From Symbiobacterium sp. (GTDB lineage: Bacteria > Bacillota > Sulfobacillia > UBA995 > UBA9673), in contig DYFB01000035.1 in NCBI GenBank assembly GCA_020725405.1, positions 1 to 41,534 of the forward strand: 41,534 nt of DNA, written 5' to 3'. Below the pieces are notes generated by a model. It saw only the letters and a list, made by a program, of their open reading frames with translations. It ran no database searches and was not told the origin of the DNA. A program made the position numbers and the translations under genes. Shown here in pieces: positions 1-41,534 of this stretch (position 1 is its first letter; each line of letters opens with the position of its first letter).

Positions 1-68
1 AGTTAAGCCCTCCAGCGCCGATGGTACTCGACGGGTAACCGTCCGGGAGAGTAGGTCGCCGCCGGGAA
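1..68 (+). rRNA. rrf: 5S ribosomal RNA, 3' part (truncated by the window edge)
   Basis: The first bases carry the conserved 5S stretch AGTTAAGCCC, followed by CAGCGCCGATGGTACT and the 3' helix segment GAGAGTAGGTCGCCGCC. This matches bacterial 5S rRNA from about its middle to its 3' end. The 5' half lies outside the window, so a 16S-23S-5S operon transcribed towards the window is expected upstream. B. subtilis also has an rRNA operon (rrnA) next to yaaO/tmk, so the placement fits the conserved neighbourhood. The exact 3' end is estimated to within a few bases. Confidence 0.95.
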
Positions 69-90
69 ACCCTTGCCCTAAAGCAAGTCG

Positions 91-121
91 AAGAGCCCCC
101 GCCAAAAGCGGGGGCTCTTCG
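91..121 (+). terminator. Terminator hairpin after the 5S rRNA
   Basis: A 12-bp perfect stem (AAGAGCCCCCGC pairing with GCGGGGGCTCTT) closes a 5-base loop CAAAA just after the 5S 3' end. The downstream side reads TTCGGTT, so the U tract is poor. Position and stem strength make it the likely rRNA operon terminator. Confidence 0.8.
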
Positions 122-124
122 GTT

Positions 125-173
125 GCCGGCCGCGATGCCGGCCGCGATGCCGGGCGATGCCGGCCGCGATGCC
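125..173. repeat. Short tandem repeat, 12-bp unit GCCGGCCGCGAT
   Basis: Three exact 12-base copies of GCCGGCCGCGAT and one 10-base shortened copy lie head to tail between the 5S terminator and the 3' end of the minus-strand gene that follows. No function is evident. It is the first of several small tandem repeats in this window that sit just after gene ends. Confidence 0.7.
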
Positions 174-177
174 CTTC

Positions 178-603
178 TCAATCGGCTCGAGGCCTTTCCG
201 TCTCGGACTCGCGCGCCGGCTCTCGCGGTTCTGAGGCTCCCTGGTGCACGGTGTCGGTGAAGCCGACCTCCAGCCGGCCGAGGAATCTCGCGACCACCGA
301 CAGCTTGACCGTGTGCCTGCCGGCGTCGATGACTTTCCCCTGGACCCGGACCTTGAAGGTCCCCCGGGGAACCCGCCAGGGCCTCCACGGGAAAATCTGG
401 TGACCGGTGCGGCTCTGCCCCCCGGTCACGAAGGAGACCCCGGCTGCGGGCCAGGTCTCCCCGTCTATTTCAAGCGGCAGGACCTTCACCACAACGACAC
501 CCGGCAGCCGGTTGGTGAGGTCGAAGGTGAACCCGTTCTGAATCCATCGCAGGCTGTTCCGGACGTACAGGCCTCTCAAGAGCCTGCCGGGGATGACTTT
601 CAA
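178..603 (-). CDS. Conserved small protein, possibly DUF6379 / C-glycoside deglycosidase beta-subunit-like
   Basis: A 141-residue protein read on the minus strand from a TTG start, with a strong GGGAGGGGG SD about 7 bases upstream. The N-terminal part has the pattern [16 protein letters not shown] followed by a GF-F-L-N segment. The rest alternates hydrophobic residues as in a beta sandwich ([32 protein letters not shown]). From memory this resembles the small family DUF6379, which includes the beta subunit of bacterial C-glycoside deglycosidases; that match is unverified. The last 20 residues are charged and low in complexity. There is no signal peptide, no catalytic motif I can name and no partner gene nearby, so an enzymatic role is not claimed. 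Codon use matches the neighbours, which supports a real gene. Confidence 0.65.
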
Positions 604-899
604 CTGGGGCCCCCTCCCGGCCGCCCGCCGCGGGCCGACCGGCGGGCTCCAGGACTAGTCTCCCCCGCCCGGGGTCCGGTTCTCTCACTCCGCGGTGGAG
701 TCCGGATTCCAGCCGCGCTCGGCGTGGGTCCCGTTGCCGAAGGGGCGCCGGCGGGAGAGGCCGCACCGGCAGAGGGCCAGGCGGCCGGCGCGCCCGAGGA
801 CGGCGCCGGGCCCGCGATTCCCTCGCGGCCAGGGGAGGAATTGCGGACGCCGGACAGAAAACGAGGGCGGATTTCACGGATGGTCAGGGAGGTGAAACG
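604..899. other. Intergenic region between divergent genes, nothing recognised
   Basis: This stretch separates the minus-strand small protein from the plus-strand ferredoxin and should hold promoters for both. It is extremely GC-rich, and I see no good -35/-10 pair, riboswitch or repeat. The only clear signal is the GGGAGGTGA SD of the ferredoxin at its right end. Confidence 0.5.
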
Positions 900-1145
900 A
901 TGGCCTACAAGATCACGGAGGACTGCGCGAGCTGCGGAGTCTGCGAGGCGGAGTGCCCGAACAAGGCGATCAGTGAGGGTGACGAGTACTACGTGATAGA
1001 CCCCGACAAGTGCACCGAGTGCGTCGGCTTCCACGATGAACCCCAGTGCGCTTCGGTCTGCCCGGTGGACGCGTGTGTGCCCGACCCCGACCATCGCGAG
1101 AGCCACGAAGAGCTTCTGGCCAAGAAGGAGAGGCTCCACGGCTGA
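900..1145 (+). CDS. 2[4Fe-4S] ferredoxin, YfhL type
   Basis: This 81-residue electron carrier shows two cluster-binding motifs. The first is Cys9, Cys12, Cys15 and Cys19 (CxxCxxCxxxCP). The second is Cys38, Cys41, Cys50 and Cys54 followed by Pro. The second motif has eight residues between its second and third cysteines (CxxC-x8-CxxxCP) instead of two, which is the mark of the YfhL/Allochromatium-type ferredoxins. These have low, unequal redox potentials. The ATG follows the SD GGGAGGTGA at good spacing. The charged tail ends with a helix-like run of Glu and Lys. No partner oxidoreductase is next to it, so its electron donor and acceptor cannot be inferred. A hairpin follows the gene. Confidence 0.93.
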
Positions 1146-1188
1146 GTCCGCCCGCCCCGTGACGGGTGGGCCGGGCCTATAGACACCC

Positions 1189-1216
1189 AAGGGCGGCTGG
1201 ACCCCCGGCCGCCCTT
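1189..1216. terminator. Hairpin downstream of the ferredoxin
   Basis: A 9-bp perfect stem AAGGGCGGC / GCCGCCCTT lies 45 bases after the ferredoxin stop. It sits between the ferredoxin and the convergent acylphosphatase, so it could end transcription from either side. A U run is lacking on both strands. Confidence 0.6.
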
Positions 1217-1308
1217 GCCTTACCGGGGTATCGCTCGGACTCGCGGATTTCCCCGCCGGGCGGCCGACCGTCCGCCTTCGCCTCCCGGGCTGTCGATGGA
1301 AGCCGGCC

Positions 1309-1590
1309 TCAGGACGGTGTCTCCCGGGCCGAGAAGCGATCGAACTCGCCGGAGTAGGGTTCCCAAGTGACCTCGGTCCGCTCGACGACCGCCCGCGGCG
1401 AGCCCCTCCGGCACCACTCGAGCATGGCCCGCACGGCCGGTTCGTTCCCTTCCACCACCAGCTCCACCGCCCCGTCCGGAAGGTTGCGGACCCAGCCGGT
1501 CACGCCCAGCCGCTCGGCCTTCTGGCGGGCGTGGGCCCGGTAGTAGACGCCCTGAACCCGGCCCTCCACCAGGACGTGAGCCCGCAGCAT
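1309..1590 (-). CDS. acyP: Acylphosphatase
   Basis: A 93-residue acylphosphatase that hydrolyses carboxyl-phosphate bonds such as acetyl phosphate. The catalytic pair is visible: Arg18 in GRVQGVYYR, the phosphate-binding loop, and Asn36 in GWVRNLPDG. The rest follows the family fold, including the VELVVEG strand and the acidic/aromatic C-terminus. The ATG at 1590 begins directly with the first strand (LRAHVLVEG) and follows a GGTGAGAGG SD, so I chose it. The frame stays open further upstream and could add a poorly conserved Gly/Arg-rich leader. It stands alone on the minus strand, opposite the operon that starts at 1909. Confidence 0.93.
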   Translation of the reverse strand: MLRAHVLVEGRVQGVYYRAHARQKAERLGVTGWVRNLPDGAVELVVEGNEPAVRAMLEWCRRGSPRAVVERTEVTWEPYSGEFDRFSARETPS

Positions 1591-1908
1591 CCTCTCACCG
1601 GGGACCCGACCTCCCCGGCCGGCACCCCCGGCCGAGCCGGCGACCATGCGCCTGAGCCCCTCGAACCACTTCACTGCTGGTCCACCTCGCCCCGTCGGTT
1701 CCGGCGGTGGTCCTTCGCGGCCGCGCCCCGCCTTCCCTCCTGTTCCTTCCAGGGGGCGAAGCGGGTGAGCCCCCCGCCGGCGGGGTGACCGGCACGGCCA
1801 TTGCGGGTGACTGAATCCCGGACAGGCGGAGGGAGGCGGAGCCCAGGTGCGAAAGAGGGACAGGCCCGGGCAAGACCCGGGACGTTGCCGAGCGGGAAGG
1901 GTTCGAGC
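1591..1908. other. Divergent intergenic region without recognised signals
   Basis: These 318 bases separate acylphosphatase (minus) from the decarboxylase operon (plus). I see no consensus promoter, terminator or structured RNA. Open frames here lack SD sequences and homology. The only site I can support is the SD GCGGGAAGG at the right end, eight bases before the GTG of the decarboxylase. Confidence 0.5.
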
Positions 1909-3477
1909 GTGGAACTCAGCCAGGGACTGACCCAGGAGCGGGCCCCGGTCCTGGAGAGCCTTCTGGAGCATCTCCGGGAGCGCCGCCGGCGCTTCCACGT
2001 GCCGGGACATAAGGGCGGTCGCGGGGCCTTCAGGGAACTAGCCTCTCTTCTCGGGTCCGACCTCCTGCGCCTTGACCTGACCGAGCTCTACGGCCTGGAC
2101 GATCCCCACTGGCCGGCTCCCGACGGGCCGGTCCGGGCGGCCGAAACCCTGGCCGCCCGGTACTACGGGGCGGGTGAGGCCCGCTTCCTTGTCGGGGGGG
2201 CCACGGCCGGGGTCCTGGCCATGGTCCTGGCCACGGTCGGCCCCGGGCAGACTTTGCTGGCCACCCTGCCCTTCCACCGGTCGGTCGCCGCGGCGGCGGT
2301 GCTCTCCGGCTGTCGGCTCCACGCGGTCGAGCCTCGTTTCGTCGGGCGGCTCCTCCCCACTCCGGCGACGCCGGACGCCGTGGCTCAGGCGGCCGGGCGA
2401 GCCCGCCCCGCGGCCATTCTCGTTACGAGCCCGACCTACCACGGAGTAGCTGTGGACTTCGAGGGCTTTGCCGCCCTGTCGGCGCGCCTCGGGGTCCCGC
2501 TCCTGGTCGACGCCGCCCACGGGGCCCACTTCGGGGCCAGCCGGACTCTGCCGCCCGCACCCACGGCCCGTGGGGTCTCGGCCTGCGTCGTGAGCCTGCA
2601 CAAGACGGCCGGTGCCCTCACTCCCGGTGCTCTTCTCCTCACCGGCGGAGGCTGCGCTGACCGAGGACCGACCGGCCGGGCGGTGGACGCCGCCGCCCTG
2701 GAAAGGGCTCTCCGCCTCGTCCAGACGAGCAGCCCGCCGTTCCCCCTCCTCGTCTCGCTCGACCTCGCCCGCCGCCGCCTCGCTCTTCACGGCCAGAACG
2801 ACTGGGAGAGGGCCTGCCGTCTGGCGGACCGGACCCGTGAACGGGTGCGGCGACGGGGAGGTCCCTGGCTCCGGCCGTTCCCCGAAGGAGGCCGGAGGGT
2901 CGGCCGGAGCGAAGGCCGGGACGGCCATCTGCCGGAGAGCTGGGACGACCTCCGTCTGGACGGGACGCGGATGGTCTTCGAGATCGCGCCGGAGGCCCCC
3001 GACGCGCTGACGGGTCAGGCTCTGGCCGCGGCGGCCGCCCGAGTCGGAGTGGATCTCGAGATGGCCGGTTGGGCCGATGTCGTTGCCGTGGTCACTCCTG
3101 CCGACACGGCGGCCGACCACGACCGGCTGGTCCAGGCCCTTGCCGCCCTTCCGGGCGAGGCCCTTGGGGCCTCCCGGTCGAATACCGCCCCCAAGCGGGA
3201 ATTGGCCTTGTCGTTGGAGAAAGACTGCTGGGAAGCTCCCCGGGAGTTGGTCGTGCCTCCGTCTGAGGCCTTCCGGGGGCGCCGGCGGCGGGTCCCGGCC
3301 GCACGGGCGGCGGGGTGCGTGGCCGCTGACGTTATCTGTCCGTATCCTCCGGGAGTTCCGGTAGCCATCCCCGGCCAGCGGATTGATGAGGCTGTCGCCC
3401 GGTATCTCGCTCTCCTGGCCCGCGGGGACTGCCGGGTTCAGGGGATGGCCTTCTCGGAGATAGAGGTGGTCGGTTGA
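1909..3477 (+). CDS. Orn/Lys/Arg decarboxylase family protein (YaaO type)
   Basis: A PLP-dependent fold-type I decarboxylase of the Orn/Lys/Arg major-domain family, 522 residues. Visible signatures are the N-terminal FHVPGHKGG, the cofactor-binding VDAAHGAHFG, and SLHKTAGALTPGALL, in which Lys232 should form the Schiff base with PLP and follows His231. The C-terminal domain has the CPYPPGVP motif. The product cannot be decided between cadaverine, agmatine and putrescine. B. subtilis YaaO sits at the same place next to tmk, and its substrate is not firmly established. GTG 1909 is chosen because GCGGGAAGG lies just upstream; the upstream open frame has no SD. A Gly/Arg/Ser-rich insert near residues 310-350 is unusual. 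The stop overlaps the tmk start by one base, indicating translational coupling. Confidence 0.9.
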   Translation: MELSQGLTQERAPVLESLLEHLRERRRRFHVPGHKGGRGAFRELASLLGSDLLRLDLTELYGLDDPHWPAPDGPVRAAETLAARYYGAGEARFLVGGATAGVLAMVLATVGPGQTLLATLPFHRSVAAAAVLSGCRLHAVEPRFVGRLLPTPATPDAVAQAAGRARPAAILVTSPTYHGVAVDFEGFAALSARLGVPLLVDAAHGAHFGASRTLPPAPTARGVSACVVSLHKTAGALTPGALLLTGGGCADRGPTGRAVDAAALERALRLVQTSSPPFPLLVSLDLARRRLALHGQNDWERACRLADRTRERVRRRGGPWLRPFPEGGRRVGRSEGRDGHLPESWDDLRLDGTRMVFEIAPEAPDALTGQALAAAAARVGVDLEMAGWADVVAVVTPADTAADHDRLVQALAALPGEALGASRSNTAPKRELALSLEKDCWEAPRELVVPPSEAFRGRRRRVPAARAAGCVAADVICPYPPGVPVAIPGQRIDEAVARYLALLARGDCRVQGMAFSEIEVVG

Positions 3478-4124
3478 TGGCCCGCAGGGGTCTTCTCATC
3501 TCTATCGAAGGCGGTGAGAAGACCGGGAAGACGACTCAGGCTGCCCTCCTGGTCGAGTGGCTGAAGGCCGGCGGCGTCGACGCCGTTCTCACCCGGGAGC
3601 CCGGGGGGACGGCGGTCGGTGAGGCCGTCCGGAGCATCCTGCTCGACCCGGGCCAGACGCCGCTCACCCCGGTCAGCGAGGCCCTGCTCTTCGCGGCCTC
3701 GCGGGGTCAGCTCGTGGCCGAGGTTATCCGGCCGGCGCTCGAGGTCGGCCGGACGGTAGTCGCCGACCGCTACGTGGACTCGAGTCTAGCCTACCAGGCC
3801 TTCGGCCTCGGTCTCCCCCTCGAGCGCGTTCTCGATGTGAACGAGTGGGCCACGGGCGGGCTGCGCCCCGACCTCACGGTCCTGCTCGACGGGCCGGACC
3901 TCGTCGCCTTCCTGTCGAGATCTCGTAGTGGCGAGGTCGACCGCATAGAGAGAAGACGGATGGACTTCCACCTTAGGGTGGCCGAAGGCTACCGGGAGCT
4001 GGCGCGCCGCGACCCCGCCCGCTTCGCCGTCATCGACGCGTCGCGCCCACCGGGCAAGGTGGCGGCTGACATCCGCAGGGTCGTGGAGCCTCTGTTGAGA
4101 GGAAGGGAGGTGCCCGGGCAATGA
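3477..4124 (+). CDS. tmk: Thymidylate kinase
   Basis: dTMP kinase (215 residues) makes dTDP from dTMP and ATP in the last committed step of dTTP supply. The P-loop at residues 11-20 reads EGGEKTGKTT, where the family usually has EGxDGxGKTT; Glu and Lys replace the usual Asp-Gly pair, but the GKTT core is kept. The DRY motif (VVADRYVDSSLAYQ) and an Arg-rich lid (RIERRRMDFH) are present. The start ATG overlaps the TGA of the decarboxylase (TGATG). An in-frame TTG one codon earlier is less likely. The end overlaps the next gene by ATGA. Confidence 0.95.
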   Translation: MARRGLLISIEGGEKTGKTTQAALLVEWLKAGGVDAVLTREPGGTAVGEAVRSILLDPGQTPLTPVSEALLFAASRGQLVAEVIRPALEVGRTVVADRYVDSSLAYQAFGLGLPLERVLDVNEWATGGLRPDLTVLLDGPDLVAFLSRSRSGEVDRIERRRMDFHLRVAEGYRELARRDPARFAVIDASRPPGKVAADIRRVVEPLLRGREVPGQ

Positions 4125-4450
4125 AGCTGATTATTGCCGTCGTCCAGGACAGGGACGCTCCGCGTTTCGTCGGCGAGCTCATCAAGAACGGCTTCCGGGC
4201 TACGAAGATGGCGAGCACGGGGGGTTTCCTCAAGGAGGGGAACACCACCCTGCTCGTCGGCGTGGACGACGACCAAGTCGAGGCCGTGCTGGACATCGTG
4301 CGGGCCAACTGCCGGTCCAGGGAGCAGCTTGTCACTCCTCTTGCGTCGTCCGGTGGGTCCGTCGACACCTACGTCCCGTACCCGATCGAGGTGGTCATCG
4401 GCGGAGCAACGGTCTTCGTCCTGGACGTGGAGCGGTACGTCCGGATTTGA
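4121..4450 (+). CDS. Cyclic-di-AMP receptor-like protein, DUF970 (PstA/DarA/YaaQ)
   Basis: A 109-residue PII-like protein. The start MKLIIAVVQDRD, the central GFRATKMASTGGFL and the C-terminal E-V-GGATVFVLDV segment are typical of the YaaQ/PstA family, trimeric proteins that bind c-di-AMP in Bacillota. The Thr/Ser/Gly loop around residues 27-33 is the region that contacts the nucleotide in characterised members. The ATG sits in ATGA overlap with tmk and has the SD GGAAGGGAGGTG. Its partner proteins are unknown in the family. The B. subtilis neighbour yaaR is missing here, and holB follows after 49 bases. Confidence 0.93.
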   Translation: MKLIIAVVQDRDAPRFVGELIKNGFRATKMASTGGFLKEGNTTLLVGVDDDQVEAVLDIVRANCRSREQLVTPLASSGGSVDTYVPYPIEVVIGGATVFVLDVERYVRI

Positions 4451-4499
4451 CCCGGGCTGACCCGCCCCGCAGGCCAGCGGTGAGACCGGCCGGTGTCTC

Positions 4500-5561
4500 G
4501 TGGGTCTGAGAGACCTGGAGGGCCAGCCTCAGTTGGGACAGTCCCTTCTCTTCGCTCTGTCGAGGGGAAGAATGGCCCACGCCTACCTCTTCTCGGGCCC
4601 GCAGGGCTCCGGGAAGGGGCGCCTAGCTCTGGAGATGGCCAAGGCCGTCCTCTGCCGCAGCCACGTCGACGGGGACGCCTGCGGGACATGCTCCTCCTGC
4701 CGCCTGGCAGGACAGGGAACCCACCCCGATATCGAGTTCTTCCGACCCGAGGATGGCCGGACGAGCTATCCGGTAAGGCAGCTCCGCGAGGATATCCGCC
4801 GCCGGGCCTATCTGGTCCCCTCCTGTGGGCCGAAGCGGTTCCTGGTCATCGAGCAGGCTGAGGCCCTGGTGAAGCCGACGGGGGCCCGGAACGAGGGGGC
4901 CGATACCCTGCTCAAGCTCCTGGAGGAGCCAGCCAGAGACACGGTCCTTATCCTTCTGGCCACGCGCCCCGAGCGATTGCCGGATACGGTCGTCTCCCGC
5001 TGCCAGCACGTGCGGCTGCGGCCGCCCGGTCCGGACCGGGTGGCGCAAGTCCTCTCCGCCGAGACGGGGCTGGCTCGGGACGAGGTCCTCTTCCTCGCCC
5101 ACCTGTCCGGGGGAGATGTGCCGGCCGCCCTGGGGTTCCTGCGCGGAAAGAAGAAGGACAGACCCGATCTCACGGCCCTGCGGTCCGCTCTCCTGTCGCT
5201 CGCTCGAGACCTGGGGAGGATGACCTACCCGGAGCTGTTTGCCGCGGCGGCGGCCTTGGAAGGATATTCCCGGGGCTGGCCGGTCCTCACCGGCGCTCTG
5301 GGCGTTCTGGCCGCGCTCTACCGCGACGCCGCCCTGAAGGGGGCCGGGGTGCCGGACGAGGTCCTCCACTTCACCCTCGGGCCCGAAGCGGCCCTCACCC
5401 GGGACCTCGCCGCGACCTGCGGCCCCGGACTTCTGGGCTCGTTGGCCTCGCGGGTGCTCAGGGCGCAGGATGAGGCAAGACGGTATCCCGCAAGACTTCT
5501 CTTCCTGGAGGTTCTCTTTCTGGACCTCCGCGAGATGTACGAGAACGCTCCGGTTCAGTGA
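4500..5561 (+). CDS. holB: DNA polymerase III delta' subunit
   Basis: This 353-residue clamp-loader subunit is an AAA+ protein. Walker A is at residues 33-40 (GPQGSGKG), and Cys52, Cys61, Cys64 and Cys67 form the zinc-binding module. The Walker B-like segment reads VIEQAEALV, followed by LLKLLEEPA and the arginine-finger motif SRC (VVSRCQHVRL). It helps load the beta clamp together with DnaX and HolA. The GTG start begins the conserved sequence, although the SD upstream is weak (GGTGAG further away). The C-terminal alpha-helical collar (about residues 210-350) is present. Gene order YaaQ-HolB-RicT is that of Bacillota. Confidence 0.94.
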   Translation: MGLRDLEGQPQLGQSLLFALSRGRMAHAYLFSGPQGSGKGRLALEMAKAVLCRSHVDGDACGTCSSCRLAGQGTHPDIEFFRPEDGRTSYPVRQLREDIRRRAYLVPSCGPKRFLVIEQAEALVKPTGARNEGADTLLKLLEEPARDTVLILLATRPERLPDTVVSRCQHVRLRPPGPDRVAQVLSAETGLARDEVLFLAHLSGGDVPAALGFLRGKKKDRPDLTALRSALLSLARDLGRMTYPELFAAAAALEGYSRGWPVLTGALGVLAALYRDAALKGAGVPDEVLHFTLGPEAALTRDLAATCGPGLLGSLASRVLRAQDEARRYPARLLFLEVLFLDLREMYENAPVQ

Positions 5562-5607
5562 CCGGCCGCGCGCGCGGCCGGAAGGGCCGGATTCCGGGGG
5601 TGTTCGA

Positions 5608-6462
5608 GTGAGTGAGAAACGCGTCGTCGGCGTGCGTTTCCGGCGCGCCGGCAAGGTCTATTACTTCGACCCCGGTGACACGGAGCCGGCGGTCGGCGAC
5701 ACGGTGATCGTCGAGACGGTCAGGGGCACCGAGGCCGGCGAGGTGGTCGTCCCCGCCCGCGTGATGCCCGAGGCGTCCCTCAGCCAACCTCTCCGGTCGG
5801 TAGTCCGGAAGGCCACGCCGGATGACCAGGCGAGAATCGAGGAGAACCGCCGTAAGGAGAAGGAAGCCATCGAGACCTGCGCGGCCAAGATAAAGGAGCA
5901 CGGGCTCGACATGCACCTCGTCGGGGCCGAGTACACCTTCGACCGGGGCAAGCTGATCTTCTACTTCACGGCCGACGGCCGGGTCGATTTCCGCCAGCTG
6001 GTCCGCGACCTCTCATCGACCTTCAAGACCAGGATAGAGCTCCGGCAGATAGGCGTGCGGGACGAAGCCAAGATGATCGGGGGTCTCGGCTCGTGCGGGC
6101 GCCAACTGTGCTGCGCCACGTTCCTCAGCGAGTTTCAGCCGGTGTCAATCCGGATGGCCAAGAGGCAGGATCTCTCCCTCAACCCGACCAAGATATCCGG
6201 CCTCTGCGGGCGGCTGATGTGCTGCCTGCGGTACGAGTGCGACTTCTACCCCGAAACCAGGAAGGCGGCGGGCGCCGGAGAAAGCCCGAGGCCGGACGGT
6301 GAGGGTCCGCCGGACGGCCAGGTCCCGGCAGAGAACGGTGAAGGAGCCAGGGTGGAGGGCGAGGGCCCGGCGGACGGCCGGGACGGAGACCCCGACCGTG
6401 AGCCCCCTCCTGGCGGCCGGCCTCGCCCCGACGAGGAGGGTAGGAGCCGTGGCCGGGGATGA
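5608..6462 (+). CDS. ricT: RicT (YaaT), PSP1-domain stage 0 sporulation protein
   Basis: A 284-residue PSP1-domain protein. In B. subtilis RicT joins RicA and RicF in the [4Fe-4S] Y-complex that promotes RNase Y-dependent mRNA maturation and affects sporulation, competence and biofilm. The hallmark Cys-rich region is intact: GSCGRQLCCATFL followed by SGLCGRLMCCLRYE. GTG 5608 is used because the family start SEKRVVGVRF follows at once and a GGGGGTG SD lies upstream. The C-terminal 75 residues are Gly/Pro/Asp/Glu/Arg-rich and probably disordered, beyond the core. The 3' end overlaps rsmI by 14 bases. The partner genes ricA and ricF are not in this window. Confidence 0.94.
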   Translation: MSEKRVVGVRFRRAGKVYYFDPGDTEPAVGDTVIVETVRGTEAGEVVVPARVMPEASLSQPLRSVVRKATPDDQARIEENRRKEKEAIETCAAKIKEHGLDMHLVGAEYTFDRGKLIFYFTADGRVDFRQLVRDLSSTFKTRIELRQIGVRDEAKMIGGLGSCGRQLCCATFLSEFQPVSIRMAKRQDLSLNPTKISGLCGRLMCCLRYECDFYPETRKAAGAGESPRPDGEGPPDGQVPAENGEGARVEGEGPADGRDGDPDREPPPGGRPRPDEEGRSRGRG

Positions 6463-7201
6463 GAGCCGGCCCGGTACTCTCTACCTCGTGGGCACTCCGG
6501 TCGGCAACCTCGAGGACCTCTCACCTCGCGCCGCCCGGCTCCTGGGAGAGGTCAGCCTGGTCGCCGCGGAGGACACGCGGCGGACGAGGCAGCTCCTTAC
6601 CCACCTGGGCCTCCGCACGCCCCTTCTGAGCTACCACCAGCACTCCGGCGACGCCCGGGTCGAGGAGATCTGCCGGCGCCTCGAGTCCGGAGAGGATGTC
6701 GCCCTGGTGACCGACGCCGGAATGCCGGCCGTGAGCGACCCCGGCTGGAGGCTCGTGGCCACGGCCGTCGCCCGGGGCCTGACCGTGAGCCCGGTCCCGG
6801 GTCCGACAGCCCTCATCCTGGCCCTGGCCGGTTCGGGGCTCCCGACGGCCTCCTTCGTCTTTGACGGCTTCCCGCCGCGACGGCCCGGGCCGCGTCGGCG
6901 CCGCCTGGAAACCCTCCGCGACATCGGCGCCACCGTCGTCCTCTACGAATCGCCCCACCGGATCATCGCCACCCTGAGGGACGTCGCCGCCGTCTTCGGC
7001 GACGCTCCGGTCGTCGTGGGCCGGGAACTCACCAAGCTCCACGAGGAGTTCCTGAGGGGCACGGCCTCGGGGATAGCGGCCGAACTCGAGGCCAGGGCGC
7101 GGCGGGACGGGCGCCCCAAGGGGGAGTTCACCCTGGTCATCGGCCGGGGCCGAAAGCCGACGCCCCCGGTCGGAGACCGGAGGCGCCTGTCACTCTACTG
7201 A
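6449..7201 (+). CDS. rsmI: 16S rRNA (cytidine1402-2'-O)-methyltransferase
   Basis: RsmI uses SAM to methylate the 2'-O of C1402 in the ribosomal P site. The 250-residue protein starts with the family motif LYLVGTPVGNLEDLS. It then has AAEDTRRTRQLLTHLG, SYHQHS, ALVTDAGMPAVSDPG and PVPGPTALILAL, which are the tetrapyrrole-methylase-fold signatures, plus the ESPHRI and GRELTKLHEE motifs. GTG 6449 is chosen because GAGGAGGG lies nine bases upstream inside the end of ricT; an upstream in-frame start would only add low-complexity residues. It ends 36 bases from the convergent abrB. The usual yabA and yazA genes between ricT and rsmI are absent. Confidence 0.95.
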   Translation: MAGDESRPGTLYLVGTPVGNLEDLSPRAARLLGEVSLVAAEDTRRTRQLLTHLGLRTPLLSYHQHSGDARVEEICRRLESGEDVALVTDAGMPAVSDPGWRLVATAVARGLTVSPVPGPTALILALAGSGLPTASFVFDGFPPRRPGPRRRRLETLRDIGATVVLYESPHRIIATLRDVAAVFGDAPVVVGRELTKLHEEFLRGTASGIAAELEARARRDGRPKGEFTLVIGRGRKPTPPVGDRRRLSLY

Positions 7202-7236
7202 CCTACTGATGACCTACTGACGGCCGAGCCCCGGGG

Positions 7237-7485
7237 TCAGACGGCCCGGCTGTGCATGGCCTCCATGCAGTTCCGGCAGACCTTCTTGCCCATGAAAGTC
7301 TCGACGTTGTGAGCGTTCCCGCAGAAGACGCAGGCGGGCTCGTACTTCTTGAGGATGATCTGGTCGGCGTCGACGTAGATCTCCAGCGCGTCCTTCTGCT
7401 CGATGTCCAGAGTGCGCCGAAGCTCGATGGGGATCACGACGCGGCCCAGCTCGTCCACCTTTCGGACGATACCGGTGGACTTCAT
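7237..7485 (-). CDS. abrB: AbrB-family transition-state regulator with C-terminal zinc ribbon
   Basis: An 82-residue DNA-binding protein. Residues 1-48 are nearly the canonical AbrB swapped-hairpin domain: MKSTGIVRKVDELGRVVIP, then ELRRTL and DALEIYVDAD. In B. subtilis AbrB represses post-exponential and sporulation-onset genes and its own promoter. The C-terminal part differs: Cys52-x2-Cys55 and Cys70-x2-Cys73 form a likely zinc ribbon in place of the Bacillus oligomerisation tail, a layout also seen in clostridial homologues. ATG 7485 is preferred over GTG 7497 because the SD AGAGGGTGG overlaps the GTG and is correctly spaced for the ATG. A consensus promoter lies upstream. Confidence 0.94.
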   Translation of the reverse strand: MKSTGIVRKVDELGRVVIPIELRRTLDIEQKDALEIYVDADQIILKKYEPACVFCGNAHNVETFMGKKVCRNCMEAMHSRAV

Positions 7486-7531
7486 CAATGTAGCCACCCT
7501 CTTTCAACAGGTTTCGACACTGCTGAACAGG

Positions 7532-7560
7532 ATGATACCAACTTTGGGATAATCAGTCAA
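7532..7560 (-). promoter_or_regulatory. Sigma-A promoter of abrB
   Basis: On the minus strand, TTGACT (7560-7555) and TATCAT (7537-7532) are separated by exactly 17 bases in an unusually AT-rich pocket. Transcription would start near 7525, about 40 bases before the abrB ATG. Autorepression by AbrB is known in B. subtilis, and the AT-rich flank is the kind of DNA AbrB prefers. Confidence 0.8.
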
Positions 7561-7677
7561 TACCGAAACCCTCGATTTGGCGTTTTTTCTGGGTTCATCT
7601 ATATACTCTTGTTCTTCCTTCGGCCCTATCCCCAGCTCCAGGTGGTGTCGAGGTCTGTCGATACCCGGCCCCAGTCC

Positions 7678-7707
7678 TTGACAGCCCCGTGAGGGGCAGA
7701 CTATAGT
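7678..7707 (+). promoter_or_regulatory. Sigma-A promoter of the metG T-box transcript
   Basis: TTGACA (7678-7683) and TATAGT (7702-7707) are 18 bases apart. The spacer contains a perfect inverted repeat GCCCC-GTGA-GGGGC (7684-7697). The start point should be near 7714, just before the T-box leader. Confidence 0.85.
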
Positions 7708-7713
7708 AGGGCC

Positions 7714-8035
7714 AATAACGGGCCGGCCCGGGCAGGCGGGGCCGGTCGGGACAAGGCGTCGACGGGGAGCGAGTAGGCCTCGCGCGAGGGTCCAGAGAGC
7801 CGGCCTTGGTGGTGGAAGCCGGCCCCGACGCGGAGGTCGAACATGGCCCTTGAGCCTCAGGTCGAAACGGCCCTCCGGGCCGGAGTAGGCTGTGACGGCA
7901 GGCCCCCGTTACCGGGCCGCGGCATCGGGCCTCAGGAGAGGTCCCTGTGCCGGCGTGAGGCCGGGAAAACCCGGCGAAACAGGGTGGTACCGCGAGTCCC
8001 CTCGCCCCTGAGCGGGCGAGGGCTTTTCGTTTTCT
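7714..8035 (+). promoter_or_regulatory. T-box riboswitch, methionine specifier, upstream of metG
   Basis: A complete T-box leader. Stem I begins near GAGCGAGTAG and has the distal CAGAGAGCCGG ... GGTGGAAGCCGG element. The specifier region reads CGAACATGGCC, giving ATG (7843-7845) as the specifier codon for tRNA-Met. The invariant T-box AGGGTGGTACCGCG is at 7981-7994 and is followed by a terminator. In the family, uncharged cognate tRNA pairs with specifier and T-box and stabilises the antiterminator, so metG should be expressed when Met-tRNA runs low. The leader start is inferred from the promoter. Confidence 0.93.
7999..8033 (+). terminator. T-box regulated intrinsic terminator
   Basis: A 9-bp stem CCCTCGCCC / GGGCGAGGG is followed by CTTTTCGTTTT. 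It lies directly after the T-box sequence and competes with the antiterminator, and it ends three bases before the metG SD. Confidence 0.9.
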
Positions 8036-8052
8036 AAAGGAGGTGCCGGATT

Positions 8053-9636
8053 ATGAGCGGAGAGAGGACGACGTACTACATCACGACTCCCATCTACTAC
8101 GCCGATAGCGACCTTCACATCGGGCACGCCTACTGCACCGTGGCGGCCGACGCCCTGGCCAGGTTCAACCGCCTGCGGGGGCGACGGACGTTTTTCCTCA
8201 CGGGCACCGACGAGCACGGGCAGAAGATCGAAGAGAAGGCGCGCTCGCTCGGGAAGGAGCCGCTGGCCCTCGTGGATGAGGTCGTCGCCCGCATCCTGCC
8301 CCTGTGGGAGCGGCTGGGGATCAGCTACGACGACTTCATCCGTACCACCGAGCCCAGGCACGAGGCGGTCGTCCAGGCGGTCTTCAAGCGTCTTCACGAC
8401 CAGGGCGACATCTACAAGGCCCAGTACGAGGGCTGGTACTGCACACCGTGCGAGACGTTCTGGCTCGAGCGGCAGCTCGGCCCGGAGGGCCGCTGCCCCG
8501 ACTGTGGGCGGGAGGTCCGGCTCCTCAAGGAGGAGAGCTACTTCTTCCGGCTCTCCAAGTACCAGGACCGGCTTCTCGAGTACATCGATAGGAACCCCGA
8601 TTTCATCCAGCCTCCCGGCCGGAGGAACGAGATGGTCAGCTTCGTCCGCCAGGGGCTCGAGGACCTCTGTGTCACCCGGACGACCTTCGACTGGGGGGTC
8701 CCCGTGCCCTTCGACCCCGACCACGTGGTCTACGTCTGGATAGACGCGCTGACGAACTACATCTCGGCCCTCGGCTACCTCTCGGACGACCCGGGCAAGC
8801 GGGAGCTCTTCGAGACCTTCTGGCCGGCCGACGTCCACCTTGTGGGCAAGGAGATCATGCGCTTTCACGCCGTTATCTGGCCCATCCTCCTGATGGCCCT
8901 GGGCCTGCCCCTCCCGAAGCGGGTCTACGGCCACGGGTGGCTCGTCCTGGACGGCGGGAAGATGTCCAAGTCCAAGGGGAACATCATCGACCCCCACCTC
9001 CTCATGGACAAGTACGGGGTCGACGCCGTTCGCTATTTCCTCCTCCGGGAGATACCGTTCGGCGCCGACGGGCGGTACTCGGAAGCCTCGCTCGTAGAGC
9101 GGGTCAACGTCGACCTGGCCAACGACCTCGGGAACCTGCTCAACCGGACCCTGACCATGGTGGAGAAGTACTGCGGGGGAGTCGTTCCCGCCCCCTCGCC
9201 CGAAGCCGACGACCGGTCCCTGGAAGGCCTTCTGGCCGACGTGGGTCCAAGGGTCGCGAGAGCCATGGACGACCTCCAGATACCCCCGGCTCTCGAGACC
9301 ATCTGGGAGCTCGTGGACCTGGGCAACCGGTACATCGAGGAGAACGCTCCCTGGAACCTGGCCAGGGACCCCGCCAAGCGGGACCGGCTCGATACGGTCC
9401 TCTACAACCTTCTCGAGGCGCTCCGGGCCGTGGCCCAGCTCCTCATCCCCTTCCTGCGCGAGACCCCCGGCCGCATCTGGGCCCAGCTCGGGCTGGGCGG
9501 GGACCCCGCCGAGGTCCGCTGGGACGAGATCACCGGCTGGGGCCGCCTGCCGCCGGGGACGAGGGTCGCCAAGGGGCAGCCGCTCTTCCCGCGTATCGAC
9601 CCCGAGGCGGCGCTGGGCCGGGGGGAGGGTGAGTGA
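8053..9636 (+). CDS. metG: Methionyl-tRNA synthetase, catalytic chain without C-terminal tRNA-binding domain
   Basis: Charges tRNA-Met with methionine. Class I signatures are HIGH at residues 22-25 and KMSKS at 303-307. A zinc knuckle uses Cys130, Cys133, Cys148 and Cys151. The anticodon-binding helical domain (GRYSEASLVERVNVDLANDLGNL, here in short pieces, onward) follows. The chain is 527 residues, whereas Bacillus-type MetRS is about 650 because it carries an appended EMAP/Trbp111 domain. Here that domain is encoded by the next gene as a separate chain. ATG 8053 follows the strong SD AAAGGAGGTG. Expression is under T-box control. The stop overlaps the next start by one base. Confidence 0.96.
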   Translation: MSGERTTYYITTPIYYADSDLHIGHAYCTVAADALARFNRLRGRRTFFLTGTDEHGQKIEEKARSLGKEPLALVDEVVARILPLWERLGISYDDFIRTTEPRHEAVVQAVFKRLHDQGDIYKAQYEGWYCTPCETFWLERQLGPEGRCPDCGREVRLLKEESYFFRLSKYQDRLLEYIDRNPDFIQPPGRRNEMVSFVRQGLEDLCVTRTTFDWGVPVPFDPDHVVYVWIDALTNYISALGYLSDDPGKRELFETFWPADVHLVGKEIMRFHAVIWPILLMALGLPLPKRVYGHGWLVLDGGKMSKSKGNIIDPHLLMDKYGVDAVRYFLLREIPFGADGRYSEASLVERVNVDLANDLGNLLNRTLTMVEKYCGGVVPAPSPEADDRSLEGLLADVGPRVARAMDDLQIPPALETIWELVDLGNRYIEENAPWNLARDPAKRDRLDTVLYNLLEALRAVAQLLIPFLRETPGRIWAQLGLGGDPAEVRWDEITGWGRLPPGTRVAKGQPLFPRIDPEAALGRGEGE

Positions 9637-9959
9637 TGAGGATAAGTATCGACGAGTTTGCCAAAGTGGCGCTGCGGACGGCCGTGGTCAAGGAGGCGGC
9701 CAGGGTCGAGGGGACCGACCGCCTGGTCCGGCTGAGAGTGGACCTCGGAGGTGAGGAGCGGCAGATCGTGGCCGGCATCGGGCTCCACTACGAGCCGGCC
9801 GGGCTCGTCGGGCGCACCGTAATCGTCGTGGCCAATCTCGAGCCCGCCCGCATCAGGGGCGTGGAGTCGGATGGGATGCTTCTGGCCGCTGTCCACGAGG
9901 GCGGCCTCACCCTTGTGACCACCGACTCCCCGGCTCCTCCCGGGGCGGTGGTACGGTAG
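9636..9959 (+). CDS. Stand-alone tRNA-binding (Trbp111/MetRS-beta) protein
   Basis: A 107-residue OB-fold tRNA-binding domain equal to the C-terminal part of long MetRS. Typical features are IDEFAKVALRTAVVKEA at the start, VAGIGLHYEPAGLVGRTVIVVANLEPARIRG (given here as its known pattern, split: VAGIGLHYEP; GRTVIVVANLEPA), and the end motif ESDGMLLAA. It probably dimerises and assists the truncated MetRS in trans. ATG 9636 overlaps the metG stop (TGATG); a GTG one codon earlier is possible. It is translationally coupled to metG and tatD (TAGTG overlap), so the T-box should control all three. Confidence 0.93.
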   Translation: MRISIDEFAKVALRTAVVKEAARVEGTDRLVRLRVDLGGEERQIVAGIGLHYEPAGLVGRTVIVVANLEPARIRGVESDGMLLAAVHEGGLTLVTTDSPAPPGAVVR

Positions 9960-10750
9960 TGGAGCTCTTCGACACCCACTGCCACCTCGCGGACCGGGCC
10001 TACGCCCGCGACCTCGACGAGGTCCTGGCCCGGGCCCGCGCGTCCGGGGTCGTCGGTCTGGCCTGCGTCGGATACGACGTGGCTTCTTCACGGGCTGCGG
10101 TTGAGCTGGCCGGGCGCCACGACCACGTCTGGGCTGTGGTCGGGGTCCACCCGCACCACGCCCGGGAGGCCGGTCGCGACTTTATCGGCGAGCTCAGGCT
10201 CCTGGCCCGCCGGCCCCGAGTCGTGGCCATCGGCGAGGCGGGCCTCGACTTCTACCGCGACCTCTCGCCGCGGCCGGTCCAGAAGGACGTCTTCCGACGC
10301 CAGGTCGACCTGGCTCTCGAACTCGGGCTCCCCCTCGTGGTCCACGACCGCGACGCTCACGAGGAAACCCTGGACGTCCTCAGCCGGGCCTACGGCGGGA
10401 GTCGGCCTGGCGATAGGCCGATCCGGGCCGGGGTGATGCACTGCTTCGCCGGGGACGCGGCCAAGGCCCGGGTATGCCTTGACCTCGGCTTCCACCTCTC
10501 GTTCGCCGGACCCATCACCTTCCCCAAGGCCGAGCGGGCGAGAGAGGCGGCCGCCGCGACCCCACTGGGCAGCCTTCTCGTCGAAACGGACTGCCCCTAC
10601 CTTGCCCCGCAGTCGCGGCGCGGGCGCCGGAACGAACCGGCCTTTGTGGTTGAAGTCGCCGCGGCCCTCGCGGCGGTGAAGGGGGTCGCCCCGGAGGAGG
10701 CGGCCGCCCGGACGACGGAGAACGCCCGCCGGCTCTTCGGCCTCGCCTAG
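9959..10750 (+). CDS. tatD: TatD-family metal-dependent hydrolase (YabD)
   Basis: A 263-residue TIM-barrel metal-dependent nuclease-like protein. It has the N-terminal DTHCHL motif (HxH), the GVHPHH segment, GEAGLDFY, PLVVHDRDAHEE, GVMHCFAG and the late ETDCPYLAP motif, which together give the metal ligands of the TatD family. Members act as 3'-5' exonucleases or D-aminoacyl-tRNA deacylase-like hydrolases; the exact substrate here is unknown. The GTG start overlaps the previous TAG by one base. It sits between metG and yabE as in B. subtilis. The RNase M5 gene that normally follows yabE is missing in this cluster. Confidence 0.94.
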   Translation: MELFDTHCHLADRAYARDLDEVLARARASGVVGLACVGYDVASSRAAVELAGRHDHVWAVVGVHPHHAREAGRDFIGELRLLARRPRVVAIGEAGLDFYRDLSPRPVQKDVFRRQVDLALELGLPLVVHDRDAHEETLDVLSRAYGGSRPGDRPIRAGVMHCFAGDAAKARVCLDLGFHLSFAGPITFPKAERAREAAAATPLGSLLVETDCPYLAPQSRRGRRNEPAFVVEVAAALAAVKGVAPEEAAARTTENARRLFGLA

Positions 10751-10751
10751 A

Positions 10752-10963
10752 ATACGCGGCGGTCCGGGCCGGGGATACTGGCTTCCGCGGCCGGTTCCAG
10801 GTGGCATCTCCGCACACGAGTACCATCTGTGCACACGTGTGGCAGGTACTCCTAGTAACTGTAAAGAGTGGCCCAGCAGGAAGCAGTGAGGTGCCCGCCG
10901 AAGGAGCGGTGCACTGTCGGCGCGGGAGGACGCCGGCGACAACCCAGACCCGGAGGCGCTCTG
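10752..10963 (+). promoter_or_regulatory. Structured leader region of yabE, class not identified
   Basis: About 210 bases between tatD and yabE hold several inverted repeats. GAGTACC (10818-10824) pairs with GGTACTC (10845-10851) around the palindrome CACACGTGTG (10832-10841). CCGC/GCGG with flanking GTGC/GCAC forms a hairpin near 10890-10914. CGGCG/CGCCG forms another near 10918-10935. The SD CGGAGG and a TTG start follow. YabE-type genes are c-di-AMP riboswitch targets in many Bacillota, but the ydaO core (for example GTCAGCTAAC) is absent. I cannot assign a known class. Confidence 0.4.
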
Positions 10964-12001
10964 TTGACCATCACCCCGCTTCGCGCCGTCGCTCGTCGCC
11001 TGGTCGGCCCGGCCCCGCGCCGCCTCTTCCTGGCGACGCTCCTGGCCGCGGCCTTCCTTGCCGCCTGGTTCGGGCTCGGATTCCGGGCCGCCGCCACCAT
11101 CGGGGTCTCGGTGGACGGCGAGGTCATCTTCCTCCGAACCCGGGCCGGCTCGGTCGGCGAGGCCCTCGACCGGGCCGGTGTCCCGGTGGGCGGCCGCGAT
11201 GTCCTCGAACCCCCGGCCGAGACTCCGATTGTCGACGGCATGATCGTCGAACTCAGGCGGGCCCGGGCGGTCGTCTTCGCTTTCCCGGAGCGGGAGGTCA
11301 CCGTCCTGACGGCGGCCCGGACGGTGGGAGAAATCCTCGAGACCACGCGGATCCGAGTCGGGCCCGACGACCGGCTCGAGCCCGGTCGCGACCACCCGGT
11401 GTCCGAAGGTCTGCGCGTGGTCGTCACCGAGGTCGTCCGAAGCTTCCAGCACCGTAAGGACGAGATACCGTTCGCCACCGTGGAGCGCGAGGACATGACC
11501 ATGACCCTCGGCCAGAGAGCGGTCGTCCAGGAGGGGGTGCCGGGCCTCCTCTACCGCCTCCTCCTGGTCGTCTATGAGAACGGACGGCAGGTCTCCTCCG
11601 AGGAGCTGTCCCGCGAAGTCTTGGCCCAGCCGACAAGCCGCATCGTGAAGGTCGGGACGGCCGGCACCATTGTCCGGGACGGTCAGACCATCAGGTTCCT
11701 GAAGCGCCTGACCGTCACGGCCACCGCCTACGAGCCGGGGCCCATAAGCTGCGGCGCCTACGCCGACGGCTACACGGCGGTCGGACTGCGGGCGACCCGG
11801 GGCATCATCGCCGTCGACCCCCGGGTCATCCCCCTCTGGACCCGCGTCTACGTGGACGGCTACGGGTTCGCGGTGGCTGGTGACGTAGGATCGGCCATCA
11901 AGGGGAACCGCATCGACGTGTGCTACGATACCTACGAGGAGGCCATGCGCTGGGGGGTGAGGAGGGTCAACGTCTACATCCTCGAACTGCCTTCCTCATG
12001 A
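10964..12001 (+). CDS. yabE: YabE-like cell-wall protein: DUF348, G5 and 3D domains
   Basis: A 345-residue exported or membrane-anchored protein related to RpfB/YabE. A basic start is followed by one hydrophobic segment (about residues 20-40). Two DUF348 units follow (VSVDGEVIFLRTRAGSVGE and the later VVFAFPEREVTVLTAARTVGE, both quoted within limits), then a G5 domain (about 155-235) and the C-terminal 3D domain with TATAYEPG, RGIIAVDPRVIPLWTRVYV, GDVGSAIKG and RIDVCYDT. The last carries the acidic residues that give the 3D domain its name and resembles MltA-type lytic enzymes. The TTG at 10964 is chosen for its CGGAGG SD; an upstream in-frame ATG at 10868 would add a non-conserved leader. 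It overlaps rsmA by ATGA. Confidence 0.92.
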   Translation: MTITPLRAVARRLVGPAPRRLFLATLLAAAFLAAWFGLGFRAAATIGVSVDGEVIFLRTRAGSVGEALDRAGVPVGGRDVLEPPAETPIVDGMIVELRRARAVVFAFPEREVTVLTAARTVGEILETTRIRVGPDDRLEPGRDHPVSEGLRVVVTEVVRSFQHRKDEIPFATVEREDMTMTLGQRAVVQEGVPGLLYRLLLVVYENGRQVSSEELSREVLAQPTSRIVKVGTAGTIVRDGQTIRFLKRLTVTATAYEPGPISCGAYADGYTAVGLRATRGIIAVDPRVIPLWTRVYVDGYGFAVAGDVGSAIKGNRIDVCYDTYEEAMRWGVRRVNVYILELPSS

Positions 12002-12942
12002 CGCCGACGGCTCCCCCCCCGGCCCGCACCGCCTCCAGGGTTTGCTCGCCCGCCTACGTCGCGGGTCTTGTCTCCGCCGGCCGGCTCAGACCCAGGCGCC
12101 GGCTCGGACAGACCTTCCTCGTCGACGAGAACGTCCTCCGGCGCGTGGTGGCGGCGGCCGGGCCCCTTGAGGGACGGGCGGTCGTGGAGATAGGCGCGGG
12201 TCTGGGCGCCCTCACCCTCGCCCTGGCGGCCGCCGGCGCGGCCCGGGTCCTGGCCGTGGAGAAGGACCTCGGACTGGCGACCCTCCTCGGAGAGAACACG
12301 GCGGGGTGGGAGAACGTAGAGGTCGTGCTGGGCGACGCGCTGGACCTCGACCTCGCCTCCCTGGCCGGCGGCGACCCGCTTGTCCTGGGTAACCTGCCTT
12401 ACAGCATAACGACCCCGCTCCTCCTGAAGCTCCTCCGCCCCCCGGTCTTCTGGCCGAGGGCCGTCGTCATGGTCCAGGCCGAGGTCGCCGAGCGCATTAC
12501 GGCCAGACCGGGGACGAAGGAGTACGGGACCCTGAGCCTGGCCGTGTCCCGGGTCGCCCGGCCCGAGCTCGCCTTCCGCGTCGGTCGCAACTCCTTCTAC
12601 CCAAGGCCCGAGGTCGACTCGGCCGTTCTCACGCTGGCGCGGCGCGAGGTCCCCGCCGGGGGGCTCGATCCCGCCGGGCTCGACCGCCTGGAGGTCGTCA
12701 TCAGGGCCGCCTTCGGCCACCGCCGGAAGAGACTGAGCAACGCCTTGGCCGCCGGGCTCGGCCTTGACCGGGAGACGGTGAGCCGCGCCGTCGCCGGGGC
12801 CGGCCTTGACCCGGGGCGTCGGGGTGAGACTCTCGACCTCGAGGAGTTCGTGACCCTGGAGCGAGCTCTGCGGGGTCTCCTCGGGGCCGCCGGTCGGGAG
12901 CCTTTGCCCTCGACCGATTCCCCGGGCTATAATCGCTCCTGA
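11998..12942 (+). CDS. rsmA: 16S rRNA (adenine1518-N6/adenine1519-N6)-dimethyltransferase
   Basis: RsmA (KsgA) dimethylates two adjacent adenines in helix 45 of 16S rRNA and acts late in 30S assembly. The 314-residue protein has RLGQTFLVDENVL, the SAM-binding VVEIGAGLGALTLAL, an acidic loop VEKD, the motif IV NLPYSITTP, and the C-terminal RRKRLSNAL. The ATG overlaps the yabE stop (ATGA). In B. subtilis rnmV lies between yabE and ksgA; here the two are fused into one coupled pair. A sigma-A-like promoter for the next gene lies inside the last 40 bases of this frame. Confidence 0.95.
   Translation: MTPTAPPPARTASRVCSPAYVAGLVSAGRLRPRRRLGQTFLVDENVLRRVVAAAGPLEGRAVVEIGAGLGALTLALAAAGAARVLAVEKDLGLATLLGENTAGWENVEVVLGDALDLDLASLAGGDPLVLGNLPYSITTPLLLKLLRPPVFWPRAVVMVQAEVAERITARPGTKEYGTLSLAVSRVARPELAFRVGRNSFYPRPEVDSAVLTLARREVPAGGLDPAGLDRLEVVIRAAFGHRRKRLSNALAAGLGLDRETVSRAVAGAGLDPGRRGETLDLEEFVTLERALRGLLGAAGREPLPSTDSPGYNRS
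12904..12933 (+). promoter_or_regulatory. Promoter inside the 3' end of rsmA
   Basis: TTGCCC (12904-12909) and a perfect TATAAT (12928-12933) are 18 bases apart. They lie within the last codons of rsmA and point to the YkuK-like gene, giving a leader of about 85 bases. Confidence 0.65.
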
Positions 12943-13024
12943 GGGCGCAGAATCGGTCCGTCGGGAGCCGCGCCCGGCCGAAGGACGGTGCCCGGGATAC
13001 GGGCGCCGGGAAAGAGGATGACCC

Positions 13025-13510
13025 GTGACCCCCGTGGAGTTCACCAGCCCGACCCGGGGACCTTTGACCTTCTCCGAGATGTTCGACGATATCAAGGGCT
13101 ACGTGTCCGAGGACCCGACCGCCTCCTACCGGCTTATCATCGGTACGGACTCCAGGGCGCGGGAGGACATCACCTTCGTCACCGCGGTGGTCATCCACCG
13201 GGTGGGCAAGGGGGCCCGCTACTACTACGAGAAGCGCAAGCACGGCAAGCTGGCCAGTCTGAGGCAGAGGATCTACTACGAGACAGCCCTCTCCCTGAAC
13301 CTCGGGAGCAAGCTCGCCGCCCGTCTGGCCGGGGAGGACTGGGCGAACATAGACCTGGATCTCGAGATACACCTTGACATCGGCCAGGAGGGCGCGACGC
13401 GGACCATGATCCGGGAGATAGTCGGGATGGTAACCGGGAGCGGCTTCGACGCCAAGATCAAGCCGGAATCCTACGGCGCGTCCGCGGTGGCCGACAAGTA
13501 CACCAAGTAG
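13025..13510 (+). CDS. YkuK-family (DUF458) RNase H-like protein
   Basis: A 161-residue protein of the DUF458/YkuK family, which has a predicted ribonuclease H-like fold. The family marks are the GTDS motif (IIGTDSRAREDITFVTAVV, first acidic residue), the aromatic YYYEKRKHGK stretch, and the late DLDLEIHLDIGQEG segment that supplies further acidic residues. The function is unknown in any organism as far as I recall; RNA or nucleotide processing is only an inference from the fold. The GTG start follows AAAGAGG. It has its own promoter in the end of rsmA and is followed by a tandem repeat array. Confidence 0.85.
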   Translation: MTPVEFTSPTRGPLTFSEMFDDIKGYVSEDPTASYRLIIGTDSRAREDITFVTAVVIHRVGKGARYYYEKRKHGKLASLRQRIYYETALSLNLGSKLAARLAGEDWANIDLDLEIHLDIGQEGATRTMIREIVGMVTGSGFDAKIKPESYGASAVADKYTK

Positions 13511-13519
13511 GCGGGAGGT

Positions 13520-13660
13520 CGCCGCACCCGGCGCCCATCGCTGCACCCGGCGCCCATCGTCGCACCCCGCCCATCGTCGCGCCCCGCCCATCGTCGCACC
13601 CCGCCCATCGTCGCGCCCCGCCCATCGTCGCACCCCGCTCCATCGTCGCGCCCCTCTCCC
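13520..13660. repeat. Tandem repeat array, 17-bp unit CGTCGCRCCCCGCCCAT, about 8 copies
   Basis: Eight head-to-tail units follow the YkuK stop by nine bases. The first two are 19-base variants (CGCCGCACCCGGCGCCCAT type). The next four are exact 17-mers, the seventh has one insertion and the eighth degenerates. The sixth base alternates strictly between A and G in successive units, so the true period is a 34-base dimer. The array ends about 100 bases before the -10 box of the protease gene. Confidence 0.9.
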
Positions 13661-13763
13661 CGGCCGCACCCACCCCCTCGTCGCGCGCCGTCGCGGGCCA
13701 CGGCCCGGGCGAGCCGTCCCAATCCCTTCACCTCGGCTAGCTGGCCGTTCTTCATCCGGCGCA

Positions 13764-13769
13764 TATAAT
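13764..13769 (+). promoter_or_regulatory. Probable -10 box of the protease gene
   Basis: A perfect TATAAT (13764-13769) lies 26 bases before the TTG start. No good -35 hexamer is seen 16-18 bases upstream, so an activator or another signal may be needed. The box also covers an in-frame ATG at 13768, which argues against that ATG as the start. Confidence 0.5.
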
Positions 13770-13794
13770 GGACCGACCGGAAGGAGGGAAGACA

Positions 13795-14841
13795 TTGGAA
13801 CACCTGCACAACGTTGTGAGCCGGCACGCCCGGAGGCTGATGGCCAAGGCCAACGTCGTCGGCGTGGGGGTGGGCTACAAGGAAACCGGGGGCCGCCAGA
13901 CCGACACCGAGGCCGTCGTCGTCCTGGTCAGCCGGAAGGTGCACCCCTCCAGGCTTCGCCGCGCCGACCTTGTTCCGAAGAGCCTGTCCGAGGCGAAGAC
14001 CGACGTGGTTGAGGTCGGCGAGCTCCGCCTTCTTCCCGCCCTCGGTCCCATCGAGGTCCCCGCCCTGGACGAGCCCAGCCGCCGGGTGCGCCGGCGCCCG
14101 GCCGAGCCCGGAGTCAGCCTGGGGCACTACCAGATAACCGCCGGGACGTTCGGAGCCCTGGTCTACGAGCGGGACACCCGGGCGCCCATGATCCTCTCCA
14201 ACAACCACGTCCTCGCCAATCTGAGCGACGGCCGGGACGGGAGGGCCAAACCCGGGGATCCCGTCTACCAGCCCGGGCGGTACGACGGCGGCGGCGTTAA
14301 CGACACCATCGCCCATCTGGAGCGGTACGTCCCCATCGTGCGGGCGACAACCGAGGATACGTGCCCCATCGCGCGGCGGGCCGAGCGGGTCGGGAACCTG
14401 TTGCTCTGCGCGGCCTTCCCCGGCCGGGAGATCCGGTTCTTGCGGAAGACCGGCGCGGAGAACCGGGTGGACGCCGCGGTGGCGGCCCTCATTCGACCGG
14501 AGGACGCCGTCCCGGAAATACTCGGCATCGGCCCGGTCGGCGAGGTGGCCGAGCCGCGGCCGGGGATGAAGGTTGTTAAGAGCGGCCGGACCACCGGCGT
14601 CACCCGTGGGGAGGTACAGGTCATCGGGGCCACGGTCCGGGTGGGGCTCGGAGAGGTCGGAGTGGCCGTCTTCACCGACCAGGTGGTGACGACGGCCATG
14701 GCCCAACCCGGGGACAGCGGTTCGCTGGTGCTGACCGAGGAGGACCACCGCCCGGTCGGCCTGCTCTGCGCCGGATCTTCCATGGCGACCGTGCTCAACC
14801 GCATCAGCAACGTGCTGGAGCTACTCCGGGTGACTTTCTGA
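13795..14841 (+). CDS. Trypsin-fold serine protease, Nal1-like, cytoplasmic
   Basis: A 348-residue protein with a recognisable chymotrypsin-type triad: His138 in LSNNHVLAN, Asp226 in NRVDAAVAAL and Ser308 in QPGDSGSLV. Residues 1-100 form a small N-terminal module (NVVGVGVGYKETGGRQTDTEAVVVLV) seen in bacterial proteins related to the plant Nal1 peptidases. There is no signal peptide or membrane segment, so it should act in the cytoplasm or forespore. TTG 13795 is chosen because AAGGAGGG lies six bases upstream, and because ATG 13768 overlaps the -10 box. The substrate is unknown. It stands where B. subtilis has the spore protease gene yabG, but the two families are unrelated. Confidence 0.85.
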   Translation: MEHLHNVVSRHARRLMAKANVVGVGVGYKETGGRQTDTEAVVVLVSRKVHPSRLRRADLVPKSLSEAKTDVVEVGELRLLPALGPIEVPALDEPSRRVRRRPAEPGVSLGHYQITAGTFGALVYERDTRAPMILSNNHVLANLSDGRDGRAKPGDPVYQPGRYDGGGVNDTIAHLERYVPIVRATTEDTCPIARRAERVGNLLLCAAFPGREIRFLRKTGAENRVDAAVAALIRPEDAVPEILGIGPVGEVAEPRPGMKVVKSGRTTGVTRGEVQVIGATVRVGLGEVGVAVFTDQVVTTAMAQPGDSGSLVLTEEDHRPVGLLCAGSSMATVLNRISNVLELLRVTF

Positions 14842-14882
14842 GGCGGGCGTCCAGGTCCCGCTCAATCGGGACGTCCCCAGAG

Positions 14883-14923
14883 CCGTCCGGTCCGGTGCGG
14901 GCTGGCCGCGCCGGACCGGACGG
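14883..14923 (+). terminator. Strong hairpin after the protease gene
   Basis: A perfect 13-bp stem, CCGTCCGGTCCGG pairing with CCGGACCGGACGG, closes a 15-base loop 40 bases after the stop. It is followed by TTCACAGTTCT. Likely terminator with a weak U tract. Confidence 0.75.
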
Positions 14924-15236
14924 TTCACAGTTCTACCCTACTCAGGTGCTGAATACCGGTACTTCCAGGGCCTGTCCCTAAAACCGCTCACTCCCGCCCC
15001 GAAATGTTTAGGTCATACTGATAATTCTGTCCCGTCAAGCAGGAATCCCGTGGCCTTTTCAGCCAATTGTGACTAGGACGCGGAGGTGGTGTCAAGACCA
15101 GTCGACCCATTGAGGCAACAGCGGAGAGGGAGAGCTACGGAAGCACGCGACGGCAAGACCCAGCCAGACCGTCAAGGTAAGGTACCAAGGTAAGTGAAAC
15201 GATCAGTGCAGTGTAGCGAAAGGAGGAAGCCGAGAG
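14924..15236 (+). other. Long, less GC-rich leader before the acyl-CoA ligase
   Basis: About 310 bases with markedly more A and T than the surrounding genes. They contain the palindrome TACCGGTA (14954-14961), an AT-rich patch with CATACTGATAAT (15014-15025) that may hold a -10 element, a purine-rich stretch from 15120, and two AAGGTAA copies near 15174-15192. The SD AAAGGAGG is at the right end. I cannot identify a riboswitch or a firm -35. A long 5' leader or an operator region for a fatty-acid regulator are both possible. Confidence 0.4.
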
Positions 15237-16925
15237 GTGTCGGACTTCGAGAAGCTCTGGCAGGCGAACTACCCCGAGGGTGTTCCCCGCCACCTGGAGT
15301 ACCCGGACCTCGCCCTGTTCCAGGTCCTGGAGCGGTCGGCGGAACGGTTCCCGCACAACACGGCGACCATCTTCATGGGCGGGAAGCTGACCTACGCCCA
15401 GCTTCTGGACAAGGTCTACCGGCTGGCCACAGCCCTGGCCGACATGGGGGTCAAGAAGGGCGACCGGGTCGGCATCATGCTCGCCAACTCCCCCCAGGCG
15501 GTCATCTCCTACTACGGCATCCTGAAGGCCGGCGGGATAGCCGTCGAGTTCAACCCGCTCTACGTCGAGCGGGAGATAGAGCACCAGATCAAGGACTCCG
15601 GCTGCAAGGTCATGATCGCCCTGGACCTTCTCCTGCCCCGGCTCAGCAAGGTCCGGGAGTCGTCCGGTCTTGAGACGATTATCTGGACCTCGATAAAGGA
15701 TTTCCTGCCCTTCCCCCTCAACCTCCTTTATCCCATCAAGGCCAAGAAGGACGGGCAGCTTGTTCACGTTCCCACCGGCGAGGGCAACTACCAGTTCGTC
15801 GACCTTCTGAAGAAGCATCCCCCGGACCCGCCGTCTTACAAGTTCAACCCGGCCGAGGACATCGCCACCCTGCAGTACACCGGCGGCACGACGGGCGTCT
15901 CCAAGGGGTGCATGTTGACCCACCGGAACATGGTCGTCAACGCCTACCAGCTCACCCGCTGGCTCCCCGGTCTGAAGGAGGGCGGGGAGCGCATCCTGAC
16001 CGCCCTCCCGCTCTTCCACAGCTACGGGATGACGACGTGCATGAACTTCGGCGCCCTCACCGGCGCCACCCTGATCCTGATGCCGCGCTTCATCGTCAAG
16101 GACATCCTCAAGGCCATCGATAAGTGGAAGCCCACCCTCTTTCCGGGCGCGCCCACCATGTACATCGGTCTCATCAACCATCCGGATGTGGCCAAGTACG
16201 ACCTGAAGTCCATAACCGCCTGCATCTCCGGTGCGGCCGCCCTGCCGGTCGAGGTTCAGAAGCGGTTCGAGGAGCTCACCGGCGGCCGGCTGGTCGAGGG
16301 CTACGGCCTCAGCGAAGCCTCGCCGGTCACCCACGCCAACCCCGTTTTCGGCCTCAGGAAGAGCGGCTGCATCGGCATCCCGCTCCCCGACACCTACGCC
16401 AAGGTGGTCGACCTCGAGACCGGTAAGAAGGAGATGCCCGTCGGCGAGACCGGCGAGCTCATCATCAAGGCTCCTCAGGTCATGAAGGGCTACTGGAACC
16501 GTCCGGACGAGACGGCCATCGCCCTGCGCGACGGGTGGCTCTACACCGGCGACATCGCCAAGATGGACGAGGACGGCTACTTCTACATCGTCGACCGGAA
16601 GAAGGAGATGATCATCGCCGGCGGCTTCAACATCTACCCGAGGGACATCGAGGAAGTGCTCTTCGAGCACCCGAAGGTGATGGAGGCTGCGGCCATCGGC
16701 GTCCCGCACGAATACCGCGGCGAGACGGTCAAGGTCTTCGTCGTCCTCAAGGAGGGCGAGCAGGCCACAGCGGAGGAGATCATCGAGTACTGCCGGTCCA
16801 AGCTGGCCAAGTACAAGGTCCCGGAGTTCGTCGAGTTCCGCGACAGCCTGCCCAAGAGCATGATCGGCAAGGTCCTCCGGCGCGTCCTCGCCGAGGAGGA
16901 GAAGGCCAAGCGCGCGGCCGGCTAG
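15237..16925 (+). CDS. Long-chain fatty-acid-CoA ligase-like AMP-forming enzyme
   Basis: A 562-residue member of the ANL (acyl-CoA synthetase) superfamily. Signature elements are the P-loop YTGGTTGVSKGC near residue 214, PLFHSYGMT, the A5 motif EGYGLSEASPV, GDIAKMDEDGYFYIVDR and the hinge and A8 region KKEMIIAGGFNIYPRDIEE, and the catalytic lysine in PKSMIGKVLRR. Overall it resembles FadD/LcfA long-chain acyl-CoA ligases, but chain length is not decided by sequence reading. No thiolase, acyl-CoA dehydrogenase or regulator is adjacent, so it seems to be a single-gene unit with its own leader and terminator. GTG 15237 follows AAAGGAGG. Confidence 0.9.
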   Translation: MSDFEKLWQANYPEGVPRHLEYPDLALFQVLERSAERFPHNTATIFMGGKLTYAQLLDKVYRLATALADMGVKKGDRVGIMLANSPQAVISYYGILKAGGIAVEFNPLYVEREIEHQIKDSGCKVMIALDLLLPRLSKVRESSGLETIIWTSIKDFLPFPLNLLYPIKAKKDGQLVHVPTGEGNYQFVDLLKKHPPDPPSYKFNPAEDIATLQYTGGTTGVSKGCMLTHRNMVVNAYQLTRWLPGLKEGGERILTALPLFHSYGMTTCMNFGALTGATLILMPRFIVKDILKAIDKWKPTLFPGAPTMYIGLINHPDVAKYDLKSITACISGAAALPVEVQKRFEELTGGRLVEGYGLSEASPVTHANPVFGLRKSGCIGIPLPDTYAKVVDLETGKKEMPVGETGELIIKAPQVMKGYWNRPDETAIALRDGWLYTGDIAKMDEDGYFYIVDRKKEMIIAGGFNIYPRDIEEVLFEHPKVMEAAAIGVPHEYRGETVKVFVVLKEGEQATAEEIIEYCRSKLAKYKVPEFVEFRDSLPKSMIGKVLRRVLAEEEKAKRAAG

Positions 16926-16954
16926 CCCGACCCCGACCGGCACATAGGCGATAC

Positions 16955-16993
16955 CCACCCCGGCCAGACTAGCGGCCGGGGTGGTTGCTTTTA
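16955..16993 (+). terminator. Intrinsic terminator between the ligase and cyanophycinase
   Basis: An 11-bp perfect stem CCACCCCGGCC / GGCCGGGGTGG with an 8-base loop is followed by TTGCTTTTA. It is the best U-tailed terminator of the window after the T-box one. Its 3' arm (GGGGTGG) also lies where the SD of the next gene would be. Confidence 0.85.
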
Positions 16994-16994
16994 C

Positions 16995-17870
16995 TTGGGC
17001 AAGAAGGACGAGCCAGCGGGCACCCGGACGGGGCGGGGCCCTCTTGTCATCATCGGCGGGGCCGAGGACCGGGACGGGATCATCCTCAGGACCTTCGTCG
17101 ACCTCGCCGGGGGGCCCCGGGCCGTGATAGCCGTCCTCGCCACGGCCTCGGACGAACCTGAAGGTGCGGAAGCCGATTACTCCGAGGCCTTCCGCCGCCT
17201 CGGGGTCGCGCGGGTCGTCACCCTCGGCGTCTCCCGGCGGGCGGTGGCCGGTGAGGTCAAGCTTCTCGAGAAGGCCGAGGCGGCCACGGGTTTCTTCTTC
17301 ACCGGCGGGGATCAGCTCCGGATAACCAGCACCCTGGGGGGAACGCCCCTCGACGCTCTCCTCCGGAGGAAGCATCGCGAGGAGGGGGTCGTGGTCGCCG
17401 GGACGTCGGCCGGCGCTTCGGCCATGAGCGAAACGATGGTCGTCGCCGGCGGCGGAGAGGACGCCCCCAAGAAGTGCACGATCAAGATGGCCCCCGGCAT
17501 GGGCTTCCTGGAAGGGGTCGTGGTCGACCAGCACTTCGCCCAGCGGGGCCGCCTCGGGCGTCTCCTGGCCGCCCTGGCCCAGAACCCCAAGGTCCTGGGG
17601 CTCGGCCTGGACGAGAACACGGCGGTCGTCGTCCGTCCGGGCGGGACGCTCCGGGTGGTCGGGGCCGAGACGGTGACCGTCCTCGACGGACGGGCTATCG
17701 CCGAGACCAACGCCTCCGAGTCGCTCCCGGATGAGCCGCTCGCCCTTACCGACGTCCGGCTGCACGTCCTCCCGAGCGGCTGGGGCTTCGACCTTGAGAC
17801 CCGCCGCCCGGTCCCGCCGGCCGGGGACGCGGCGGCCGAAGACGGGTCAGAGGGGGAACCGGGTCCGTGA
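16995..17870 (+). CDS. cphB: Cyanophycinase
   Basis: A 291-residue serine peptidase (MEROPS S51 type) that cuts cyanophycin, the Asp-Arg storage polymer, into beta-Asp-Arg dipeptides. The start PLVIIGGAEDRDG, the FFTGGDQLRI segment and the nucleophile motif GTSAGASAMS (Ser138) match the family, and DQHFAQRGRLGRLLAAL follows with the catalytic His region. No signal peptide is present, so it is intracellular. The TTG at 16995 starts only two bases after the upstream terminator's U tract, an odd arrangement; a later start is possible but would cut into poorly conserved residues only. It overlaps cphA by GTGA, so synthesis and breakdown enzymes are translated together. Confidence 0.93.
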   Translation: MGKKDEPAGTRTGRGPLVIIGGAEDRDGIILRTFVDLAGGPRAVIAVLATASDEPEGAEADYSEAFRRLGVARVVTLGVSRRAVAGEVKLLEKAEAATGFFFTGGDQLRITSTLGGTPLDALLRRKHREEGVVVAGTSAGASAMSETMVVAGGGEDAPKKCTIKMAPGMGFLEGVVVDQHFAQRGRLGRLLAALAQNPKVLGLGLDENTAVVVRPGGTLRVVGAETVTVLDGRAIAETNASESLPDEPLALTDVRLHVLPSGWGFDLETRRPVPPAGDAAAEDGSEGEPGP

Positions 17871-20662
17871 GGCTCGTCCAGATGAGGGCGTACGAGGGAC
17901 GGAACATCTACAGCCACTACCCGGTTGTGGCCATGCTCGTCGACCTCGGGCGGCACGACGGACATAAGTCGAGCGAGATACCCGGATTCAACTCCCTCCT
18001 CCTCCAGGCCCTGCCCGGCCTGGCCGGGCACCACTGCGCGACCGGGCGCCCGGGCGGGTTCCTCCGGCGACTCGAGGACGGAACGTTCCTCGGGCACGTC
18101 ATCGAGCACGTCGCTCTCGAGCTCCAGAGCCTCGCCGGATGGTCGGTGGTCTACGGGCGGACCCGTCAGGCGGCCCAGGCCGGGACCTACAATGTGGTCT
18201 TCGAGTGCGGCTCGCCGGCCGGGGGACGGGAGGCCGGGAGGCGGGCCGTCGAGATCGTCCGGGCGGCCGCCGCCGGACGGCAGTCCGACGTCGCCCGGCA
18301 CCTTGAGGCCATCCGGAAGGCCGCTGAGGCGGACGTCTTCGGGCCGAGCACGGCCGCCCTGGTCGCCGAGGCCCAGCGGCGGGGCATCCCGGTCCGGCGT
18401 TTCGGTACGGCCGGTCTTCTCGTCCTCGGCAGCGGCTCCCGGCAGCGCCGTCTCTGGGCCACCGTCACCTCGCGGACCTCCTGTCCGGCCGTGGATCTCG
18501 CCGGGGATAAGGTCCTGACCAAAGAGGTCCTGTCTCAGGCCGGCCTGCCCGTTCCGCCCGGCCGGCTCGTGGCCGGCCGCCGTGAGGCGCTGAAGGCCCT
18601 GGCCGAGTTGGGCCCCCCCGTCGTCGTCAAGCCCGCGACCGGGAACCAGGGCCGGGGAGTGAGCCTCGGCCTGTCCACCCCGGCGGAGGTCAGGACGGCC
18701 TTCGGGCTGGCTGCGGCGTTCGGGAGCAAGGTGCTCGTCGAGCGTCACATACCGGGCCGTCACTACCGGCTTCTCGTCGTTGGCGGGCGTCTGGTGGCCG
18801 CGGCCGAGAGGCTTCCGGCCGCCGTCACCGGCGACGGCCGGCGGACCGTCCGGGAGCTCGTCGACGAGGTCAACCGTGACCCGCGGCGGGGCGAGGGCCA
18901 CGACCGCCCCCTGACCCGCATCACCATCGACCCGGTCGCCGTCCTTACCCTTTCCCGACAGGGGCTGGCGCCCGATTCGGTCCCGGAGGCCGGGCGGACC
19001 GTCATCCTCAGGGAGAACGCCAATCTCTCCACCGGCGGCACGGCCCGGGATGTCACCGGGGAGGTCCATCAGGCGAACGCCTCCCTCGCGGCGAGGGCGG
19101 CCCGCTTGATCGGACTTGACGTGGCCGGCATCGATATCGTCACCCCGGACATCTCGCGCCCGTTGGGCCCGGCGGGCGGCGCGATCATCGAGGTCAACGC
19201 CTCTCCCGGTCTCAGGATGCACCTCCATCCGACGGAGGGGACGCCCCGGGCGGTGGCCGGACCGATCCTCGACAGCCTGTTCGAGGGCTCCGAACGCGAG
19301 CCGCGCCCGGCCTGGCTCAGACGAGGGCCCTGGGGGGCGGCGCCCGGCCGCATCCCCATCGTGGCCGTCACCGGGACCAACGGGAAGACGACCGTCTGCC
19401 GTTTGGTGGCCCACATCCTGGCCACCGCCGGCCTGACGGTCGGGCTGGCCAGCACGGACGGGGCCTGGGTCGCCGGCGAGCGGGTCGCGGCGGGGGACTG
19501 CGCCGGCCCCCGGACGGCCGCGGCTCTCCTCAACGACCCGGCCGTCGAGGCCGCCGTCCTGGAAACGGCCCGCGGGGGGCTGATTAGAGACGGCCTGGCC
19601 TTCGACCGATGCGACGTGGGGCTCATCACCAACGTGAGCCACGACCACGAGGGCCAGGACGGTCTGGAGCGCCTCGAGGACGTGGCCTACGTGAAGGCTC
19701 TCGTCATTGAGTCGGTCGCCTCCGACGGGCAGGCCATTCTGAACGCCGACGACCCCTTCGTCCACGGTCTCGCCGACCGGGCCAGCGGCGAAGTGGTCTA
19801 CTTCAGCCGCACCCCCGGGAACCTCGTGGTGAAGAAGCATCTCGTGGGTGGGGGTCGGGCGGTGTATCTCGCCGGGGATGGTGTCGTCGCCGAGCGAGCC
19901 GGAAGGCAGGTCACGGTGGTCTCTCTGGGCGAGGTGCCCCTGGTCCTGGGCGGGCTCCTCTCCTTCCAGGTGGAGAACGTGGTCGCCGCCGTAGCCGCCA
20001 GCTGGACCCTCGGGGTGCCGCTGGGCACCATCCGTCGGGCCCTCCGGACCTTCGGCCGGCCGGGCCGGAGCTACGAGTCCAACCCTGGACGCTTCCAGGT
20101 CCACCGCCTGCCCCGGGGACCGGTGGTGGTCCTCGACTACGGGCACAATCAGGCGGCCTACGCCGAGGCTCTCGCCGCGGCCCGGCGACTGGCCCGGGGC
20201 GACCTCGTCGCCGTCATCGGCGCGCCGGGGGACCGTCGGGACGAACACCTCGTGGAGATGGGCCGCCTGGCCGCCCGCGGCGCCGACCGCCTCTTGATCA
20301 AGGAGGACGTCGACACCCGCGGCCGGGCGAGGGGCGAGGTCGCCTCGCTCTTTCTGCGAGGGGTCCTCGACACGGGGTTCCCCGAGGCCAGGGTCGAAGT
20401 CGTTCTTGACGAGCGCTCAGCCGTCGAGCGGGCCATATCCCGGGCCAGACCCGGAGACTGGGTCCTGGTCTTCTTCGAGAAAGCGGGCCCGCTCCTCGAG
20501 GTGCTGACGGGGCTCGGGGCAAGGCCGGTCCACCCGGCCCGCCTCGGCTCGGACCGGCCTCCGGTACCCGGGCGCGCGAAGACCCGGCGGGCCGTCGCCT
20601 CGGGCCGCGGGTCAGGGGTGCCCCCTCTCAACGTCGAATCCGGCGGCCCCCTGGGGACGTAG
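17867..20662 (+). CDS. cphA: Cyanophycin synthetase
   Basis: CphA polymerises aspartate and arginine into cyanophycin with ATP. The 931-residue chain shows the N-terminal domain (RNIYSHYPVV and GHVIEHVALELQ), a central ATP-grasp domain (about residues 210-470, with PVVVKPATGNQGRGV and IIEVNASPGLRMH), and a C-terminal Mur-ligase-like domain whose P-loop VTGTNGKTT lies near residue 500, with NVSHDHEGQDG and DYGHNQAAY further on. All three active-site regions look intact. The tail after about residue 885 is Arg/Pro/Gly-rich and beyond the normal end. It is coupled to cphB by a 4-base overlap. Its place in a sporulation and housekeeping cluster suggests nitrogen storage linked to starvation or spore formation (inference). 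Confidence 0.95.
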   Translation: MRLVQMRAYEGRNIYSHYPVVAMLVDLGRHDGHKSSEIPGFNSLLLQALPGLAGHHCATGRPGGFLRRLEDGTFLGHVIEHVALELQSLAGWSVVYGRTRQAAQAGTYNVVFECGSPAGGREAGRRAVEIVRAAAAGRQSDVARHLEAIRKAAEADVFGPSTAALVAEAQRRGIPVRRFGTAGLLVLGSGSRQRRLWATVTSRTSCPAVDLAGDKVLTKEVLSQAGLPVPPGRLVAGRREALKALAELGPPVVVKPATGNQGRGVSLGLSTPAEVRTAFGLAAAFGSKVLVERHIPGRHYRLLVVGGRLVAAAERLPAAVTGDGRRTVRELVDEVNRDPRRGEGHDRPLTRITIDPVAVLTLSRQGLAPDSVPEAGRTVILRENANLSTGGTARDVTGEVHQANASLAARAARLIGLDVAGIDIVTPDISRPLGPAGGAIIEVNASPGLRMHLHPTEGTPRAVAGPILDSLFEGSEREPRPAWLRRGPWGAAPGRIPIVAVTGTNGKTTVCRLVAHILATAGLTVGLASTDGAWVAGERVAAGDCAGPRTAAALLNDPAVEAAVLETARGGLIRDGLAFDRCDVGLITNVSHDHEGQDGLERLEDVAYVKALVIESVASDGQAILNADDPFVHGLADRASGEVVYFSRTPGNLVVKKHLVGGGRAVYLAGDGVVAERAGRQVTVVSLGEVPLVLGGLLSFQVENVVAAVAASWTLGVPLGTIRRALRTFGRPGRSYESNPGRFQVHRLPRGPVVVLDYGHNQAAYAEALAAARRLARGDLVAVIGAPGDRRDEHLVEMGRLAARGADRLLIKEDVDTRGRARGEVASLFLRGVLDTGFPEARVEVVLDERSAVERAISRARPGDWVLVFFEKAGPLLEVLTGLGARPVHPARLGSDRPPVPGRAKTRRAVASGRGSGVPPLNVESGGPLGT

Positions 20663-20701
20663 GGGCCCCGGGCCCATCCGGCGAACTTCCGGGAAGGGCC
20701 T

Positions 20702-20728
20702 GCGGCCCCGGCCCTCAGGGCCGGCCGC
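20702..20728 (+). terminator. Hairpin between cphA and ispE
   Basis: CCGGCCC-TCA-GGGCCGG with flanking GCGG/CCGC forms a very stable hairpin with a two-base bulge about 40 bases after cphA. There is no U tract, so termination is uncertain. Confidence 0.45.
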
Positions 20729-20759
20729 GCGGCTCCTGACCCCCGGGGGGAGGAGTACC

Positions 20760-21899
20760 GTGTCCGGACCGGCTTCGCGACCGCCGGGCGCAGGAGGCGA
20801 GGTCACCCGGTCGGCCCCGGCCAAGGTCAACCTTTTCCTGGCCGTCGGGGCCAGGCGGACCGACGGCTATCACGACCTTGTCACCGTCTTCGAGGCCGTA
20901 CCCCTCACGGACCTGGTCACGGTCAGACTCCGTCCGGCGGGCACCGGTGAACCGACCGTCAGGGTCTCGGCCTTCTGGAGCCCCGGGGCGCCGGCGGCGT
21001 CCCACCCGGGCGCCCCCGCCCTCCCCCAGGACCTCGACAACCTCGCCGGCCGAGCCGCCCAGGCCTTTATCGAGGCTGTCGGCGGACGAGGGTCCGGGTT
21101 ACCGCCCGTCGCTATCGAGGTGACCATAGAGAAGCGCATCCCTGCCGGGGCCGGCCTCGGTGGGGGAAGCTCCGACGCAGCCGCCACCCTCCTCGCCCTG
21201 CAGGAGCTCTGCGGCCGGCCGCTCGACGCCCGGACCCTTCGGAGGGCGGCCGCCTCCCTCGGGTCGGACGTGCCCTTCTTCCTATCGGGCGGGAGAGCCG
21301 TCGGGCGGTCCCGGGGTGAGCTCCTCACGCTCCTCCCCCGGGCTCCCCGGCTCCACCTGGTCCTGGCCCTCCCTCCGGTCACCCTGGCTACGGCCGAGGT
21401 CTACCGGCGCTTCGATGAGCTCAGCGGGGCCGGCCCGGACCCGGCCACCCTCGCCACCCGGATCGGCCCGGGCCTCCCGGCTGGCGGCGACTCGCCCGCC
21501 CCGGCCGGGGCTCGCGAGCGGGAGACGGCCCTTGAGGCCTTCCTCCGGACCCTCGCCGGAGGTGAAGCCGGAGCTGTCGCCCGCTGCCTGCGGAACGACC
21601 TCCAGGCGGCGGCCCTCTCCCTCCGGCCCGAGGTGGGCGAGGTGCTCCGGGCCCTCGTCGAGGCCGGGTGCCTCGGTGCTCTCGTCAGCGGGAGCGGTGC
21701 GTCCGTCTTCGGGCTCGCCGCCGGGGAGAAGGAAGCCGCCGGGGCGGCGGCCCGGGCCCCGAGCGCCCTGCCGCCGGCCCTCGTCGGCCGGGTCGCTTTC
21801 GTCCCGGTCGTCTCACCGGCCTGGGAGGTGCGCGACGACCCGGCCGAAGGTGCGCGGTCGGGGAGCGGCGAAGCACCTCACACTCTCAAGCCGGGGTGA
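20760..21899 (+). CDS. ispE: 4-diphosphocytidyl-2-C-methyl-D-erythritol kinase
   Basis: IspE phosphorylates CDP-ME in the MEP isoprenoid pathway. GHMP-kinase signs are visible: APAKVNLFLAVGARRTDGYH at the start, the ATP-binding IPAGAGLGGGSSDAAATL, SDVPFFLSGGRAVGRSRGE, and the late LVSGSGASVFGL. At 379 residues it is longer than the usual 280-300. The extra length lies in a Pro/Ala-rich insertion around residues 70-90, another near 240-255, and a tail of about 35 residues. GTG 20760 follows GGGGGGAGGAG. The position upstream of spoVG and glmU is conserved in Bacillota. Confidence 0.94.
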   Translation: MSGPASRPPGAGGEVTRSAPAKVNLFLAVGARRTDGYHDLVTVFEAVPLTDLVTVRLRPAGTGEPTVRVSAFWSPGAPAASHPGAPALPQDLDNLAGRAAQAFIEAVGGRGSGLPPVAIEVTIEKRIPAGAGLGGGSSDAAATLLALQELCGRPLDARTLRRAAASLGSDVPFFLSGGRAVGRSRGELLTLLPRAPRLHLVLALPPVTLATAEVYRRFDELSGAGPDPATLATRIGPGLPAGGDSPAPAGARERETALEAFLRTLAGGEAGAVARCLRNDLQAAALSLRPEVGEVLRALVEAGCLGALVSGSGASVFGLAAGEKEAAGAAARAPSALPPALVGRVAFVPVVSPAWEVRDDPAEGARSGSGEAPHTLKPG

Positions 21900-21904
21900 T
21901 ACAG

Positions 21905-22711
21905 ATGGCTACGCTCGAACGCTCCACGCTGGATGCCGTGGTCCTGGCTGGCGCGCCGAACACCGGACGCCTGAGCGAGATCTCGGACGAGCAGTACGAG
22001 GCCCTCATCGACCTTGGCGGCAAGCCCATCGTCCGCTACCCGGTCGAGGCCCTCCTCGCCGCGAGGACCATCGGGCCCGTGGTCGTCGTCGGCCCGCCGG
22101 CCGAGCTCAAGGAAGCCCTCGCCGGCCTTGACGTCGAGATAATCCCCCCGACCGGTGGGATGTTCGAAAACGCTCTGGCCGGCTGCCGTCACATCGCCGC
22201 CCGGGCCGGCGACCGCAATCGGCTGGTTTTCTTCGCCTCGGCCGACAGCCCCCTCATCACGCCGGAGGTGGTCGACGGGCTCGTCGAGATGTGCCTTGCC
22301 CGCGGGGGCGACCTCTTTTACCCGGTCCTCGAACGGTCCGTCATGGAGGCGAAGTTCCCCTCCACCCGCCGGACGTACGGCAGACTCCGCGACGGGACCT
22401 ACACAGGGGGGAACGTCTTCCTGGTCGACGTCGCCGTCCTGGAGCGCGAGCGGTCCACGGCCGAGGCCCTCATCCGGGCCCGGAAGAACCCCCTGAAGCT
22501 GGCCCAGACGCTGGGCTTCACTTTCCTTGTCCGCCTTCTCCTCGGCCGGCTGACCGTCCCGGAGCTTGAGACCCACGTCAGCAAGACCTTCAACCTCACC
22601 GCCAGGGCCGTCATCGCCCCCTGGGCGGAGATAGGTATCGACGTCGACAAGCCCGAGGACCTCGAACTCGTGCGGGAGCACCTGGTCCGATCGACCCCGC
22701 CGGGGGTCTGA
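21905..22711 (+). CDS. MobA-like nucleotidyltransferase family protein
   Basis: A 268-residue GT-A fold NTP-transferase. The N-terminus reads DAVVLAGAPNTGRL, where typical enzymes have LAGGxGxR, so the Arg of the canonical signature is displaced. LGGKPIVRYPVEALL and the metal-binding FASADSPLIT follow, then TGGNVFLVDV and the GIDVDKPEDLELV end. The family is often encoded between ispE and spoVG in high-GC Bacillota, and its nucleotide and acceptor are unknown to me. ATG 21905 is six bases after the ispE stop and uses GGGGTGAT inside it as SD. The longer open frame upstream is a shadow of ispE. Confidence 0.87.
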   Translation: MATLERSTLDAVVLAGAPNTGRLSEISDEQYEALIDLGGKPIVRYPVEALLAARTIGPVVVVGPPAELKEALAGLDVEIIPPTGGMFENALAGCRHIAARAGDRNRLVFFASADSPLITPEVVDGLVEMCLARGGDLFYPVLERSVMEAKFPSTRRTYGRLRDGTYTGGNVFLVDVAVLERERSTAEALIRARKNPLKLAQTLGFTFLVRLLLGRLTVPELETHVSKTFNLTARAVIAPWAEIGIDVDKPEDLELVREHLVRSTPPGV

Positions 22712-22755
22712 CCCCGGCCGGTCCCGCCGGGTCTGACCCCTGCCGGTCCCGCCGG
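22706..22755. repeat. 25-bp tandem duplication at a stop codon
   Basis: Two 25-base copies beginning GTCTGACCCC and differing at one base (G/T) lie head to tail; the first contains the stop TGA of the nucleotidyltransferase. A degenerate third part precedes them. Confidence 0.75.
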
Positions 22756-22790
22756 GCTGCCGCGCCCGGGCCCTCCGGCCCCGCCAGACC

Positions 22791-22812
22791 GGCCCTCCGG
22801 AATCGGAGGGGC
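22791..22812 (+). terminator. Hairpin upstream of spoVG
   Basis: GGCCCTCCGG pairs with GGAGGGGCC around AATC with one mismatch or bulge. It lies 80 bases after the nucleotidyltransferase stop and lacks a U tract. Confidence 0.45.
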
Positions 22813-22888
22813 CGCCGGCAGGAGTTCGCCTCTCCGGCGAGAACCTGTCCTTCCCCCAGGCAAATCCTGGAAGAAGGCGGTGGCAAGC

Positions 22889-23170
22889 GTGAGGGTCACG
22901 GATGTGCGGGTGAGGCGGCTCAACCCCGAGGGCCGGATGAAGGCGGTGGCGTCGGTCACCATCGACGGGGAGTTCGTCATCCACGACGTCCGCGTGGTCG
23001 AGGGGCACAACGGTCTCTTCGTGGCCATGCCCAGCCGGAAGACCCCCGACGGAGAGTTCCGGGACATCGCCCACCCCATCACCAGCGAGGCCCGGGAGCG
23101 CATCCAAAGCGCGGTCCTGAAGGCCTTCGACGAGGCCCAGGCGGTCACCCTGGAAGCCGCCGAGGCCTGA
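22889..23170 (+). CDS. spoVG: Septation / stage V sporulation protein SpoVG
   Basis: A 93-residue SpoVG, a small nucleic-acid-binding regulator that affects cortex formation and asymmetric septation in B. subtilis. The sequence follows the family almost without gaps: [28 protein letters not shown], then [19 protein letters not shown] and [11 protein letters not shown] 22889 is selected because AAGGCGGTG is spaced six bases before it; GTG 22880, three codons earlier, is the alternative. A hairpin precedes the gene and another follows it. The ridA and purR genes found next to spoVG in Bacillus are absent. Confidence 0.94.
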
Positions 23171-23281
23171 CCTGAGAGAGCGGCGGCGACCGGCCGCCAC
23201 TTCAGCCTGGGAGCAGCCAGTCCTTCGGCCCGCACCGCGCCTTGCGAGCGGCGGGCCACCCGACGCCCGGAGAGCCGTGGC

Positions 23282-23309
23282 CCCCTCTCCCGTTGCCGGC
23301 GGGAGGGGG
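23282..23309 (+). terminator. Hairpin between spoVG and glmU
   Basis: About 10 paired bases (CCCTCTCCCG with CGGGAGGGGG, one G-U) around TTGCCGG. Stable, but without a U tract. Confidence 0.5.
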
Positions 23310-23396
23310 AGGCCCGGCGGGCGTCCGGGGGCAGGGTTTCGGGAAGCTGGAAAGAATACTCGGCGCAGCACGTAACGGCCTGTGAGGAGGAGCGCC

Positions 23397-24953
23397 TTGG
23401 CCTCGAGGCTCCTTGAAGTCGCCATCCTGGCGGCCGGCCAGGGCAGGCGCATGAGGTCCGCGCTGCCCAAGGTCCTCCACCCCGTCGCCGGGCGCCCGAT
23501 GGTCGGGTACGTCCTCGACGCCGTGCAGGCCCTCCGGCCCGACCGCATCGTGGTCATCGTCGGCTACCAGGCCGACCGGGTGAGGTCCTTCCTGGGTGAG
23601 GGGGTCACTTACGCCCACCAGGAGGCGCAGCTCGGGACGGCCCACGCGCTCCTGGCCGCCCGGGACGCTCTCGGCCGCGGCGAGGCCGACCTCCTTGTGG
23701 TCTACGGCGACGTCCCGCTGGTCCGCCCGGCCACGCTGGCCTCGCTTCTCGACCGCCACCGGGCGACCGGGGCGGCGGCCACCGTCCTCACCACCGTTCT
23801 GGACGACCCCAGCGGCTACGGGCGCGTCATCCGCGACCCGACGACCGGGCGCGTCCTCCGGATCGTCGAGGACGCCGACGCGGACGCGGATGAGCGAGCC
23901 GTCCGCGAGATCAACACCGGCATATACGTCTTCGCCGCGCCGGTCATCTTCGGGTACCTCGAGACTCTTGCCCCCGCGAACCGCCAGGGCGAGTTCTACC
24001 TCGTCGACGTTGTGGCTCCGCTCCTGCGGGACGGTCGCGTGGTGGAGACCCTGAGTGCCCCCGACCCCGGCGAGGCTGAGGGGGTCAACAGCCGGGTCCA
24101 GCTCGCCCGGGCCGAAGCCGCGAAGAGGGCCGAGATCCTGGCCGGCCTCATGGCCTCGGGGACGACCGTCGTCGACCCCTCGTCCACCTTCGTCGATTGG
24201 GGCGTCGTGGTCGGGCCGGACACCATTCTCGAGCCCGGCACGATCCTCCGCGGCCGGACGACCGTCGGAGCTGGCTGCTCGATCGGGCCGCACAGCTACG
24301 TGGAGGACTCGGTCGTCGGCGACGGCTGCCGGGTTTGGATGTCGGTCGTCGAGGGAAGCCGCCTCGAGGCCGGGGCGGCCGTGGGCCCGTTCAGCCATCT
24401 CCGCCCCGGGACGATTGTGGGCGAACGGGCCCGGGTGGGGAACTACGCCGAGCTCAAGAACAGCCGGGTGGGTCGCGGGGCGAAGATACAGCACCACAGC
24501 TACGTGGGTGACGCCGTGGTCGGACCCGAGGCCAACATCGGGGCGGGTGCCGTGGTCGTCAACTACGACGGCCGGGCCAAGCACGAGACGTCCATCGGCG
24601 CCGGGGCGTTTATCGGCTGCAACACCAACCTCGTCGCCCCGGTCGCCGTGGGCGACGGCGCCTATACGGCCGCTGGCTCAACGGTGACGCGGAACGTCCC
24701 GCCGGGAGCCCTGGCTGTCTCGCGGGTCCGGCAGGAGACCATCGAGGGCTGGGTGGAGCGCTGCCGCCCGGGGACGGTGTCCGCCCGGGCGGCCCGGGCG
24801 GCCCGGGCGGCCCGGGAGGCCGGGGAGGCCCGGGAGACCGGGGAGACCGGGGAGACCCGGGAGGCCCGGGAGACCGGGGAGACCGGGGAGACCCGGGAGG
24901 CCCGGGAGACCCGGGACCCTCCCGCCGACGCGGGCGAAGGTGGGGAGGACTGA
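23397..24953 (+). CDS. glmU: Bifunctional UDP-N-acetylglucosamine pyrophosphorylase / glucosamine-1-phosphate N-acetyltransferase
   Basis: GlmU makes UDP-GlcNAc for peptidoglycan in two steps. The N-terminal uridyltransferase (about 1-225) has [34 protein letters not shown] and VVYGDVPLV. The C-terminal left-handed beta helix (about 250-450) has hexapeptide repeats, [20 protein letters not shown] and the catalytic [13 protein letters not shown] 23397 follows GAGGAGGAG. The total is 518 residues against about 455 in relatives: residues from about 460 on form a repeat tail of Ala-Arg-Ala then Arg-Glu-Thr-Gly-Glu-Thr-Gly-Glu units encoded by a 9-bp tandem repeat. The core looks fully active. Confidence 0.95.
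24783..24915. repeat. 9-bp tandem repeat inside the 3' end of glmU
   Basis: About 14 units of a 9-base motif (CGGGCGGCC, CGGGAGGCC and CGGGGAGAC variants) run in frame with glmU. They encode Ala-Arg-Ala and then Glu-Thr-Gly repeats. The period is a multiple of three, so copy number can change without frameshift. Confidence 0.9.
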
Positions 24954-24959
24954 GCTTCT

Positions 24960-25922
24960 TTGGGTAGGTTCAGCGGCGGCCAGCTCAAAGTCTTCAGCGG
25001 TAACGCCAATGTGGCCCTCGCCAAGGAGATCACCGACCATCTCGGCCTGCCTCTCGGCGACAGCGAGGTCACCAAGTTCAAGAACGGCGAGATTCAGGTC
25101 ATCGTCAACGAGAGCGTCCGCGGGGACGACGTCTTCGTCCTCCAGCCGACCTGCTCTCCCCCCAACGACACTCTGATGGAGCTCCTCATCCTCGTCGACG
25201 CCCTGCGGCGCGCGTCGGCGCGGCGCGTCACCGCGGTCATCCCCTACTACGGCTACGCCCGACAGGACCGGAAGACCCGGGGGCGCGAGCCGATCACGGC
25301 CAAGCTCGTGGCCAACCTGATCACCACGGCCCAGACCGACCGGGTCCTGACCATGGACCTGCACGCAGGTCAGATACAGGGGTTCTTCGACATCCCCGTC
25401 GACCATCTGAGCGCCCTGCCCCTCCTGGCCGAGTACATCAAGGAGAAGGGGCTCGAGGACGTGGTCGTCGTCTCTCCGGACGTCGGCGGGACGGCCCGGG
25501 CTCGCAACCTGGCGGAGTACCTCTCGAACGCCAGCTTCAGCATCCTCGAGAAGCGGAGGCCGCGCCCCAACGTCTCCGAGGTGATGACGGTCATCGGCGA
25601 CGTGGCCGGGAAGACGGCCGTCCTCATCGACGACATGATCGACACCGGAGGGACCATCGCCGAGGGCGCCGAGGTCCTCGTGGGGCGCGGCGCCAAGAAG
25701 GTCTATGTCTGCTGCACCCACGCCGTCTTCTCCGGGAACGCCGTGGAGCGCTTGTGCAAGGCCCCCCTTGAGGAAGTCGTTGTCACCAACACCATACCGG
25801 TGCCGGACCGGGGTCCGGACGGGCGCATCAAGGTCCTGTCCGTGGCCCCCCTGCTGGCCGAGGCCATTCTCCGCATCCACGAGGACCTCTCGGTCAGCAA
25901 GATGTTCGAGCCCAAGGCCTAG
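24960..25922 (+). CDS. prs: Ribose-phosphate pyrophosphokinase
   Basis: PRPP synthase (320 residues) makes PRPP from ribose 5-phosphate and ATP for purine, pyrimidine, His and Trp synthesis. Visible signatures are [23 protein letters not shown], the ATP loop with [13 protein letters not shown], the divalent-cation motif [35 protein letters not shown] and the PRPP loop [13 protein letters not shown]. The TTG start lies six bases after the glmU stop, with the SD GGGGAGG in the end of glmU, so the two are co-transcribed as in B. subtilis. It ends 19 bases before the convergent amidohydrolase. Confidence 0.96.
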
Positions 25923-25941
25923 GCCGCCGGGAGGGAGGGAG

Positions 25942-26880
25942 CTACAGGCCGGCCAGGCGCCGCGCGTTCCCCGCGAAGATGGCCTCGATGTCCTCATCCT
26001 TCAGGTTGAGCCAGTAGCAGACCCTGAGCTGGTCCTGGAGGTAGCGGTAGGCGAACCCCCGCGGGAACCAGCTCGAGTCGGTCCCGAAGATGATCCGCTG
26101 CGGGCCGATAGTCTCGTAGGCCTTCCGGAAGAGATCCTCGAGGGAGAGCGGGTAGGGCATCCAGCGGACCCACTGGTTTGAGCCTGAGGTGTCGACGTGG
26201 ACGTTGGGGCAGCTCCAGCAGAGTTGGAGGACTTCCTGCCAGTAGCCGCAGCCGAAGTGCGGGATGACGAAGGGTATCTCCGGATAGCGGGCGGCCACCG
26301 GGTAGAGAGTCAGCGGGTTGAGGCGCGGGTGATAGACCAGGCCCCCGGCGTGTCCGAGGAGACCGAAGTGGATGACGACGGGAAGCCGCCGTGAGGCCGC
26401 GTACTTCCAGACGGGGTCGTAGGCCGGGTCCTCGAAAGGGGCCTCGACGAAGGGGGCGATGAGTTTGTAGCCCACGAGCCCGAGCTCCTCCACGGCTCGC
26501 CGCAGCTCCCCGGCTGCGTCAGGAGTCTCGAGGCGGTGATGGGCCATGCCCGCGAACTTTCCCGGGTGCCGCCTGACTATTGAGGCGAGGGTGTCATTGT
26601 CCCGCCCGGTGACGAAGACGACGCGCTCGAGGCCGTAGCGGTCGACCTCGGCGGCCCACAGGTCGGCCGTCGCCGCGGGGTCGCCGGGGGCCGGGGACGC
26701 GGGCGGCGGCTCCCGCCTCGGGAAATCCCACTCGCGGCGCATCCGTTCGGAGCGCTCACGGGCGTATTCGGCCGTCACCGGGTCGAGGGTGTAGCGGCGG
26801 TCCCCGGTCGGGAAATGGGCGTGGAAGTCGATTACCCTGGGCCGGTCGAGCGACCGGTCGGCGGTGGAGTTCCGGTTCAA
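25942..26880 (-). CDS. Amidohydrolase family protein (PF04909 type)
   Basis: A 312-residue TIM-barrel hydrolase or decarboxylase of the amidohydrolase_2 group. Metal-binding signs are the N-terminal DFHAHFP (HxH), VVIHFG, IPHFGCG and the C-terminal FGTDSSW with the catalytic Asp. Related proteins act as non-oxidative decarboxylases or lactone hydrolases; the substrate cannot be told. TTG 26880 is chosen for the strong GGGGGGAGA SD four bases upstream; GTG 26943 in the same frame has no SD. It is the only minus-strand gene between 7.5 kb and the window end, and it interrupts the conserved prs-ctc order, so it is probably an insertion. Codon use does not differ visibly from its neighbours. Confidence 0.88.
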
Positions 26881-26976
26881 GGGCTCTCCCCCCGGGGGCG
26901 GAGTCGGTGGCCGGGCCAGGAGTATAGAGTTAGCTCCGTTCACGTTCCATCCTGCTAGCTACTACTATCCCCTTGT

Positions 26977-27005
26977 TTGACACCCCCAGAGAAACGGGAT
27001 AATAT
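26977..27005 (+). promoter_or_regulatory. Sigma-A promoter of ctc (rplY)
   Basis: TTGACA (26977-26982) and TAATAT (27000-27005) with a 17-base spacer, in a locally AT-rich pocket. Transcription should start near 27012, about 65 bases before the bL25 ATG. B. subtilis ctc is driven by the stress factor sigma-B; this site looks like sigma-A. Confidence 0.85.
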
Positions 27006-27075
27006 ATATCGCGCCCGCCTGGGGCATCTAACCAGTCTTCCACCAGCCAGCCACTTGCCAGGGAGAAGAGAGACC

Positions 27076-27744
27076 ATGAGCTTCGTCAACCTCAAGGCCA
27101 CCCCCCGGGTCCCCGCTAAAGGGACCACCAACGCGCTGCGGCGAGCGGGTCTGCTTCCGGTGGTGGTCTACGGTCAGGGCGCCGGGAGCCGCCCCCTGGC
27201 CGTTCCGGCCAAGGACGTCGAGCGCATTCTGAAGACGCCCGCGGGCCGCAACACCCTTATCCGCCTGGAGGTCGAGGACGCTCCGGCCGGAGAGGAGCCT
27301 ACCACGGTCATCATCAAGGACCTTCAGTACGACCCCGTTCGGGCCCGCTATATCCACGCCGACCTCATGAGGATATCTCTGAAGGCCAACATCAAGGCCA
27401 ACATCCCGCTCCTGTTCACCGGCGAGGACGCGGCGAGCCGCGACGGCGGCATTGTCCAGCACCAGATGCGGGAAGTCGAGGTGGAGTGCCTCCCGACGGC
27501 CCTGCCCGACAGCATCACCGTCGACCTCCACGGCAAGGGCGTGGGCGACACCGTGACCCTGGGTGAGCTCGCCGTGCCGGAGGGAGTCAGGCTCCTCGGC
27601 GACCCCGCCGAGGTCGTCGCCTCCATCATCGCGCCGAAGGCCGCCGCGGCCGAAGAGGAAGAGGAGAAGGAAGCGGCCGCGGAGCCTGAAGAGAAGGCCG
27701 GGGAACCTGGGGCCGTGCGCGTCGAGGGAGCGGGCGAGGAGTAG
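27076..27744 (+). CDS. rplY: Ribosomal protein bL25, long form (Ctc/TL5)
   Basis: A 222-residue 5S-rRNA-binding protein of the Ctc/TL5 type. The N-terminal L25 domain (about 1-95) starts VNLKATPRVPAKGTTNALRR (one of the family's RNA-contact regions) and has VVVYGQGAGSRPLAV. The C-terminal TL5 beta domain (about 100-190) has the HADLMRISL hinge. An Ala/Glu-rich acidic tail closes the chain. ATG 27076 follows GGGAGAAGAGAG. The reading frame upstream to 26977 crosses the promoter and is not translated. The order prs-ctc-pth is as in B. subtilis, apart from the inserted amidohydrolase. Confidence 0.95.
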   Translation: MSFVNLKATPRVPAKGTTNALRRAGLLPVVVYGQGAGSRPLAVPAKDVERILKTPAGRNTLIRLEVEDAPAGEEPTTVIIKDLQYDPVRARYIHADLMRISLKANIKANIPLLFTGEDAASRDGGIVQHQMREVEVECLPTALPDSITVDLHGKGVGDTVTLGELAVPEGVRLLGDPAEVVASIIAPKAAAAEEEEEKEAAAEPEEKAGEPGAVRVEGAGEE

Positions 27745-27772
27745 GCTCCGCCGTCAGGACGTGAGAGGCGAC

Positions 27773-27802
27773 AAAGAGCGCTGCGCTCCCGCTGCGCTCT
27801 TT
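27773..27802 (+). terminator. Hairpin between ctc and pth
   Basis: A perfect 9-bp stem AAAGAGCGC / GCGCTCTTT with the loop TGCGCTCCCGCT, followed by GGCTTCTC. Alternative pairing of the two TGCGCT copies is possible. It lies 20 bases before pth and may partly terminate or attenuate. Confidence 0.6.
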
Positions 27803-27822
27803 GGCTTCTCTCCGGAGAGAAG

Positions 27823-28458
27823 GTGAGGGGCGTGAAGCTTGTCGTCGGTCTTGGCAACCCCGGGCCGGCCTACGAGGGGACCCGACACAACCTCGGCTTC
27901 CTGGCCGCCCGCCTTCTCGCGGAGAAGCTCGGGCTGCCCCGCTTCCGCCCCTCCCTGCGGGGGCTGACAAGCCGGGCCGCGGTCGACGGGCTCGGCGACG
28001 TGGTCATCCTCCTGCCGACGACCTTCATGAACGAGAGCGGGGCGGCCGTCAAGGCCGTACTCCGGCGCCGGCCGGTCGCTCCCGGGGATCTCGTTATCAT
28101 CCACGACGACCTCGACCTTCCGCCGGGCCGCCTTCGGGTCAGGCTCGGGGGTTCGAGCGGAGGGCACCGGGGCGTGGCTTCGGTCATCGACCGCCTCGGC
28201 ACCGACGCCTTCGTCAGGGTGAGGATAGGTATAGGACGGCCTCCCGGCGGCGTCGACCCCGTCGACTACGTTCTCGAGCGCCCCTGGGGGCGGGAGAGGG
28301 ACGAGCTTTCGGCCGCCGCGGCCCTCGCCGCCGAGGCGGCCAAGACCGTCCTGGTCGACGGTCCAGAGTCGGCGATGAGCCGTTTCAACGCCCGGCCCAC
28401 GAAACGGGAGGCGGGCCCTCCTCCGGCCGCCGGCGTGGACGAGGCCGGGGCCAGGTGA
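27823..28458 (+). CDS. pth: Peptidyl-tRNA hydrolase
   Basis: Pth (SpoVC) recycles peptidyl-tRNA dropped from ribosomes. The 211-residue chain has the catalytic region LVVGLGNPGPAYEGTRHNLG with the active His, TTFMNESGAAV with the binding Asn, HDDLDLPPGRLRVRLGGSSGGHRG (in pieces: HDDLDLPPG; GGSSGGHRG) and the FVRVRIGIGRP end of the core. The last 25 residues are Pro/Ala-rich. GTG 27823 follows GGAGAGAAG; GTG 27832, which begins VKLVVGLGN, is the alternative. The stop overlaps the next gene by GTGA. Confidence 0.95.
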   Translation: MRGVKLVVGLGNPGPAYEGTRHNLGFLAARLLAEKLGLPRFRPSLRGLTSRAAVDGLGDVVILLPTTFMNESGAAVKAVLRRRPVAPGDLVIIHDDLDLPPGRLRVRLGGSSGGHRGVASVIDRLGTDAFVRVRIGIGRPPGGVDPVDYVLERPWGRERDELSAAAALAAEAAKTVLVDGPESAMSRFNARPTKREAGPPPAAGVDEAGAR

Positions 28459-28937
28459 GCCTCCCCGTCGTGGTCTCGGCCCTGGCCGCGGCCGGCGCGG
28501 CTTACGTCCTCAACCGGCTTTCCCGCCGGCTGTTCGGCGGGAGCACGGTCGTCTTCGTCACCCCCGGTCTCGAGGAATCCTTCAAGACCGGTACGGCCCT
28601 CCTCGCTGGCGCGCCTGTTCTGGCGACTCACATCGCCTTCGGGGCCATCGAGGCTCTTTACGACCTCGCCCCGCGAGCGGCCGTTCCGGCGGGGCCCGGT
28701 TCAGGGACAGCCGGCCCGGAGACGGCTGGACCGGATGCGGCCGCACCGGAGGCAGCCGGACCGGCGCGGCGGGTCGGCGCCGCCCTGGCTGGGCTCGCCG
28801 GGCACACTCTCTTCGGGACGGTGACCCTCGCCGGAGCGGGCCTGACCGGCTCGTGGGCCCTCGGCGTGGCCGGGGCCTACCTCCTTCACGTCGGCTGGAA
28901 CGCGCTGGTGACCGGGAAGGCGGGGACCAGGCGGTGA
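28455..28937 (+). CDS. Small integral membrane protein with PrsW/ABI-like motifs
   Basis: A 160-residue hydrophobic protein, not named in any family I can cite with certainty. It has Glu40-Glu41-x2-Lys44 (PGLEESFKTG), then His59-x2-Phe62 and Glu66 (THIAFGAIEALYD), then His117 (GHTLFG) and His145 (LLHVGWN). This layout of EExxK followed by HxxF-xxxE and further His resembles the PrsW/CAAX-protease (glutamic intramembrane protease) pattern in reduced form. Three to four membrane helices are predicted by eye, with a Pro/Ala/Gly linker at 73-105. It replaces fin (yabK) between pth and mfd. The GTG overlaps pth by four bases and mfd follows after seven, so it is within the operon. Confidence 0.75.
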   Translation: MSLPVVVSALAAAGAAYVLNRLSRRLFGGSTVVFVTPGLEESFKTGTALLAGAPVLATHIAFGAIEALYDLAPRAAVPAGPGSGTAGPETAGPDAAAPEAAGPARRVGAALAGLAGHTLFGTVTLAGAGLTGSWALGVAGAYLLHVGWNALVTGKAGTRR

Positions 28938-28944
28938 CCGTTGG

Positions 28945-31900
28945 ATGAACCAAGAGGCCCTGAGGCGGTTCCTCGCCGAGGTTTCGGCCCTCCCGGAGGT
29001 GCGCAGCCTCGTCTCCGGGCTCCGGCCGGGCTCGACCCAGCTCGCCCACGGAGTGGGCGGGCCGGTGCGGGCCCTTCTCGCCGCGGCTGTCCACGCCGCC
29101 CGGAGCCTGCCGTCCCTCTACGTCTGCTCCGACCTCGAGGCCGCCCGGCGCGTGGAGACCGACCTCGTCACCTGGCTCGGGGACGAGGCCGTCGCCCTCC
29201 TACCCCTGCGGGACCTCTCCCCCTTGGGGGTCCTGGCCCAGTCGGGCGAGATACAGGCGCAGCGGCTGTGGGTTCTCGACGCCCTCCTGGCCGGGGACCC
29301 GGTGCTCGTCGTCGCCCCGGTGGAGGCCGCGGCCGCACCCGTCCCGCCACCGGCCCGCCTGGGTCGGGCCACCCGGGTCATCCGCCTGGGAGCGGAGGCT
29401 GACCTCCACGAGCTGGCCGGCTTCCTTGTGGATACCGGCTACGAACGAGTCCCCGTCGTGGAAAGCCCCGGCGACTTCGCGCTCCGGGGAGGGATCCTCG
29501 ACCTCTTCCCACCCGCCGGCCGCCCCCACCGTCTGGAGTTCGCCGGGGACGAGGTGGCCTCCATCCGGGTCTTCTCCGCCGAGACCCAGAAGTCGGTGTC
29601 CGAGGTCCAGGCTGTGCGAGTCGGCCCGGCCCGCGAGTGGGTCCTCGACCGCTCCGAGCTCGCCTCGCTGGCGCAAAAGGTGAGGCGTGAGCTCGACCGC
29701 ACCAGCCGGAAGCTCGTCGGACTCGGCCGGCGCGAGGCCGCGTCCAAGCTGGCGGCCAGGGTCGAGGCCGACCTGGAGAGAATGGAGGCCGGGGATCCGC
29801 CCGAGGACGCCGACGTCTACGCCCCCTACGTCGAGCCGGACCTCCGGACCGTCCTCGAGTACCTCCCTGCGGCCGCGGCCGTCTTTCTGGACGAACCGGC
29901 CCGCCTCGAGCAGGCGGCCGGGCAGGTGGTGAGAGAGCGGGCCGAGAGACTGAGCGCCCTTCTGGAGAACGGGGGGCTTCTCGAAACCCAGGCGGCCTCC
30001 GGCGCCCCTGATTTCGCTGGCTTTCTCCGGCGGGCGGCCGGGCTGGCCCCGGTCTACCTCGCCCAACTTCTCCGGAAGACCGGCTCGGCCGGACTTTCCA
30101 ACATCGTCGCCTTCCGGCACCAGCTCCTACCTTCGTTCCACGGCCAGTGGGCCGACTTCCAGGCGGAGCTCGCCCGGTGGAGACGGTCGGGGGACCGGGT
30201 CCTGCTCCTGGCGGCCACCGAGGACGGGGTGAGGGGTCTCACCCGCTCACTCCGGGACGAGGGCATCGGAGCCGCGGCGGCCTTCAGCCCCGACAGACCC
30301 GCCGGACAGGTCGTCGTGACCCGGGGCATCGTCGAGGGCGGCTTCTACCTCCCCGGTCTCCGGATAAGGGTCGTCACCGACGCCCAGATACGGGGCCGGA
30401 CTCCCCGGAAGCGGCGCCGACGCCTCGCCGGTGGGGTGGCCGAAGGACTCACCCGCGCCCTCGGGTCCTACCGGGAACTCGAGATCGGCGATTACGTCGT
30501 CCACGTGAACCATGGGATAGGGGTGTACCTCGGAATACGCAGCCTGGAGATAGAAGGGGTCACCCGGGACTATATCTCTATCAAGTACGAAGGGGAGGAC
30601 CGCCTCTACGTCCCGACTGACCAGGTGAACCTCATCCAGAAGTACGTCGGGGTCGAGGGGCAGGAGCCCAGAATCAACCGCCTGGCCGGGGGCGACTGGG
30701 TCCGGGCCAAGAAGCGGGCGCGGGAGTCCGTCCAGAAGCTGGCCGTCGATCTCGTCCGGCTGTACGCGGTGCGGGAGACGACCGCCGGCCACGCTTTCGC
30801 CCCAGACGGGCCCTGGCAGGAGGAGTTCGAGGCCGGCTTCCACTACGAGGAGACGCCGGACCAGCTCTCGGCGGTGGCCGAGATCAAGCGGGACATGGAG
30901 AGCCCCGTTCCTATGGACCGGCTGCTGTGCGGCGACGTCGGCTACGGGAAGACCGAGGTCGCCGTGAGGGCCGCCTTCAAGGCGGTAACCGACGGGAAGC
31001 AGGTGGCGGTGCTCGTGCCCACGACGGTGCTTGCCCAGCAGCACTATCACACCTTCCGGGAGCGGTTCTCCGGCTACCCGGTGACCGTCGACCTTCTGAG
31101 CCGGTTCCGGTCCAGGTCGGAGCAGGAGAGAACGCTGAAAGGGCTAAGGCGCGGCACGGTGGACATCGTCATCGGGACCCACCGTCTTCTCCAGCCCGAC
31201 GTGGTCTTCAAGGACCTCGGTCTCCTGGTCATCGACGAGGAGCACCGCTTCGGGGTGGGCCACAAGGAGCGCCTCAAGGAGCTGAAGACGACCGTGGACG
31301 CCCTCGTCCTGACGGCCACGCCTATCCCCCGGACCCTGAACATGGCTCTCGTCGGCCTGCGGGACATGAGCGTCATCGATACGCCGCCCGAGGACCGCTA
31401 CCCGGTCCAGACCTACGTCCTCGAGTACGACGAGGAGACGGTGAGAGACGCCATCCTGCGCGAGCTGGCCCGCGGGGGCCAGGTGTTCTACGTGCACAAC
31501 CGGGTCGAGACCATCGACCAGGCGGCCCTGAGGCTCCGGCGGATGCTTCCGGCGGTGCGCATCGCCGTGGCCCACGGGCAGATGAAGGAGGACCGGCTCG
31601 AGCGGGTGATGATTGATTTCCTGGACGGGGAGTACGATATCCTGGTCTCCACGACCATCATCGAGTCAGGGCTTGACCTGCCCAACGTCAACACCCTCAT
31701 CGTCGAGGACGCCGACAAGCTCGGCCTGGCCCAACTCTACCAGCTCCGCGGCCGGGTGGGTCGGTCGAACCGGGTGGCCTACGCCTACTTCACCTACCGG
31801 CGTGGGCGGGTCATCTCCGAAGTGGCCGAGAAGAGGCTCGAGGCCATCCGCGACTTCACCGAGCTCGGCTCCGGCTACCGCGTCGCCCTCCGCGATCTGG

Positions 31901-32571
31901 AGATACGGGGTGCGGGCAACCTCCTCGGGCCCGAGCAGCACGGCTTCATCGCGTCGGTCGGCTTCGAGCTCTACTGCCGGATGCTGGAGGAGACCATCCG
32001 CGAGCTCAAGGGGGAGAGACCGGCCCGGCGGGCGGAGACGAGCCTCGACGTCAGCGTGGACGCGTTCATCCCCGACGGTTACATCCCCGATTCCCGCCAG
32101 AAGATAGAGACATACCAGAGGATAGCGGCGATAGCCGACCCGGCCGAGGCCGACGACCTCGAGGACGAGCTCACCGACCGCTTCGGTCCCCCGCCCGAGC
32201 CGGTCTCGAACCTCCTCCTCGTCGCCAGGGTCAGAGCTGCGGCCGGGGCGCTCGGGGCCGTCTCCGTTTCGCGGGAGGGCGGGGGCGGTCTCTCGGTGAG
32301 GTTCGAGCACCCGGACGGGGTCGTGCGGGAGGCCCTCGAGGGCCTCGTCGGCCGGGCTGCCGGGGTCAGCCTCCGCGCCTCGCCCAAGGCCGTTCTCCTC
32401 GCTTATCGACGCGGGCGCCGCCCGAGTCTCGGAGACCGGAAGAAAGGCCCCGGGCGGGAGAACGCTGAACTACTGCGCGGGCTGCTCGATCTCTTGGTTC
32501 ACGTGTCCGGCCGGACCCGGACCGGCCGGGACGCCGGAACGGCGAGCACCTACGAGGGGAGAGTTCACTGA
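28945..32571 (+). CDS. mfd: Transcription-repair coupling factor
   Basis: Mfd (1208 residues) pushes stalled RNA polymerase off DNA lesions and recruits UvrA. The N-terminal UvrB-like domain has FALRGGILDLFPP and EVASIRVFSAETQKS. The RNA-polymerase-interacting domain starts with the GDYVVHVNHGIGVYLG block. The translocase has Walker A GDVGYGKTE near residues 663-671, the DEEH box at 764-767 (VIDEEHRFG), TATPIPRTLNMAL, and the TRG/relay region with GRVGRSNRVAYAYF. The C-terminal TRCF domain ends with a Gly/Arg-rich tail of about 50 residues. ATG 28945 is preceded by GGCGGTGA. The stop overlaps the next start (TGATG). Confidence 0.96.
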   Translation: MNQEALRRFLAEVSALPEVRSLVSGLRPGSTQLAHGVGGPVRALLAAAVHAARSLPSLYVCSDLEAARRVETDLVTWLGDEAVALLPLRDLSPLGVLAQSGEIQAQRLWVLDALLAGDPVLVVAPVEAAAAPVPPPARLGRATRVIRLGAEADLHELAGFLVDTGYERVPVVESPGDFALRGGILDLFPPAGRPHRLEFAGDEVASIRVFSAETQKSVSEVQAVRVGPAREWVLDRSELASLAQKVRRELDRTSRKLVGLGRREAASKLAARVEADLERMEAGDPPEDADVYAPYVEPDLRTVLEYLPAAAAVFLDEPARLEQAAGQVVRERAERLSALLENGGLLETQAASGAPDFAGFLRRAAGLAPVYLAQLLRKTGSAGLSNIVAFRHQLLPSFHGQWADFQAELARWRRSGDRVLLLAATEDGVRGLTRSLRDEGIGAAAAFSPDRPAGQVVVTRGIVEGGFYLPGLRIRVVTDAQIRGRTPRKRRRRLAGGVAEGLTRALGSYRELEIGDYVVHVNHGIGVYLGIRSLEIEGVTRDYISIKYEGEDRLYVPTDQVNLIQKYVGVEGQEPRINRLAGGDWVRAKKRARESVQKLAVDLVRLYAVRETTAGHAFAPDGPWQEEFEAGFHYEETPDQLSAVAEIKRDMESPVPMDRLLCGDVGYGKTEVAVRAAFKAVTDGKQVAVLVPTTVLAQQHYHTFRERFSGYPVTVDLLSRFRSRSEQERTLKGLRRGTVDIVIGTHRLLQPDVVFKDLGLLVIDEEHRFGVGHKERLKELKTTVDALVLTATPIPRTLNMALVGLRDMSVIDTPPEDRYPVQTYVLEYDEETVRDAILRELARGGQVFYVHNRVETIDQAALRLRRMLPAVRIAVAHGQMKEDRLERVMIDFLDGEYDILVSTTIIESGLDLPNVNTLIVEDADKLGLAQLYQLRGRVGRSNRVAYAYFTYRRGRVISEVAEKRLEAIRDFTELGSGYRVALRDLEIRGAGNLLGPEQHGFIASVGFELYCRMLEETIRELKGERPARRAETSLDVSVDAFIPDGYIPDSRQKIETYQRIAAIADPAEADDLEDELTDRFGPPPEPVSNLLLVARVRAAAGALGAVSVSREGGGGLSVRFEHPDGVVREALEGLVGRAAGVSLRASPKAVLLAYRRGRRPSLGDRKKGPGRENAELLRGLLDLLVHVSGRTRTGRDAGTASTYEGRVH

Positions 32572-33311
32572 TGGCGAGGGCTCAGCGGCGGCGGAAGGTG
32601 AGAGAGCTTCGGGAGAAGGAACGGAAGGGCATCGGGGCGCGCGGGGGGCGGGGAACCAGAATCGTGGCCCTGGCTCTGGTCGGCGCCTTTCTCGTCGGGG
32701 CCGGGGGCTGGGGGGCCTACACCTTCCTCGCTGGCGCGTCGGGCCATGACGACGTTTTGTACGTGGTCAATGGTCACGAGATAACAAGAGCGGAACTAGA
32801 TCGGCGGGTCAACGTCATAAGGTACCTGTACGGGATCAGCGAGTCCGGCATCACCCCGGACCTACGACAGGCCTTGCTGGAGGACCTGGTCGACGGCTAC
32901 CTCGTCGCGGCCGAGGCGGCGCGGCGGGGAATAACCGTGGACCCGGCCGAGGCCCGGAGGCTCGACGAGCAGTTCGAGATGAGCCTGAAGGTCGTCCACG
33001 GCTCGCCCCTGGCCATCACGGCCGCGCGGCTGCGCCTTCGGGTCCGGCAGTCCGACGTCGCGGCCTACCGCGACGCGCTCATCCTGAACAACAAGCTCTA
33101 CCAGGCCGTGACCGCCGAGGTTACCGTCACCGAGGAAGACATCCTCGCCCTTTACGCCGAGTTGAAGGAAACCATGGACATGGCGGGGTTATCTTTGGAG
33201 GAGGCCAGGGACAGACTAGCCGACGAAGCTCTCCAGAAGAAGAGGGGTGAAGTCTATCTCAGCTTCCTCGCGGAACTCCGTAGCCGGGCGGATATCGCCG
33301 GACCCGGATAG
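32571..33311 (+). CDS. Membrane-anchored SurA_N-type chaperone-like protein without PPIase domain
   Basis: A 246-residue protein with a strongly basic N-terminus, one hydrophobic segment (about 31-52), and an extracytoplasmic part starting VLYVVNGHEITRAELDRRV, which is the SurA_N/PrsA signature. Helices typical of the chaperone lobe follow (ALLEDLVDGYLVAAEAARRG). A parvulin-type PPIase domain is not present, so it is a chaperone-like fragment of the PrsA/SurA family rather than a full foldase. There is no lipobox Cys, so it is anchored by its transmembrane segment. In other Bacillota a prsA-like gene follows mfd in the same way. It overlaps mfd by one base. Confidence 0.85.
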   Translation: MARAQRRRKVRELREKERKGIGARGGRGTRIVALALVGAFLVGAGGWGAYTFLAGASGHDDVLYVVNGHEITRAELDRRVNVIRYLYGISESGITPDLRQALLEDLVDGYLVAAEAARRGITVDPAEARRLDEQFEMSLKVVHGSPLAITAARLRLRVRQSDVAAYRDALILNNKLYQAVTAEVTVTEEDILALYAELKETMDMAGLSLEEARDRLADEALQKKRGEVYLSFLAELRSRADIAGPG

Positions 33312-33421
33312 ACGTCCGGAAGGCGAGACCTCGTCCCCATAGCAGAAATGAATAACGATGACACTTCAGCTATACCCTATCAGCGAGGCTTGGCAACCGG
33401 ACGCAAAGGAGGGAATCCTAC
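33312..33421 (+). promoter_or_regulatory. Intergenic region with the spoVT promoter
   Basis: An AT-richer gap of 110 bases before spoVT. TGAATA at 33349-33354 matches the -35 of forespore sigma-G promoters. At 18 bases distance TACCCTA matches only four of seven positions of the sigma-G -10 (CATAMTA). SD AAAGGAGGG follows. spoVT is sigma-G-dependent in B. subtilis; the site here is only suggestive. Confidence 0.35.
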
Positions 33422-33985
33422 ATGAAGGCCACGGGCATTGTCCGTCGGATAGACGACCTTGGCCGCGTCGTCATACCCAAAGAGATTCGTCGCACCATGC
33501 GGATTCGCGAGGGAGACCCTCTTGAGATTTTTGTAGACCGCGAGGGCGAGGTCATCCTGAAGAAGTACTCCCCCATCGGGGAACTCGGTGAATTCGCCAA
33601 GGAATACGCCGACTCTCTCTACGAGTCGGTAGGTCACATAGCCATCATCACCGACCGCGACGGCGTCGTCGCGGTGGCCGGAGCCCCCAAGAAGGAGTTC
33701 ATGGACAAGCGGGTCGGCCCCCTAGCCGAGCGGACCATGGAGGACCGGCGGAGTATCCTCCTCAACCGGGGACCGGACGAGGAGTTCATCCCGGACGCGA
33801 CCGTAATCGAGGATGAGGAGAAGTGCAAGTTCACCGCCCTGGTCATGGCCCCCATCGTGGCGGCCGGCGACCCGATAGGGGCGGTGGTCATGGCCTCCCG
33901 CGACCAGGAGGTCGAGATGGGGGCGACCGAGCTCAAGCTGGCGGAGACGGCCGCCGGCTTCCTCGCCAAGCAGATGGAGCAATGA
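33422..33985 (+). CDS. spoVT: Stage V sporulation protein T
   Basis: SpoVT (187 residues) regulates forespore sigma-G genes. Residues 1-50 are an AbrB-type DNA-binding domain (MKATGIVRRIDDLGRVVIP, then LEIFVDREGEVILKKYSP). Residues 60-187 form the C-terminal GAF-like domain with HIAIITDRDGVVAV and ATELKLAETAAGFLAKQ. ATG 33422 has the SD AAAGGAGGG. This is the second AbrB-type regulator in the window; the other (7237-7485) lacks the GAF part and has a zinc ribbon. A good terminator hairpin follows. Confidence 0.96.
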   Translation: MKATGIVRRIDDLGRVVIPKEIRRTMRIREGDPLEIFVDREGEVILKKYSPIGELGEFAKEYADSLYESVGHIAIITDRDGVVAVAGAPKKEFMDKRVGPLAERTMEDRRSILLNRGPDEEFIPDATVIEDEEKCKFTALVMAPIVAAGDPIGAVVMASRDQEVEMGATELKLAETAAGFLAKQMEQ

Positions 33986-34038
33986 GCCGCGGGGTCCGGG
34001 CTCCCGGACCCGAGCGGCGCTGCAACCGGCGGTGTCGG

Positions 34039-34067
34039 AGAGCGGGCCCTGGGCCCGCTCTTCGTGC
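34039..34067 (+). terminator. Terminator after spoVT
   Basis: A 10-bp perfect stem AGAGCGGGCC / GGCCCGCTCT with a 3-base loop is followed by TCGTGCTT. It lies 50 bases after the spoVT stop. Confidence 0.8.
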
Positions 34068-34087
34068 TTCGGGCCGGCGGGACCTGG

Positions 34088-34096
34088 TGGTATAAT
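34088..34096 (+). promoter_or_regulatory. Extended -10 promoter of spoVB
   Basis: TGG-TATAAT is a perfect extended -10 element. The -35 position (TTCGGG at 34068-34073) is poor, as is usual for this class. Transcription would start near 34103, about 47 bases before the TTG. Confidence 0.7.
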
Positions 34097-34149
34097 TGGT
34101 TCAATGTGTGTCCGGGCCACCCGGACCCCGAAGGCGGGTGTGAGGTCGC

Positions 34150-35772
34150 TTGACCCGTGAGCCGAAGGTGAGCTTCCTCCATGGCGCCTTCATCCTGGCC
34201 GGTGCGGCGATGATCAGCCGGGTGCTCGGGGCCGTCTACCGCATCCCTCTGACCCGGCTGATCGGCGACTACGGCATCGGGCTTTACGGCGCCGGCTACA
34301 ACATCTACGGCGCCCTCTACGCCATCACCACGATCGGCATCAACGTGGCCATATCCAAGCTCGTGGCCGAGAAGCTGGCCCGCGACGACGAGGCCGGAGC
34401 CCAACGGGTCTTCCGCATTTCGGTCGTAATGATGTTTCTGGCCGGGCTCGTCGCCGCCCTCTTCCTCGCCGTCGGGGCCCGGCCGGTGGCCGACCTGGTC
34501 ATGCGGAACCCCGAGGCCTTCTACGCCATCATCGCCCTGTCCCCGGCCATCCTCCTCGCCTCTCTCCAGGGCTCGCTGCGCGGCTACTTCCAGGGCTACC
34601 AGTGGATGGCCGGCCCCGCCGTGTCCCAGATCATCGAGCAGCTCTTCCGGGTCGGGGCGCTCCTGGCCCTGGCCTACTTCCTCCTGCCGCGCGGGCCGGG
34701 CATCGCCGCGGGTGGAGCCGCCCTGGGGGCCGCCGTCGGAGCCGTCGCCGGTCTAGCCTACCTTCTCTGGATCTACGCCCGGGCGAGGCGCGGCATGGTC
34801 GCGCGGCTCGGGGCCTCGTCCGGACGCCCTGAGCCCGCCGGCCCGGACGAGCGGTTCGGGGTCGTCGTCCGCCGAATCTTCGGCCTGGCCGTACCCATCT
34901 CCATCGCCGGCGTCGTCGTCCCGCTCATGGGACTCGTCGACCTCCTAGTCGTCCCGCTCCGGCTCCAGAGCATAGGCTTCAGCGTTGTCGACTCGACCCG
35001 GCTCTTCGGGTGGCTCTCCCAGATGGGCATGGCCCTCCTAAACCTGCCGACGGTCGTGACCCTGGGCCTCCAGACGAGCCTCGTCCCGGCCGTCGCCGAG
35101 GCTGCGGCCCTCGAGGACCGAGCCGGGGTCCGCAGCCGGACCTCCGCGGCCCTGCGGGCCACGCTTCTCGTCGCCCTGCCGGCCACCGTGGGTCTCTGGG
35201 TCCTGGCCCGCCCCATTTCCGGGCTCCTCTTCAACGTGCCGGAGGCGGGCGTCGCTCTGTCGGCCATGTCGTCCGGCGTTCTCTTCCTCATGCTCCAGCA
35301 GACGTCGTCCGGTGTCCTCCAGGGCGTCGGCCGCACCGACATCCCGGTCCGGAATCTCATCATCGGGGCGATGGTCAAGACGGCCTTCGCCTGGACGCTC
35401 ACGGCCGTCCCGGCCCTCAACGTGAGGGGGGCGGCCTACGGCACGGCGGTGGGCTTCGGTCTAGCCGCCCTCCTGAACCTTGTGGCCGTCAACCGCCTCG
35501 TCGGTCTGCGCCTCGACCTGCGGGGCGCGGTCGTCAAGCCGGCGGCCGCCGCCGGGGTCATGGGCCTGGCCGCCTACGGAGGCTACCGGGTCCTGGTTCC
35601 CGTCCTCGGGTCGGACCTCTCCACGCTCGTCGCCGTCGCCGGTGGCGCCCTTATCTACGGCGTGGTCCTCCTGCTCGTCGGCGCGGTCCGCGAGCGCGAC
35701 TTCGCCCTGGTGCCGAGGATCGGCCCCCGCCTGGGCGCGCTCCTGAAGAGAGCCGGGCTCGTCCGTGGCTAG
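34150..35772 (+). CDS. SpoVB/YabM-type polysaccharide flippase
   Basis: A 540-residue MOP-superfamily lipid-linked polysaccharide flippase with 14 hydrophobic segments. It begins FLHGAFILAGAAMISRVLGAVYRIPL, quoted in pieces (FLHGAFILAG; SRVLGAVYRIPLTRLIG), the SpoVB/MurJ-like start. LQGSLRGYFQGYQWM and the tail repeats of 20-residue helices follow. In B. subtilis SpoVB is needed for cortex peptidoglycan, and YabM at this locus is a paralogue. By position this gene is the yabM equivalent, and its sequence is in the stage V B family. TTG 34150 follows GTGTGAGG. It overlaps mazG by eight bases. Confidence 0.92.
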   Translation: MTREPKVSFLHGAFILAGAAMISRVLGAVYRIPLTRLIGDYGIGLYGAGYNIYGALYAITTIGINVAISKLVAEKLARDDEAGAQRVFRISVVMMFLAGLVAALFLAVGARPVADLVMRNPEAFYAIIALSPAILLASLQGSLRGYFQGYQWMAGPAVSQIIEQLFRVGALLALAYFLLPRGPGIAAGGAALGAAVGAVAGLAYLLWIYARARRGMVARLGASSGRPEPAGPDERFGVVVRRIFGLAVPISIAGVVVPLMGLVDLLVVPLRLQSIGFSVVDSTRLFGWLSQMGMALLNLPTVVTLGLQTSLVPAVAEAAALEDRAGVRSRTSAALRATLLVALPATVGLWVLARPISGLLFNVPEAGVALSAMSSGVLFLMLQQTSSGVLQGVGRTDIPVRNLIIGAMVKTAFAWTLTAVPALNVRGAAYGTAVGFGLAALLNLVAVNRLVGLRLDLRGAVVKPAAAAGVMGLAAYGGYRVLVPVLGSDLSTLVAVAGGALIYGVVLLLVGAVRERDFALVPRIGPRLGALLKRAGLVRG

Positions 35773-36469
35773 CGGGAGGGAGGCCCGGCCTCCGGCGAGC
35801 GGCAGAGGGCGCCCTCGCCCGGAAGCGGCCTGCCGGTTTCCCCTTGACGAGCTGGTCGACCTCATGGAGACCCTCCTCGGTCCCGGGGGTTGCCCCTGGG
35901 ACCGCGAGCAGGACCACCGGTCGCTCCGGCCCTTCGTGATCGAGGAGGCCTACGAGGTCGTGGCGGCCATCGACGGGGGGGACCCGGGCAGGCTCCGGGA
36001 CGAGCTCGGGGACCTCCTGCTCCAGGTCGTCTTCCACGCCGCGCTGGCCTCCAAGGCCGGCCTCTTCGACCTCAACGACGTCGCCCGGGCCATCTGCGCC
36101 AAGCTCGTCCGGAGACACCCCCACGTCTTCGGCGACGGCCGGACCCGGTCGGCGGCCGAGGTCCTCCGGCAGTGGGAGGACATCAAGAGAGACGAGGCCG
36201 CCGCCGGAGAGTGCGGCCGACCCCGGCTCGAGAGTCACCTACCGGCCCTGATGCAGGCGCAAAAACTTCTCGAGCGGGCAGCCCGGGTCGGCCGGCCCGC
36301 GACCATCCCCGAGACCACCACCGAGGAGGAGGATTTCGGGCGGGCCCTGCTCTCGCTCCTCGAACGGGCCCGGGTGGCCGGTGTCGACGCCGAGATGGCC
36401 TTGAGAGCGGCCTCGGCCAGGCTGGCAAGAGAGCTCGACGGCGAGGACTCCGACAGCCGGAAGGGCTGA
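35765..36469 (+). CDS. mazG: MazG-family nucleoside triphosphate pyrophosphohydrolase (YabN C-terminal type)
   Basis: A 234-residue MazG that hydrolyses NTPs to NMP and PPi. The metal-binding helical motif is clear: CPWDREQDHRSLRPFVIEEA (exactly the conserved block), then DELGDLLLQVVFHA. KLVRRHPHVFGD and the QWEDIKRDE segment follow. B. subtilis YabN fuses a methylase domain N-terminal to MazG; here only MazG is present, preceded by a 27-residue Arg/Pro-rich leader. The second MazG lobe (about 165-234) is reduced. GTG 35765 lies within the end of spoVB; translational coupling is likely. Confidence 0.93.
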   Translation: MASGREARPPASGRGRPRPEAACRFPLDELVDLMETLLGPGGCPWDREQDHRSLRPFVIEEAYEVVAAIDGGDPGRLRDELGDLLLQVVFHAALASKAGLFDLNDVARAICAKLVRRHPHVFGDGRTRSAAEVLRQWEDIKRDEAAAGECGRPRLESHLPALMQAQKLLERAARVGRPATIPETTTEEEDFGRALLSLLERARVAGVDAEMALRAASARLARELDGEDSDSRKG

Positions 36470-36560
36470 CAGGCCCGCGTCCGGGCGTCCGGACGAATTA
36501 GCCGCCCCCGTACGGGAGAACCTTTGGAACAAGTTGCCGCCGCCGCGCTGGGGCCGGCCC

Positions 36561-36590
36561 CTTGGGCGAAGTTTGCCCACCCAAGCTTTT
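36561..36590 (+). terminator. U-tailed hairpin upstream of the HU gene
   Basis: CTTGGG (36561-36566) pairs with CCCAAG (36580-36585) and is followed by CTTTTCC. It may end the spoVB-mazG transcript or work as an attenuator of the HU gene, because two further TTGGGC/GCCCAA arms (36593-36600 and 36613-36620) can pair with it in other ways. Confidence 0.55.
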
Positions 36591-36658
36591 CCTTGGGCGG
36601 AGGAATCGGCGGCCGCCCAACGAATTCGCGGTTATCTCGCGTGTAGGAGGGACTAATC

Positions 36659-36934
36659 TTGAACAAAGCTGAACTTGTTGCCAAGGTGGCCGAGAAGTCG
36701 GGTCTCACCAAGAGGGATTCGGAGAAGGCCGTCAGCGCCGTGTTCGAGACCATCGAGGACGCCCTGGCGAAGGGGGACAAGGTCTCGCTCGTCGGCTTCG
36801 GGACCTTCGAACCAAGGACCCGGGAGGCCCGCAAGGGACGCAACCCCCAGACCGGCGAAGAGGTCATGATCCCGGCCGCCCGGGTTCCGGCCTTCAAGGC
36901 CGGAAAGGCCCTGAAGGACAGGGTCAACACCTGA
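36659..36934 (+). CDS. hup: HU-family DNA-binding protein
   Basis: A 91-residue HU/HBsu nucleoid protein. It begins [20 protein letters not shown] and has [25 protein letters not shown] and [17 protein letters not shown], which is the DNA-binding arm with the intercalating Pro (RNPQTG). The TTG start is read after the strong SD TAGGAGGG. HU genes lie between mazG and rqcP in many clostridial relatives. A leader with several inverted repeats precedes it, and a hairpin ends it. Confidence 0.96.
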
Positions 36935-36954
36935 GACGACAGGCGGTGTAGAGC

Positions 36955-36994
36955 GGAGGCTCCCCGGGACTCGGGGGGCCTCCGGGCCCTCTTC
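36955..36994 (+). terminator. Terminator after the HU gene
   Basis: GGAGGC-TCCCC pairs with GGGG-GCCTCC around GGGACTC; the following bases GGGCCCTCTTCT contain a short pyrimidine tract. Confidence 0.65.
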
Positions 36995-36995
36995 T

Positions 36996-37043
36996 CCGAC
37001 CGCCCCTCACCGGGCTATGCCGACCGTCCCTCACCGGGCTTCG
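36996..37043. repeat. 24-bp tandem duplication upstream of rqcP
   Basis: Two head-to-tail 24-base copies (CCGACCGCCCCTCACCGGGC and CCGACCGTCCCTCACCGGGC, each plus four bases). The end of the second copy forms the hairpin ACCGGGC-TTC-GCCCGGT (37032-37048). Confidence 0.7.
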
Positions 37044-37083
37044 CCCGGTCCGTGTACATCCTCAAGTTTGAGGAGTCCCTACC

Positions 37084-37365
37084 TTGCGGCTTGATGTGTT
37101 CCTGAAGACCAGTCGTCTTGTGAAGCGGCGGACCGTCGCCAAGGAGGCCTGCGATTACGGTCGGGTGTGCCTGAACGACAGGCCGGCCAAGGCCGGGGCC
37201 GAGGTCCGGCCGGGAAACACCATCACCCTCGACTACGGCTACCGCCTCCTCACGGTCACCGTCGTGGAGGTTCCCTCCGGGCCGGTCCGCAGGAACGACG
37301 CCTCCAGCCTCTACCGGGTCGTGAGCGACGTCCACCGCGATGCCTCCGTCTTCCCGGACGGGTGA
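37084..37365 (+). CDS. rqcP: RqcP, S4-domain ribosome quality control factor (YabO)
   Basis: A 93-residue S4 RNA-binding protein. It begins RLDVFLKTSRLVKRRTVAKE and has GRVCLNDRPAKAGAEVRPG. In B. subtilis RqcP works with RqcH in Ala tailing on stalled 50S subunits. The TTG at 37084 begins exactly at the conserved RLDVFLK start and follows GAGGAG at good spacing. It lies between the HU gene and the SpoIID-like gene, as yabO precedes yabP in B. subtilis. Confidence 0.94.
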   Translation: MRLDVFLKTSRLVKRRTVAKEACDYGRVCLNDRPAKAGAEVRPGNTITLDYGYRLLTVTVVEVPSGPVRRNDASSLYRVVSDVHRDASVFPDG

Positions 37366-37413
37366 ATTCGGGTCCGACCCCGGGGCAAAGACTAGCCCGG
37401 GGAGGTCGAGAGA

Positions 37414-38376
37414 ATGTCGTTTCGCCGCGAGCACCTTTACTTCGTCCTGTCCGCCGCCCTCGTCGTCATCGTCGGCGCGGCCGGCATCCTGAACCTCAGC
37501 GCGCCCTTCGCCCGTCCGGCCCCCCACCCCAAGTGGGCCAACATCACCTCCGAACCCGAGGTCAACGTCCACATGGCCGACACCGGTGCCATCCAGAGGA
37601 TGAAGCTCGAGAAATACCTGGAGGGCGTCGTGGCCGGGGAGATGGAGAACACCTGGCCCCTCGAGGCTCTCAAGGCCCAGGCCATCATCGCCCGCACCTT
37701 CACCATTGAGCAGCTCCAGCGGAAGGGCGGCGTGACCGACCAGATACCGGGGGCCGACGTCTCGACCGACCACCAGCTCTGCCAGGCCTACAACGCCGCA
37801 AAGGTCAACGATGACGTGCGCCGGGCCGTCGAGGAGACCCGAGGGCTCATCCTGACCTACCGGGGCGTCCCCGTGCGGGCCTGGTTCCACGCCGATTCGG
37901 GCGGGATGACGGCAACGGCCGAGGAGGGCCTCGGGCAGGCCACCGGACGGCTCCCGTACATCCGGAACATCCGCGTTCCCTGGACGGCCCCGAACGTGGA
38001 GTGGACGGCCACCTTCACCCAGGACGAGGTGAGGAGGGCCGTGGCTCAGGTCACCGGCAGCGACCCTGGGGCCTTCTCCTCGGTGGCCATCGGCGATAAG
38101 GGTCCGTCCGGCCGGGCTCTCACCCTGCGTATCGGAAACGCCACCGTTGCGGCCCCCGAGTTCCGCCTGGCCATCGGCTCGAGCCGGATGAGGTCGACTC
38201 TTCTCACCTCGCTGACCATGGAGGCCGGGCGCGTGCGCATGACCGGCCGCGGGTACGGGCACGGCGTGGGGATGAGCCAGTGGGCCGCCCGGAGAATGGC
38301 CGAGGAGGGGCGGAGCGCCCAGGATATCGCCAGGTTCTTCTTCCCCGGGGCGCGGCTCACGTCCATGTGGCCCTGA
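37414..38376 (+). CDS. SpoIID/LytB-domain sporulation protein
   Basis: A 320-residue membrane-anchored cell-wall protein of the SpoIID/LytB family, which degrades denuded glycan strands during engulfment. One N-terminal transmembrane segment (about 9-30) is followed by the SpoIID domain: LEKYLEGVVAGEMENTWPLE, ALKAQAIIARTF, the WFHADSGGMTA motif, PYIRNIRVP, and the strongly conserved GRGYGHGVGMSQWAA. The conserved Glu in the EGVVAGEM region is the proposed catalytic residue in this family. Whether it is SpoIID proper or a paralogue cannot be said, as spoIIID and spoIIQ neighbours are absent. ATG 37414 has the SD GGGGAGG. Its TGA opens a tandem repeat. Confidence 0.92.
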   Translation: MSFRREHLYFVLSAALVVIVGAAGILNLSAPFARPAPHPKWANITSEPEVNVHMADTGAIQRMKLEKYLEGVVAGEMENTWPLEALKAQAIIARTFTIEQLQRKGGVTDQIPGADVSTDHQLCQAYNAAKVNDDVRRAVEETRGLILTYRGVPVRAWFHADSGGMTATAEEGLGQATGRLPYIRNIRVPWTAPNVEWTATFTQDEVRRAVAQVTGSDPGAFSSVAIGDKGPSGRALTLRIGNATVAAPEFRLAIGSSRMRSTLLTSLTMEAGRVRMTGRGYGHGVGMSQWAARRMAEEGRSAQDIARFFFPGARLTSMWP

Positions 38377-38450
38377 GACGGGGCGCCGCTGAGACGGGGC
38401 ACCGCTGGAGACGGGGCGCCCCTGAGACAGGGTGGCCTGAGACGGGCCGG
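38374..38450. repeat. Tandem repeat, about 16-bp unit TGAGACGGGGCGCCGC, five copies
   Basis: The array begins with the TGA stop codon of the SpoIID-like gene. The units drift from TGAGACGGGGCGCCGC to TGAGACGGGCC over five copies, with lengths 15-18. A GGGGCC repeat follows. Confidence 0.8.
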
Positions 38451-38572
38451 GGCCGGGGCCGGCCGGGTCTAAAGACCCCCACCGCACATAGAGATTAGCG
38501 GGTAAGGGGCAAGGCACCACCAGGGTGGAGGGCGCGACGCACCCAGACCCACCGGGCCCGGGAGGCAGAGCC

Positions 38573-38866
38573 GTGGACGAGAGCGAGTTCGGCGGTGCCG
38601 AAGGTCACGTCGTGACCATCACGAACCGGGAGCAGGTCGCCATCGACGGGGTCATCCATGTCGACAGCTTCGACGACCAGGAAATCGTCGTCGATACCGA
38701 CCTCGGGACCCTGAGCCTCAAGGGCGAGGACCTCCACATCAAGCAGCTCAACCTTGACGACGGCTACCTCGAGATAGAAGGGGTCGTCAACGCCCTGAGC
38801 TACAGCCTGCGGGCCAAGGGGCGCGGGGCCAAGGCCAAGAGCCTCCTCGAACGCATCCTGAAGTAG
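38573..38866 (+). CDS. yabP: Sporulation protein YabP
   Basis: A 97-residue YabP-family protein (97-100 is normal). It has HVVTITNREQVAIDGVIHV, then FDDQEIVVDTDLGTLSLKGEDLHI, read here as two motifs (FDDQEIVVDTDLG; LSLKGEDLHIKQL) and GYLEIEGVVNALSY, matching the conserved YabP/YqfC fold of short beta strands. In B. subtilis it is a sigma-E-dependent mother-cell protein needed for normal sporulation. GTG 38573 follows GGGAGG at seven bases. An in-frame GTG at 38525 would add 16 non-conserved residues. CATAGAGA at about 38487 is a weak sigma-E -10 candidate. Confidence 0.94.
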   Translation: MDESEFGGAEGHVVTITNREQVAIDGVIHVDSFDDQEIVVDTDLGTLSLKGEDLHIKQLNLDDGYLEIEGVVNALSYSLRAKGRGAKAKSLLERILK

Positions 38867-38935
38867 GTTCCGGTCCACGCAGATAACCCCACGGACCCTC
38901 TCCGCCCGGAGGGCTCCCGGCGTTGCTGCCGGAAG

Positions 38936-38965
38936 TTGGAGGTTTTTCCCGGGGCTGAATAGAAT
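38936..38965 (+). promoter_or_regulatory. Promoter of the lytic transglycosylase gene
   Basis: TTGGAG (38936-38941) and TAGAAT (38960-38965) are 18 bases apart. The start near 38972 gives a leader of about 30 bases containing the SD GGAGGAGG at 38991-38998. Confidence 0.7.
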
Positions 38966-39002
38966 ACCAACGCCCGCTGTCGACGCGGACGGAGGAGGAC
39001 CC

Positions 39003-39929
39003 TTAGCCTCGGACCCCGGACTCACGCCGACCGAAAGCCCGCCGGACCAGGCCGCAGGCCGGACCCGCCCCGGGTCGGGCGTTTCGCTCGTCCTCCGGGT
39101 CGCCGGCGCCCTCCTGCGCGGGGTCGTCTACGTTCTGGCCGGACCGGTCATCATCCTGAGCGACCTCATCCAGCCCGACCCGGAGGTCGACCGGGCTTGG
39201 GTCATCGGGTTCATGGTTTTCCTGACCGCGGCCATCGCCGTCACCTGGGGCCTCGGCTACATGGTCACCGTCGAGACCCTGCAGGGGAACGCCCTCCTCT
39301 CCGAGTACGTAGAGATAGGGTCGCACCTGGCCTCCGTCCCCCACCTCGAGCCCATCCGGGTCCACGCGGCGCGGCACGGGCTCGACCCGGCCCTGGTCGC
39401 GGCCATCATCTCGCAGGAGAGCGGCTTCAGGGCCAACGCCGTCTCGCCGGCGGGGGCCCGGGGTCTGATGCAGCTTCTTCCCTCCACGTGGCGCCACGTC
39501 CGTCCGTCTTCGGCCTGCCCGGGGACCCACGGTCCGCCGGCCTGCGGGCCCGACTGCATCTTCGACCCGGAGGCCAACATCGCGGCGGGCACGGCCTACT
39601 TCGCTGAGCTCCTCCGCGAGTTCGACGGCAACATCGTTCTCGCGTTCGCGGCCTACAACGCCGGGAGGAGCGCCGTCCGGGCCTATGCCACCGGGCCGGA
39701 TGGCTCCCTGGGCGAGGAGCTCCCTCCTTTCCGCGAAACAAGGGCTTACGTCACGCGGGTCCTCTCCTTCTGGGTCGGCCTCCGGGCCGGAGGAATTCCG
39801 GACGTCGTCACCCTCTCGATCGAGGAAGCCCGCCTCCTGCGCCAGCTGGCCACGATCATGCCCGGGGTCGTCCTCGGCCTGTGGGGGCTTTTCGCCCTCT
39901 GGGTTCTGAGGCGGCTCGAAGACCGATGA
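39003..39929 (+). CDS. Membrane-anchored lytic transglycosylase (SLT domain), apparent TTA start
   Basis: The SLT domain is clear: ARHGLDPALVAAIISQESGF with the catalytic Glu, NAVSPAGARGLMQLLPSTW, EANIAAGTAYFAELL, and AFAAYNAGRSAV. A four-Cys insertion (SACPGTHGPPACGPDC) sits in the middle. Two N-terminal hydrophobic segments precede it and one closes the chain. The first ATG in frame is 39213, but it has no SD and cuts into the second hydrophobic segment. The frame is open with normal G/C third positions back to 39003, where GGAGGAGG stands four bases before a TTA codon. The same spacing precedes glmU's TTG (GAGGAGGAGCGCC-TTG). I infer initiation at TTA, or a G-to-A change of a TTG start. 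It lies between yabP and yabQ. Confidence 0.8.
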   Translation, partial: LASDPGLTPTESPPDQAAGRTRPGSGVSLVLRVAGALLRGVVYVLAGPVIILSDLIQPDPEVDRAWVIGFMVFLTAAIAVTWGLGYMVTVETLQGNALLSEYVEIGSHLASVPHLEPIRVHAARHGLDPALVAAIISQESGFRANAVSPAGARGLMQLLPSTWRHVRPSSACPGTHGPPACGPDCIFDPEANIAAGTAYFAELLREFDGNIVLAFAAYNAGRSAVRAYATGPDGSLGEELPPFRETRAYVTRVLSFWVGLRAGGIPDVVTLSIEEARLLRQLATIMPGVVLGLWGLFALWVLRRLEDR

Positions 39930-40008
39930 GCCGGCCGGGCTCCGCATATCATGCCGGAGGGACCGCCGTCATCCGGCCCTGACCCTGGCCCCGGGAGAGT
40001 TGCCCTCC

Positions 40009-40584
40009 ATGCTGGGGATAGACACTCAGCTCCTGTGCCTCGCGGTCATGTTCCTGACCGGAGCCGCCCTGGCTCTCTTCCACGACCTCTGCGGGGTGCT
40101 GTCAGGCACCACGCCCGCTCCCGGTGCGGCGGCGAGCCGGCGGCGGACGCTCGCGGGGCGACGCCCGATCCTCCGCCCGTGGGATATCGTCTTTTGTCTT
40201 CTGGTGACCCCGGTCGTCTTCGCCGCCGTCCTCGTTTCGAACCGGGGGGAGCTCCGTCTCTACGTCTTTCTCGGGCTCGCCGCGGGTCTCGGGGCCTATA
40301 CGTGCCTCGCCGCCCCGCTCGTCAGGACGGCTGCGGCGGGCCTGCGGGACCTCGCGGTCCGGGTGCTCAGGGCCGCCGGAGCCACACTGGCGCGCCCGCT
40401 CCAGGCGGCCGTCCGGACGGCCGCCGCGGGCGCGCGGCTCCTGACCGGGGCCGGGCGCCGCCTCACCGGGGCCGGGTGCCGCGCCGGTACAGCTCTCCTG
40501 CGGCGGGTGGGACGCACCGCCTCCGGGCCGGCCCGGCTCGGACGCAGGCTCCTGGCAGGATTCAGGCGCCGCGCCGGGGAATAG
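40009..40584 (+). CDS. yabQ: Sporulation protein YabQ
   Basis: A 191-residue YabQ-family membrane protein needed for cortex formation in B. subtilis. The family pattern is visible: DTQLLCLAVMFLTGAALALF with HDLCG, then RPWDIVFCLLVTPVVF, AVLVSNRGELRLYVFLG and GAYTCL. Three or four membrane segments fill residues 1-105. The rest is an unusual Ala/Arg/Gly-rich tail with repeated AGxRLL-type elements. ATG 40009 is nine bases after GGGAGAG; TTG 40000 is the alternative. The order yabP-(SLT)-yabQ-divIC is conserved except for the transglycosylase insertion. Confidence 0.9.
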   Translation: MLGIDTQLLCLAVMFLTGAALALFHDLCGVLSGTTPAPGAAASRRRTLAGRRPILRPWDIVFCLLVTPVVFAAVLVSNRGELRLYVFLGLAAGLGAYTCLAAPLVRTAAAGLRDLAVRVLRAAGATLARPLQAAVRTAAAGARLLTGAGRRLTGAGCRAGTALLRRVGRTASGPARLGRRLLAGFRRRAGE

Positions 40585-40602
40585 CGGGGGTGGTGGTGGA
40601 GG

Positions 40603-40986
40603 TTGCCAGCCAGCAGGAGACCGCGTGACACCAGGGCGAGCGGCGGATGGCGGACCGGGGTGAGGCCTGGTGCCGCGAGACCGGCCGGGCCAGGCGGCGG
40701 TAGGCGGAACGGCCTGCCGCCGGCAGTCCGTCTCATTTTTGTGGGCGTTTTCATCTACTTGGTTGTTGGATTCGGTCTGCAGGAGCTGGAAGTGCTGCGC
40801 CTGGCGAACCAGGTCCGGGCTCTCGAGGAGCGGGTGGTGGAACTCCGGGAGGCCAACGACCGGCTTCGGCAGGAAATCGAGTACGCCAAGACCGACGCCT
40901 ATATCATCGAGGTGGCCCGGGAGCAGCTCGGGTTGGTCTGGCCCAACGAGATACCGTACGCCTCTGGGACGGCATCAGGCCCGTAG
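40603..40986 (+). CDS. divIC: DivIC/FtsB-type septum formation initiator
   Basis: A bitopic division protein of about 127 residues that would join FtsL and DivIB in the septal complex. It has a basic Gly/Arg-rich cytoplasmic N-terminus and one transmembrane segment (RLIFVGVFIYLVVGFGLQEL). A coiled coil follows (ANQVRALEERVVELREANDR and on to QEIEYA), then the conserved short end with REQLGLVWPNE. The start is uncertain: TTG 40603 has GGGGGTGG upstream, and GTG 40660 would give a 108-residue chain but has a weak SD. It follows yabQ as in B. subtilis. Confidence 0.9.
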   Translation: MPASRRPRDTRASGGWRTGVRPGAARPAGPGGGRRNGLPPAVRLIFVGVFIYLVVGFGLQELEVLRLANQVRALEERVVELREANDRLRQEIEYAKTDAYIIEVAREQLGLVWPNEIPYASGTASGP

Positions 40987-41010
40987 CTGGGCTCAAACCC
41001 AGGCGGCGCC

Positions 41011-41039
41011 TTGACACCCCACCAAGGCTACTCTATAAT
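41011..41039 (+). promoter_or_regulatory. Perfect consensus sigma-A promoter of yabR
   Basis: TTGACA (41011-41016) and TATAAT (41034-41039) at exactly 17 bases. It is the best promoter in the window; transcription should begin near 41046 and probably also covers the tRNA gene. Confidence 0.93.
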
Positions 41040-41080
41040 GTTGCTTTGCTATAGACTCTTTGCAGGAGGATTCGGCTTTA

Positions 41081-41470
41081 GTGGCGGTAGTCGTCGGCGA
41101 GGTTGTCGAGGGGACGGTCACGGGCATCACCCACTTCGGGGCGTTCGTCCTGTTGCCTTCGGGAGAGACCGGGCTCGTGCACATCTCTGAAATCGCCGAC
41201 GCCTACGTCCGCGACGTCAGGGACTACCTCAAGGAGAACGACAAGGTCAAGGTCAGAATCCTGTCCTACGACGGGAAGGCTAAGATAGGGCTGTCGATAA
41301 AGCAGGCTCTTCCGCCGAACCAGAGGCGGTCGCACCAGGGACGCTCGCAGTCGTTCGAGGATAAGCTGGCGAGGTTCATGAAGGACAGCGACGAGAAGCT
41401 GACCGACCTCCGGAGGAGCACCGACGCCCGCCGGGGCGGTCGCGGCGGCGGGCGGAACAGGGACGGCTAG
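41081..41470 (+). CDS. yabR: S1-domain RNA-binding protein (YabR)
   Basis: A 129-residue protein with one S1 OB fold: VVGEVVEGTVTGITHFGAFV, then GETGLVHISEIADAYV and KVRILSYDGKAKIGLSIK. A basic Arg/Gly-rich tail follows (after about residue 85), likely to bind RNA. It is similar to the general stress protein 13 / YabR group; its target is unknown. GTG 41081 matches the family start and lies 12 bases after AGGAGG; TTG 41060 would overlap the SD. It follows divIC and precedes tRNA-Met as in B. subtilis. Confidence 0.93.
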   Translation: MAVVVGEVVEGTVTGITHFGAFVLLPSGETGLVHISEIADAYVRDVRDYLKENDKVKVRILSYDGKAKIGLSIKQALPPNQRRSHQGRSQSFEDKLARFMKDSDEKLTDLRRSTDARRGGRGGGRNRDG

Positions 41471-41485
41471 TCCGTAGTCTTGCGT

Positions 41486-41534
41486 GGCGGCGTAGCTCAG
41501 GTGGTTAGAGCATACGGCTCATACCCGTAGTGTC
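41486..41534 (+). tRNA. tRNA-Met (anticodon CAT), truncated by the window edge
   Basis: GGCGGCG acceptor strand, TA, D-stem GCTC...GAGC with the AGGTGGTTA loop, anticodon stem TACGG/CCGTA and the loop CTCATAC give anticodon CAT at 41520-41522. The G1 acceptor start indicates an elongator tRNA rather than an initiator. A tRNA-Ile(CAT) with modified C cannot be excluded from this part. The 3' third lies outside. In B. subtilis tRNA-Met and tRNA-Glu follow yabR before spoIIE. Confidence 0.95.

Follow-up and report, generated by a model that had tools for sequence, protein, structure and literature searches.

A conserved TTA codon behind a strong Shine-Dalgarno sequence is the likely start of a lytic transglycosylase gene in spore-forming Bacillota

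The window, by which we mean the whole 41,534-nucleotide stretch of DNA that was analysed, comes from an uncultured spore-forming lineage of Bacillota and has at its end a sporulation cluster consisting of a SpoIID-like gene, yabP, a gene for an SLT-domain protein and yabQ. The subject of this paper is the SLT gene, which lies between yabP and yabQ, and the place where its translation begins. The relevant features are these:

38525 to 38866, plus strand: yabP, the upstream neighbour (Pfam PF07873, E=1e-20)
38938 to 38967, plus strand: predicted sigma-H-type promoter GGAGGTTTT-N12-ATAGAATAC (consensus match; same 12-bp spacer in other genera)
38991 to 38998, plus strand: Shine-Dalgarno (SD) sequence GGAGGAGG, with CGGACGGAGG invariant in three genera (sequence and cross-genus comparison)
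39003 to 39005, plus strand: TTA, the proposed start codon (7-nt spacing from GGAGG; conservation)
39003 to 39929, plus strand: SLT-domain lytic transglycosylase, 308 aa (Pfam PF01464, E=2e-27; orthologue alignment; AlphaFold2)
39213 to 39215, plus strand: first in-frame ATG, read as a Met inside the second membrane helix and not as a start (no SD; no orthologue starts here)
40000 to 40584, plus strand: yabQ, the downstream neighbour (Pfam PF09578, E=8e-12)

The reading frame of the SLT gene opens at 38862 and runs without interruption to a stop at 39929. Its product scores 95 bits against PF01464, where the cut-off is 21, and carries the catalytic Glu together with the GLMQ and AYNAG motifs; ES, GLMQ and AYNAG are invariant across the orthologue alignments. 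While the catalytic domain matches that of SLT-family lytic transglycosylases (PF01464; Slt70 and MltE folds), the window protein differs from Slt70/MltE-type enzymes by the membrane helices predicted at either end and by its location between yabP and yabQ. The N-terminal helices are predicted at residues 26-56 and from 64 onward, with a further helix at the C-terminus, and an AlphaFold2 model (mean pLDDT 70, built on only 7 sequences) places the first two at 26-56 and 64-107. By these positions, a protein starting at ATG 39213 would be without the first helix and have a truncated second one. One genome of the same family (G002) has no SLT orthologue, no yabQ and no counterpart of this cluster's yabP; Spo0A and one other YabP-family gene are retained, and the trio seems to have been lost together.

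The initial annotation had proposed that translation might begin at TTA 39003, and its description of the site stands up to inspection. The TTA lies four bases 3' of the perfect SD GGAGGAGG and 7 bases from the first GGAGG, a spacing which is the mode for TTG starts in the genome of the window (G000), so that a strong SD is correctly placed for this codon; glmU, cited in the annotation as having a similar context with TTG, does have its TTG at 23397. Between 38971 and 39196 all frames are devoid of ATG, GTG and TTG; of 162 G000 genes that have an SD and begin with a usual codon, only 1 lacked these triplets in the 192 nt following its start, the median being about 4. As was also claimed, 70 codons remain open ahead of ATG 39213, with G or C in the third position in 62 of them, and this ATG is without an SD. 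The open frame ahead of the first usual start, at 117 codons, ranks 4th of 352, which is high, if not decisive alone. The folding energy around the TTA is unremarkable (-10.4 kcal/mol, the median being -9.7), and a leader structure masking the start was accordingly rejected.

One part of the earlier description has to be replaced. Instead of a sigma-70-type promoter TTGGAG-18-TAGAAT, we read a sigma-H-type element GGAGGTTTT-12-ATAGAATAC, a layout shared by most orthologues. The sigma-H consensus is RNAGGAWWW / RNNGAATWW (PMC8510167), taken here with a spacer of 11-12 nt, and the window element departs from it once in the -35 and once at the last -10 base. The predicted layout with a 12-bp spacer recurs upstream of the SLT gene in G001 (with GAAC), G003, G004, G005, G007, G018, G031 and G065, and eight loci match a pattern of middle stringency for which the chance expectation is about 0.004 per 250 nt. 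A transcript from this predicted promoter, starting a few bases past 38967, would carry some 30 nt of leader and leave no possibility of an upstream start codon.

Is the region ahead of ATG 39213 protein? Over the 70 N-terminal codons dS is 1.28 and dN 0.50 between G000 and G001, and dS is 1.11 and dN 0.36 between G001 and G003; this synonymous excess vanishes or reverses in shifted frames, with the reservation that the alignment was built on protein and favours the true frame somewhat. The comparison of G000 with G003 gives a weak signal (dS 0.56, dN 0.46), which we count against a start at UUA. Over the whole gene dS is 0.6-1.0 against a dN of about 0.3, with no stops. Comparative analysis indicates that selection acts on the SLT frame beginning at the TTA.

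We gathered SLT orthologues from the family, the order, the class and a public genome collection; four family genomes (G000, G001, G002 and G003) were searched, all of them draft assemblies in many contigs, which again we count against the UUA reading, and a scan of genome contigs for relatives closer to the window genome returned none. The disputed N-terminal region, with its first membrane helix, is present in 17 of 17 other orthologous loci. Most orthologues start 138-147 codons before the motif S-x-x-GARGLMQ, mostly with ATG, GTG or TTG: the best candidates are TTG in G018 (context GGAGG-N7-TTG-GCC), G004 and G026, and GTG and ATG in several genomes each. The distance is 147 codons for the TTA of the window gene (L001), 144 for the TTA of G003 (L003), and 143 and 140 for the TTG of L006 and L005; in G001 (L002) the TTA stands 169 codons before the motif, an offset accounted for by an insertion of about 25 residues. 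ATG 39213 lies 77 codons before the motif, and the matching residue is the start in 0 of 17 other loci. The alignment of homologues located between yabP and yabQ, which the initial annotation had called for, therefore shows the 70-residue N-terminus to be shared, with starts at the equivalent place and TTG in several, and starts at the residue of ATG 39213, which would have spoken for the shorter protein, do not occur.

Two orthologues are unusual in other ways. In G006 (L007) the SLT gene adjoins an apparent S4-domain gene, matches to yabP and yabQ being absent from that genome, and has no ATG, GTG or TTG start; its best candidate, a CTG behind GGGAGG, may be the start. In G005 (L004) there is no visible SD and a GTG start lies about 8 bases past the -10 element, a layout suggesting that the mRNA may be nearly leaderless.

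The alternative that survives best is a start at ATG 39213, or at another near-cognate codon such as ACG 39021 or CTG 39111, with the TTA element belonging to the leader only. ATG 39213 is indeed the first usual start and near-cognates do occur in frame. However, every one of these candidates lacks an SD, while a perfect SD would be left without a start; the orthologous proteins reach the TTA region; and the near-cognates are not conserved, whereas TTAGC is conserved at a fixed spacing. We consider such a start unlikely.

The conservation of the TTA itself extends over three genera. In G003, which belongs to a different genus and whose SLT protein is 63% identical, we find CGGACGGAGG-N7-TTA-GC, the start site reading GGACGGAGGAACGCCC-TTA-GCT (also given as CGGACGGAGGAACGCCC-TTA-GCT), and the upstream frame is free of ATG, GTG and TTG over its whole length. 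In G001, of a third genus and with 68% identity, the site reads CGGACGGAGGTATGGCG-TTA-GCC, and here an in-frame ATG-GCG-TTA-GCC puts an ATG two codons upstream of the TTA and 1 base from GGAGG. All three genera share CGGACGGAGG and TTAGC unchanged, and the spacer between these two has diverged; two genera thus carry the TTA alone and the third carries it with a badly placed ATG. TTA makes up very few of the Leu codons, namely 27 of 15219 or 0.18% in G000 (636 kb), 0.63% in G001 (400 kb) and 0.42% in G003 (128 kb). At an ordinary Leu position, TTA in all three would have a probability of about 5e-8 if the genomes were independent, a figure that can serve as a guide only, the three sharing ancestry. 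That only three genera have the TTA, and that one of them also has a nearby ATG, points against the UUA reading.

Could the TTA be kept for some other reason, as an operator or RNA element over the start or as a bldA-like rare Leu codon, with the ATG two codons before it as the start in G001? The ATG there is in frame, TTA is very rare in the family genomes, and the conserved block reaches CGGAC ahead of the SD. However, where G001 has ATG the window genome has GGA and G003 has ACG, a 1-nt gap from GGAGG to ATG is absent among the ATG starts in our G001 sample, and the spacer is not conserved. We regard this explanation as improbable, slightly more so than a start at a near-cognate or at ATG 39213. 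A lost start, by TTG to TTA mutation or by sequencing error, in a gene poorly expressed or dead, would need one base only and finds TTG at the homologous place in G018 and G004, but it is very improbable, since parallel persistence across genera at 63-68% protein identity, in a gene whose dS exceeds its dN, is not expected of a gene that has died or of an error arising by chance. The base error suspected at 39005 is excluded by the identical TTA in an independent genome of another genus, and a recent mutation finds no support, the TTA occurring without a usual start in two genera and also in a third.

Initiation at UUA would appear to be a property of this gene. In the four family genomes GGAGG-N5-9-TTAGC has 23 matches, fewer than the reversed control, and only 3 of the 23, the three SLT orthologues, precede a long gene. 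With no enrichment over the control and no other match heading a gene, genome-wide reassignment or widespread use of TTA starts can be rejected. We also surveyed the triplets that follow GGAGG-N6-8 in 1.23 Mb, or 55%, of G000 (the TTAGC form in all of it): start-less coding frames occur at about 120 per 1000 for ATG, GTG and TTG and at 1.7 per 1000 for non-start triplets. TTA heads such a frame in 1 of 40 cases, the SLT gene, and CTG in 3 of 351. A special initiator tRNA with anticodon UAA was sought in the genome, which is 95% complete, and not found; the tRNA-Leu(UAA) is ordinary.

The surveys also brought up likely CTG starts behind an SD at L131 (minus strand, 2092), L165 (minus strand, 12391) and, in G001, L200 (minus strand, 8068), offsets being counted on the reverse complement; no ATG, GTG or TTG lies near these CTGs, and we take the products to be a GNAT/Eis-like protein, a QueH-like protein and a PIG-L-like deacetylase, respectively. 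Another unusual start is that of infC, the gene for IF3, which is known for a conserved AUU, AUC or AUA start and for autoregulation. Its first codon is ATA in G000, where it follows GGAGG, and in G002, while G004 and G005 have ATC; at L181 (contig C17 of G000, near 22836-23100, minus strand) and at L180 (G002) the site reads GGAGGTGACACTT-ATA-AGT-CGA. This unusual codon, varying between relatives, is the known self-control of IF3. The other ATA match of the survey, L123, looks like a non-coding frame.

How does a UUA start compare with what is known? Reportedly there has been a 64-codon measurement in E. coli by Hecht in 2017. UUA forms two mismatches with the CAU anticodon and IF3 discriminates against such pairing, which counts against a start here. 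Like the SLT gene, infC has a non-canonical start that is conserved and preceded by a strong SD, but its codon is a single-base near-cognate and it is autoregulated, while the SLT codon has two mismatches and no evident feedback. In S. aureus, cvfC1 (AUU) and ccpN (AUA) have conserved weak starts with strong SDs and about 10-30% of AUG output, confirmed by ribosome profiling (PMC13009471). They share with the SLT gene the pairing of a conserved weak codon with a strong SD, and differ in being profiled single-base near-cognates. By analogy, the nearest precedent is Streptomyces sigR, with a GTC start two positions off ATG and an AGGAGGTG ribosome-binding site, conserved in 32 of 34 species, on which repression by IF3 was found experimentally (PMC5472188). 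The two cases are alike in the two-position departure from ATG, the very strong conserved ribosome-binding site, the GC-rich sporulating host and conservation across species; they differ in that sigR is a sigma-factor gene starting with GTC whose repression by IF3 is experimental, while the TTA of the SLT gene is known from sequence. A search for a bacterial UUA start codon turned up no report in the literature, coverage of which was incomplete; the phrase 'TTA start codon' led to an insect study and to sponge mitochondrial introns, neither of them bacterial.

Taken together, the conserved element made up of promoter, SD and TTA, an N-terminus that is coding and the lack of a usual start lead us to view UUA at 39003 as quite likely the codon at which translation of the SLT gene truly begins, and as one retained by selection, most likely to limit the amount of enzyme. 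We also hold it probable, as a wider statement, that UUA is a true initiation codon in bacteria and that selection has maintained it in a single gene while at least two genera diverged. Under this reading the sigma-H-type promoter would yield a short-leader mRNA on which the strong SD (GGAGG, 7-nt spacer) positions UUA in the P site of the ribosome; fMet-tRNA would begin there, at low efficiency, although codon positions 1 and 3 are mismatched, with IF3 discrimination probably limiting initiation. Reduced SLT expression is then a reasonable inference, and the weak codon would be retained by selection, most likely because it keeps a membrane-anchored peptidoglycan-cutting enzyme scarce.

If true, a conserved TTA start would be the first such case in bacteria, as far as we have found, and would extend natural start codons to a triplet with two mismatches to the initiator anticodon. 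Since gene finders assume ATG, GTG or TTG, such genes would be truncated or missed. The SLT gene could offer a simple system for the limits that IF3 and SD strength set on the choice of start codon. More generally, it would mean that a strong SD can carry initiation at a codon with two mismatches, and that this can serve selection as a means of rationing an enzyme that cuts the cell wall.
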